Source: Candidatus Rokuibacteriota bacterium (GTDB taxonomy: Bacteria; Methylomirabilota; Methylomirabilia; Rokubacteriales; CSP1-6). Taken from it: a DNA stretch of 35,870 nucleotides. A program made the position numbers and the translations under genes. The DNA is taken from contig QHSQ01000116.1 of the NCBI GenBank assembly GCA_003221615.1, forward strand, positions 1 to 35,870, given 5' to 3'. Below the pieces are notes generated by a model. That model saw only the letters and a program-made list of their open reading frames with translations. It was not told the origin of the DNA and ran no database searches. Positions within the stretch are counted from its first letter, which is position 1. Every line of letters begins with the position of its first letter. This document shows, one piece after another, positions 1 through 35,870 of the stretch.

Positions 1-135
1 CCGAGCGTCGCGCTCACCGACGAGCTCATGACGGCTGCGCGCGGGCTCGACCTGGCCGGCTACGACTTCGCCGTGGTCTTCGACGTGATCGCGCGAATGA
101 GCGGGCTGCGCCCGAGCGTCAAGAACCCGCGCTGA
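1..135 (+). CDS. C-terminal end of an NAD(P)-dependent 3-hydroxyisobutyrate/6-phosphogluconate dehydrogenase-like protein (partial)
   Basis: Only the last 44 codons are inside the window, read from base 1 in frame and ending with TGA at 133-135. The peptide has the helical C-terminal signature of the beta-hydroxyacid dehydrogenase family: an Ala/Gly-Leu-Asp-Leu helix, then YDFAVVFDVIARMSG, then a basic tail. In this family the C-terminal all-alpha domain forms the dimer interface and closes the substrate pocket; the NAD-binding Rossmann domain would lie upstream, outside the window. The assignment rests on this short stretch only, so substrate and exact subfamily cannot be given. The gene converges on the minus-strand protease gene, leaving 45 bp between the two stop codons. 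Confidence 0.55.
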   Translation, partial: PSVALTDELMTAARGLDLAGYDFAVVFDVIARMSGLRPSVKNPR

Positions 136-180
136 CCCCCAACGCCGCCGGCGCGCCGCGGGGCTCCACGCGACGACCGT

Positions 181-852
181 TCAGCGCGGAGTGAGCGTGG
201 CCCGACCTGAAGCGGTGTCCACGCTGAGCGTGAAGGCGTCGAGCACGTCGCGACCGAGGAGCCCATCGACCGCGTCCGACCCGCGAAACGTGGACGGCAG
301 CGGATGGGCGACGACGACGATCGGCCCGATCCTCGCTCCCGCCACGTCGAGGAGCGGGAGCGTCACGAGCGTCGCCGTCGAGGTGCCCGTGACCCCGATG
401 ACCTGGACCGATCGCCCCGCCCCTCCCGCGAGCCCCGCGCGCTCGATCACCTCGGGTGAGATGACGGTGCGGTCGGCGCCCGTATCCACGATCAAGGTAA
501 GCCCTACGCCGTTGAGGCGGGCCTCGACGGTGATCGGCGCCCCGGGTGAAACCTTGAGCGCCACGGGCTCGTTCGCGGTCGGTGGCGGGATCGGGCGCGC
601 CTGGGGCGTGTTCAGGGGCGTCGCCGTGTCGCGGAACGTGGGCGGGATCGAGGCCAGATCGGCGGTGTAATGGACGGTGCCCTCGGCATCGGTCCAGCGA
701 TAGAGGTCGCCGGCGGCGGGTGCGGCGAGGCAGCAACAGCCAGCCAGGACGATGAGCGCGAGTCCCGCGCGTCGCGTGGCAGCCCCCTGGTGACCTACCG
801 GACCACTTTTTTCGCTCGGAGCGAGGCGATCGCCTCGGGCGAGTAGCCGCAC
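181..852 (-). CDS. DUF4124 plus retropepsin-like aspartic protease, exported (probable lipoprotein)
   Basis: The mature part has two recognisable modules. The first is a DUF4124-like stretch (LYRWTDAEGTVHYT, about residues 50-63 from the GTG start used here). The second is a single-copy retropepsin-like aspartic protease fold with the catalytic DTG at about 123-125 (LIVDTGADRTVIS), a Gly/Thr-rich flap, and a closing GLLGRDVLDAF motif. A hydrophobic segment LALIVLAGC at about 31-39 looks like a lipobox, so the protein is probably a membrane-anchored periplasmic protease. The start is unsure: no start codon lies just before the signal sequence, and the nearest in-frame one is the GTG at 850-852, inside the end of the CoA-transferase gene. 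That gives a 58 bp overlap and an unusually long basic leader. Such proteases act as homodimers; no substrate can be inferred. Confidence 0.7.
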   Translation of the reverse strand: MRLLARGDRLAPSEKSGPVGHQGAATRRAGLALIVLAGCCCLAAPAAGDLYRWTDAEGTVHYTADLASIPPTFRDTATPLNTPQARPIPPPTANEPVALKVSPGAPITVEARLNGVGLTLIVDTGADRTVISPEVIERAGLAGGAGRSVQVIGVTGTSTATLVTLPLLDVAGARIGPIVVVAHPLPSTFRGSDAVDGLLGRDVLDAFTLSVDTASGRATLTPR

Positions 853-1991
853 TCGGCCAGGACTTCGTCGGTGTGCTCGCCCTGAAGCGGGGCGGGCCTG
901 CGGACGCCCGGGCGCATCCGTGAGTACTTGGTCGGCGTCCCGATCACCGGGATCTCGCCGAGCTTGGGATGGAGAACCCGCTCGATCATCTCGCGCGCCG
1001 CGGTCTGCGGATCGCTCATGACCTGCTCGACCGTATTCACCGGCGTCGCTGGCACCCCACACTCCTCGAGGAGCTTCAGCAGCGGCTCGCGATCGTACGT
1101 GCCGATCGCGTCGGAGACCGCCGCCTCCAGCTGGTCGCGATGCCGCACGCGTCCGAGGTTCGTGGCGAACTTGTCGTCTCGCAGCGAGGCGATGTCGAGC
1201 GCGGCGACCAGCCGCTGCCAGAACCGGTCGTTGGCCCCGGCGATGAACACCCACTGGCCGTCGCGGCAGCGGAAGTTGCGATAGGGCGCGAGCGAGGGAT
1301 GGGACGAACCCAGGGCCTTGGGCACGTTGCCGGTGAGGAGAAATCCCTCCGCGTGATAGTTCAGCAAGGTCACCGCGGTCTCCAGGAGCGAGCCGTCGAC
1401 GCGCTGGCCGAGGCCGGTCTTCGCCCGATAGAGGAGCGCGTTGCAGATGCCGAGCGCGGAGAAGATTCCGGTCGTCAGGTCGAGGAACGAGACGCCGGCC
1501 CGGACCGGCGGGCCGTTGGGCTCTCCCGTGATCGACATGATTCCGCTGAACGCCTGCATGAGAGCCTCGTATCCGGCGCCGTCCTTCCGCGGTCCCGTCC
1601 GGCCGAACGCGGAGATGGAGCAGTAGATGAGACCGGGATTGATCGCCGACAGGGCGTCGTAGCCGAGGCCGAAGCTCTCCATGGTGCCCGTCCGGAAATT
1701 CTCGATGAGGACGTCGGCGCCCCTGACGAGATTCCGGAGGATGTCGGCGCCTTCCGGCGCCTTCAGATCGAGCGTGAGATCCCGCTTGTTGCGGTTGATG
1801 ACGAGGTACGCCGCCGACTCCCCACCCTTGTGCGGCGGCCAGGTCCGCGACTCGTCGCCCGAGCCGGTGTCTTCCACCTTGATGACGTCGGCCCCCATGT
1901 CGGCCAGGAGCATGCCGCAGAAGGGCCCCGCGAGGACACGCGAGAGATCGATGATGCGGACACCGTCGAGCGAGAGGGCGCTGGTGATCAT
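795..1991 (-). CDS. Class III (CaiB/BaiF, formyl-CoA transferase type) CoA-transferase
   Basis: 398 residues, the usual length for the family. Seen: N-terminal LDGVRIIDLSRVLAGPFCGMLLADMGADVIKVE, the INRNKRDLTLDLK motif near 65-77, and GVSFLDLTTG near 166-175, whose Asp (about D171) aligns with the catalytic nucleophile that forms the acyl-enzyme anhydride. Family members move CoA between carboxylic acids without a free CoA intermediate; the acceptor (oxalate, carnitine, succinate, mesaconate and others) cannot be read from sequence. The ATG at 1989-1991 was chosen because the family N-terminus begins there; the longer open frame upstream runs antisense through metH. No Shine-Dalgarno is visible, but a TATAGT hexamer sits 7 nt before the ATG, suggesting a leaderless message. 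It is divergent from metH by 18 bp. Confidence 0.9.
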   Translation of the reverse strand: MITSALSLDGVRIIDLSRVLAGPFCGMLLADMGADVIKVEDTGSGDESRTWPPHKGGESAAYLVINRNKRDLTLDLKAPEGADILRNLVRGADVLIENFRTGTMESFGLGYDALSAINPGLIYCSISAFGRTGPRKDGAGYEALMQAFSGIMSITGEPNGPPVRAGVSFLDLTTGIFSALGICNALLYRAKTGLGQRVDGSLLETAVTLLNYHAEGFLLTGNVPKALGSSHPSLAPYRNFRCRDGQWVFIAGANDRFWQRLVAALDIASLRDDKFATNLGRVRHRDQLEAAVSDAIGTYDREPLLKLLEECGVPATPVNTVEQVMSDPQTAAREMIERVLHPKLGEIPVIGTPTKYSRMRPGVRRPAPLQGEHTDEVLAECGYSPEAIASLRAKKVVR

Positions 1992-2009
1992 GTGCGCTAC
2001 TATAACGCT
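1992..2009. promoter_or_regulatory. 18-bp divergent start region with back-to-back -10 elements
   Basis: The whole spacer between the two start codons holds one AT-rich block. On the plus strand TACTAT (1998-2003) lies 6 nt before the metH ATG. On the minus strand TATAGT (2004-1999) lies 7 nt before the CoA-transferase ATG. Both positions are those expected if transcription begins at the A of the start codon. No -35 match and no ribosome-binding site is visible on either side. Confidence 0.5.
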
Positions 2010-5411
<3,402 letters not shown>

Positions 5412-5434
5412 CGCGCTGAGCTTTCGAGACGCCG

Positions 5435-5467
5435 CGGGCCCGAGCCGGAAGTTCCGGCTTGGGCCCG
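5435..5467. terminator. Strong hairpin between convergent genes (bidirectional terminator candidate)
   Basis: Inverted repeat with left arm at 5435-5449 (CGGGCCCGAGCCGGA) and right arm at 5453-5467 (TCCGGCTTGGGCCCG). There is one G-U wobble and a tiny loop. It starts 23 bp after the metH stop and ends 23 bp before the stop of the convergent secreted-protein gene, so it could serve both. No T-run follows on either strand. Confidence 0.6.
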
Positions 5468-5490
5468 TGCGAGGCGACGAGGGAACCAGA

Positions 5491-6192
5491 CTAGAAGTCG
5501 ATCTCGAGCCGCACCGTCGGCATGCCGAGCGAACGCTCCTCATTCTTGACCTCGACTGGACGACCGTGGTCGTTCAGGTAGTAGGCAGTCGACTCGCGTC
5601 TCGGCTGGCGGCGCTGACCGGCCTCGTCCAGCGCGAAGGGCAGCCGGAACGTTCCAGTGAATTTGAAGGTGGCCTCGGAGTAGCCGTCGATCGTACCCAC
5701 GCCGTCCGTGATGACTCCGAGCGGCGCCTGACCACTCAGCGAAAGCGAGAGGTCGGCCTTACCGGAAAAAGTCCCGGTCATGATCACGAACTCCGGAGCG
5801 TCGACGGCATTGTCCCCCTGAACGACGACCGCGTACGTCCCGCCCAGGGTGCCCGTGCCGGTCGCCAGGCTCAGGTCGTCGGCCCCGGTCGCGTTCACCG
5901 TGCACCGCTTGGCCTTGGGAACGATCAGCCGGACGTACGCCGGACAGAGGGGCGTCCCAATCTTCGCCCAGCCGGACAGCTGAGCGACCGCACTGCGCCG
6001 GGCCGCCGTGGCGACGCCGCTCACGAAGTTGCCGGACGCGTCCTTCAGGTACATGTCCTCGGTCACCTCGTACAGCACGGCATCCGGGCTTCCGGCCAGC
6101 GCCGGCAGAGGCCCGACCATCAGCACGAACAGCAGGAACATCAGCCCCAGGAGGCTCCATGTCACTGCGCTTTTCCAACAGATACTGGTCAT
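5491..6192 (-). CDS. Secreted protein of unknown function, paralogue of 11495-12175
   Basis: 233 residues. The N-terminus is a typical signal peptide (charged start, hydrophobic segment about 12-32, ALAG cleavage region about 31-34). The mature part is beta-rich, with two cysteines in a GTPLCP and a KRCTV context that could form a disulphide. I do not recognise a named family. It shares clear blocks with the protein at 11495-12175: DAVLYEVTE versus DAVFYELVE, TPLCP versus SPLCP, an identical FTGTFRLPF, and a C-terminal NDHGRPVEV...ERSLGMPTVRLEIDF versus NDRGRPVPV...ERALGDPTVRLEVHF. ATG at 6190-6192 follows a GGAGAG ribosome-binding site. A sigma-54-type promoter lies about 50 bp upstream. It is probably an envelope or exported protein controlled by the neighbouring signalling locus. 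Confidence 0.8.
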   Translation of the reverse strand: MTSICWKSAVTWSLLGLMFLLFVLMVGPLPALAGSPDAVLYEVTEDMYLKDASGNFVSGVATAARRSAVAQLSGWAKIGTPLCPAYVRLIVPKAKRCTVNATGADDLSLATGTGTLGGTYAVVVQGDNAVDAPEFVIMTGTFSGKADLSLSLSGQAPLGVITDGVGTIDGYSEATFKFTGTFRLPFALDEAGQRRQPRRESTAYYLNDHGRPVEVKNEERSLGMPTVRLEIDF

Positions 6193-6242
6193 CGCTCTCT
6201 CTCCGTATCAAAGGGTTGAACCACTACAGCCAACCGGAGTAG

Positions 6243-6260
6243 TTGCAATGCGAGGACCAA
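6243..6260 (-). promoter_or_regulatory. Sigma-54 type (-24/-12) promoter of the secreted-protein gene
   Basis: On the minus strand the sequence is TTGGTCCTCGCATTGCAA, with GG and GC separated by exactly 10 nt and a perfect TTGCA -12 element. The predicted start near 6234 gives a leader of about 40 nt that contains the GGAGAG ribosome-binding site. It closely resembles the element at 17326-17343. Confidence 0.6.
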
Positions 6261-6472
6261 CGCGATTTGTCGTACAAGAAATTGATTTCGTTGACTTCTC
6301 GTCGTCGCACTTCCGGAGTTGGATATCCGTAAGCGATTGATTTATTGTCGTTTTTAGTCCGGAAATCGAGTCTAGCAGGAATAACGATCAATAGTTCAGG
6401 GGCTTAGGTGTCTCGCCGGAAGAGGACTGAATCCGAGTAGAAACTTAACGAGTTGGACGGAAGCGGGCGCGT
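6261..6472. promoter_or_regulatory. AT-rich intergenic region with repeated TCCGGA boxes, candidate enhancer sites
   Basis: This stretch is conspicuously AT-richer than its surroundings and has no credible gene. It holds TTCCGGA (6311-6317) running straight into AGTTGGATATCC (6317-6328), TCCGGAAA (6358-6365) and CCGGAA (6417-6422). Similar boxes, including AGTTGGGATATTCC, lie upstream of the sigma-54-type promoter at 17326-17343. They are placed 60-170 bp upstream of the promoter at 6243-6260, as expected for activator binding sites. This is inference from motif sharing only. Confidence 0.4.
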
Positions 6473-8674
6473 CTAGAGCTCGGGGTCCTGTTCCTCGATC
6501 GTCGCGCCGGGCTTGGCCGGCAGCTTGACCGTGAACGTCGAGCCCTTGCCGAACTCGCTCTGGACCTCGATCGAGCCGCCGTGGCTCTCCACGATGCCCA
6601 GGCTCACCGACAGGCCCAGGCCCGTGCCACTCACCTCGGGCTTGGTCGTGAAGAACGGCTCGAAGATGCGATGCATGTGCTCGGGGGCGATGCCGGTGCC
6701 GGTGTCGATCACCTCGACCTGCACGGTGTCGCCATTGGCCGATGAGCGGATCGTGAGCGATCCGCCGCGGTCCTTCATGACGTAGACGGCGTTGTTGATG
6801 AGGTTGATGAACACCTGCTTGATGCGCGGCACATCGACCTCGACCGGAGCCAGCCCCGACGCATACTCCTCGCGGAGCGTGATCGACTCCAACGCACCCT
6901 GACGACGGACCATGGCCAGGGTCTGCTCGAGGACCGTGTTGAGATCGGTGATCTGAGGAATGAACTCACGCTGGCGACTGAAGTGCAGGAGATCGCGCAC
7001 GATGTCGCGCGCGCGTCCCGCCTCCTCCTGGATCAGATCGAGCTCCTCCCGCCACGGCTGACCGGGTGGCACCTGCTCGGCGAGGTAGGACGCGAAACCG
7101 AGCACGCTCGTCAGCGGATTGTTGATCTCGTGGGCGATGTTCGCCGCCAGCTCGCCGATGGCGGCGAGCTTGGTCGACTGGATCAACTGGGCCTGCGTCC
7201 GCTTGAGCTCGGCCACCTGCTGCTTCTCGGCCTCGTAGAGCCGCGAGTTCTCGCTGGCGACGGCCGCCTGCAGCGCGATGGCCTCGGTGAGCCGGAGCTC
7301 GTCCGAGGTGAAGCGATGGTGGTCCTTCAGCCAGGCGAGCGCGAACCCGCCGATGCTCTCGCCCTTCCAGCGCATCGGCTGGATGAGGACCGACTTGTGC
7401 GCGATCATCCGGGCAAGCGGATGATCGAAGCGCGGGTCCTCCTGGCTGTTGCTGGAGTACACCGGGCCGTCCACCCGCCGCCAGTCGCTCACGCGAGGAT
7501 CGAGCGACTTCAAGGTGGCGCTCTCGAGCGCTCCCAGGAGCTCCTTGGGCACGCGATAGCCGCCGATCGGCACGAATCGGCTCCCGTCCTCGCTCTGGAG
7601 CCACGCGCCGCCGGTGTCGGCGCCGAGCGCCCGCACCATGGCTCGCGTCGTCCTCCTCAAGATCTCGTTCAGCTCCAGGGTCGCGCTGGCGTCCTGGCTC
7701 ACCGCCAGGAGCGTCTCCGTGTGACGCAACCGCTCCTGGGTCTCCTCGTGCAGGCGCATGACGCCCTCGTACAGGCGGGCGTTCTCGACAGCGATCGCCA
7801 CCTGATCGGCGACGATCTTGAGCAACTGCTCCTCGTCGGCCTTCGCCCCGGGCGGCAGCACGTGCCGCGCGATCATCACGCCGAGCGGACGACCGCGTAC
7901 GGTGAGAGGCAGCCTCCACTCCACTTCCGTCCAGTCGTCGGCCGCCGACACACCGGAGCCGGCCAGGACGCTCCGCGGCTGGACGTCGGTGTCCCGGCGC
8001 ACGGAGACCTGCACGCCGGGCGGCTCGCTGAGCTCGACGCTGAGGCTCGTGCTCCCGATCGCCCGGGCCAGCCCGCCCAGGAGTTTCTCGAGCATTCCGG
8101 CGACGCCCAGCTCGGAGGTGATGTCCTCCATCGAGCGATGCAGATCCTCGAGCTGCGAGGCCCGCCGCACGAAGTGCTGGTTCAGCCGTTTGAGCTCCTC
8201 GACCTGATTGAGCAGGCGATACACGAGCCGCTGGTTCAGCTCGCGCAGGTAGACGCCTTCGTCGTGACTCTCGACCCGCTCGCGCTTGCCGCCGAGGAAC
8301 TCGGCGACCTGGCGCGGGAACGCGTCGACGTCGATCGGCTTCTGGATGTAGCCGTCGCAGCCGGCCACCAGCGTGCGCTGCCGGTCGCCCTGCATCGCGT
8401 ACGCCGTCACCGCGATCACCGGCGTCGAGGCCAGATTGGGGAACGACTTCAAGATCGCGACGATCTCGTATCCGTCGACCCCCGGCAGGTTGATGTCGAG
8501 CAGGATGAGCGCCGGCTCCTCGCGGATGGCCGCTTCGATCCCGGCCAGGCCGTCCTCGGCGTCGACGATGAGGTATCCGGCTGCCTCGAGCACCGCGCGG
8601 ACGAGCATCCGGTTCTCGCGGTTGTCCTCGATGTAGAGGATCTTCACCTTCTGGTCGAGTGGGCGTGCCGGCAT
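6473..8674 (-). CDS. Hybrid sensor: REC-coiled coil-GAF-GAF-histidine kinase
   Basis: 733 residues, no membrane segment, hence cytoplasmic. Domains: an N-terminal receiver (about 10-128) with acidic pair E16/D17, phosphoacceptor D60, T90 and K112; a coiled coil at about 145-190; two GAF-type sensor regions at about 185-302 and 320-480, each ending in a VENARLY/SENSRLY signalling helix; HisKA at about 505-570 with H515 in NIAHEINNPLTS; HATPase at about 615-718 with N-box (NLINNAV), DTGTGI, FEPFFTTK and GTGLGL. The receiver at the N-terminus suggests it takes phosphate from another kinase, plausibly the 7TM-type kinase encoded 14 bp upstream, to control its own output. An AAGGGG ribosome-binding site precedes the ATG. 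It is the last gene of the run; no clear terminator follows. Confidence 0.9.
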   Translation of the reverse strand: MPARPLDQKVKILYIEDNRENRMLVRAVLEAAGYLIVDAEDGLAGIEAAIREEPALILLDINLPGVDGYEIVAILKSFPNLASTPVIAVTAYAMQGDRQRTLVAGCDGYIQKPIDVDAFPRQVAEFLGGKRERVESHDEGVYLRELNQRLVYRLLNQVEELKRLNQHFVRRASQLEDLHRSMEDITSELGVAGMLEKLLGGLARAIGSTSLSVELSEPPGVQVSVRRDTDVQPRSVLAGSGVSAADDWTEVEWRLPLTVRGRPLGVMIARHVLPPGAKADEEQLLKIVADQVAIAVENARLYEGVMRLHEETQERLRHTETLLAVSQDASATLELNEILRRTTRAMVRALGADTGGAWLQSEDGSRFVPIGGYRVPKELLGALESATLKSLDPRVSDWRRVDGPVYSSNSQEDPRFDHPLARMIAHKSVLIQPMRWKGESIGGFALAWLKDHHRFTSDELRLTEAIALQAAVASENSRLYEAEKQQVAELKRTQAQLIQSTKLAAIGELAANIAHEINNPLTSVLGFASYLAEQVPPGQPWREELDLIQEEAGRARDIVRDLLHFSRQREFIPQITDLNTVLEQTLAMVRRQGALESITLREEYASGLAPVEVDVPRIKQVFINLINNAVYVMKDRGGSLTIRSSANGDTVQVEVIDTGTGIAPEHMHRIFEPFFTTKPEVSGTGLGLSVSLGIVESHGGSIEVQSEFGKGSTFTVKLPAKPGATIEEQDPEL

Positions 8675-8688
8675 GCGGCCCCTTGTCC

Positions 8689-10809
8689 TCAGATCAACGG
8701 CAAGGTGAAGTGGAACGTCGAGCCTTGGTTCTCACGGCTCTCCGCCCAGATGCGGCCGCCGTGGAGCTCGACGAACTTCTTGCTGATCGCCAGCCCGAGG
8801 CCCGTGCCTCCGGCGCTGCGGGCGACCGGATTATCGAGCTGCTGGAACGGCTCGAACAGCCGCGCCAGATCGTCCTCGCGGATCCCGATACCGGTGTCGG
8901 CGACGCTCAGCCGGGCCGCGTCCGGCTCGGCCACGACGCTGACGAGCACGCGGCCCTGCGCGGTGAACTTGATCGCGTTCGACAGCAGATTCAGGAGGAT
9001 CTGCTTGACCTTCGTGCGGTCGGCCGACAGCGGCGGCAGCTCGAGCGGCACGTTCTTCTCGATCTTCAGCTGCTTGCCGCGGCCCAGCGGCATCGACGAC
9101 TCGATGCACTCGTCGACCAGCTCGTGCAGGTCGATCTCCTCGGAGAGCATCTCGATCTTGCCGGCCTCGATGCGCGAGAAGTCAAGGATGCCGTTGATGA
9201 GCTGGAGCAGATGGGCGCCGCTGTTGTGGACCGAACGGATGTAGGTCTCCTGCCGCTCGGTCAGCTCGCCGTCCAGACGATTGAGCAGCACCTTCGAGAA
9301 GCCGATGATCGAGTTGAGCGGCGTCCGGAGCTCGTGCGACATGCTCGCCAGGAACTGGGACTTCAGCCGGCTGGCCTGCATGAGCTGCGCGTTCGAGTTC
9401 GAGAGCTCTTCGTAGAGCCGCGCGTTCTCGAGTGAGATCGCCACCTGGTTGGCGAGCACCGCGAGGACCTCGAGCTCTTGGTCGTCGAAGATGTCGCCGG
9501 AGAGCTTCTCGCCGACGAGCAGGATGCCGGTCAGCTTGCCCTCGATCTTCAGCGGCACGATCAGGGCGGCCTTGATCGAATCGAGCTCGTTCTCGGCCGT
9601 CTCGAAATATGCCGCGATCTCGGGATTGAGCTTCGCCTCTTCCTTGACCAGGACCCGCCCCTTCTGGTTCAGCCACTGGACGATCGGGCTGTCGACCCGG
9701 ATGGAGGTGATCCCGGCGCCGTCACCCACCGTGGTGTCCTCTCGATAGACGACGAACCCGCTGCGCTGTGGGTCGAAGATCATCAGCACGCAGTGGGTCA
9801 GCGGCACGCCGCGTACGAGCCCGTGCACGAGCGTCTCCATGAGGCGCCCGAAGTCGAGGATCGAGCCCATCCGCTTGCTGAGATCCAGGAGCGTCTCGTA
9901 GCAGCCGCGCCGGCGGCTGAACATCAGGCGCTCGATCCGTTCCTCCAACCGCTGGCCGATCGGGCTCACGAGCATGGTCAGGACGAAGCCGAGTGGCAGG
10001 ATGACCCAGAGCGGGTTCACCTGGTCCCAGTCGGCGTACGACTCGGCCGTGACCAAGGTGGCGGTGAGCGCGCCCCAGAGGAGGAGGTAGATCGCTCCCT
10101 TCTTCACCAGCACGTTCACGTCGAAGAGCCGGTAGCGGACAATCGACGTCCCGAGCATCAGCGCGAAGATCATGTTGGCGGGGATGCCCATCGGGTACAC
10201 GAGGTCCGCCGCCGGTACGAACCGGGTCAGGATGAATCGGGCGAAGTCGATGACCCCACCGACCAGGCTCACGCCGGTGCCCAGCAGGATCAGCGTCGCG
10301 CGGTTGCGCCGGAAGCTCGATTCCACGTCCTTGTAGCTCCGGATCAGGAGCAGGAGCCCGTAGATCAGGAAGAAGTTGAAGTAGATGAAGAACGGGGTGT
10401 ACAGCGGGCCTGTCGCGGGCGCCCATCCCCAGTAGGTCGACTTCACGCCGCTCATGAACAACGGCGAGCCGCTCAGGTTGATGACGTTGAAGACGATCGC
10501 GAGCGTGTACGCGGCGACCAGCGAGGTCCGATGGCGCGTCGTGCTCTCGAGGAAGATCAGCACGAAGTGGTAGTAGAACGCCGGGAGCGCGATGACGCCG
10601 GTGTGGATCACGATCTCCCAGAAGAACGCCGTCGGCTCGTCCGGGGCTCGGCGGAGCATGAAGACGCCGAAGTTCCAGACGGCCATGCCGCCGACGAAGT
10701 AGGTGAACAGACGGTTCAGCCGGCTCCCCGAGTTGCGCAGGAGCGTGATCCCCGCGAGGGAGACGTTGAGGATCAGCGCGAGCAGCGGGAGGAAGTTATG
10801 AAGTGTCAC
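8689..10809 (-). CDS. Membrane histidine kinase with 7TM-type sensor, GAF domain, HisKA and HATPase
   Basis: 706 residues. The N-terminal 285 residues form about eight hydrophobic helices of the histidine-kinase N-terminal 7TM type. A GAF domain follows at about 305-465, ending in SLENARLYEEL. HisKA has H492 in SMSHELRTPLNS; HATPase at about 595-706 has NLLSNAIKF, DTGIGI, FEPFQQLD and GGTGLGLAIS. There is no receiver or DNA-binding domain, so the phosphate must leave to another protein; the receiver-bearing kinase just downstream and the CheY-like protein upstream are candidates. The start is GTG at 10807-10809, inside the end of the acetyltransferase gene (14 bp overlap), which indicates translational coupling. 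Confidence 0.9.
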   Translation of the reverse strand: MTLHNFLPLLALILNVSLAGITLLRNSGSRLNRLFTYFVGGMAVWNFGVFMLRRAPDEPTAFFWEIVIHTGVIALPAFYYHFVLIFLESTTRHRTSLVAAYTLAIVFNVINLSGSPLFMSGVKSTYWGWAPATGPLYTPFFIYFNFFLIYGLLLLIRSYKDVESSFRRNRATLILLGTGVSLVGGVIDFARFILTRFVPAADLVYPMGIPANMIFALMLGTSIVRYRLFDVNVLVKKGAIYLLLWGALTATLVTAESYADWDQVNPLWVILPLGFVLTMLVSPIGQRLEERIERLMFSRRRGCYETLLDLSKRMGSILDFGRLMETLVHGLVRGVPLTHCVLMIFDPQRSGFVVYREDTTVGDGAGITSIRVDSPIVQWLNQKGRVLVKEEAKLNPEIAAYFETAENELDSIKAALIVPLKIEGKLTGILLVGEKLSGDIFDDQELEVLAVLANQVAISLENARLYEELSNSNAQLMQASRLKSQFLASMSHELRTPLNSIIGFSKVLLNRLDGELTERQETYIRSVHNSGAHLLQLINGILDFSRIEAGKIEMLSEEIDLHELVDECIESSMPLGRGKQLKIEKNVPLELPPLSADRTKVKQILLNLLSNAIKFTAQGRVLVSVVAEPDAARLSVADTGIGIREDDLARLFEPFQQLDNPVARSAGGTGLGLAISKKFVELHGGRIWAESRENQGSTFHFTLPLI

Positions 10810-11473
10810 GCGCGTCCCCCTCAGGACCGTCGAGAGGGAGATACACCCGGTCCTTCTTGCGCTGCTGCTCGATCTCGTGCTCCAGGATGCCGAAGACGAG
10901 CATGTCCCAGCACTGACCGTCCTGGTATCCGGCCTTGCGGAGGATGCCCTCCTGACGAAAGCCGTTGCGCCGCAGCGAGTTGGCGCTCAGACGATTGTAA
11001 TCGTACACCTTGGCCTCGATGCGCCGAAGCCCCAGCACGTCGACCCCATAGTACGAGATCAGCTTGCCGGCCTCCACACCAAATCCTCGGCGGATCGCCC
11101 TGGCGTCGGTCAGCATGACCTCGAGGAACGCGTAGCCCTCGAGCAGGTGGATGTTGAACAGGCGCGCCAGCCCCAGCGGCGCGGCCCACTCGGGGGATGC
11201 CTCGATCACGAGCACGATCTGCGTCGAATCCATCAGGCACGCCTCGTAGAACGAGGGGTCTTTGTCGTAGACGTGCTTGTAGGTGTTCAGGAACTCGCTG
11301 CCGACCATCCGCTCGAGGAACGGATCTTCCGCCCACACCGACAAATAGTCGAGATCCTCGGGGCGCAGCGTCCGGAGGTAGACGCGCGTGCCACGCGAGA
11401 CCACACCCGTGCGGCGCGCCCTACTGGCGTCGGGCCTGCGCGACACGGACGGCATCTCTTCCACGGCGATCAT
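10796..11473 (-). CDS. GNAT family N-acetyltransferase (RimJ/RimL-like)
   Basis: 225 residues. The first 25 or so are a basic, probably disordered extension; the GNAT fold then starts with GTRVYLRTLRPEDLDYLSVWAEDP, the usual opening of RimJ/RimL-type enzymes. The acetyl-CoA pyrophosphate loop is seen as RRGFGVEAGKLISYY (about 128-142), followed by the family sequence VYDYNRLSANSLRRNGFRQEG. Substrates in this family include protein N-termini, antibiotics and cell-wall precursors; none can be assigned here. The gene lies 21 bp after the secreted-protein gene and overlaps the downstream membrane kinase, so it probably acts in the same pathway. Two ATGs are possible (11473, or 18 bp further in). 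Confidence 0.82.
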   Translation of the reverse strand: MIAVEEMPSVSRRPDASRARRTGVVSRGTRVYLRTLRPEDLDYLSVWAEDPFLERMVGSEFLNTYKHVYDKDPSFYEACLMDSTQIVLVIEASPEWAAPLGLARLFNIHLLEGYAFLEVMLTDARAIRRGFGVEAGKLISYYGVDVLGLRRIEAKVYDYNRLSANSLRRNGFRQEGILRKAGYQDGQCWDMLVFGILEHEIEQQRKKDRVYLPLDGPEGDARDTS

Positions 11474-11494
11474 TCTCCCACCTGGCCGCCTGCC

Positions 11495-12175
11495 TTAGTC
11501 GAAGTGGACCTCGAGGCGCACCGTCGGATCACCGAGCGCGCGCTCGTTGGGCAGCACCGGCACAGGCCGGCCGCGGTCGTTCTGGTAGACCGCGATGTGA
11601 TGCACCGTGAAGGGGAGCCGAAACGTGCCGGTGAACGAGGCGACGTCCGGGGGCGTGAACCCCATGACCGCGTCCTTTGGCTCGAACGTGGCGCCCGGGA
11701 GGATGGCGATGGTCCGGAGATCCGGAGCGACCTGCACGTCGCCGGCGAAGTCGCCGGTCATGACGACGAGTTCCTGCGCGTCGGTGAGATTCGTGGCGTC
11801 GCTGTTGACGACGACCCAGAAGCTGCCGTTTATGTGACCGCGGCCATCGCTCATATTGATCGTGCTGTGCCCGATCGCGACAACCCGGCACCGGGGACTC
11901 ACCTTCACGTTGACGCGGAACAGCGCGAACACTGCCCTGGCGTGGTCCTGCAGCCCGGTCGGGCACAGCGGCGACCCCGGCTGGGCCGAGCCCTCGAGCG
12001 AGGAATCCCCGGTACGGATGCCCCCGGTGAGGTCCGCATGCTCGACCAGCTCGTAGAAGACGGCGTCCGGTCGTGGCTCGTCTCCGCGGTGCGTGGCCTC
12101 GCTCGTTCCCACCGTTGGGCCGAGCAGCGCGACCAGCACGAACAGCACCGGCAGCGACCTTACGCGCGTGTTCAT
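11495..12175 (-). CDS. Secreted protein of unknown function, paralogue of 5491-6192
   Basis: 226 residues. Signal peptide at about 1-26 (MNTRVRSLP, hydrophobic VLFVLVALLG, then a TSEA cleavage region). The mature part resembles the 5491-6192 protein at both ends and in the middle: DAVFYELVE, GSPLCP, a second cysteine (RCRVV), FTGTFRLPF and NDRGRPVPVLPNERALGDPTVRLEV. No named domain recognised. The ATG at 12173-12175 is preceded by AAAGGAG at good spacing, so the longer open frame upstream was not used. It heads the segment secreted protein - acetyltransferase - membrane kinase - hybrid kinase, with 21 bp to the next gene. Co-transcription with two kinases hints at a sensed or regulated envelope component, but this is inference. 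Confidence 0.8.
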   Translation of the reverse strand: MNTRVRSLPVLFVLVALLGPTVGTSEATHRGDEPRPDAVFYELVEHADLTGGIRTGDSSLEGSAQPGSPLCPTGLQDHARAVFALFRVNVKVSPRCRVVAIGHSTINMSDGRGHINGSFWVVVNSDATNLTDAQELVVMTGDFAGDVQVAPDLRTIAILPGATFEPKDAVMGFTPPDVASFTGTFRLPFTVHHIAVYQNDRGRPVPVLPNERALGDPTVRLEVHFD

Positions 12176-12288
12176 CGAACGCCGCTCCTTTGCCACATGG
12201 TCCGGGGCGATCCCCGGTGCTTTGCCAGCAGCCCCCTCCTCACGCCTCGGTGATCCGGGCGCGTGCGTCTCGATCACCTCGGCCGCGC

Positions 12289-12999
12289 TCACTTCGCGCG
12301 GCACCACGCGAGACGGCTCAGGCCGGACAGAAAGGTCTGGCGGGCCTCGAGGACCTCGAAGCCGGCGCGGCCGAGAGTCTCATGAAACGCGGCCACGCTC
12401 AGATAACGATGCTCGCTCTCCCGGAAGAACTCGAACGTCATGGTCGGCAGGAGCCAGCGCAGCGCCCGGACCGCCGCGCCCAGACCTTCGGCCGCCCGCA
12501 CCTCGTGGAACGTCGTGAGGCCGGCCGGGCGCTCGTACGTCAGGAAGATCGCGTGCCCGCCCGGCTTGAGCGCCCGTCGACACGCGTCGAGGAGCGCCGT
12601 CGGATCCGGATGCCAGTACAGCGTGTGCATGCTCACCAGCACGTCGAAGGTTCCGGCGCCCGGCAACGTGTCGCGCGCGATGTCGAGGTGCTGGAAGGTC
12701 AGGTTGGTGCCGCGCGGCGAGCTCTTCTCGCGGGCGATCTCGACGAGGTGCTTCACGCCGTCGATGCCGACGACCGAGTAGCCCTCCTTCGCCAGCCGGA
12801 GGCTCACGTTCCCGATCCCGCACGCGACGTCCAGCACACGGGTCGCCCGCGGCGCGGTCGCGTCGGGGATCGAGCGGGCGACGAACGCGACGATCTCCTC
12901 GAGCATCGCCTCGTAGGGCGGGAAGTGCGTCACCACGGCGTCGTAGGTGACGCCATACGTGACGGCAATCATGTGCTCGAGCGCTTCCCGGAAAGGCAT
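12289..12999 (-). CDS. Class I SAM-dependent methyltransferase (copy 2 of a related pair)
   Basis: 236 residues from the ATG at 12997-12999. Rossmann methyltransferase motif I is VLDVACGIGNVSLRLA, motif II is VVGIDG, and the post-motif region has FDVLVSMHTLYWHPDP and LKPGGHAIFLTYE. Length and order resemble small-molecule or lipid methyltransferases. It is paralogous to the upstream gene along its whole length (YGVTYDAVVTHFPPYEAMLEEI versus YGVVYDYVYPRFSYYQRLQAEV). The ATG was chosen because it aligns with the paralogue's internal ATG and has a GGGAG ribosome-binding site. A GTG at 13086 immediately after the upstream stop is the alternative and would add 29 residues. Substrate unknown. Confidence 0.82.
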   Translation of the reverse strand: MPFREALEHMIAVTYGVTYDAVVTHFPPYEAMLEEIVAFVARSIPDATAPRATRVLDVACGIGNVSLRLAKEGYSVVGIDGVKHLVEIAREKSSPRGTNLTFQHLDIARDTLPGAGTFDVLVSMHTLYWHPDPTALLDACRRALKPGGHAIFLTYERPAGLTTFHEVRAAEGLGAAVRALRWLLPTMTFEFFRESEHRYLSVAAFHETLGRAGFEVLEARQTFLSGLSRLAWCRAK

Positions 13000-13086
13000 A
13001 CGATCTCCCGCTCTCGCCACGGCCGCGACCGGCGAAACGCCGGCGAGAGGCTGCGATTGGTGTTGCGCGATCTCTCCGCGATTCAC

Positions 13087-13881
13087 TTAGTTATCGGTGC
13101 TCTTCCGCGCCCACACCAGGAGGCTCGCGTCCCCGAGGAACGTTCGTCGCATCTCCAGAACCGAGAACCCGGAACACCGCACCTGGGCGGCGAATGTCGC
13201 TTCGTCCCAGTAGTGAGGGCCGACCCGCCGCCGCACCGCTTCGAAGATCGAATTGGGCAGCACCCACAGAAGACCGTGGAACGCCGCGCCGAGGCCCGCC
13301 TGTCGGGCGATGTCGCGCAAGGTCGACCAGCGGCCGATTCGCCGCGTGTGATTCACGAACACGGCATGTCCACCGGGCTTGAGCACGCGGTAGGCCTCGC
13401 GCAGGAGGCGGTCCGGGGCCGGGTGAACGTAGAGCGCATGGATGCTGACGACCTGATCGAAGGTGGAGTCGCGGAACGTGTTGCCGCGCGCGAGCTCACC
13501 GTGCCGGAAGGCCAGGTTGGACAGATGCCGCGCGCGCCGCTTTTCCTTCGCCACGTCGACCAACGCGGCGTAGGCATCGAGCCCGGTGACGGTGAAGCCC
13601 GCCTCGGCCAGGGCGCACGTGAAGTTGCCCGGCCCGCAGGCCAGCTCCAGCACCCGGACGTCCCGACGCTCGACCTGCGCGGGGACGGCGGCTTCGACGA
13701 GGTCGCGCACTTCCGCCTGGAGTCGCTGATAGTAGCTGAAGCGCGGGTAGACGTAGTCGTACACCACGCCGTAGCCGATCGAGAGCACCCGATCGAGCCA
13801 CCCACGCAGCGCATCGATCGTCGCCTTCATGATGGATCCCGCCACTCCCGCCGTCAGGATCGCGGGCGCACTCGGCTGCAC
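13087..13881 (-). CDS. Class I SAM-dependent methyltransferase (copy 1 of a related pair)
   Basis: 264 residues from the GTG at 13879-13881, which is preceded by AGGAGAG whose first bases overlap the stop codon of the CheY-like gene. An ATG 17 codons further in (MKATIDAL) is also possible. Motif I is VLELACGPGNFTCALA, motif II is VTGLDAY, then FDQVVSIHALYVHPAPD and LKPGGHAVFVNHT. The Trp-rich and aromatic C-terminal region (GLLWVLPNSIFEAV) matches the downstream paralogue (LRWLLPTMTFEFF), indicating a tandem duplication with divergence. The position, coupled to response-regulator genes, suggests that methylation is part of the signalling output or target. Nothing in the sequence identifies the substrate. 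Confidence 0.82.
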   Translation of the reverse strand: MQPSAPAILTAGVAGSIMKATIDALRGWLDRVLSIGYGVVYDYVYPRFSYYQRLQAEVRDLVEAAVPAQVERRDVRVLELACGPGNFTCALAEAGFTVTGLDAYAALVDVAKEKRRARHLSNLAFRHGELARGNTFRDSTFDQVVSIHALYVHPAPDRLLREAYRVLKPGGHAVFVNHTRRIGRWSTLRDIARQAGLGAAFHGLLWVLPNSIFEAVRRRVGPHYWDEATFAAQVRCSGFSVLEMRRTFLGDASLLVWARKSTDN

Positions 13882-13892
13882 CGCGCGCTCTC

Positions 13893-14273
13893 CTAGGCTT
13901 TGCTCGCGAGGACCTTGTCGACAGCCCCCCGGAGCTCCGACGGCGTGAAGGGCTTCAACAGGATGTAGTCGAAGCCGAGGCGGGTCGCCTCGTTGATGAT
14001 GTCGGGGGTGCCGTGAGCGGTCATCAGCATGCAGGCCATACTCGGACGGATGCGTCGCGCCTGCTCGAGGACCTCGAAGCCGTTCATGCCGGGCATCTTG
14101 TAGTCGACCACGAGGAGATCGAACGATTCCTTACGACAGAGATCGAGGGCGGTCTCGCCGCGGTTCGCCGCCCTGATCGCGTATCCCAGCGCCTGCAGCA
14201 CGTTGACGCAGAGGATCACGACGGGGCCGGCGTCGTCGACCACGAGGATCTTCGGCCGGGAGGAGTCGATCAA
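13893..14273 (-). CDS. Single-domain CheY-like response regulator
   Basis: 126 residues, one receiver domain and nothing else. It opens with KILVVDD, the phosphoacceptor Asp is in LLVVDYKMPGMNGFEVL, the switch residue is in MLMTAHGT, and the conserved Lys is in ILLKPFTPSEL. The start is inferred to be TTG at 14271-14273: it overlaps the TGA of the HD-GYP gene (TTGA), is preceded by GGAG at 5 nt, and gives the normal receiver N-terminus, while longer frames only add antisense-like sequence. With no output domain it must act by protein contact or as a phosphate shuttle between the kinases of this locus. Confidence 0.85.
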   Translation of the reverse strand: MIDSSRPKILVVDDAGPVVILCVNVLQALGYAIRAANRGETALDLCRKESFDLLVVDYKMPGMNGFEVLEQARRIRPSMACMLMTAHGTPDIINEATRLGFDYILLKPFTPSELRGAVDKVLASKA

Positions 14274-15832
14274 TGCATCTCCAGCAGCGCCGACATCGGC
14301 GAGTCGAGCGCCGGCGAGCCAAGATCGAGGTGACGGCTGATCTGCTCCAGGCGCGTCACGGGAATCGTCATGAATGCGTCTGCGGCCGTGGGATCGAACT
14401 GCGTGCCGGCGCCTCCCCCGATTTCCTCCAGGGCCACCGCCAGCGGCCGCTTGCTCCGATACGGACGATCGGACGTCATCGCGTCGAAGGCGTCCGCGAC
14501 CGTCACGACCCGCGCGATGAGCGGGATGTCGTCGCCCTTGAGGCCGTCCGGATAGCCCTTGCCGTCGTACCGTTCGTGGTGGTGGCGCACCGCTTTCGCC
14601 TCGCACGCGAGGAATCGCAGCGGCTTGAGAATCTTGTCGCCGACCACGGGATGCGTGCGGATCAGCTCGAACTCCTCTTCGGTCAGCTGGCGCGGCTTGC
14701 GGAGAATGTTGTCCATGATCACGAGCTTGCCGAGGTCGTGCAGCATGCCGGCCCGGCTCATCATGACGACGTCGGCCGGCGCGACACCCATCACCATCGC
14801 GAGCTCGCCCGAGTAGAGGGAGACGCGGGCCGAGTGGCCCTTGAGGTACGGATCCTTCGACTCCAGGGCGATGACGAAGGACGAAATCGTGTCGATCAGA
14901 TTTTTTTCGAGGTTCTCGCGCAGGAGCAGCTTCTGCAGGGCGACCGCCGTCGTCTGCGCATAGCCGAGGAGGAGCGCCTTCTCGTCGGGCAGGAAGGCGC
15001 CATGCTCGGCGCTGCGGCCAATGCAGAGGATGCCCATGGCATCGCCCACGCCCGGGACCATGGCGGCGAGAGCCTCGAAGCCATGCTCGCGTTTGGTGAG
15101 CACCACCGTTTCCCGGCCGCCGGTCTTGATCACGTCGCCGAACGACGCTTGCAAGAGCGTCAGGATCTGGCCGACCATCGACGGCTCGCCCTTCCGGCTC
15201 GCGTTGAATTGGCCGCCCTGGTCGCGGAGCAGCATCAGCGCCCCGTCGCTCCGGAGGCTCTGCATCGTGTACTCGACCACTTTCTCGGCGAACGCGCTCG
15301 GCTCGAGACCTTGCAGGGCGACCTCGCCGATCCGCGAGATGACCTCGACACCGCCCTGGCGTCTGGCGAGCTCTTCCGTGAGCCCCGCGGGATAGTTGAC
15401 GTTGCCGTTGCCCTCCGCCCGGTCACGCCGGAGCCGACGAATGAGCTCCTTCACCTCGGTCACCGAGAAGGGCTTGGGCAGATAGTCGTACGCGCCGTGG
15501 CGCAGGCCGAAGACCGCCGAGTTGACCGACGGCACGCCGGTGATGAGCACGACCGGCGTCCCGGGCTGCTTGCCCTTGACCGCGCGGAGCAGGTCGAGGC
15601 CGCTCAGGCCGGGCATCTTGATATCCGACACCACGAGGTCGAATGGATCGTCGCTCAGCTGCTCGAGGGCTTGCTCGGCCGTCCCCGCCGTCGTGACCTG
15701 GCATCCATTCGACGAGAACGCGGAGGCCAGGAATCGGAGGACGGAGGCGTTGTCGTCCACCAGGAGAACGCGAAGCCGCTCAGCCGGCACGCCGCCGGTA
15801 ACCTGAGTCTCGCTGTCCATCGTGGTCGTCAC
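14270..15832 (-). CDS. Response regulator REC-GAF-HD-GYP (cyclic di-GMP phosphodiesterase type)
   Basis: 520 residues. Receiver at about 20-138 with acidic pair D26/D27, phosphoacceptor D70 (LVVSDIKMPGLSG) and K120. A GAF-like region at about 160-305. HD-GYP domain at about 312-500 with H365/D366 (MLHDLGKL), the HHHERYDGKGYPDGL block and GYP at about 426-428. HD-GYP proteins hydrolyse cyclic di-GMP through a metal centre; the metal-ligand and GYP residues appear intact. The start is GTG at 15830-15832, five nt after AGGAG and 11 bp after the previous stop; an ATG four codons downstream is the alternative. The gene overlaps the CheY-like gene by 4 nt. It probably couples phosphorelay input to c-di-GMP turnover. 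Confidence 0.9.
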   Translation of the reverse strand: MTTTMDSETQVTGGVPAERLRVLLVDDNASVLRFLASAFSSNGCQVTTAGTAEQALEQLSDDPFDLVVSDIKMPGLSGLDLLRAVKGKQPGTPVVLITGVPSVNSAVFGLRHGAYDYLPKPFSVTEVKELIRRLRRDRAEGNGNVNYPAGLTEELARRQGGVEVISRIGEVALQGLEPSAFAEKVVEYTMQSLRSDGALMLLRDQGGQFNASRKGEPSMVGQILTLLQASFGDVIKTGGRETVVLTKREHGFEALAAMVPGVGDAMGILCIGRSAEHGAFLPDEKALLLGYAQTTAVALQKLLLRENLEKNLIDTISSFVIALESKDPYLKGHSARVSLYSGELAMVMGVAPADVVMMSRAGMLHDLGKLVIMDNILRKPRQLTEEEFELIRTHPVVGDKILKPLRFLACEAKAVRHHHERYDGKGYPDGLKGDDIPLIARVVTVADAFDAMTSDRPYRSKRPLAVALEEIGGGAGTQFDPTAADAFMTIPVTRLEQISRHLDLGSPALDSPMSALLEMH

Positions 15833-15843
15833 AGGGACTCCTG

Positions 15844-17283
15844 TTACTTCGTCGCGCCGAGCTGACTGAGGAACTCCAGCCACTGGCGCGACAGACCGTC
15901 CTTCGGGAAGCTCAGCGATTCGAGCTCCGGACGATCGTCGACTTCGAGCCCAACCTTGCTCGCGGCTGGTTGCGTGGCCGGCTCGGCGGCCGCCGCCACT
16001 GCGGCGACCATCGCAGGGGCCTCGACAGGCGAGGTGCCCTTCGTCGCTTGCGCGAAGAAATGCGGCCGGGCTCCAGTGGGCTGCGAGCCGGGCTTCGCCC
16101 ATACAGGCGGAGCCTGTACCGGCGCCTGTACCGGAGCCGGGGCCGGTTCCGGAGCGGCGACGACCGGCGGCGCGGCAACGACCGGCGGCGCGGCGATGAC
16201 CGGCGACGCGGCAGCGACCGCGGGAGCGGCAACAATCGGCTCCTCGACCGGGACGCTGACCGATGCCGCGGTCCCGACCGCCGGCGCGACGACTGGCTCG
16301 TGCACGTGCCCGTTCGTGTGGGCGCGTGTGGACGTGGTCTCGATGGCCTGGAGCTCGAGGGCGGGCTCGGCCCGCATCGTCATGATCGGCTCCCGCGCGG
16401 GCGGCGCCGCGGCCACGGTCTCGGTGACGAGCTTCACGCTCTGGAATTCGGGCACCGGCTGCGGCGGGACATCGACGACCACTTTCGGCTCATCGACGGG
16501 AGCCGGCGCGCTCGGAGCGGCCGCGATGAGAGCGACGGCGACTGGAGCGACGGGCTCGACCACGGCCACCACCGGGCGCTCGAGCCGAACCGGCTCGGGC
16601 GCGACAGCCTTGGGCGGCTCGACCGGCTTGGGCTCGCTCACCCCTTCGCGCGACTCGACGCGTGTCGGCCACTCGATCGCGGGCTTCGCCGGCTCGGGCT
16701 TCAAGGGCGCGACGCGCGGCTCGACGACCGGCGCGACAACTGGCACGGGCGCCGCAACGGCCAAGGTTGGCGCAGCCGGTGCGGACACCGCGGGAGACCT
16801 GGTATCGCTCGTCGATTCGACGATCTTGCGAAGGCTCTCGACCAGGTCGAAGTACACGACCGAGGCGCCGTTCACTTCCAGATGGCGGAACTCGAAGCAA
16901 TCGATCTCGAGGAAGCTGAGCTGCCTGAGCCGGCGCAGGAACGCGTCGGTCATCTTCTCGACGATGAACAGGATGCGGGGCGGCCGGGAGGAAGCCTGGG
17001 CCATCGGATAGAGACGACGGAGCGTGTCGGGGTACTCGAGACACCAGGAGTAAGCGTCCATCACCCGGAGCAGAAGCCCATCATCGGCGCTGACGTCGAG
17101 CGCGATCAGCACCAGGGAGCTTTTGGAGTCGAGACCGACGAGGTCGATCGCGGCCTGGCCCAGGAGCAAGCGCGAATCAACGATCTTCAGGCCTGGCTCC
17201 ACGCCCTCTACGTTCTCGGCGACCAGCTGCTCCAAGTTGCCGATGTCCTTGACTTCCAGCTTCCTGAACGTCGGTCTCATCAT
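15844..17283 (-). CDS. Protein with degenerate NucS/DUF91-like (PD-(D/E)XK fold) N-terminus and long Ala/Pro/Val tail
   Basis: 479 residues. Residues 1-150 are a compact domain. IDLVGLDSKSSLVLIALDVSADDG (about 46-69) resembles the core of NucS/DUF91-type restriction-endonuclease folds, where one expects D...E-x-K. Asp (D47) is kept, but the E-x-K position reads A-L-D, so nuclease activity is unlikely. This fold call is tentative. Residues 160-430 are low complexity, made of Ala, Pro, Val and Glu, and probably disordered. A conserved-looking short C-terminus (DDRPELESLSFPKDGLSRQWLEFLSQLGATK) ends the protein. GGGGAG precedes two adjacent ATGs (17283 and 17280). It is the first gene after a sigma-54-type promoter and heads the HD-GYP/CheY/methyltransferase run, suggesting a scaffold or adaptor role. 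Confidence 0.72.
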   Translation of the reverse strand: MMRPTFRKLEVKDIGNLEQLVAENVEGVEPGLKIVDSRLLLGQAAIDLVGLDSKSSLVLIALDVSADDGLLLRVMDAYSWCLEYPDTLRRLYPMAQASSRPPRILFIVEKMTDAFLRRLRQLSFLEIDCFEFRHLEVNGASVVYFDLVESLRKIVESTSDTRSPAVSAPAAPTLAVAAPVPVVAPVVEPRVAPLKPEPAKPAIEWPTRVESREGVSEPKPVEPPKAVAPEPVRLERPVVAVVEPVAPVAVALIAAAPSAPAPVDEPKVVVDVPPQPVPEFQSVKLVTETVAAAPPAREPIMTMRAEPALELQAIETTSTRAHTNGHVHEPVVAPAVGTAASVSVPVEEPIVAAPAVAAASPVIAAPPVVAAPPVVAAPEPAPAPVQAPVQAPPVWAKPGSQPTGARPHFFAQATKGTSPVEAPAMVAAVAAAAEPATQPAASKVGLEVDDRPELESLSFPKDGLSRQWLEFLSQLGATK

Positions 17284-17325
17284 TCTCTCCCCTGGCCGTT
17301 TTGGTGCGAACCCCGCACCGAGAGG

Positions 17326-17343
17326 AAGCAAACGGGAGACCAA
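17326..17343 (-). promoter_or_regulatory. Sigma-54 type (-24/-12) promoter of the 15844-17283 gene
   Basis: On the minus strand the sequence is TTGGTCTCCCGTTTGCTT, with GG-N10-GC spacing and TTGCT at -12. The predicted start near 17317 leaves a leader of about 35 nt containing GGGGAG. It shares TTGGTC, the TTGC core and spacing with the element at 6243-6260. The NtrC-type activator is encoded immediately upstream. Confidence 0.62.
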
Positions 17344-17389
17344 GGGTTTATCCGCCTGTAAGTCGTCGTCAAATCGATCAATTTGGGAT

Positions 17390-17508
17390 TTCCGGCTCCA
17401 AGCTTCAATGGCTGATTAGTTGCCAAGATTTCACAGAACCCGACGACGCTCATTCCGGAAAGAATTTAATTTCAACTAGTTGGGATATTCCGGAACCTCG
17501 GGTCCGGA
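17390..17508. promoter_or_regulatory. TTCCGGAA palindromes: candidate enhancer sites for the sigma-54 activator
   Basis: The 266-bp gap between the activator gene and the 15844-17283 gene is AT-rich and has no gene. It holds two perfect TTCCGGAA palindromes (17453-17460 and 17488-17495), TCCGGA (17503-17508) and TTCCGG (17390-17395). The box AGTTGGGATATTCC (17478-17491) runs into the second palindrome. Equivalent boxes occur upstream of the promoter at 6243-6260. Spacing of about 50-165 bp from the promoter suits upstream activator sites. Confidence 0.45.
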
Positions 17509-17549
17509 GTGGCGCCGAACTCACCAGTGGCGACGGACTGATCGAGCCC

Positions 17550-18899
17550 TCACTCTTCCATCAGCTTCTTGCGAAGCGTCTGACGCGAGATACCCAGGAT
17601 CTTGGCCGCCTTGCTTTTGTTCGATTCCACCCGCTGCATGATCTGCGCGATGTAGGCGCGCTCGACTTCGGCGAGCGTGCGAGGTTCGTCCGTCGATGTT
17701 TCGGGCACGATGGGCTGCCGAATCTGCGTCGCGAACTGCACCGGAAGGTGCTGAGGCTCGATCAGATCGGAGCTGCCAAGGATGACGAGGCGCTCGATCA
17801 GATTCCGGAGCTCGCGAACGTTGCCCGGCCACTGGTAGCCCGTCATGAGCCGTTCGGCTTCTGGCGTGAACCCCTTGATCGATTTGTGGAAGCGCGTGTT
17901 CGCGTCCATGACGAAATGTCGAGCGAGCGGCACGATGTCGTCCCGGCGCTCGCGCAGGGGGGGGATGTGAATCGGGATCACGTTGAGCCGGTAGAAGAGG
18001 TCCTCGCGGAATTGCCCGTCCTTGACGCGCATCTCGAGCGGACGGTTGGTCGCGGCGATGATCCTCAAATCCACCTTGATGTCGCGCGTCCCGCCGACTC
18101 GCCGCAGGACGCGCTCCTGGAGGACCCGGAGGAATTTCGCCTGGCTGTTGAGCGACATCTCGCTGACCTCGTCGAGGAACAGCGTGCCGCGGTCAGCCAG
18201 CTCCATCAGGCCCTTCTTCGCGGCCTTCGCGTCGGTGAACGCCCCCTTCTCGTGACCGAACAGCTCGCTTTCGAACAAGGTCTCGGTGATGGCCGCGCAG
18301 TTGACTTCCATGAACGGCGAGTCCCGTCGCGCGCTCTCGTAGTGCAGCCCGCGCGCGACGAGCTCCTTGCCCGTGCCGCTCTCGCCGTGAATCAGGATCG
18401 TCGCCGCTTCGCTCCGCGCGAGCTTGCCGATGAGCTCTCGCAGACGGCGGGTTCCCTCCGAATCGCCGATGAGCTGGTCGACGCGATATTCCTTCTCCTG
18501 AAGACGGTGGAGGCGCTGGATCTCTCGGCGCGCCCGGACCTCTTCCAGCGAGCGCGCCACCGCCAGCTTGAGCTTGTCCAGATGCTCGAAGGGCTTCTCG
18601 AGATAGTCAGTGGCGCCGGCCTTCATCGCCTCGACGGCGCTCTGGATCTGGCCGAAGCCCGTGATGATGATGACCGCGGTTTCCGGGTGCCGCCCCTTGA
18701 GAGCTCGCAGCACATCGATGCCGTCCATGTCGGGCAGGCGGAGGTCCAGAAGGACCAGGTCCGGGCTCACATCGTCGGCCGTCTGGAGCCCCTCTTTGCC
18801 GGTACCCACCCCGTGGACTTCGATCTGGTCCCCGGCCAACACCCGCGCACAGAGCGTGCGGATGTTGCGTTCGTCGTCGACGACCAGGATATTGTCCAT
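17550..18899 (-). CDS. Sigma-54-dependent response regulator, NtrC/AtoC type
   Basis: 449 residues from the ATG at 18897-18899. Receiver at about 1-118 with D8/D9, phosphoacceptor D52 (LVLLDLRLPDMDG) and K102. AAA+ domain at about 143-370 with Walker A GESGTGKE (172-179), the sigma-54 contact loop GAFTDA (219-224, one substitution from the classic GAFTGA), Walker B LFLDEV (about 240-245) and the WPGNVREL block. Fis-type helix-turn-helix at about 430-446 (SKAAKILGISRQTLRKKL). The protein uses ATP hydrolysis to open sigma-54 promoters after phosphorylation. No cognate kinase is adjacent; kinases further along the locus are candidates. Another in-frame ATG lies 6 nt upstream, but a TATTTT hexamer ending just before it suggests a leaderless start at 18899. 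Confidence 0.93.
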   Translation of the reverse strand: MDNILVVDDERNIRTLCARVLAGDQIEVHGVGTGKEGLQTADDVSPDLVLLDLRLPDMDGIDVLRALKGRHPETAVIIITGFGQIQSAVEAMKAGATDYLEKPFEHLDKLKLAVARSLEEVRARREIQRLHRLQEKEYRVDQLIGDSEGTRRLRELIGKLARSEAATILIHGESGTGKELVARGLHYESARRDSPFMEVNCAAITETLFESELFGHEKGAFTDAKAAKKGLMELADRGTLFLDEVSEMSLNSQAKFLRVLQERVLRRVGGTRDIKVDLRIIAATNRPLEMRVKDGQFREDLFYRLNVIPIHIPPLRERRDDIVPLARHFVMDANTRFHKSIKGFTPEAERLMTGYQWPGNVRELRNLIERLVILGSSDLIEPQHLPVQFATQIRQPIVPETSTDEPRTLAEVERAYIAQIMQRVESNKSKAAKILGISRQTLRKKLMEE

Positions 18900-18905
18900 A
18901 GTCAT

Positions 18906-18911
18906 AAAATA
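18906..18911 (-). promoter_or_regulatory. -10 element (TATTTT) of the NtrC-type gene
   Basis: TATTTT on the minus strand ends 6 nt before the ATG at 18897-18899, and no ribosome-binding site is present. This matches the leaderless arrangement seen at metH, mlaC and other first genes here. No good -35 is visible. The rest of 18912-19058 shows nothing else recognisable. Confidence 0.4.
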
Positions 18912-19058
18912 GCGGAACCAGAGCGGCCTTCGCCCAATTTCTTACCACCGGCTGCGCTCCTATCTGCGGTAGCTATCCGAGACCATGGCCCCCAGGGAAG
19001 GGACAGCTTCAGCGGGCCTCTGTCGGGATCCTTTGCGGATAATTTCCGACCGGCTCGA

Positions 19059-19994
19059 TCAGTGATGGCAGGTGACGCACTCGAGGGGCGCGTTGGCTCC
19101 CCGAGTGGCGTTCTGCTCACGGTGGCACTCGACGCACCACCCCATCGTCAGCATGCGGGGAGTCGGTCGGAGACCGACGAGGCGGAAGAGGTCGTCACTC
19201 AGCTTTGGTCCGGTGTCCGCGCCGACGACCCGCATTCGCTCGATCGGACCGTGACAGGTCTGACATTCGAGCCCGAAGCGCACGTGCGGTCGGTGCGGGA
19301 AGAAGGTGAACTCAGGAACCTTGAAGACTCTGACCCACGGGATCGGCTGCCCTCGCTGGGCGTAGCCGTGGATTTTCGCGATCTCGGGATTGTCCTGGGC
19401 GCCGATGATCTTGTGGCAGCCCATGCAGCGCTCGACCGAGGGAATCCCGGCGTAGTCCGAGCGTCGCGCGTCGGCGTGGCAGTACTGGCACGGGATCTGG
19501 AACGACCCGGCGTGGATCACGTGGCTGAAGAGAATCGGCTGGCGGGGCGCGTGAGATGACGACACGAGCGGCTTCACCATCTCGGCGCCAAACCGCGGCG
19601 AAGCGGTCGAACGAAGGTACGTGATCACCTGACGCGTCTCGCCGTCGCTCAGATATGCAGACAGCGGCGGCATGCCAGGCGAGAGGCCTTCGGCTGGCCC
19701 CCCGTGCATGATCACGTTGAACAGAAACTCGTCGGGGAGCCCGTTCATGAGCCGCCCGTCGGTCAGGTCGGCGGGCTTGGTCGCGAACGAGGCGGCCGAC
19801 GATCCGTCCCCCCGCCCCGTCTCGCCATGGCAGGTCGCGCAATAGCGGACGTACAGCGCTCGCCCCGCTTTGACGCCATCGCCATTCGCGGCGCTCGCGC
19901 GAGCGGGACGCCCACCGGGAGTCAGCGCGGCCCAGATGAGGCAGCCGACGGCTGCCGCGGCAAGTAGTCCGAGGAGGATGAAGCGCCCCCTCAC
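19059..19994 (-). CDS. Hexahaem cytochrome c: monohaem domain plus cytochrome c3/c7-like multihaem domain
   Basis: 311 residues. The N-terminus has one hydrophobic segment (about 5-24), acting as membrane anchor or signal. There are six CXXCH haem sites: 52-56, 169-173, 190-194, 244-248, 287-291 and 306-310. The first lies in a class I type monohaem domain with an axial Met candidate in GMPPL near 107-111. The other five lie in a region with the PILFSHVIHAG...VFKVPEFTFFPHRPHV pattern of cytochrome c3/c7-like proteins, including pentahaem subunits of alternative complex III-type and related quinol oxidoreductases. It therefore carries electrons in the periplasm. Usual partner subunits are absent here. 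The GTG start lies 2 bp after the mlaA stop, with AAGGAG straddling it, so it is translationally coupled to mlaA, an unusual pairing. Confidence 0.88.
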   Translation of the reverse strand: MRGRFILLGLLAAAAVGCLIWAALTPGGRPARASAANGDGVKAGRALYVRYCATCHGETGRGDGSSAASFATKPADLTDGRLMNGLPDEFLFNVIMHGGPAEGLSPGMPPLSAYLSDGETRQVITYLRSTASPRFGAEMVKPLVSSSHAPRQPILFSHVIHAGSFQIPCQYCHADARRSDYAGIPSVERCMGCHKIIGAQDNPEIAKIHGYAQRGQPIPWVRVFKVPEFTFFPHRPHVRFGLECQTCHGPIERMRVVGADTGPKLSDDLFRLVGLRPTPRMLTMGWCVECHREQNATRGANAPLECVTCHH

Positions 19995-19996
19995 TT

Positions 19997-20941
19997 TTAC
20001 TCCTTGATCAGCTGCTCCCGGCGTCGGAGATAGCCGTGTCGAACGGCGCTGTACAGATCGACGACGCTCTCCTCGAATCCCTGGAACAGATCGAGGTTCA
20101 AGGCGCGATCGTTGACGATCTCCCCGAGCTTGAGGCTGATGCCGACCCAGAGAAACGGGATGACGTAGGAGAGCGGATTCATGAAGCTGTCGACGCCCCG
20201 GCCGATGCCGTCACGAACCGTCATCGGTGGCAAGAACGGCACGACGAGGTATGGGCCGGGGCTCACCCCCCACACGCCGAGCGTCTGGCCGAAGTCCTCG
20301 CGGCTCTTCTCGATTCCCCAGTACTTCGCCGCGTCGAACAGTCCGCCGATGCCGGCGGTGCTGTTGATCATGAAGCGGGAGAGCTCACGGGTCGCGCCAC
20401 CCCACTTGCCCTGGAGCAGGCTGTTGACCATCCGTGGCACGAACGAGATGTTGTCGAAACCGTTCTCGATCAACACCTGAAATGGCTCGGGTACGATCCA
20501 GGTGTAGGCTTTCGCGACCGGCTTGAGCACGAAGCGGTCGGCTTGCCGGTTGAACTCGAAGACCTTCTCGTTGAACCTCTCCCAGGGGTCGTTGTCCTCG
20601 TCGTCGCTGCCCAGGGCGGTCTCGGTGTCGATCTTCTCGGAAGGCGTGGTCGGCGCCTGGGCGGTCACGATCTCGCCGGCGGCGGCTTCTCCGCCGTTGG
20701 CGGTCGTCGGGACGACGGGAGTCTCGGTCGCTTCGTCGACCCGCTCGCCCGCCGCGCGCGCCTCCGGGTCGGCCCCCGACATCGCGGGGCTCGCCACGGA
20801 GGAGGGGGCGACGGTCAGCAGCGACGACTCGGTCTTGACCGTGCTCGAGAGGCCACCGCACCCGCTGAGCGCCACCATCACGATCGCCATGGTCAGCAGG
20901 GGCGCGACGCGGCGGAGACAGCCGGTCAGGACTCGAGGCAA
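19997..20941 (-). CDS. mlaA: MlaA/VacJ outer-membrane lipid-asymmetry lipoprotein
   Basis: 314 residues. Lipoprotein signal with lipobox ALSGC (C28), then a low-complexity linker of about 90 residues, then the MlaA domain from about 118: DPWERFNEKVFEFNRQADRFVLKPVAKAY, NNISFVPR-like segment, LSRFMINSTAGIGGLFDAA, EDFGQTLGVWGVSPGPYLVVPFLPP and the late helix region. MlaA sits in the outer membrane with porin partners and removes misplaced phospholipids from the outer leaflet, passing them to periplasmic MlaC. The start is TTG at 20939-20941, preceded by AGGAGG at 11 nt. The linker is longer than in enterobacterial MlaA. The partner mlaC is found separately at 33807-34421. Confidence 0.93.
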   Translation of the reverse strand: MPRVLTGCLRRVAPLLTMAIVMVALSGCGGLSSTVKTESSLLTVAPSSVASPAMSGADPEARAAGERVDEATETPVVPTTANGGEAAAGEIVTAQAPTTPSEKIDTETALGSDDEDNDPWERFNEKVFEFNRQADRFVLKPVAKAYTWIVPEPFQVLIENGFDNISFVPRMVNSLLQGKWGGATRELSRFMINSTAGIGGLFDAAKYWGIEKSREDFGQTLGVWGVSPGPYLVVPFLPPMTVRDGIGRGVDSFMNPLSYVIPFLWVGISLKLGEIVNDRALNLDLFQGFEESVVDLYSAVRHGYLRRREQLIKE

Positions 20942-21165
20942 GACGACGAACCCCTCCTCTCGAATGCTGCTGCGTTTTGGGCGATGCCGGGGCGCTCGCG
21001 GGTCTGGTCCTTTATAGCTGAATCCTGACCTTCGTTCGAGAGAATTTACGGCCGGCGCGAGAAATGCAGAGAGATATTGTAACGACGGGTCTCCTGGCGT
21101 ATGTTGGTCGAGCCCACAAGTGATTCGAGCGCGACGGCAGTTCGGGGTCGCGTTGAGGAGACGAC
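20942..21165. promoter_or_regulatory. Divergent promoter region of mlaA and the small Cys protein gene
   Basis: A 224-bp gene-free region. On the minus strand a TATAAA hexamer (21011-21016) lies about 70 bp before the mlaA start. On the plus strand TATTGT (21075-21080) lies about 85 bp before the GTG at 21166. Neither has a convincing -35. Ribosome-binding sites are clear on both sides (AGGAGG and GAGGAG). Confidence 0.3.
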
Positions 21166-21396
21166 GTGAGTCGAAGCCGAGCCCGTGAGTTCTGGTGCGG
21201 TGTCGTGTCCGAGAGCGTTCAAATCCGGTTGCGTCGGCCCGGCGGATTCGGAAGACCCCAGGGCTACTTCGTGCAGTGCAATCAGACCGACTGTCAGTAC
21301 GTCGACGAGAACAAGCCGCCCTGCCCGCTGAACTCTGCCATGTTCGCCGACGAGATCAAGGCCGCCGAAGAAGCGCGCGCGCAACGCAGCGAATAG
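21166..21396 (+). CDS. Small cysteine-containing protein of unknown function
   Basis: 76 residues, start GTG at 21166 behind GAGGAG at 5 nt. The N-terminal third is basic. The core YFVQCNQTDCQYVDENKPPCPL has three cysteines in a C-x4-C-x9-C arrangement and, with the upstream Cys near residue 11, could bind a metal. The C-terminus is a short charged helix (SAMFADEIKAAEEARAQ). No signal peptide, so cytoplasmic. I do not recognise a named family. It is divergent from mlaA and its stop is only 3 bp from the convergent stop of the M16 gene. Confidence 0.7.
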   Translation: MSRSRAREFWCGVVSESVQIRLRRPGGFGRPQGYFVQCNQTDCQYVDENKPPCPLNSAMFADEIKAAEEARAQRSE

Positions 21397-21399
21397 CCG

Positions 21400-22686
21400 T
21401 CAGCGCGGCCGCAGCACCAGCGTCGTGATCTTGTCCAGATACTGCTTGGCCACGCGGAGCACGTCCGCGGGCGTCACCGCCTCGACGGCCTTCCGATAGC
21501 GTTCCGGAAAATCCTGACTGGCACCTTCGCTTTCGTAGAACGCGAGATACCACGCCTGGCGCTCGTTGGTCCGGCGGTCCATCGTGTAGCGACCGAGGAG
21601 GTAGCCCTTCGCCCGCCCGAGCTCGTCGTCGCTGACCGCCTCGGTGCGAATCCGATCGATCTCCCGACGGAGTCCCTCTTCCGCCTTTGTCGCGTTCTCC
21701 GGTGCCGTTCCCAGGTAGAGGATCAGCGCGCCCGGGTCGCGGACGGGGTCGTAATAGGAGGCGGCGGTGTACGCGAGGCCCCGCTTGTCGCGCAGCTCGA
21801 CGAACAGGCGACCGGCCATTCCGCCGCCGAGGATGGTCGACAGAACCTTGACCGCCGCATGGTCGGGCTGGCTCAGCGACGGCGCGAGCCCGCCGGCGAG
21901 GATCTGCGTCTGCTGCGCGGGCTGCTCGATGACCCGGCGCGTTCCCGGATTCGCCGGAGTCGGCCGCGCGGACTCGACGACCTGACCGCCGCGCGGGAGC
22001 TCACCGAAGAGACGTCGGGCCTCCGCGAGGACCTCCGTGGCCGACACCTGGCCGCTCACCGCCAGGGTCATCTGCTCGGGTCGGTAGAAGCGCCGATACC
22101 AGCCGACCAGCGCCGCGTAGTCCACGCGCCGGAGGGATTCCGGCGTGCCCAGCACCTGGAGCGAGTACGGGTGAGGTCCGTAGAGCGTCGCGAAGAACTC
22201 GTCGAATGCGCGCGACGGCGCGCTGTCGCGCCGCTTCTGGATCCGGCCGATGATCCAGTCGCGCTCGCCGTCGAGCTCGCCCGGCGCGAGCTTCGGCGTC
22301 AGCGCGAGCTCCGCGGTGAAGCCGAGCAGCTCGCGCCAGAAGCGTGCCAGGGCCGAGGCGCGGATCTCCGAATAGTCGACTTCGCCCGAGGCGCTGATCT
22401 TGCCCCCGAGGGCGGCGATCGCCTCGGCCAGCTCGGCGCCGGAGCGCTTCGTGGTGCCCCTGACCATCACCGCGTGCACGAAATTCGAGATGCCGCCGTT
22501 AGACGGCGTCTCCCACCAGGTGCCCATCTTGACCAGGAGCGAGACGGCGACGACCGGCGCCACGGGATTCTCCCGCACGATCACCGTGAACCCGTTGTCG
22601 AGGCGCTCGCGGGTCGTCTGGGCCGCCGCGTCGGGGGGCGCGCCGAGGACGACGGTCGCCAGCAGCGCCAGCGCCAGGCGGATCAC
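21400..22686 (-). CDS. M16 family peptidase-like protein, non-catalytic subunit
   Basis: 428 residues with a signal peptide (MIRLALALLATVVLG...AAAQ). The fold and length match M16B peptidases. The zinc-binding HxxEH of the first domain is replaced: where the neighbour reads LAHYIEHMLFKGT, this protein reads ISNFVHAVMVRGT. The C-terminal half keeps the R/Y substrate-positioning region (RDKRGLAYTAASYYDP). It is therefore expected to be the inactive partner of a heterodimer with the upstream catalytic subunit, as known for M16B pairs. The start GTG at 22684-22686 overlaps the upstream stop (GTGA), which favours equal production of both subunits. The location is periplasmic. Confidence 0.9.
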   Translation of the reverse strand: MIRLALALLATVVLGAPPDAAAQTTRERLDNGFTVIVRENPVAPVVAVSLLVKMGTWWETPSNGGISNFVHAVMVRGTTKRSGAELAEAIAALGGKISASGEVDYSEIRASALARFWRELLGFTAELALTPKLAPGELDGERDWIIGRIQKRRDSAPSRAFDEFFATLYGPHPYSLQVLGTPESLRRVDYAALVGWYRRFYRPEQMTLAVSGQVSATEVLAEARRLFGELPRGGQVVESARPTPANPGTRRVIEQPAQQTQILAGGLAPSLSQPDHAAVKVLSTILGGGMAGRLFVELRDKRGLAYTAASYYDPVRDPGALILYLGTAPENATKAEEGLRREIDRIRTEAVSDDELGRAKGYLLGRYTMDRRTNERQAWYLAFYESEGASQDFPERYRKAVEAVTPADVLRVAKQYLDKITTLVLRPR

Positions 22687-24017
22687 CGCGACGCGCCTCC
22701 CGGAACGAACCGAACGCGCGCGTAGTTGTCGTCGCCGAAGTATTTCCGGGCGACCGCCTGGATCTGCGCGGCGCTGATCCCGCGCAGGCGCGTGAGATAC
22801 GCGAGCTCGTTGTCGAGGGTCCACGTGGTCTCCGCTTGCCCGTAGGACTTCGCCAGGCCTTCGGCGGTCTCGATGTCGAAGGCGTAGCTCGACTCGGCGG
22901 TGATCACGGCGCGCTGGCGCTCGGCCTCGGTCACGCCTTCAGCGCGTACCTTCCTGAGCACCTCGAGGATCGCCGCCTCGGCGCGATCGAAGTTGGCCGG
23001 CTCGAGGCGCGCCGTCACGGTCACGAGCCCGGCCTGCTGGAAGGCGCCGTAGCCCGCGTCGATGTTCGCGACGAGCCTCAGCTGCTCGCGGACGATCTGG
23101 TTCAAACGGGAGCTCGGCGAGTCTCCGAGGATGTACGTGAGGAGGTCGACCGCGTAGATGTCCTCGCTGCCCGTTGGCGCGGTCTTCCACGCCAGGCCGA
23201 GATACGCCTGCTGCTCGGCCCGGGGAATGTCCGCCCGTCGAGTGGGGTCCAGCATGGGCACCGGCGGCGTCTCGCGGGGCGGCGGGGCCACGGCGGCGAT
23301 GCGACCGAACGTGGCGTCGACGATCGGCCGCACGCGGGCCGGGTCCACGGCGCCGACGACCACCAGCACCATGTTCTTGGGCACGAAATGCTTCTGATAG
23401 AACTGTGCCAGCCCCGGGCGCGTCAGCTTCTGAATGAACTCCCGCTCGCCGAGGAGCGGACGCCCGTACGGATGCGGGGAGTAGCTGACCTCGTAGAGGC
23501 GCCGCAGCAGGAACTTCTCGGGGTCATCCTCGATGAGATTCATCTCCTCGAAGACGACCTTCTTCTCGTTGTCGATCTCGTTGGGCGGGAAGCTCGCGTG
23601 GGTCGCAAGGTCGGCCAACAGCTCGACGCCGGCGCGCAGATGCTCGACGGGCACCACGAAGTCGTAGTGCGTCGTATCGTACGACGTGTAGGCATTGCTC
23701 GCTCCGCCGAAGCCCTCGATCATCGTGTCGATCGAGCCCGGTGGGCGGGTCGGCGTCCCCTTGAACAGCATGTGCTCGATGTAGTGGGCCAGGCCGAGCT
23801 CGTTGGCGGCCTCGTCGCGGCCGCCCATCCGCATCCAGAGCTGGAGCGCGACGACGTCGCTCGCGCGATGCTCCTGGACGATCAGGACGACGCCGTTGGG
23901 CAATACCGCGCGAGTCGGCTTGGCCAGCGCGACCGGGCGAGAGCCGCCGGCGGAGGCGCACCCGGCGAGCCACAGCAGGGCGACGACGGCTGCGGCGCGC
24001 GCGAGGCGACGCCGCAT
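22683..24017 (-). CDS. M16 family zinc metallopeptidase, catalytic subunit (lipoprotein)
   Basis: 444 residues. Lipoprotein signal MRRRLARAAAVVALLWLAGC with C20. The inverted zinc motif HxxEH is intact (HYIEH, H78, E81, H82), and the downstream Glu ligand lies in the EIDNEKKVVFEEM segment near 150-157. Family enzymes degrade small peptides inside a closed clam-shell chamber. It is coupled upstream to phnA by a TGATG overlap and downstream to the non-catalytic partner by a GTGA overlap. Tethering by lipid would hold the dimer at an envelope membrane. The natural substrate is unknown. Confidence 0.92.
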   Translation of the reverse strand: MRRRLARAAAVVALLWLAGCASAGGSRPVALAKPTRAVLPNGVVLIVQEHRASDVVALQLWMRMGGRDEAANELGLAHYIEHMLFKGTPTRPPGSIDTMIEGFGGASNAYTSYDTTHYDFVVPVEHLRAGVELLADLATHASFPPNEIDNEKKVVFEEMNLIEDDPEKFLLRRLYEVSYSPHPYGRPLLGEREFIQKLTRPGLAQFYQKHFVPKNMVLVVVGAVDPARVRPIVDATFGRIAAVAPPPRETPPVPMLDPTRRADIPRAEQQAYLGLAWKTAPTGSEDIYAVDLLTYILGDSPSSRLNQIVREQLRLVANIDAGYGAFQQAGLVTVTARLEPANFDRAEAAILEVLRKVRAEGVTEAERQRAVITAESSYAFDIETAEGLAKSYGQAETTWTLDNELAYLTRLRGISAAQIQAVARKYFGDDNYARVRFVPGGASR

Positions 24018-25258
24018 CAGTGGACCCCGTTGAGCACGTAGTCGAACAGATCGAAGTTGCGCAGGTCGCCGGCCGTCGCCAGCCGCCGCGCGTGCGCATC
24101 GACGAGCGGTCGGTTGATGACGAACGGTACCGTCTGCTCCGACACGCCGCCGTGCGAACGCAGCGGCTCCTCGAGCAGCGACAGATCGTGCTCCTCGGGC
24201 GACTTCCCGAGAACGGTGTGGACGTCGCCGATGACGATCAGGTCGCCGACGCGGTCGCGCGGGAGCTCGAAGCGCGCGCAGCCGGTCGCGTTGTCGTACA
24301 CCTCGGCGATGCCGTGTGTCGCGGCGAGGCGGGACGCCACGGTCGTCGCCTGGGTCGCATCGTCGAGATAGATCGTGGCGAACGAGCCGAGCGCGCCGTG
24401 ATGGACGACGTACGGATCGGTGATCGGCAGGATCACGCGCGCGCGGCCGAGCCCGACGAGCGTGTCGAGCAGCGGACGCAGGTAGACGACCTTCGGCGTG
24501 CCGTCGGGGTTGGCCTTGGCATTCATGCCGTGGTCGGCCGTGATTCCCAACACCGCGCCGGCGCGGTCGAACGCGTCGAAGTAGCGGTCGAGCATCGTGT
24601 AGAAGGCCGTCGCCGCCGGCGTGCCGGGGGCATGCTTGTGCTGGACGTAATCGGTGAGCGACAGGTACATGACGTCGGGCCGCTCGCGCTCGAGCAGCTC
24701 GAGCCCGGCCGCCAGCACGTATTCCGAGAGCTCCGCGCTGTAGACCGAAGGCACTGGCATGGCGACCAGGTCGGTGGCGCGCTCGATGCCGTGCTCGCCC
24801 TTCGTTGTCTGGTCGGCCTTCTCGGACGAGAAGCAGACGCCGGCCATCCCGTGGCCGAGCAATCGACGAAGCTTGTCCTTGGCGGTGACCACCGCCACGC
24901 GGGCTCCCGCGCGAGATAGCGCGGCCAGGAGCGTCTCGCAGCGCAGGAACTTCGGGTCGTTCATCATCACTTCCTGGCCGGTCGCGGAATCGTAGAAGTA
25001 GTTACCCGAGATGCCGTGGACGGCCGGGGAGGCACCGGTGACGATCGACAGGTTGTTCGGATTCGTGAAGCTCGGCACGACGGACCGGGCGACGCGGTAG
25101 ACGCCGTCCCGGCGGAACCGCGCGATGGCGGGCGTCGTGTGTCCGGCGATTCCTCGCTCGAAATATTCGGGCTCGGACCCGTCGATGCAGACGACGACCA
25201 CCGGACGATTCGGAGCGTGATAGCGGCGGCCGTTGACGGAGACGGTGGTGGAGTTCAT
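24017..25258 (-). CDS. phnA: Phosphonoacetate hydrolase
   Basis: 413 residues of the alkaline-phosphatase superfamily. It cleaves the C-P bond of phosphonoacetate to acetate and phosphate at a two-zinc site. The ligand set recalled for the characterised Pseudomonas enzyme is all present, shifted by one: D26 (CIDGSEPEY), T65 (PSFTNPNNLSIVTG), D203 and H207 (LTDYVQHKH), D242 and H243 (TADHGMN), H369 (RSHGG), plus lysines K127 and K129 (TAKDKL). No signal peptide, so cytoplasmic. Usual companions (phnW, phnY, a LysR regulator, transporters) are absent; instead it follows msrQ by 31 bp and is coupled to the M16 genes. A TAGTAT hexamer ends 10 nt upstream of the ATG and may be a separate promoter. 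Confidence 0.9.
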   Translation of the reverse strand: MNSTTVSVNGRRYHAPNRPVVVVCIDGSEPEYFERGIAGHTTPAIARFRRDGVYRVARSVVPSFTNPNNLSIVTGASPAVHGISGNYFYDSATGQEVMMNDPKFLRCETLLAALSRAGARVAVVTAKDKLRRLLGHGMAGVCFSSEKADQTTKGEHGIERATDLVAMPVPSVYSAELSEYVLAAGLELLERERPDVMYLSLTDYVQHKHAPGTPAATAFYTMLDRYFDAFDRAGAVLGITADHGMNAKANPDGTPKVVYLRPLLDTLVGLGRARVILPITDPYVVHHGALGSFATIYLDDATQATTVASRLAATHGIAEVYDNATGCARFELPRDRVGDLIVIGDVHTVLGKSPEEHDLSLLEEPLRSHGGVSEQTVPFVINRPLVDAHARRLATAGDLRNFDLFDYVLNGVH

Positions 25259-25289
25259 GGTCCCACAGATACTACGGCCCAGCGTCCCC

Positions 25290-25952
25290 TCAGGAAAGCG
25301 GGTTTTCGGCTCGGGAGCCGACTGGCGGCGACGCCGGAGCGGCCCGACCTCGGCGGCGGCGCATCACGCGTCGTCCCCACTCCCAGACGCGGACGCCGAG
25401 CAGGATGACGAGGGCGGCCGCGTACCAGTACGGATCCTTCACGCCGACCTTCGCGAGCCACAGGTAGTGAAGGACCGCGCACACCGCGGCGAAGTAGGCG
25501 AGGCGATGCAAACGATTCCAGTTCCGCGCGCCGAGCCGCCGGATCATCCCCGTCGTCGACGTGGCCGCGAGCGGGATCAGCGAGACCAGGGCCAGCATGC
25601 CCATCGTGATGTACGGGCGCTTGAGGATGTCGGCCCACATCCGCGGCCAGTCGAAGAAGAAGTCGAGCACGCTCCAGACCGCGAAGTGCAGGCAGACGTA
25701 GACGAACGCGAAGAGCCCGAGGAGCCGCCGCAGCGTGATCGGCCACGAGAGCCCGAACACGATGCGGAGCGGCGTCATCGCGAGCGACGCGAGCAGGATC
25801 CGCAAGGTCCAGTCGCCGAGCGTGTTGGTGATGAAGCTGATCGGGTTGGCGCCGAGGTCGTCGTTCCAGGCGCGGTAGGCCAGGAGCGCGAGCGGCGCCA
25901 GGCAGACGCCCCACACGAACCCCTTGAGCGCGAGGCGCGCCGGACGCGTCAC
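25290..25952 (-). CDS. msrQ: MsrQ, haem-binding membrane subunit of the periplasmic methionine sulfoxide reductase
   Basis: 220 residues with about six hydrophobic helices of the ferric-reductase-like type. Typical features: NPISFITNTLGDWTLRILLASLAMTPLR, LRRLLGLFAFVYVCLHFAVW with a haem-ligand His candidate, and NRLHRLAYFAAVCAVLHYLWLAKVGVKDP near the C-terminus with further His candidates. MsrQ passes electrons from the quinone pool or a flavin reductase to MsrP. The start is GTG at 25950-25952, 16 bp after the msrP stop. A basic Arg-rich tail follows the last helix. High confidence from family features and the neighbour. Confidence 0.93.
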   Translation of the reverse strand: MTRPARLALKGFVWGVCLAPLALLAYRAWNDDLGANPISFITNTLGDWTLRILLASLAMTPLRIVFGLSWPITLRRLLGLFAFVYVCLHFAVWSVLDFFFDWPRMWADILKRPYITMGMLALVSLIPLAATSTTGMIRRLGARNWNRLHRLAYFAAVCAVLHYLWLAKVGVKDPYWYAAALVILLGVRVWEWGRRVMRRRRGRAAPASPPVGSRAENPLS

Positions 25953-25968
25953 CGACGATTGGGGGCCA

Positions 25969-26922
25969 CTAGAAGTTCTTCTTTAGATCCAGTCCGGAGT
26001 AGAGCGACGCCACCTCGTCGGCGTACCCGTTGAATGGAAGCGTCGGCCGCCGTCGGAACTCGCCCAGGCGCCGCTCGTCCGCCTGGCTCCAGCGCGGATG
26101 GCTGACCGCCGGATTCACGTTGGAGTAGAAGCCATACTCGGACGGCGCGGCCTTCTCCCAGGCGGTCTTGGGCTGCTCGCCGACCAGTCGGATCCGGACG
26201 ATCGACTTGGCGCTCTTGAAGCCGTACTTCCACGGCACGACGATACGAACGGGCGCGCCGTTCTGATTGGGCAGCACCTTGCCGTACATGCCGACGGTCA
26301 AGAGCGTGAGCGGGTGCATCGCCTCGTCCAGCCGGAGCCCTTCGACGTAGGGCCAGTCGAGCGACGAGAAGCCGAAGAACCCCGGTTTCTGGGCCGGGAA
26401 CTGGCTCGGATCGAGCAGGGTTGTGAACTCGACGAACTTCGCCTGCCCGGTCGGCTCGACGCGCTTGAGCAAGGACGCGAGCGGAAAGCCGATCCAGGGG
26501 ATCACCATCGACCAGGCCTCGACACATCGCAGCGAGTACACTCGCTCCTCCAGTGGAAAGAGCCGGGTCAGCTCGTCGATATCGAAGGTCTTCGGCTTCT
26601 GCACGAAGCCGTCGACCTGAACCGTCCACGGACGCGGGCGCAACGTGTGGCCGAGCCGAGAGGGATCGTCCTTGTTCACGCCGAACTCGTAGAAGTTGTT
26701 GTAGGTCGTCGCCGCCTCGATCTTCGTCGCCGACTCGGTCAGGCTGAACGCGGCGTTGCGGGTGGCCGCGAGGGGCTGGAGGGTCGGCGTGGCGGCCGAG
26801 CCCATACCCGGCACCAGGACGAGCGCCGCGGCCGCTCCCGAGATCAGCTCGCGGCGGCTCAGGTAGAGCATAGGATCGGTGATCTCACTCGCGGTGAACC
26901 GCGGTGCGCGTCGAATCAGCAT
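25969..26922 (-). CDS. msrP: MsrP, periplasmic molybdopterin-dependent methionine sulfoxide reductase
   Basis: 317 residues. The N-terminus MLIRR...[21 protein letters not shown] is the standard MsrP leader with a twin-arginine motif (SRRELI, 22-27). The mature protein has the sulfite-oxidase-like molybdenum domain, with the Mo-ligand Cys at C133 ([18 protein letters not shown]), followed by the [15 protein letters not shown] block and the C-terminal [13 protein letters not shown]. MsrP reduces methionine sulfoxide in oxidised envelope proteins using electrons from MsrQ. AAGGAG lies 5 nt before the ATG at 26920-26922. It lies downstream of a two-component system, a thioredoxin-like selenoprotein and a Met-rich protein, which together suggest induction by methionine oxidation or reactive chlorine. 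Confidence 0.95.
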
Positions 26923-26955
26923 GGTGTCTCCTTCGGTCTCTGGGCTAAAAGGATC

Positions 26956-27636
26956 TCACACGGCCGCGAACTTGTAACCGTGACCATGGAGGGTCAGGAT
27001 CCACACCGGGCGATCGGCGTCGGCCTCGAACTTTCGTCTGAGCCGGAGTACGTGGGTATCGACAGTACGGGTCGTGGGAAACCGTTCGTATCCCCACACC
27101 TCGTCGAGCAATCGCTCGCGCGTGATCACTTCGCCTCGATGGGCGATCAGGAAGACGAGCAGATCGAACTCCTTGCGCGTCAGGCGCACCTCGTGGCCGG
27201 CCTTGAACACCTGGCGCACGCGTGGGCGCACCCGCACATCGCCGAACGCGAACTCCTCGAACCGTTCTCGCGGGCCGGGCCGGCGCAGCACCGCCCGGAC
27301 CCGGGCGAGCAGCTCGCGCAGCGAGAAGGGCTTGGTCACGTAGTCGTCGGCCCCGAGCTCGAGCCCGCGGACGCGGTCGACTTCCTCGCCGCGCGCGGTG
27401 AGCATGATGACGGGCACGTCCACGCCCTTCTCCCGCAGCGCACGACAGACCTCCCATCCGCTCATCCGCGGCATCATGACGTCGAGCAGGATGAGATCCG
27501 GCGCGCCGCTCAGCGCGAGCGCGAGCGCGTCTTCACCGTTGGCGGCTGCCGCGGTCTGATAGCCCTCGAATCGCAGATTGTCCTCGAGGCCGCGGACGAT
27601 CTCGGGCTCGTCGTCGACGATCAGGATCTTGGCCAT
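26956..27636 (-). CDS. OmpR/PhoB-family response regulator
   Basis: 226 residues. Receiver with D8/D9 acidic pair, phosphoacceptor D52 (LILLDVMMPRMSG), switch Thr (MLTARG) and Lys (VTKPFSLREL), then a winged-helix domain at about 125-225 (LTRKEFDLLVFLIAHRGEVITRERLLDEVWG...TRTVDTHVLRLRRKF). Its ATG overlaps the TGA of the kinase gene (TGATG), so the two are coupled. It lies 33 bp upstream of msrP. By position it most likely controls this operon; an 11-bp-spaced direct repeat upstream of the first gene (30054-30069) fits the way this family binds. Confidence 0.93.
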   Translation of the reverse strand: MAKILIVDDEPEIVRGLEDNLRFEGYQTAAAANGEDALALALSGAPDLILLDVMMPRMSGWEVCRALREKGVDVPVIMLTARGEEVDRVRGLELGADDYVTKPFSLRELLARVRAVLRRPGPRERFEEFAFGDVRVRPRVRQVFKAGHEVRLTRKEFDLLVFLIAHRGEVITRERLLDEVWGYERFPTTRTVDTHVLRLRRKFEADADRPVWILTLHGHGYKFAAV

Positions 27637-29150
27637 CAGGACCGTCCGAGCGGCAAGCGGAGCGAGAAGCGGCTCCCCTCACCCGGCGCGCTCTCCACCG
27701 TGACGTCGCCGCCGTGAGCCTCGGCGATATGCCGTACGAGCGCCAGGCCGACCCCGCTGCCGCGGCGCCCTTGTGTGTCGCTCCGGCCGACCCGATAGAA
27801 CTTCTCGAAGATCTTCGCCTGCTCCTCGGGCGCGATCCCCAGACCGCGGTCGGTCACGGCGATGACGAGCCGCCCGTCGACCACTCGGGCATCGACCGTC
27901 AACGCCCGATCGTCGGCCGAGTACTTGATGGCGTTGTCGATCAGATTCGCGAGGGCTTGCCCGACGGCGTCGGCGTCCATCGCCACTTCGGGCAGATCGG
28001 GCGCCACGCTCACCTCGACCTTGAATCCTTGCTGAGCCAGCGGATAGGCGAACGTCTCGAGCGTCCCGCGGACGAGAGGCTCGACCGAGGTCGGCGTCAT
28101 CCGGTACGTCTGGCGCCCGCCCTCGATCCGTGAGAAGTCGAGCACGTTGTCGATCAGACGCGTGAGCCGCTCACCCTCCCGGGTGATGACCCGATAGTAT
28201 TCCTGCCGCCGGCCTTCGTCCGTCACGCGTCCCATCTCGAGGGTCTCCCCGAACATCCGGATCACGGAGAGCGGGGTCTTCAGATCGTGAGACACGTTGG
28301 CGACGAAATCGGATTTGAGCCGCGCCATCTCGGTCTCCCGGCGCATCAGCCGCCACGTCGCGACGCTCCCCGCCACGATGACGGCCACGAGCGCGCCGAG
28401 GGCGCCCGTGAAGAACATCACTTGACGTCGGACGGCCTGGCGGGGCGACGCGCCCGGAGTCTGATAGACAGCCAGCCGCCAGTCGGGTAGCGCATCGCGA
28501 AACTGGACGGAGAGCACCCGCGGGGCGTCGCCGATCGGGGCGCGGCTGTAGACCGTACGACCCTCCCGGTCGAGTACGGCGATGATGGTCGGCGACTCGA
28601 GCGCGCCGAGCGTGGTTGCGAGGATCTCGCGGCGCAGGGTGTCGTCGTCACGGAGGAAGGCGACCACGACGGGCTGGCCGCCGCGCCCCGTGAGCAGCGC
28701 CAGGCAGATCTGGTTCTCGGCGATCACCACCCGCTGGCCGCCTCGCTCGAGCTTCCTCTGCGCCGGCTCCGACACCAGCGGCCCGAAGATGGCCGCGTCG
28801 CTTTCCTTCCACGCGCGCGGATAGAGCAGCTCGCCACGCGCTCCGACGAGATAGAGCCGTCGGACCAACGGCGAGCCGGCGAGCACGGCGTCGACGGCGC
28901 GTCCCGGTGACCGCTCGGCCCGGAGGGCAGCTTGCAGACGGTCGAGGAAGTCGTCTTCCGCGCGGCGCAACGTCATCTCGACCTTCTCGGCGGCCATCGT
29001 CGCCATGTCGCGCGCCTGCTCGCGGTACAGAAGCTCCGACGAGGCTTCCCACTGACGGATCGAGACGTAGCCGAGTACGGCGACGATCGTGGCGGGCGCC
29101 ACGATCGCCAGGAGCGCGAGCGCCGAGAACCTCGCGGACGGTGACAACAC
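27636..29150 (-). CDS. Sensor histidine kinase with periplasmic or extracytoplasmic sensing loop
   Basis: 504 residues from the GTG at 29148-29150; the next codon TTG is an alternative. Two membrane helices (about 10-30 and 245-268) enclose a loop of about 215 residues that would face the periplasm and is the probable sensor. Its start is helical and it contains one Cys (C149) and several Met. HisKA has H288 (ANVSHDLKTPLSV); HATPase has NLIDNAIKYS, DRGLGI, FEKFYRVG and GSGVGLAL. It is encoded 8 bp after the selenoprotein gene and overlaps the regulator gene. The sensed cue cannot be read directly; oxidative damage or oxidants in the envelope is the contextual guess. Confidence 0.9.
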   Translation of the reverse strand: MLSPSARFSALALLAIVAPATIVAVLGYVSIRQWEASSELLYREQARDMATMAAEKVEMTLRRAEDDFLDRLQAALRAERSPGRAVDAVLAGSPLVRRLYLVGARGELLYPRAWKESDAAIFGPLVSEPAQRKLERGGQRVVIAENQICLALLTGRGGQPVVVAFLRDDDTLRREILATTLGALESPTIIAVLDREGRTVYSRAPIGDAPRVLSVQFRDALPDWRLAVYQTPGASPRQAVRRQVMFFTGALGALVAVIVAGSVATWRLMRRETEMARLKSDFVANVSHDLKTPLSVIRMFGETLEMGRVTDEGRRQEYYRVITREGERLTRLIDNVLDFSRIEGGRQTYRMTPTSVEPLVRGTLETFAYPLAQQGFKVEVSVAPDLPEVAMDADAVGQALANLIDNAIKYSADDRALTVDARVVDGRLVIAVTDRGLGIAPEEQAKIFEKFYRVGRSDTQGRRGSGVGLALVRHIAEAHGGDVTVESAPGEGSRFSLRLPLGRS

Positions 29151-29158
29151 TCCGGCGG

Positions 29159-29686
29159 CTACCCCCCTTCTGCGAGAAGCCGCCGAATCATCGCCTCGGT
29201 CGCGTCGTACTCGCCCTCGCCGATGTGCTGGTAGCGGACGATCCCCTTGCGATCCAGGAGGATCGTCGTGGGCCAGGCCCAAACGCCCCAGCGCTTCCAG
29301 ATCGTGTGCTCGTTGTCCTGTACCACCGGGTACCGGACCCCCAGCTTCTTCGTGGCGTCTACCACGCTCTGGTACGGCTTCTCCCAGAAGAACTCCGGGC
29401 TGTGCACGCCGACGACCATGAATCCGTCCTTCTCGTACCGTTCGTACCAGCCCCGCAACTGCGGGATCACGTTCCTGCAGTTGATTCAGCCGAAGGTCCA
29501 GAACTCGACCAGCACGACCCGGCCGCGCAGGCCCGGTGTGGTCAAAGGCCCGCTGTTGATCCAGCGTTCTCCCGCGACCTCCGGCGCCGGCGCCCCGAGA
29601 CGCGAGGCCTGGCCGGTGGATGACGTGAAGGCGAATCCCGCGGCCGCCAGGAGGCCGACGACGACGAACGACGCGCGCCAGGACAC
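29159..29686 (-). CDS. TlpA/thioredoxin-like selenoprotein with in-frame TGA at the redox site (WTFG-U-INC)
   Basis: 175 codons read through one TGA (29486-29488, residue 67). Before it: signal anchor MSWRASFVVVGLLAAAGFAF, then GAPAPEV...LRGRVVLVEFWTFG. After it, in the same frame: INCRNVIPQLRGWYERYEKDGFMVVGVHSPEF, then the cis-Pro region VWAWPTTILLDRKG. Redoxins of this type read WTFGCINC or WTYTCINC, so TGA stands exactly at the first catalytic Cys; the resolving Cys is residue 70. A hairpin suited to selenocysteine insertion starts three nt after the TGA. Decoding needs selA, selB, selC and selD elsewhere in the genome. A simple stop codon would leave two useless fragments. GTG start 2 bp after the MXKDD gene. 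Role: thiol/selenol redox in the periplasm. Confidence 0.88.
29456..29483 (-). promoter_or_regulatory. Bacterial SECIS-like hairpin after the UGA
   Basis: In the RNA, three nt after UGA: stem CAACUGC pairs perfectly with GCAGUUG, then an A/C mismatch, then GGA with UCC, closing a hexaloop ACGUGA. The loop carries a GU and its G lies 16 nt from the UGA, inside the 16-37 nt window described for bacterial SECIS elements. It is coding at the same time. Confidence 0.75.
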
Positions 29687-29688
29687 GG

Positions 29689-29985
29689 CTACTGCTTCTT
29701 CTCCATCGTCTTGTCGCCCTGCATCGTCTTGTCGCCCTGCATCATCTTATCGTCCTTCATCATGGCCTTTCCGTCCTTCTTCATGTCGTCCGACTTCATG
29801 TCGCCTTTCATCCCGTCTGTTTTCATCGTGTCGCTCGACTTCGTCTTGTCGCCGGTCTTCATCGTGTCGTCCTTCTTCATGTTGTCCTGGGCGACCGACT
29901 CGCCGACCCCCCCGGCGAGCCCGAACACGATGCCCGCCACCGCGATCACGATCACGCGCCCCAGCCACCCCGTCCGCTTCGGCAT
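29689..29985 (-). CDS. Exported Met-rich pentapeptide MXKDD repeat protein
   Basis: 98 residues. Signal peptide at about 1-33 (MPKRTGWLGRVIVIAVAGIVFGLAG...SVAQ). The mature 65 residues are almost only Met, Lys, Asp, Thr, Gly and Ser, with 12 methionines (18 percent), no Cys and no aromatic residue, arranged as MKKDD, MKTGD, MKSDD, MMKDD and MQGDK units. This matches the MXKDD pentapeptide repeat family. It resembles in composition the MrpX peptide that scavenges hypochlorite together with MsrP/MsrQ in Azospira. AGGAGG lies 6 nt before the ATG. It is the first gene of the redox operon, so a sacrificial methionine pool in the periplasm, repaired by MsrPQ, is a reasonable role. Metal binding is the alternative. 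Confidence 0.85.
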   Translation of the reverse strand: MPKRTGWLGRVIVIAVAGIVFGLAGGVGESVAQDNMKKDDTMKTGDKTKSSDTMKTDGMKGDMKSDDMKKDGKAMMKDDKMMQGDKTMQGDKTMEKKQ

Positions 29986-30053
29986 GTAGATCCTCCTCGA
30001 AGGATCGAATCTCGATCTGATGTCGGAAGTATGGAAGGGACGGGAGCGGCAAT

Positions 30054-30069
30054 CGTCACAACCGTGTCA
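30054..30069 (-). promoter_or_regulatory. Direct repeat, candidate operator of the OmpR-type regulator, upstream of the MXKDD gene
   Basis: The minus strand reads TTTGACACGGTTGTGACG, with TGACA and TGACG repeated at 11-bp spacing, the geometry bound by OmpR/PhoB-type winged-helix dimers. The first copy also contains TTGACA, a perfect -35 hexamer, although no matching -10 follows. The remainder of 29986-30136 shows no gene. Confidence 0.4.
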
Positions 30070-30136
30070 AATCTTTCAGGAGAGGCCCACGTTCGGTCGG
30101 CCGGGGTCGGGCGGGCCGGGACGGGCGCGAGTTAGG

Positions 30137-30820
30137 TTAGATGACCTCGTCGGTGCGGGCGGTGGTCTCGCCGAAGCGCCCCATCGAGAACGGCGGCAGG
30201 CCTCGATACACCTCGTCCAGTCGCAAATTGATCTCGCGGTTCGCCAGGGCGAAGAGGCTCCGGCCCTGTCGATCGCCCTCGACCAGAAAGGGGCCGAGCT
30301 TCTCGACCTCGAGCACCCAGAGTGCCTGGGCGATGCCGAGTTCGAGCCAGTGGACGTCGACGACCCGCTTGATGCATCGCCCGTACGCCGCGCCCAGGCC
30401 GTAGCCGACGGTGGTGAGGTAGACGGCGCCGTGGGGCACGAACCATTCGCGATACGCGAGCTCGGTGAGCCCGGCCTTGCCGACGATCATCTTGGCGCCC
30501 GAGCGCGCGAACCAGCGGCTCATCGATTTGCCGAAGCGGAAGCTCGCCGTCGCCGTGACGGCCTCGACGGCGTACGTTCCGTCAGGTCGCACCGTCGCCG
30601 CGGGAGAGCAGTGGAAGTTCACGTTGGTCAGCCCGCGGACAGCCACCGGCAGATCGACGCCCTCGTCGACGACCCGGCGATAGACGCTCTCCCGCGCCGT
30701 GTACAGCACGCCGTCCAGGTAGACGACGTCGCCGAGCTTCAGCCGCGCCAGGTCGGCGTCGGCGACCGGCGTCGTCAGCCGGACCTCGTCCATCCTGACG
30801 TCGTCCAGCCGCTGGATCAC
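30137..30820 (-). CDS. Class I fumarate hydratase / tartrate dehydratase, beta (C-terminal) subunit
   Basis: 227 residues from the GTG at 30818-30820. The family opening is VRLTTPVADADLARLKLGDVVYLDGVLYTARES; the conserved TATASFRFGKSMSRWFARSGAKMIVGKAGL and VGYGLGAAYGRCIKRVVDVHWLELGIAQALWVLEVEKLGPFLV blocks follow. With the alpha subunit it forms the [4Fe-4S] hydro-lyase that interconverts fumarate and malate, or acts on tartrate; sequence alone does not separate these. The GTG overlaps the stop of the mini-ORF encoded by the tandem repeat (GTGA). An ATG at 30791-30793 corresponds to the N-terminus of most homologues and is the alternative start. The insertion of the repeat separates the two subunit genes by about 130 bp, whereas such pairs are normally adjacent. 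Confidence 0.9.
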   Translation of the reverse strand: MIQRLDDVRMDEVRLTTPVADADLARLKLGDVVYLDGVLYTARESVYRRVVDEGVDLPVAVRGLTNVNFHCSPAATVRPDGTYAVEAVTATASFRFGKSMSRWFARSGAKMIVGKAGLTELAYREWFVPHGAVYLTTVGYGLGAAYGRCIKRVVDVHWLELGIAQALWVLEVEKLGPFLVEGDRQGRSLFALANREINLRLDEVYRGLPPFSMGRFGETTARTDEVI

Positions 30821-30948
30821 TTTAACGGAGCCTGCGAGCCCGCTGCGACCGAGGGTGGCCTGACGCAGGCGCTGGCCGGCATCGCTTGTAACGGAGCCTG
30901 CGAGCCCGCTGCGACCGAGGGTGGCCTGACGCAGGCGCTGGCCGGCAT
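30817..30948 (-). CDS. Coupled 43-codon mini-ORF made of two 22-residue repeats
   Basis: The open frame starts with ATG overlapping the TGA of the alpha-subunit gene (TGATG) and ends with TGA overlapping the GTG of the beta-subunit gene (GTGA). The encoded peptide is MPASACVRPPSV...SQAPLQA followed by an almost exact second copy ending in PLK. No known domain. Because 66 bp is a multiple of three, each added unit keeps the frame and the coupling. Expression is not shown; it may be only a spacer that preserves ribosome flow between the subunits. Confidence 0.4.
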   Translation of the reverse strand: MPASACVRPPSVAAGSQAPLQAMPASACVRPPSVAAGSQAPLK

Positions 30949-30949
30949 C
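30823..30949. repeat. Two identical 61-bp direct repeats, 66-bp period, with internal inverted repeats
   Basis: Copy 1 is 30823-30883 and copy 2 is 30889-30949, identical over 61 bp and separated by GCTTG. Each contains GCCTGCG and CGCAGGC (30830-30836 and 30864-30870 in copy 1) and a smaller GCCTG-ACG-CAGGC hairpin. This resembles a REP-like dispersed element placed as a tandem pair inside an operon. Confidence 0.9.
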
Positions 30950-31886
30950 ACTCTATCCCCTCGCGGCGGTAGTAGTCGGTGAACCATAGCGGGTCGGCGC
31001 GAAACTCGACTCGGCCGTCGGGATGGACGCGGGCCGTGGCCCGACGCGAGGACAGACAGAAGCTGTGGAGCCCGACCGGCATGCCGCCGGTGTGGGAGTA
31101 CGCGACCTCGACATGCGTGGCGACGACGAGCGACGTGCCGGCGAAGCCCATCGCGCCGATCCCGATGTAATTGCCGAGCGCGGTCAGCTCGTCCTCCAGC
31201 GCCGCGATCGCGGGATCGGGGTTCCGGCTGCCGACGGCCCGCAGGCACGCGGCTTCCTTCCCCAGGCGCACGCACGTGTCCTTCGACCCGCCGATGCCGA
31301 CCCCGACGATCGCGGGCTGGCACGCCAGGCCGCGCTTGCCGAACTGAACGAGCGTGTCGACGAAGAACCGTTTGATGCCGGCGATGCCGTCGGCCGGGAA
31401 CAACATCCGATAATCACTGCCGAAGAGCCCGCCCTTGTGGACCGTGGTGATGTCGATCCAGTCGCCGCCAGGCTCGAACGCGTAGGTGATCTCCGGCGCG
31501 TGAACGCCGACGTTGTTGTCGTGGTCCACACGGGTCAGCGGGTGGACGCGATTGGGTCGGAGCGGAATCGACGCGGTCGCGTCCGCGGTCGCTCGACGCA
31601 GCGCGCGCTCGAGAGCCACGAAGCCGCCTTCGACGAGCGCGTCGTTGCCGGCCCGGACGTAATAGCGCGGCAATCCGGTGTCGGCGCACATGGGACGGCG
31701 TTCCTCGGTCGCGATGTCCCAGTTGCGGTCCATCTCGGTGAGCACAAAGCGGGCGATCCGATTCCGCTCGCGATCGCGAGCCTTCCGGACACCCTCGCGA
31801 TAGTCGGTGGGGATGTCGATGGCCGCCCGCGCCATCAGCTCGCGCGCGGTGTCTTCGATGAGCTTGATCGAGATCGGTCTGGCCAT
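30948..31886 (-). CDS. Class I fumarate hydratase / tartrate dehydratase, alpha (N-terminal) subunit
   Basis: 312 residues. It has the family motifs PMCADTGLPRYYV, VDHDNNVGVHAPEITY, HKGGLFGSDYRMLFPADG and VGVGIGGSKDTCVRLGKEA. The three iron-sulfur cysteines are C67, C205 and C277 (HSFCLSSRRA), the expected set for the [4Fe-4S] cluster. Paired with the beta subunit downstream it makes a two-subunit, oxygen-sensitive hydro-lyase. The gene starts 20 bp after the MFS gene, so the transporter may import or export the acid that the enzyme uses. The stop codon sits at the edge of repeat copy 2, so the repeat may have inserted exactly at the end of the gene. Confidence 0.92.
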   Translation of the reverse strand: MARPISIKLIEDTARELMARAAIDIPTDYREGVRKARDRERNRIARFVLTEMDRNWDIATEERRPMCADTGLPRYYVRAGNDALVEGGFVALERALRRATADATASIPLRPNRVHPLTRVDHDNNVGVHAPEITYAFEPGGDWIDITTVHKGGLFGSDYRMLFPADGIAGIKRFFVDTLVQFGKRGLACQPAIVGVGIGGSKDTCVRLGKEAACLRAVGSRNPDPAIAALEDELTALGNYIGIGAMGFAGTSLVVATHVEVAYSHTGGMPVGLHSFCLSSRRATARVHPDGRVEFRADPLWFTDYYRREGIE

Positions 31887-31906
31887 ATCGATCTGCGGCT
31901 AGCTTA

Positions 31907-33145
31907 TTACACCGACGGCGCCTTGGCGCGCACGACCCGAAGTCGGTCAGACGCCAGTCCCCAGGCGCAGTAGGCGGCCAGGAGCCCTCCGCCTCCCAGC
32001 GCCACGAATGCCCAGCCCCACGTCGTCGGCGACGGACCCGGAGCGTTCGTCAGGTCGAGGATCCGTCCGAACACGATGGGGGCAACGGCGCCGGCGCCGA
32101 AACCGAGAAACGAGCGAAGCGCGAGCGCCGCGCCGAGGTAGGGCGCGCTCACGGCCTCGGTGAGCGCCGTCGACAACACGGGCGAGTCGCCCAGCGCGGC
32201 GAAGCCGTAGAGCGCCCCGACGACGAAGACCACGGCGATCGGCGCGGTGACGAGCCAGCCGAACACGAGCGAGCACGCCGCGCTCGTCGCGGCCAGGCCG
32301 AAGAGGACGACCTTGCGCCCCAGCCGGTCCGAGAGCCGGCCCATCGACGAGGAGGCGACGAGGCCGGTGAGATGGAAGGCGGCCGAGAGGTACGCGGCCA
32401 GCTCGACCGCGCGAATCGCGCCGGCGCCCGTGGCGGCGAAGACCGCGGCCACGAAGGCCGGCGTCCAGGCCCACATCCCAAGGAGCTCCCAGGAATGGAA
32501 CGTGTAGCCCAGGATCAGCCGCATCGCGGGGCGGTTCCGCAGCACGGCCCCACCGAAGCGCACTCCGGCGCGCGGTGGGTGAACGATGTTCGGCGTCGAG
32601 CGCAGCGCGAACCACAGCACGACGACGCCCACGACCGGACCGCACGCGCTCACGAGAAAGGCCGTCTCGTATCCGCCCCACGCGAGCGAAGGCGCCGACA
32701 GCAGCAGCGACAGCGCGTACCCGGCCGAGGAGCTGGCGATCAGCCAGCCGACCGCGGCGCCGCGCCGCTCGGGGGGGTAGCGATCGGCGATCAGCATGAT
32801 CGCCGTCGTGTAGGTTCCGCCCTGCGAGAGCGCCATGAGCCCGTACAGCACGAGACCGGTCGCGTAGGACCGCGCCCAGAGCCCGAAGGCGATCGCCGTG
32901 ACCGCGCTGAGCCAGGCTGAGCCGAGGAAGACGCGGCGCGCGCCGACACGATCGGCGAGCGCGGAAAAGGCGACGAGGGCAACGGCGTAGCCCAGCTGGA
33001 AGCCCGTCGAAATCGACCCGGCGGCCGTTGCCGACATCTCCCACTGCGTCCGGAGCACCGGGAGCACCGCGGCGTACGTCATGAACACCGACGTCATGCA
33101 GGTCCGCGCGATGCAGACGGCGAGCAGCCAGCCGTCGCGGCTCAT
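31907..33145 (-). CDS. MFS transporter (12 TM)
   Basis: 412 residues with twelve hydrophobic helices in two halves. The loop 2-3 signature of the major facilitator superfamily is ALADRVGARRVFLGSAW and the matching loop in the second half is GRLSDRLGRKVVLFG. The loop 4-5 region reads ADRYPPERRGAAVGWLIASSSAG. No substrate motif. The ATG overlaps the stop of the PF13769-type gene (ATGA). Context with a fumarase/tartrate-dehydratase pair suggests an organic acid, but this is only inference. Confidence 0.88.
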   Translation of the reverse strand: MSRDGWLLAVCIARTCMTSVFMTYAAVLPVLRTQWEMSATAAGSISTGFQLGYAVALVAFSALADRVGARRVFLGSAWLSAVTAIAFGLWARSYATGLVLYGLMALSQGGTYTTAIMLIADRYPPERRGAAVGWLIASSSAGYALSLLLSAPSLAWGGYETAFLVSACGPVVGVVVLWFALRSTPNIVHPPRAGVRFGGAVLRNRPAMRLILGYTFHSWELLGMWAWTPAFVAAVFAATGAGAIRAVELAAYLSAAFHLTGLVASSSMGRLSDRLGRKVVLFGLAATSAACSLVFGWLVTAPIAVVFVVGALYGFAALGDSPVLSTALTEAVSAPYLGAALALRSFLGFGAGAVAPIVFGRILDLTNAPGPSPTTWGWAFVALGGGGLLAAYCAWGLASDRLRVVRAKAPSV

Positions 33146-33426
33146 GGAGGACCGAAGGCGTCCGCGATGAATTCGGGGAACCGCGCCTCGAGCTCCGCCG
33201 CCACCGCGTCGGCGACCTCCGCGGCGCTCCCGGCGCGCTCCTGCGCCTCACCGCGGGACCACAGGTCGAGATAGGCGTCCTGGTCCTGCAGCCCGAGCCG
33301 CATCGCGACAGAGTCGATCAGCTGCTGGAAGCGATCGCTGAGCTGGCGGGTGACGGTCTCCGAACCGTCACGCGCTTCGACCATCGCCGGCACGTTCTTC
33401 CAGGCGATGATCTGATAGCTCGCCAT
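33142..33426 (-). CDS. Small protein of the 'virulence factor' family (PF13769-like)
   Basis: 94 residues. The pattern MASYQIIAWKNVPAMVEARDG...VTRQLSDRFQQLIDSVAMRLGLQDQDAYLDLW and then a GEAQERAGSAAEVADAVAAELEARFP helix match the small family named virulence factor in domain databases; the name is historic and gives no function. No signal peptide, so cytoplasmic. It lies 18 bp after the MoaD-like gene and overlaps the MFS gene by 4 nt. Assignment is from memory of the family pattern. Confidence 0.7.
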   Translation of the reverse strand: MASYQIIAWKNVPAMVEARDGSETVTRQLSDRFQQLIDSVAMRLGLQDQDAYLDLWSRGEAQERAGSAAEVADAVAAELEARFPEFIADAFGPP

Positions 33427-33444
33427 CCAGCGACGCGGCGCGGA

Positions 33445-33750
33445 CTACACGCCGCCCATGAACTGAGCGAGAAGAGTGATCCGATCTCCGGGGCGAAGCG
33501 GCGAGTCGAGGTCGTGCTCGATGCCGAGCACGGCATCGTTGACGAGGACCTCGATGTGCTCACCCAGCTCCTTGCCGTGCCAGAGGGCCTGATGGAGCTC
33601 GGGAAATTTCGCCGAGAGCCCCGTGAGCACGCTGCGAACCGTCGAGCCTTGCGTCAGCGGCTCTTCCAGAACGCGGCGGCCCGACCCGTCGCCGCCGACG
33701 AACTTGGTGACCCACGAGGCGATCTCCACCGGCAGGGTCAGAGCTGTCAC
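33445..33750 (-). CDS. MoaD/ThiS-like ubiquitin-fold protein with GG plus one residue at the C-terminus
   Basis: 101 residues with the beta-grasp sulfur-carrier pattern: an early beta strand (TALTLPVEI), RSVLTGLSAKFPELHQALWHGKELGEHIEVLVNDAVLG, then LDSPLRPGDRITLLAQFMGGV. In MoaD and ThiS the chain must end in a free GG that is adenylated and thiocarboxylated. Here a single Val follows, so either it is trimmed or the protein is not used as a carrier. The start is GTG at 33748-33750 with no ribosome-binding site; a -35/-10 pair places the transcription start on the GTG itself, suggesting a leaderless message. It is the first gene of the run ending with the fumarase subunits. Confidence 0.78.
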   Translation of the reverse strand: MTALTLPVEIASWVTKFVGGDGSGRRVLEEPLTQGSTVRSVLTGLSAKFPELHQALWHGKELGEHIEVLVNDAVLGIEHDLDSPLRPGDRITLLAQFMGGV

Positions 33751-33757
33751 GTCTCGA

Positions 33758-33785
33758 AATCTAACAGATTGGGACGGAGGGTCAA
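33758..33785 (-). promoter_or_regulatory. Sigma-70 type promoter of the MoaD-like/MFS/fumarase run
   Basis: On the minus strand: TTGACC (33785-33780), 16-bp spacer, TAGATT (33763-33758), then 7 nt to the GTG start codon. This is the best housekeeping-type promoter seen in the window and implies a leaderless transcript. Confidence 0.6.
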
Positions 33786-33806
33786 ACGACCGGGCGGGGC
33801 CGACGG

Positions 33807-34421
33807 CTACCCGGACCCACGCGCACGCTGTGCCGGCGATTCGTTCAGGAACTCGTCGCGCTTGGTCTTGAGCCGACGCACGAGCTCCTCGTACGAGCTC
33901 GAGCGGACGATCCGGTCGAACTGCGAGCGGTAGTTGGCCACGAGGCTCACGTTCTCGATGAGGACGTCGTAGATCAGCCAGCGATCCCCGCGGAGGCTCA
34001 TCCGCGACTCGACGGCCACCTCGGTCCCGTTTCTCGTCGTGATGCGAGCCCGGACGGAGGCCAGCTTGCCGTCGATCGACTCGCTGACATACCGGATCCG
34101 CTCCCCGCCGTACTCGTCCATGCGCGCGATGTAGGTCCGCTCCAGCAGGTCGGCGAAGAGCTGGGTGAACTCCTCGCGCTCGGCCTGCGTGCGGGCCTGC
34201 CAGTGGCGGGCGAGGACCCGCTGGGCCGTCTCGGCGACGTCGAAGGCCTCGTGCGCGATCTTGCGCACCGCGGCTCGCCGATCCTGCCGCGCCATCGACG
34301 GGTCGTCGAGGACCTTGATGACCTGGTCGGTGTACTCGCGAAGCTGATCGGTGGGGCCGGCCCAGGCGGGCGCGCCGGCCAGCAGAACGAGCGCGGCGGC
34401 GATCGTCAGTGTTCTACCCAT
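33807..34421 (-). CDS. mlaC: MlaC, periplasmic phospholipid carrier of the Mla pathway
   Basis: 204 residues. Signal peptide MGRTLTIAAALVLLAGAPAWA, cleavage near 21. The mature sequence has the family pattern: TDQVIKVLDDPSMARQDRRAAVRKIAHEAFDVAETAQRVLARHW near 30-75, FTQLFADLLERTYIARMDEY, and DRWLIYDVLIENVSLVANYRSQFDRIV near 155-185. It ferries phospholipids between MlaA at the outer membrane and the MlaFEDB transporter. Those transporter genes are not adjacent, and mlaA is about 13 kb away. The ATG at 34419-34421 has no ribosome-binding site but is preceded at 6 nt by TATACT, pointing to a leaderless transcript separate from the MFS gene upstream. Confidence 0.92.
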   Translation of the reverse strand: MGRTLTIAAALVLLAGAPAWAGPTDQLREYTDQVIKVLDDPSMARQDRRAAVRKIAHEAFDVAETAQRVLARHWQARTQAEREEFTQLFADLLERTYIARMDEYGGERIRYVSESIDGKLASVRARITTRNGTEVAVESRMSLRGDRWLIYDVLIENVSLVANYRSQFDRIVRSSSYEELVRRLKTKRDEFLNESPAQRARGSG

Positions 34422-34427
34422 GCTCGA

Positions 34428-34433
34428 AGTATA
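34428..34433 (-). promoter_or_regulatory. -10 element (TATACT) of mlaC
   Basis: TATACT on the minus strand ends 6 nt before the mlaC ATG. It lies just downstream of the terminator of the preceding MFS gene, so mlaC appears to have its own promoter. The -35 region (near TTCGGT) is weak. Confidence 0.5.
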
Positions 34434-34455
34434 CGTCGCGCGTCCGATAACACCG

Positions 34456-34477
34456 AAAAACGGCCGGATCGGTCCGG
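34456..34477 (-). terminator. Intrinsic terminator after the MFS gene
   Basis: The minus strand reads CCGGACCGATCCGG, a 5-bp stem with a 4-nt loop, followed by CCG and TTTTT. It lies 15 bp after the stop of the MFS gene at 34493 and before the mlaC promoter. Confidence 0.55.
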
Positions 34478-34492
34478 GGAGCACCGCGAGGC

Positions 34493-35695
34493 TCATGGGG
34501 TGAGCACCGGAGCGGGCACACGAACCCGGAGCTCCCGACCGACGAGCCACGCCCCGGAGAACGTGAGGATCGCCGCGATGAGATAGACCGCGTGGATGCC
34601 AAACGCGTGGATGACAAGGCCTCCCACCAGCGGCCCCGCGACGCCGCGAACGCCCGCGAGCGTCGCGCCGATCGCGACGTATTGGGCGGTGCGCTGAGGC
34701 CCGGCGACGTCGATGACGGCCATCATCCAGACGAGCTCCAGGCCGATGGCCAGCAGCGAGTCGGTGACGGCGCTCGCGACCAGAACCCAAGGGCTCCAGG
34801 CGATGTAGTAGATCAGCGGGGTCGTCGCGCCGATCAGGTACATCACGCGGAGCGCCTCGAGGCTCGACTTGCGGTCGACGAGCCATCCCCAGTAGGCGCT
34901 TCCGGCGAGCGTTGAGACCGCGGCCACCGACGCGAACACGCCGACCTGCGAGGCACTCACCTGCAGGACGTCGACCGCCAGGAGGGGGTGCGCAGGCGCC
35001 TGGATCCAGCAGCCGAAGCCGAATAGAAAGGACGCGATCAGGAGGCGTCGGAAGGCATGATCCTCGCGTACGGTCAGCCACGCCTCTCGGAGACCGGCCG
35101 GCCCTTCATCACCGTCGCCCTCCGGCTCAGGCACCGAGAGACGCCGCAGGCGCAGGCTCGCGGCCATGCCGAGGAGCGCGGCGGCGACGAAGATCCAGCG
35201 GTAGCCGATCCGATCGAAAAGCTGACCGGCGGCGAGCGCCAGCCCGATGCTGAGCACCGCACCGGCCATCCGGACCAGGCCGAGGGCACGACCGCGCTGG
35301 GCCCGAGGGTAGACCCGCTCGACGACCGCCGCATGGGCGGGCGCGACGGCGGCGCCGAAGAAGTCCCGCGCGACCACGAGGCCGACGAACGACCACGCCG
35401 AGCTGACGAAGGGGACCAGGAGGAACACGCCTCGGGCGAGGAAGGCGGGCCAGACGAGATAAGGCAGAGGGGGCCGCCCGTGGCACGCCTTCGCCCACAA
35501 GAGCGACAGAAGCAGGCACCCGCCCCCTGCGGAGGACATCACGGCGAGCTGAAGCGGCGTGGCGCCGAGCTCACGCCGGAGAATCAAGCCGAGGAATGGG
35601 CCGGTCAGACCCGCGAAGACCGTGAACAAGAGCGTCGCCGAGATATCGATCCTGAGGGCGCGACGAATCTCAGGGCTGAACCGCGATCCGATCAT
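34493..35695 (-). CDS. MFS transporter (12 TM)
   Basis: 400 residues, twelve hydrophobic helices. The first half has FGAAVAPAHAAVVERVYPRAQRGRALGLVRMAGA, an MFS loop 4-5 pattern; the second half has YWGWLVDRKSSLEALRVMYLIG in the place of the loop 8-9 motif. A hydrophilic central loop near 195-215 (PEPEGDGDEGPAGL) links the halves. The family resembles general drug or metabolite exporters; no substrate can be assigned. ATG at 35693-35695 is directly preceded by GGAG, spacing unusually short, so the true start may be slightly different. A terminator separates it from mlaC. Confidence 0.85.
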   Translation of the reverse strand: MIGSRFSPEIRRALRIDISATLLFTVFAGLTGPFLGLILRRELGATPLQLAVMSSAGGGCLLLSLLWAKACHGRPPLPYLVWPAFLARGVFLLVPFVSSAWSFVGLVVARDFFGAAVAPAHAAVVERVYPRAQRGRALGLVRMAGAVLSIGLALAAGQLFDRIGYRWIFVAAALLGMAASLRLRRLSVPEPEGDGDEGPAGLREAWLTVREDHAFRRLLIASFLFGFGCWIQAPAHPLLAVDVLQVSASQVGVFASVAAVSTLAGSAYWGWLVDRKSSLEALRVMYLIGATTPLIYYIAWSPWVLVASAVTDSLLAIGLELVWMMAVIDVAGPQRTAQYVAIGATLAGVRGVAGPLVGGLVIHAFGIHAVYLIAAILTFSGAWLVGRELRVRVPAPVLTP

Positions 35696-35845
35696 CTCCG
35701 TCTTTCGGGTTTGACTGGGGCGGCGGGGCCCGACCCGTGGTCCTCGCGTTCATCCCCAGCAACGATTATGTCGCGTCTCGCGGCGCCGGCCTCGCTTCCC
35801 GGTGATGTCGTCTAACCCTGCGTCGCACCGACGATCCGGGTCGGC

Positions 35846-35851
35846 TACAAT
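35846..35851 (+). promoter_or_regulatory. -10 element (TACAAT) of the gene at the right edge
   Basis: TACAAT ends 7 nt before the ATG at 35859 and no ribosome-binding site lies between. It repeats the leaderless arrangement seen elsewhere in the window. Nothing else is recognisable in 35696-35845. Confidence 0.45.
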
Positions 35852-35858
35852 CGGCCGC

Positions 35859-35870
35859 ATGAGTCCCATT
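35859..35870 (+). CDS. First four codons of a gene running off the right edge (partial)
   Basis: ATG at 35859-35861 followed by three sense codons (M-S-P-I) to the window end. It is called only because of the well-placed TACAAT -10 element and the divergent orientation relative to the MFS gene. No product can be proposed. Confidence 0.35.

Follow-up and report, generated by a model that had tools for sequence, protein, structure and literature searches.

The apparently broken gene on the minus strand of the 35,870-nucleotide stretch of DNA analysed here (the window) is almost certainly one whole gene for a selenium-containing redox protein. We hold it to be highly probable that this is a full-length selenoprotein with a DipZ-type thioredoxin fold and that its SECIS is a hairpin in the coding region at 29466–29451 (hairpin B); the protein is probably exported, and it may act as a redox partner of the methionine-sulfoxide reductase MsrPQ in the cell envelope. 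The sequence evidence consists of a conserved UGA, the presence of the selenocysteine (Sec) machinery, the predicted fold, the constraint on the hairpin and the gene neighbourhood.

The interrupted gene and its product

Translation of the minus strand from 29686 to 29159 gave a single frame from a GTG start to a TAG stop, with a TGA at 29488–29486 as the sole interruption. This confirmed the proposal, made earlier from the DNA letters alone (the sequence-only reading), that two open reading frames in this region are one continuous frame split only by that codon. The product of the joined frame has 175 residues with one Sec (U67) and reads ...VVLVEFWTFG-U67-INCRNVIPQLR.... The features of the gene are:

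29159–29686, minus strand: selenoprotein gene, thioredoxin-like, with a UINC motif and, judged from the sequence, an N-terminal hydrophobic signal-like segment
29486–29488, minus strand: in-frame TGA, putatively read as Sec67, the first residue of a CxxC-type motif, from TGA conservation in orthologues
29477–29479, minus strand: codon for Cys70, presumably the resolving Cys in UINC, from the alignment

Orthologues were sought in 60 genomes of the order Rokubacteriales, and matches were obtained in 47. The site is readable in 43 short orthologues of the order, a count that leaves out two genomes with a partial copy lacking the site (G036, G046) and two with a longer relative only (G045, G057). 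The codon is TGA in 41 of these, much more often than chance would give, and TGC in the other two, both from genus g6, which answers the question of whether Cys or TGA stands at the aligned column. Apart from the window protein itself, the orthologues are 54–84% identical to it. Across the phylum, 61 of 95 genomes gave a match, and the 12 further short matches spanning the site all carry TGA (12/12). The spread of the family across phyla amounts to at least 118 stretches, a lower bound; some of the records duplicate contigs of the genomes searched, and identical ones were merged. In homologues without the TGA, including plasmid homologues, the residue aligned to Sec is Cys. The second position of the motif pair, Cys70, is invariant across a 30-sequence alignment; in two relatives from the same class (L238, L242) it is Ser, so that these read WTHG-U-INS, with Sec kept and the second Cys replaced.

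The Sec protein gave Pfam matches above cut-off to AhpC-TSA (PF00578), Thioredoxin_8 (PF13905) and Redoxin (PF08534), and none at cut-off among the NCBIfam models, where the top match was ResA (60 bits, cut-off 170). By sequence, the closest solved proteins are the DipZ C-terminal domain (E 1.2e-36), SOQ1 and NHLRC2. An AlphaFold2 model built on 30 aligned sequences had a mean pLDDT of 87.4, with the first 25 residues mostly below 50, and a Foldseek search with it returned the DipZ C-terminal domain first (PDB 5cyy, 2hyx; E about 3e-18), followed by SOQ1, ResA-like proteins and NHLRC2. The thioredoxin fold, the WTxxCxNC-type motif and the top similarity to DipZ, NHLRC2 and SOQ1 identify a DipZ/NHLRC2-type thioredoxin-like domain, which makes the earlier TlpA-like assignment more exact; the placement of Sec at the start of the CxxC-type motif also held. 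The N-terminus resembles a signal segment, and the protein is probably exported.

DipZ is a thioredoxin-like domain fused to a CcdA membrane domain. Its C-terminal domain from M. tuberculosis (2hyx, 5cyy) is the closest solved relative of the window protein by both sequence and fold. The window protein differs from it in being stand-alone, with thioredoxin-type matches only in its 175-residue frame and no fused CcdA-like membrane domain, and in having Sec in place of the first Cys. Among the resemblances is the motif, which is FWTYS-C-INC in two Cys homologues with a DipZ annotation and FWTFG-U-INC in the window protein. NHLRC2 and SOQ1, in which a thioredoxin-like domain is combined with NHL repeats, share the same type of thioredoxin-like domain, but no NHL repeat was matched in the window protein. 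A longer UINC selenoprotein family, with a UGA and the same kind of hairpin, was also encountered (L104–L108, L110, L111 and many contigs of L115–L231, e.g. L118:2236-3741) in Rokubacteriales and on contigs titled Chloroflexi, Gemmatimonadetes, Actinomycetota and others. NHL repeats are present in one scanned longer UINC protein (L118); the other scanned protein is only a 73-residue piece.

Thioredoxin-like selenoproteins with a UxxC motif are a known kind, and several generic entries for them appear in a 2026 catalogue of 119 families (PMC13188914), among which Table 1 has Thiol-disulfide isomerase-like (cd02966), Redoxin family (PF08534) and Prx-like thiol:disulfide oxidoreductase (PF00578). 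These redoxin-like entries share the UxxC thioredoxin fold with the window protein, and the generic domain matches overlap (PF00578, PF08534, PF13905). The terms DipZ, cd03012, NHL and Rok are absent from that text; the comparison being one of terms and domain names, inclusion of the present subfamily under a generic catalogue name is possible. The same source mentions a Methylomirabilota MAG for which 63 selenoproteins are predicted (PMC13188914). Among the open-licence literature matches listed, none was seen to describe such a selenoprotein from Rokubacteria, of the NHLRC2 type or linked to MsrP; with respect to those matches, the new elements are a Sec domain of DipZ type, the conserved SECIS that belongs to it and the neighbourhood with MsrPQ, neither the subfamily nor the context having been found described. 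A gene caller treating UGA as a stop would be expected to split or truncate the Sec gene, and dozens of genomes from an uncultured phylum would then seem to lack the protein.

Gene neighbourhood and proposed role

Along the minus strand, the Sec gene follows a Met-rich peptide gene and precedes a histidine kinase, a response regulator, MsrP and MsrQ, in that order:

29689–29985, minus strand: Met-rich MxKDx-like repeat peptide (MrpX/BcrX-like), ending 2 nt before the Sec gene
27636–29144, minus strand: sensor histidine kinase; frame as used, start approximate
26956–27636, minus strand: OmpR/PhoB-type response regulator
25969–26922, minus strand: MsrP, methionine-sulfoxide reductase catalytic subunit (NF003767, 470 bits, cut-off 207)
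25290–25952, minus strand: MsrQ, haem-binding membrane subunit (NF003831, 164 bits, cut-off 130)

The peptide matched TIGR02953 (pentapeptide MXKDX) with E 3.3e-5 and 23.7 bits, below the cut-off of 41. Just downstream of msrQ lies a gene for PhnA, phosphonoacetate hydrolase (24017–25258, minus strand; TIGR02335, 589 bits, cut-off 408), which is found at the same position in several relatives. On the other side of the Sec gene, the window contains a 64-nt direct repeat (30823–30952; spacing 66, copies 98% identical) where the two fumarase/tartrate-dehydratase-like subunit genes meet.

A set of Met-rich peptide and MsrPQ is known from Azospira suillum (MrpX-YedYZ) and Brucella melitensis (BcrXQP), where it has been linked to hypochlorous acid (PMC8315932). 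The window locus resembles these systems in that a candidate Met-rich peptide, its MXKDX match being below cut-off, is likewise encoded with MsrPQ, msrP and msrQ both scoring over cut-off. It differs in its regulatory genes: the MrpX-type systems are regulated by an ECF sigma factor (PMC8315932), and the window locus contains a two-component system. The word "thioredoxin" is absent from PMC8315932.

Within the order, 34 of the 43 orthologous loci encode MsrP within 7 kb and on the same strand as the Sec gene: 13 at directly-adjacent-gene distance, 18 beyond the kinase-regulator pair and 3 upstream. Near the remaining 9, of which 2 are at contig edges, no MsrP was found. A kinase lies downstream of the Sec gene in 28/43. 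Nine of the 43 loci have an ORF rich in Met, Lys and Asp in the 1.5 kb upstream of the Sec gene, as against 0 of 1,382 control stretches drawn from these loci; this is the count at the stricter threshold, a looser one giving 10 loci, and less than 1.5 kb of upstream sequence is present in 5/43.

On the basis of this neighbourhood, the Sec gene may form the selenium-dependent arm of an oxidative-damage repair locus that would respond to oxidants. Sec67 would be the nucleophile that attacks an oxidised thiol, and Cys70 the thiol that resolves the resulting mixed selenosulfide; the UINS relatives (L238, L242) would need another thiol for this step. Re-reduction of the Sec protein could be carried out by a CcdA/DsbD-like membrane protein as electron donor, and there are two DsbD_TM matches in the genome from which the window comes. 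In envelope proteins, the Sec protein would thus reduce cysteines oxidised to disulfides or sulfenic acids, and MsrPQ in parallel would reduce methionine sulfoxides. If the link to MsrPQ is true, selenium is tied to methionine-sulfoxide repair outside the membrane.

There is a substantial chance, somewhat short of even, that the protein is a true selenoprotein whose function, for example in cytochrome c or general disulfide maturation, is unrelated to MsrPQ, the neighbourhood being a coincidence peculiar to Rokubacteriales. Consistent with such a function, short-form UGA relatives outside the order mostly have no MsrP near them in the stretches examined, many of which are short. For two DipZ homologues the annotation is cytochrome c biogenesis protein, and four copies (L089, L091, L092 and L099, the first at a contig edge) are accompanied by the kinase and the regulator with no MsrP found. 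Linkage to MsrP in 34/43 loci, 13 of them at directly-adjacent-gene distance, argues against a coincidence, as does the recurrence of the order thioredoxin–MsrP–MsrQ in L220, a contig titled Deltaproteobacteria on which the Sec gene, MsrP (58%) and MsrQ (49%) are arranged as in the window. Also outside the order, L157 has a weak match (29%).

A wider reading can be offered tentatively, and we would not give it even odds: that in this order selenium works in the repair of oxidative damage in the envelope, where the Sec enzyme, as a partner of MsrPQ and of a sacrificial Met-rich peptide, would repair thiols or recycle the peptide. In this reading, genus g6 has given up Sec for Cys with the sel machinery kept (see below) and, in one member, a hairpin devoid of its loop G; the UINS relatives, which keep Sec but have no resolving Cys, would suggest that selection holds Sec and not the dithiol.

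The hairpin following the UGA

Two overlapping and mutually exclusive hairpins can be formed downstream of the UGA:

29456–29483, minus strand: UGA-proximal hairpin, put forward as the SECIS in the sequence-only reading; best fold in the window sequence; no covariation
29451–29466, minus strand: hairpin B, best-supported SECIS hairpin, UCCCGC / loop AGUU / GCGGGG, from synonymous constraint, covariation and presence

The UGA-proximal hairpin exists as it was described (CAACUGC/GCAGUUG, an A/C mismatch, GGA/UCC and the loop ACGUGA), except that it starts 2 nt after the TGA and not 3. It is part of the minimum-energy fold, with −21.1 kcal/mol over 61 nt including an outer stem and −13.4 kcal/mol over 45 nt. 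These energies are unexceptional: 7 of 200 shuffled sequences were as good for the 61-nt fold (z −1.83) and 35 of 200 for the 45-nt fold (z −0.98). Hairpin B has 25 nt between the UGA and the loop, six pairs, and G and U as the second and third loop nucleotides. At −9.9 kcal/mol, it is not the best fold of the window, whose energies favour the UGA-proximal hairpin (−13.4 vs −9.9 kcal/mol), but it meets the bSECIS model, which specifies a loop of 3–9 nt, a stem of 4–16 bp, G in the first two loop positions, a distance of 16–37 nt from the UGA and −7.5 kcal/mol or lower (PMC13188914).

A scan for hairpins with at least five contiguous pairs was carried out on 165 rows (161 TGA, 4 Cys; 153 distinct TGA 78-mers), from which most short-frame matches had been dropped and in which a few chance rows may remain. 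Among the 153 distinct UGA sequences, the dominant closing pair was 27/32, present in 105; numbered from the T of TGA as 0, this pair corresponds to hairpin B in the window. Pair conservation was counted over 151 distinct TGA rows. A stricter filter left 155 TGA and 12 Cys rows, with 133 distinct TGA 45-mers. In this set 116/133 UGA sequences and 0/12 Cys homologues have a bSECIS-like hairpin that reaches −7.5 kcal/mol, two of the Cys homologues having a weak hairpin (−4.6 and −1.8 kcal/mol); 17/133 UGA sequences have no qualifying hairpin.

Covariation was evaluated with 35 non-redundant sequences, at most 82% identical. For hairpin B, the score was 0.240 against 0.156 in shuffled alignments, 66.1% of cells were paired against 59.5%, and 23 cells were double-changed against 13.1, with 0 of 500 shuffles as high in each case. 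On two of the five measures it could not be set apart from the shuffles, namely double-change pairs (5 vs 4.0; 90/500) and pair types (54/500). When the hairpin was slid by +1 column, the double-changed cells numbered 24 vs 23, but pairing and score were lower. For the UGA-proximal hairpin, the score of 0.123 was indistinguishable from the shuffled 0.122, with 231/500 as high. Synonymous codon usage gave a similar division. In UGA orthologues with the majority residue, codons +8 to +11 after the UGA are CCG in 41/41, CAG in 40/40, TTG in 38/38 and CGG in 41/41, the expected identities being 0.53, 0.77, 0.43 and 0.36, and TTG is rare elsewhere in the same genes, at 19 out of 294 codons for Leu. 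In the UGA-proximal hairpin, the left arm, at codons +2 and +3, varies synonymously (AAC 39, AAT 2; TGC 36, TGT 5).

That the protein is a true selenoprotein with the UGA-proximal hairpin as its SECIS is accordingly unlikely in our estimation, although that hairpin is the best fold of the window and each of its lower-stem pairs is possible in at least 38 of the 41 Rokubacteriales UGA sequences. The latter is partly explained by the arms being also fixed by the protein sequence or by hairpin B. The folds of many relatives differ from the UGA-proximal hairpin, its upper GGA/UCC stem is lost even in close relatives (pair 13/24 forms in 16/41), and hairpin B is the more stable of the two in 113 of the 133 UGA sequences, the other in 20. 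We therefore rejected it, given the absent covariation and the left arm free of synonymous constraint; it is probably not the working SECIS. On the comparative evidence, the hairpin under RNA-level selection is the overlapping one at 29466–29451. RNAalifold run on the 35-sequence alignment gave 0 pairs and no consensus structure, which we attribute to differing loop registers and which still counts against a single rigid model, and an Rfam search of 28900–30100 returned nothing at E ≤ 1.

The fold of the window sequence switches to hairpin B when 9 or more nucleotides are removed, counting from the T of TGA, whereas the UGA-proximal hairpin persists with 6 removed. A ribosome positioned at the UGA and covering the first nucleotides after it would therefore leave hairpin B. 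In the favoured reading, SelB and Sec-tRNA would decode the UGA at 29488–29486 as Sec67, directed by the coding-region SECIS hairpin UCCCGC-AGUU-GCGGGG at 29466–29451. As this case illustrates, the most stable fold of one sequence can be the wrong hairpin.

Sec machinery and probable replacement of Sec by Cys

In the genome from which the window comes, contig C263 carries selA (587 bits), selB (377 bits) and tRNA-Sec (69.8 bits) together, and contig C106 carries a selD whose active site (SYASCAGU) itself contains an in-frame TGA. No tRNA was detected in the window by ARAGORN, the tRNA-Sec being on another contig. All of selA, selB, selC and selD are present in the genome, and the lack of every sel gene, which would have spoken against the sequence-only reading, is not what was found; together with the TGA conserved in orthologues this supports its selenoprotein claim. 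A second likely selenoprotein is encoded in the same genome, as a TlpA-like UxxC frame reading WATWUPDC (G000:C126:13364-13777, minus strand, L057).

Throughout the order, selA scored above cut-off in 54/60 genomes. It was not found in five of the 41 UGA-bearing genomes (G018, G025, G041, G042, G052). At a contig edge, G018 has a fragment of selA and the whole of selB; its tRNA-Sec match falls just below threshold (46.4 of 47 bits). In the other four, one of which (G052) is rated 100% complete, no selA, selB or above-threshold tRNA-Sec was found; the missing sel cluster may reflect either one unbinned contig or true loss.

These data bear on two further explanations of the TGA. Its translation as another amino acid, through a genome-wide change of code or ordinary read-through, is very improbable: an in-frame TGA is evidently tolerated, but TGA is an ordinary stop here, ending 7 of the 13 window genes checked (the Sec gene among the 13), Cys is aligned in the TGA-less homologues, and the Sec machinery is complete. 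Genome-wide recoding was rejected on these grounds. A pseudogene or sequencing error, with the TGA a real stop or a misread TGC, could be argued from the single metagenome-type assembly and from the resemblance of the two fragments to separate ORFs, but is ruled out for practical purposes by the orthologues, since TGA is kept in 41 of the 43 readable ones, protein constraint is strong on both halves flanking it, and the sel genes are present.

The two Cys orthologues of the order (L079, L081; genus g6) were placed in a tree of 73 rows chosen from 163. They are nested, with support 95/94, in a clade made up of 17 Sec rows and these two, and for this reason Cys most likely replaced Sec there. 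L081 retains a 5-bp stem with a loop AAUU that has no G, and in L079 the hairpin is lost; remnant SECIS structures following a change from Sec to Cys are already known in other families (PMC1794560). In both genomes selA and tRNA-Sec are retained, as is selB, of which G012 has an incomplete copy at a contig edge. On two Chloroflexota contigs (L138, L164), a UGA copy and a Cys paralogue occur together. The natural Sec/Cys pairs that the family as a whole offers in one operon context make it possible to ask what Sec buys an extracytoplasmic redox enzyme.
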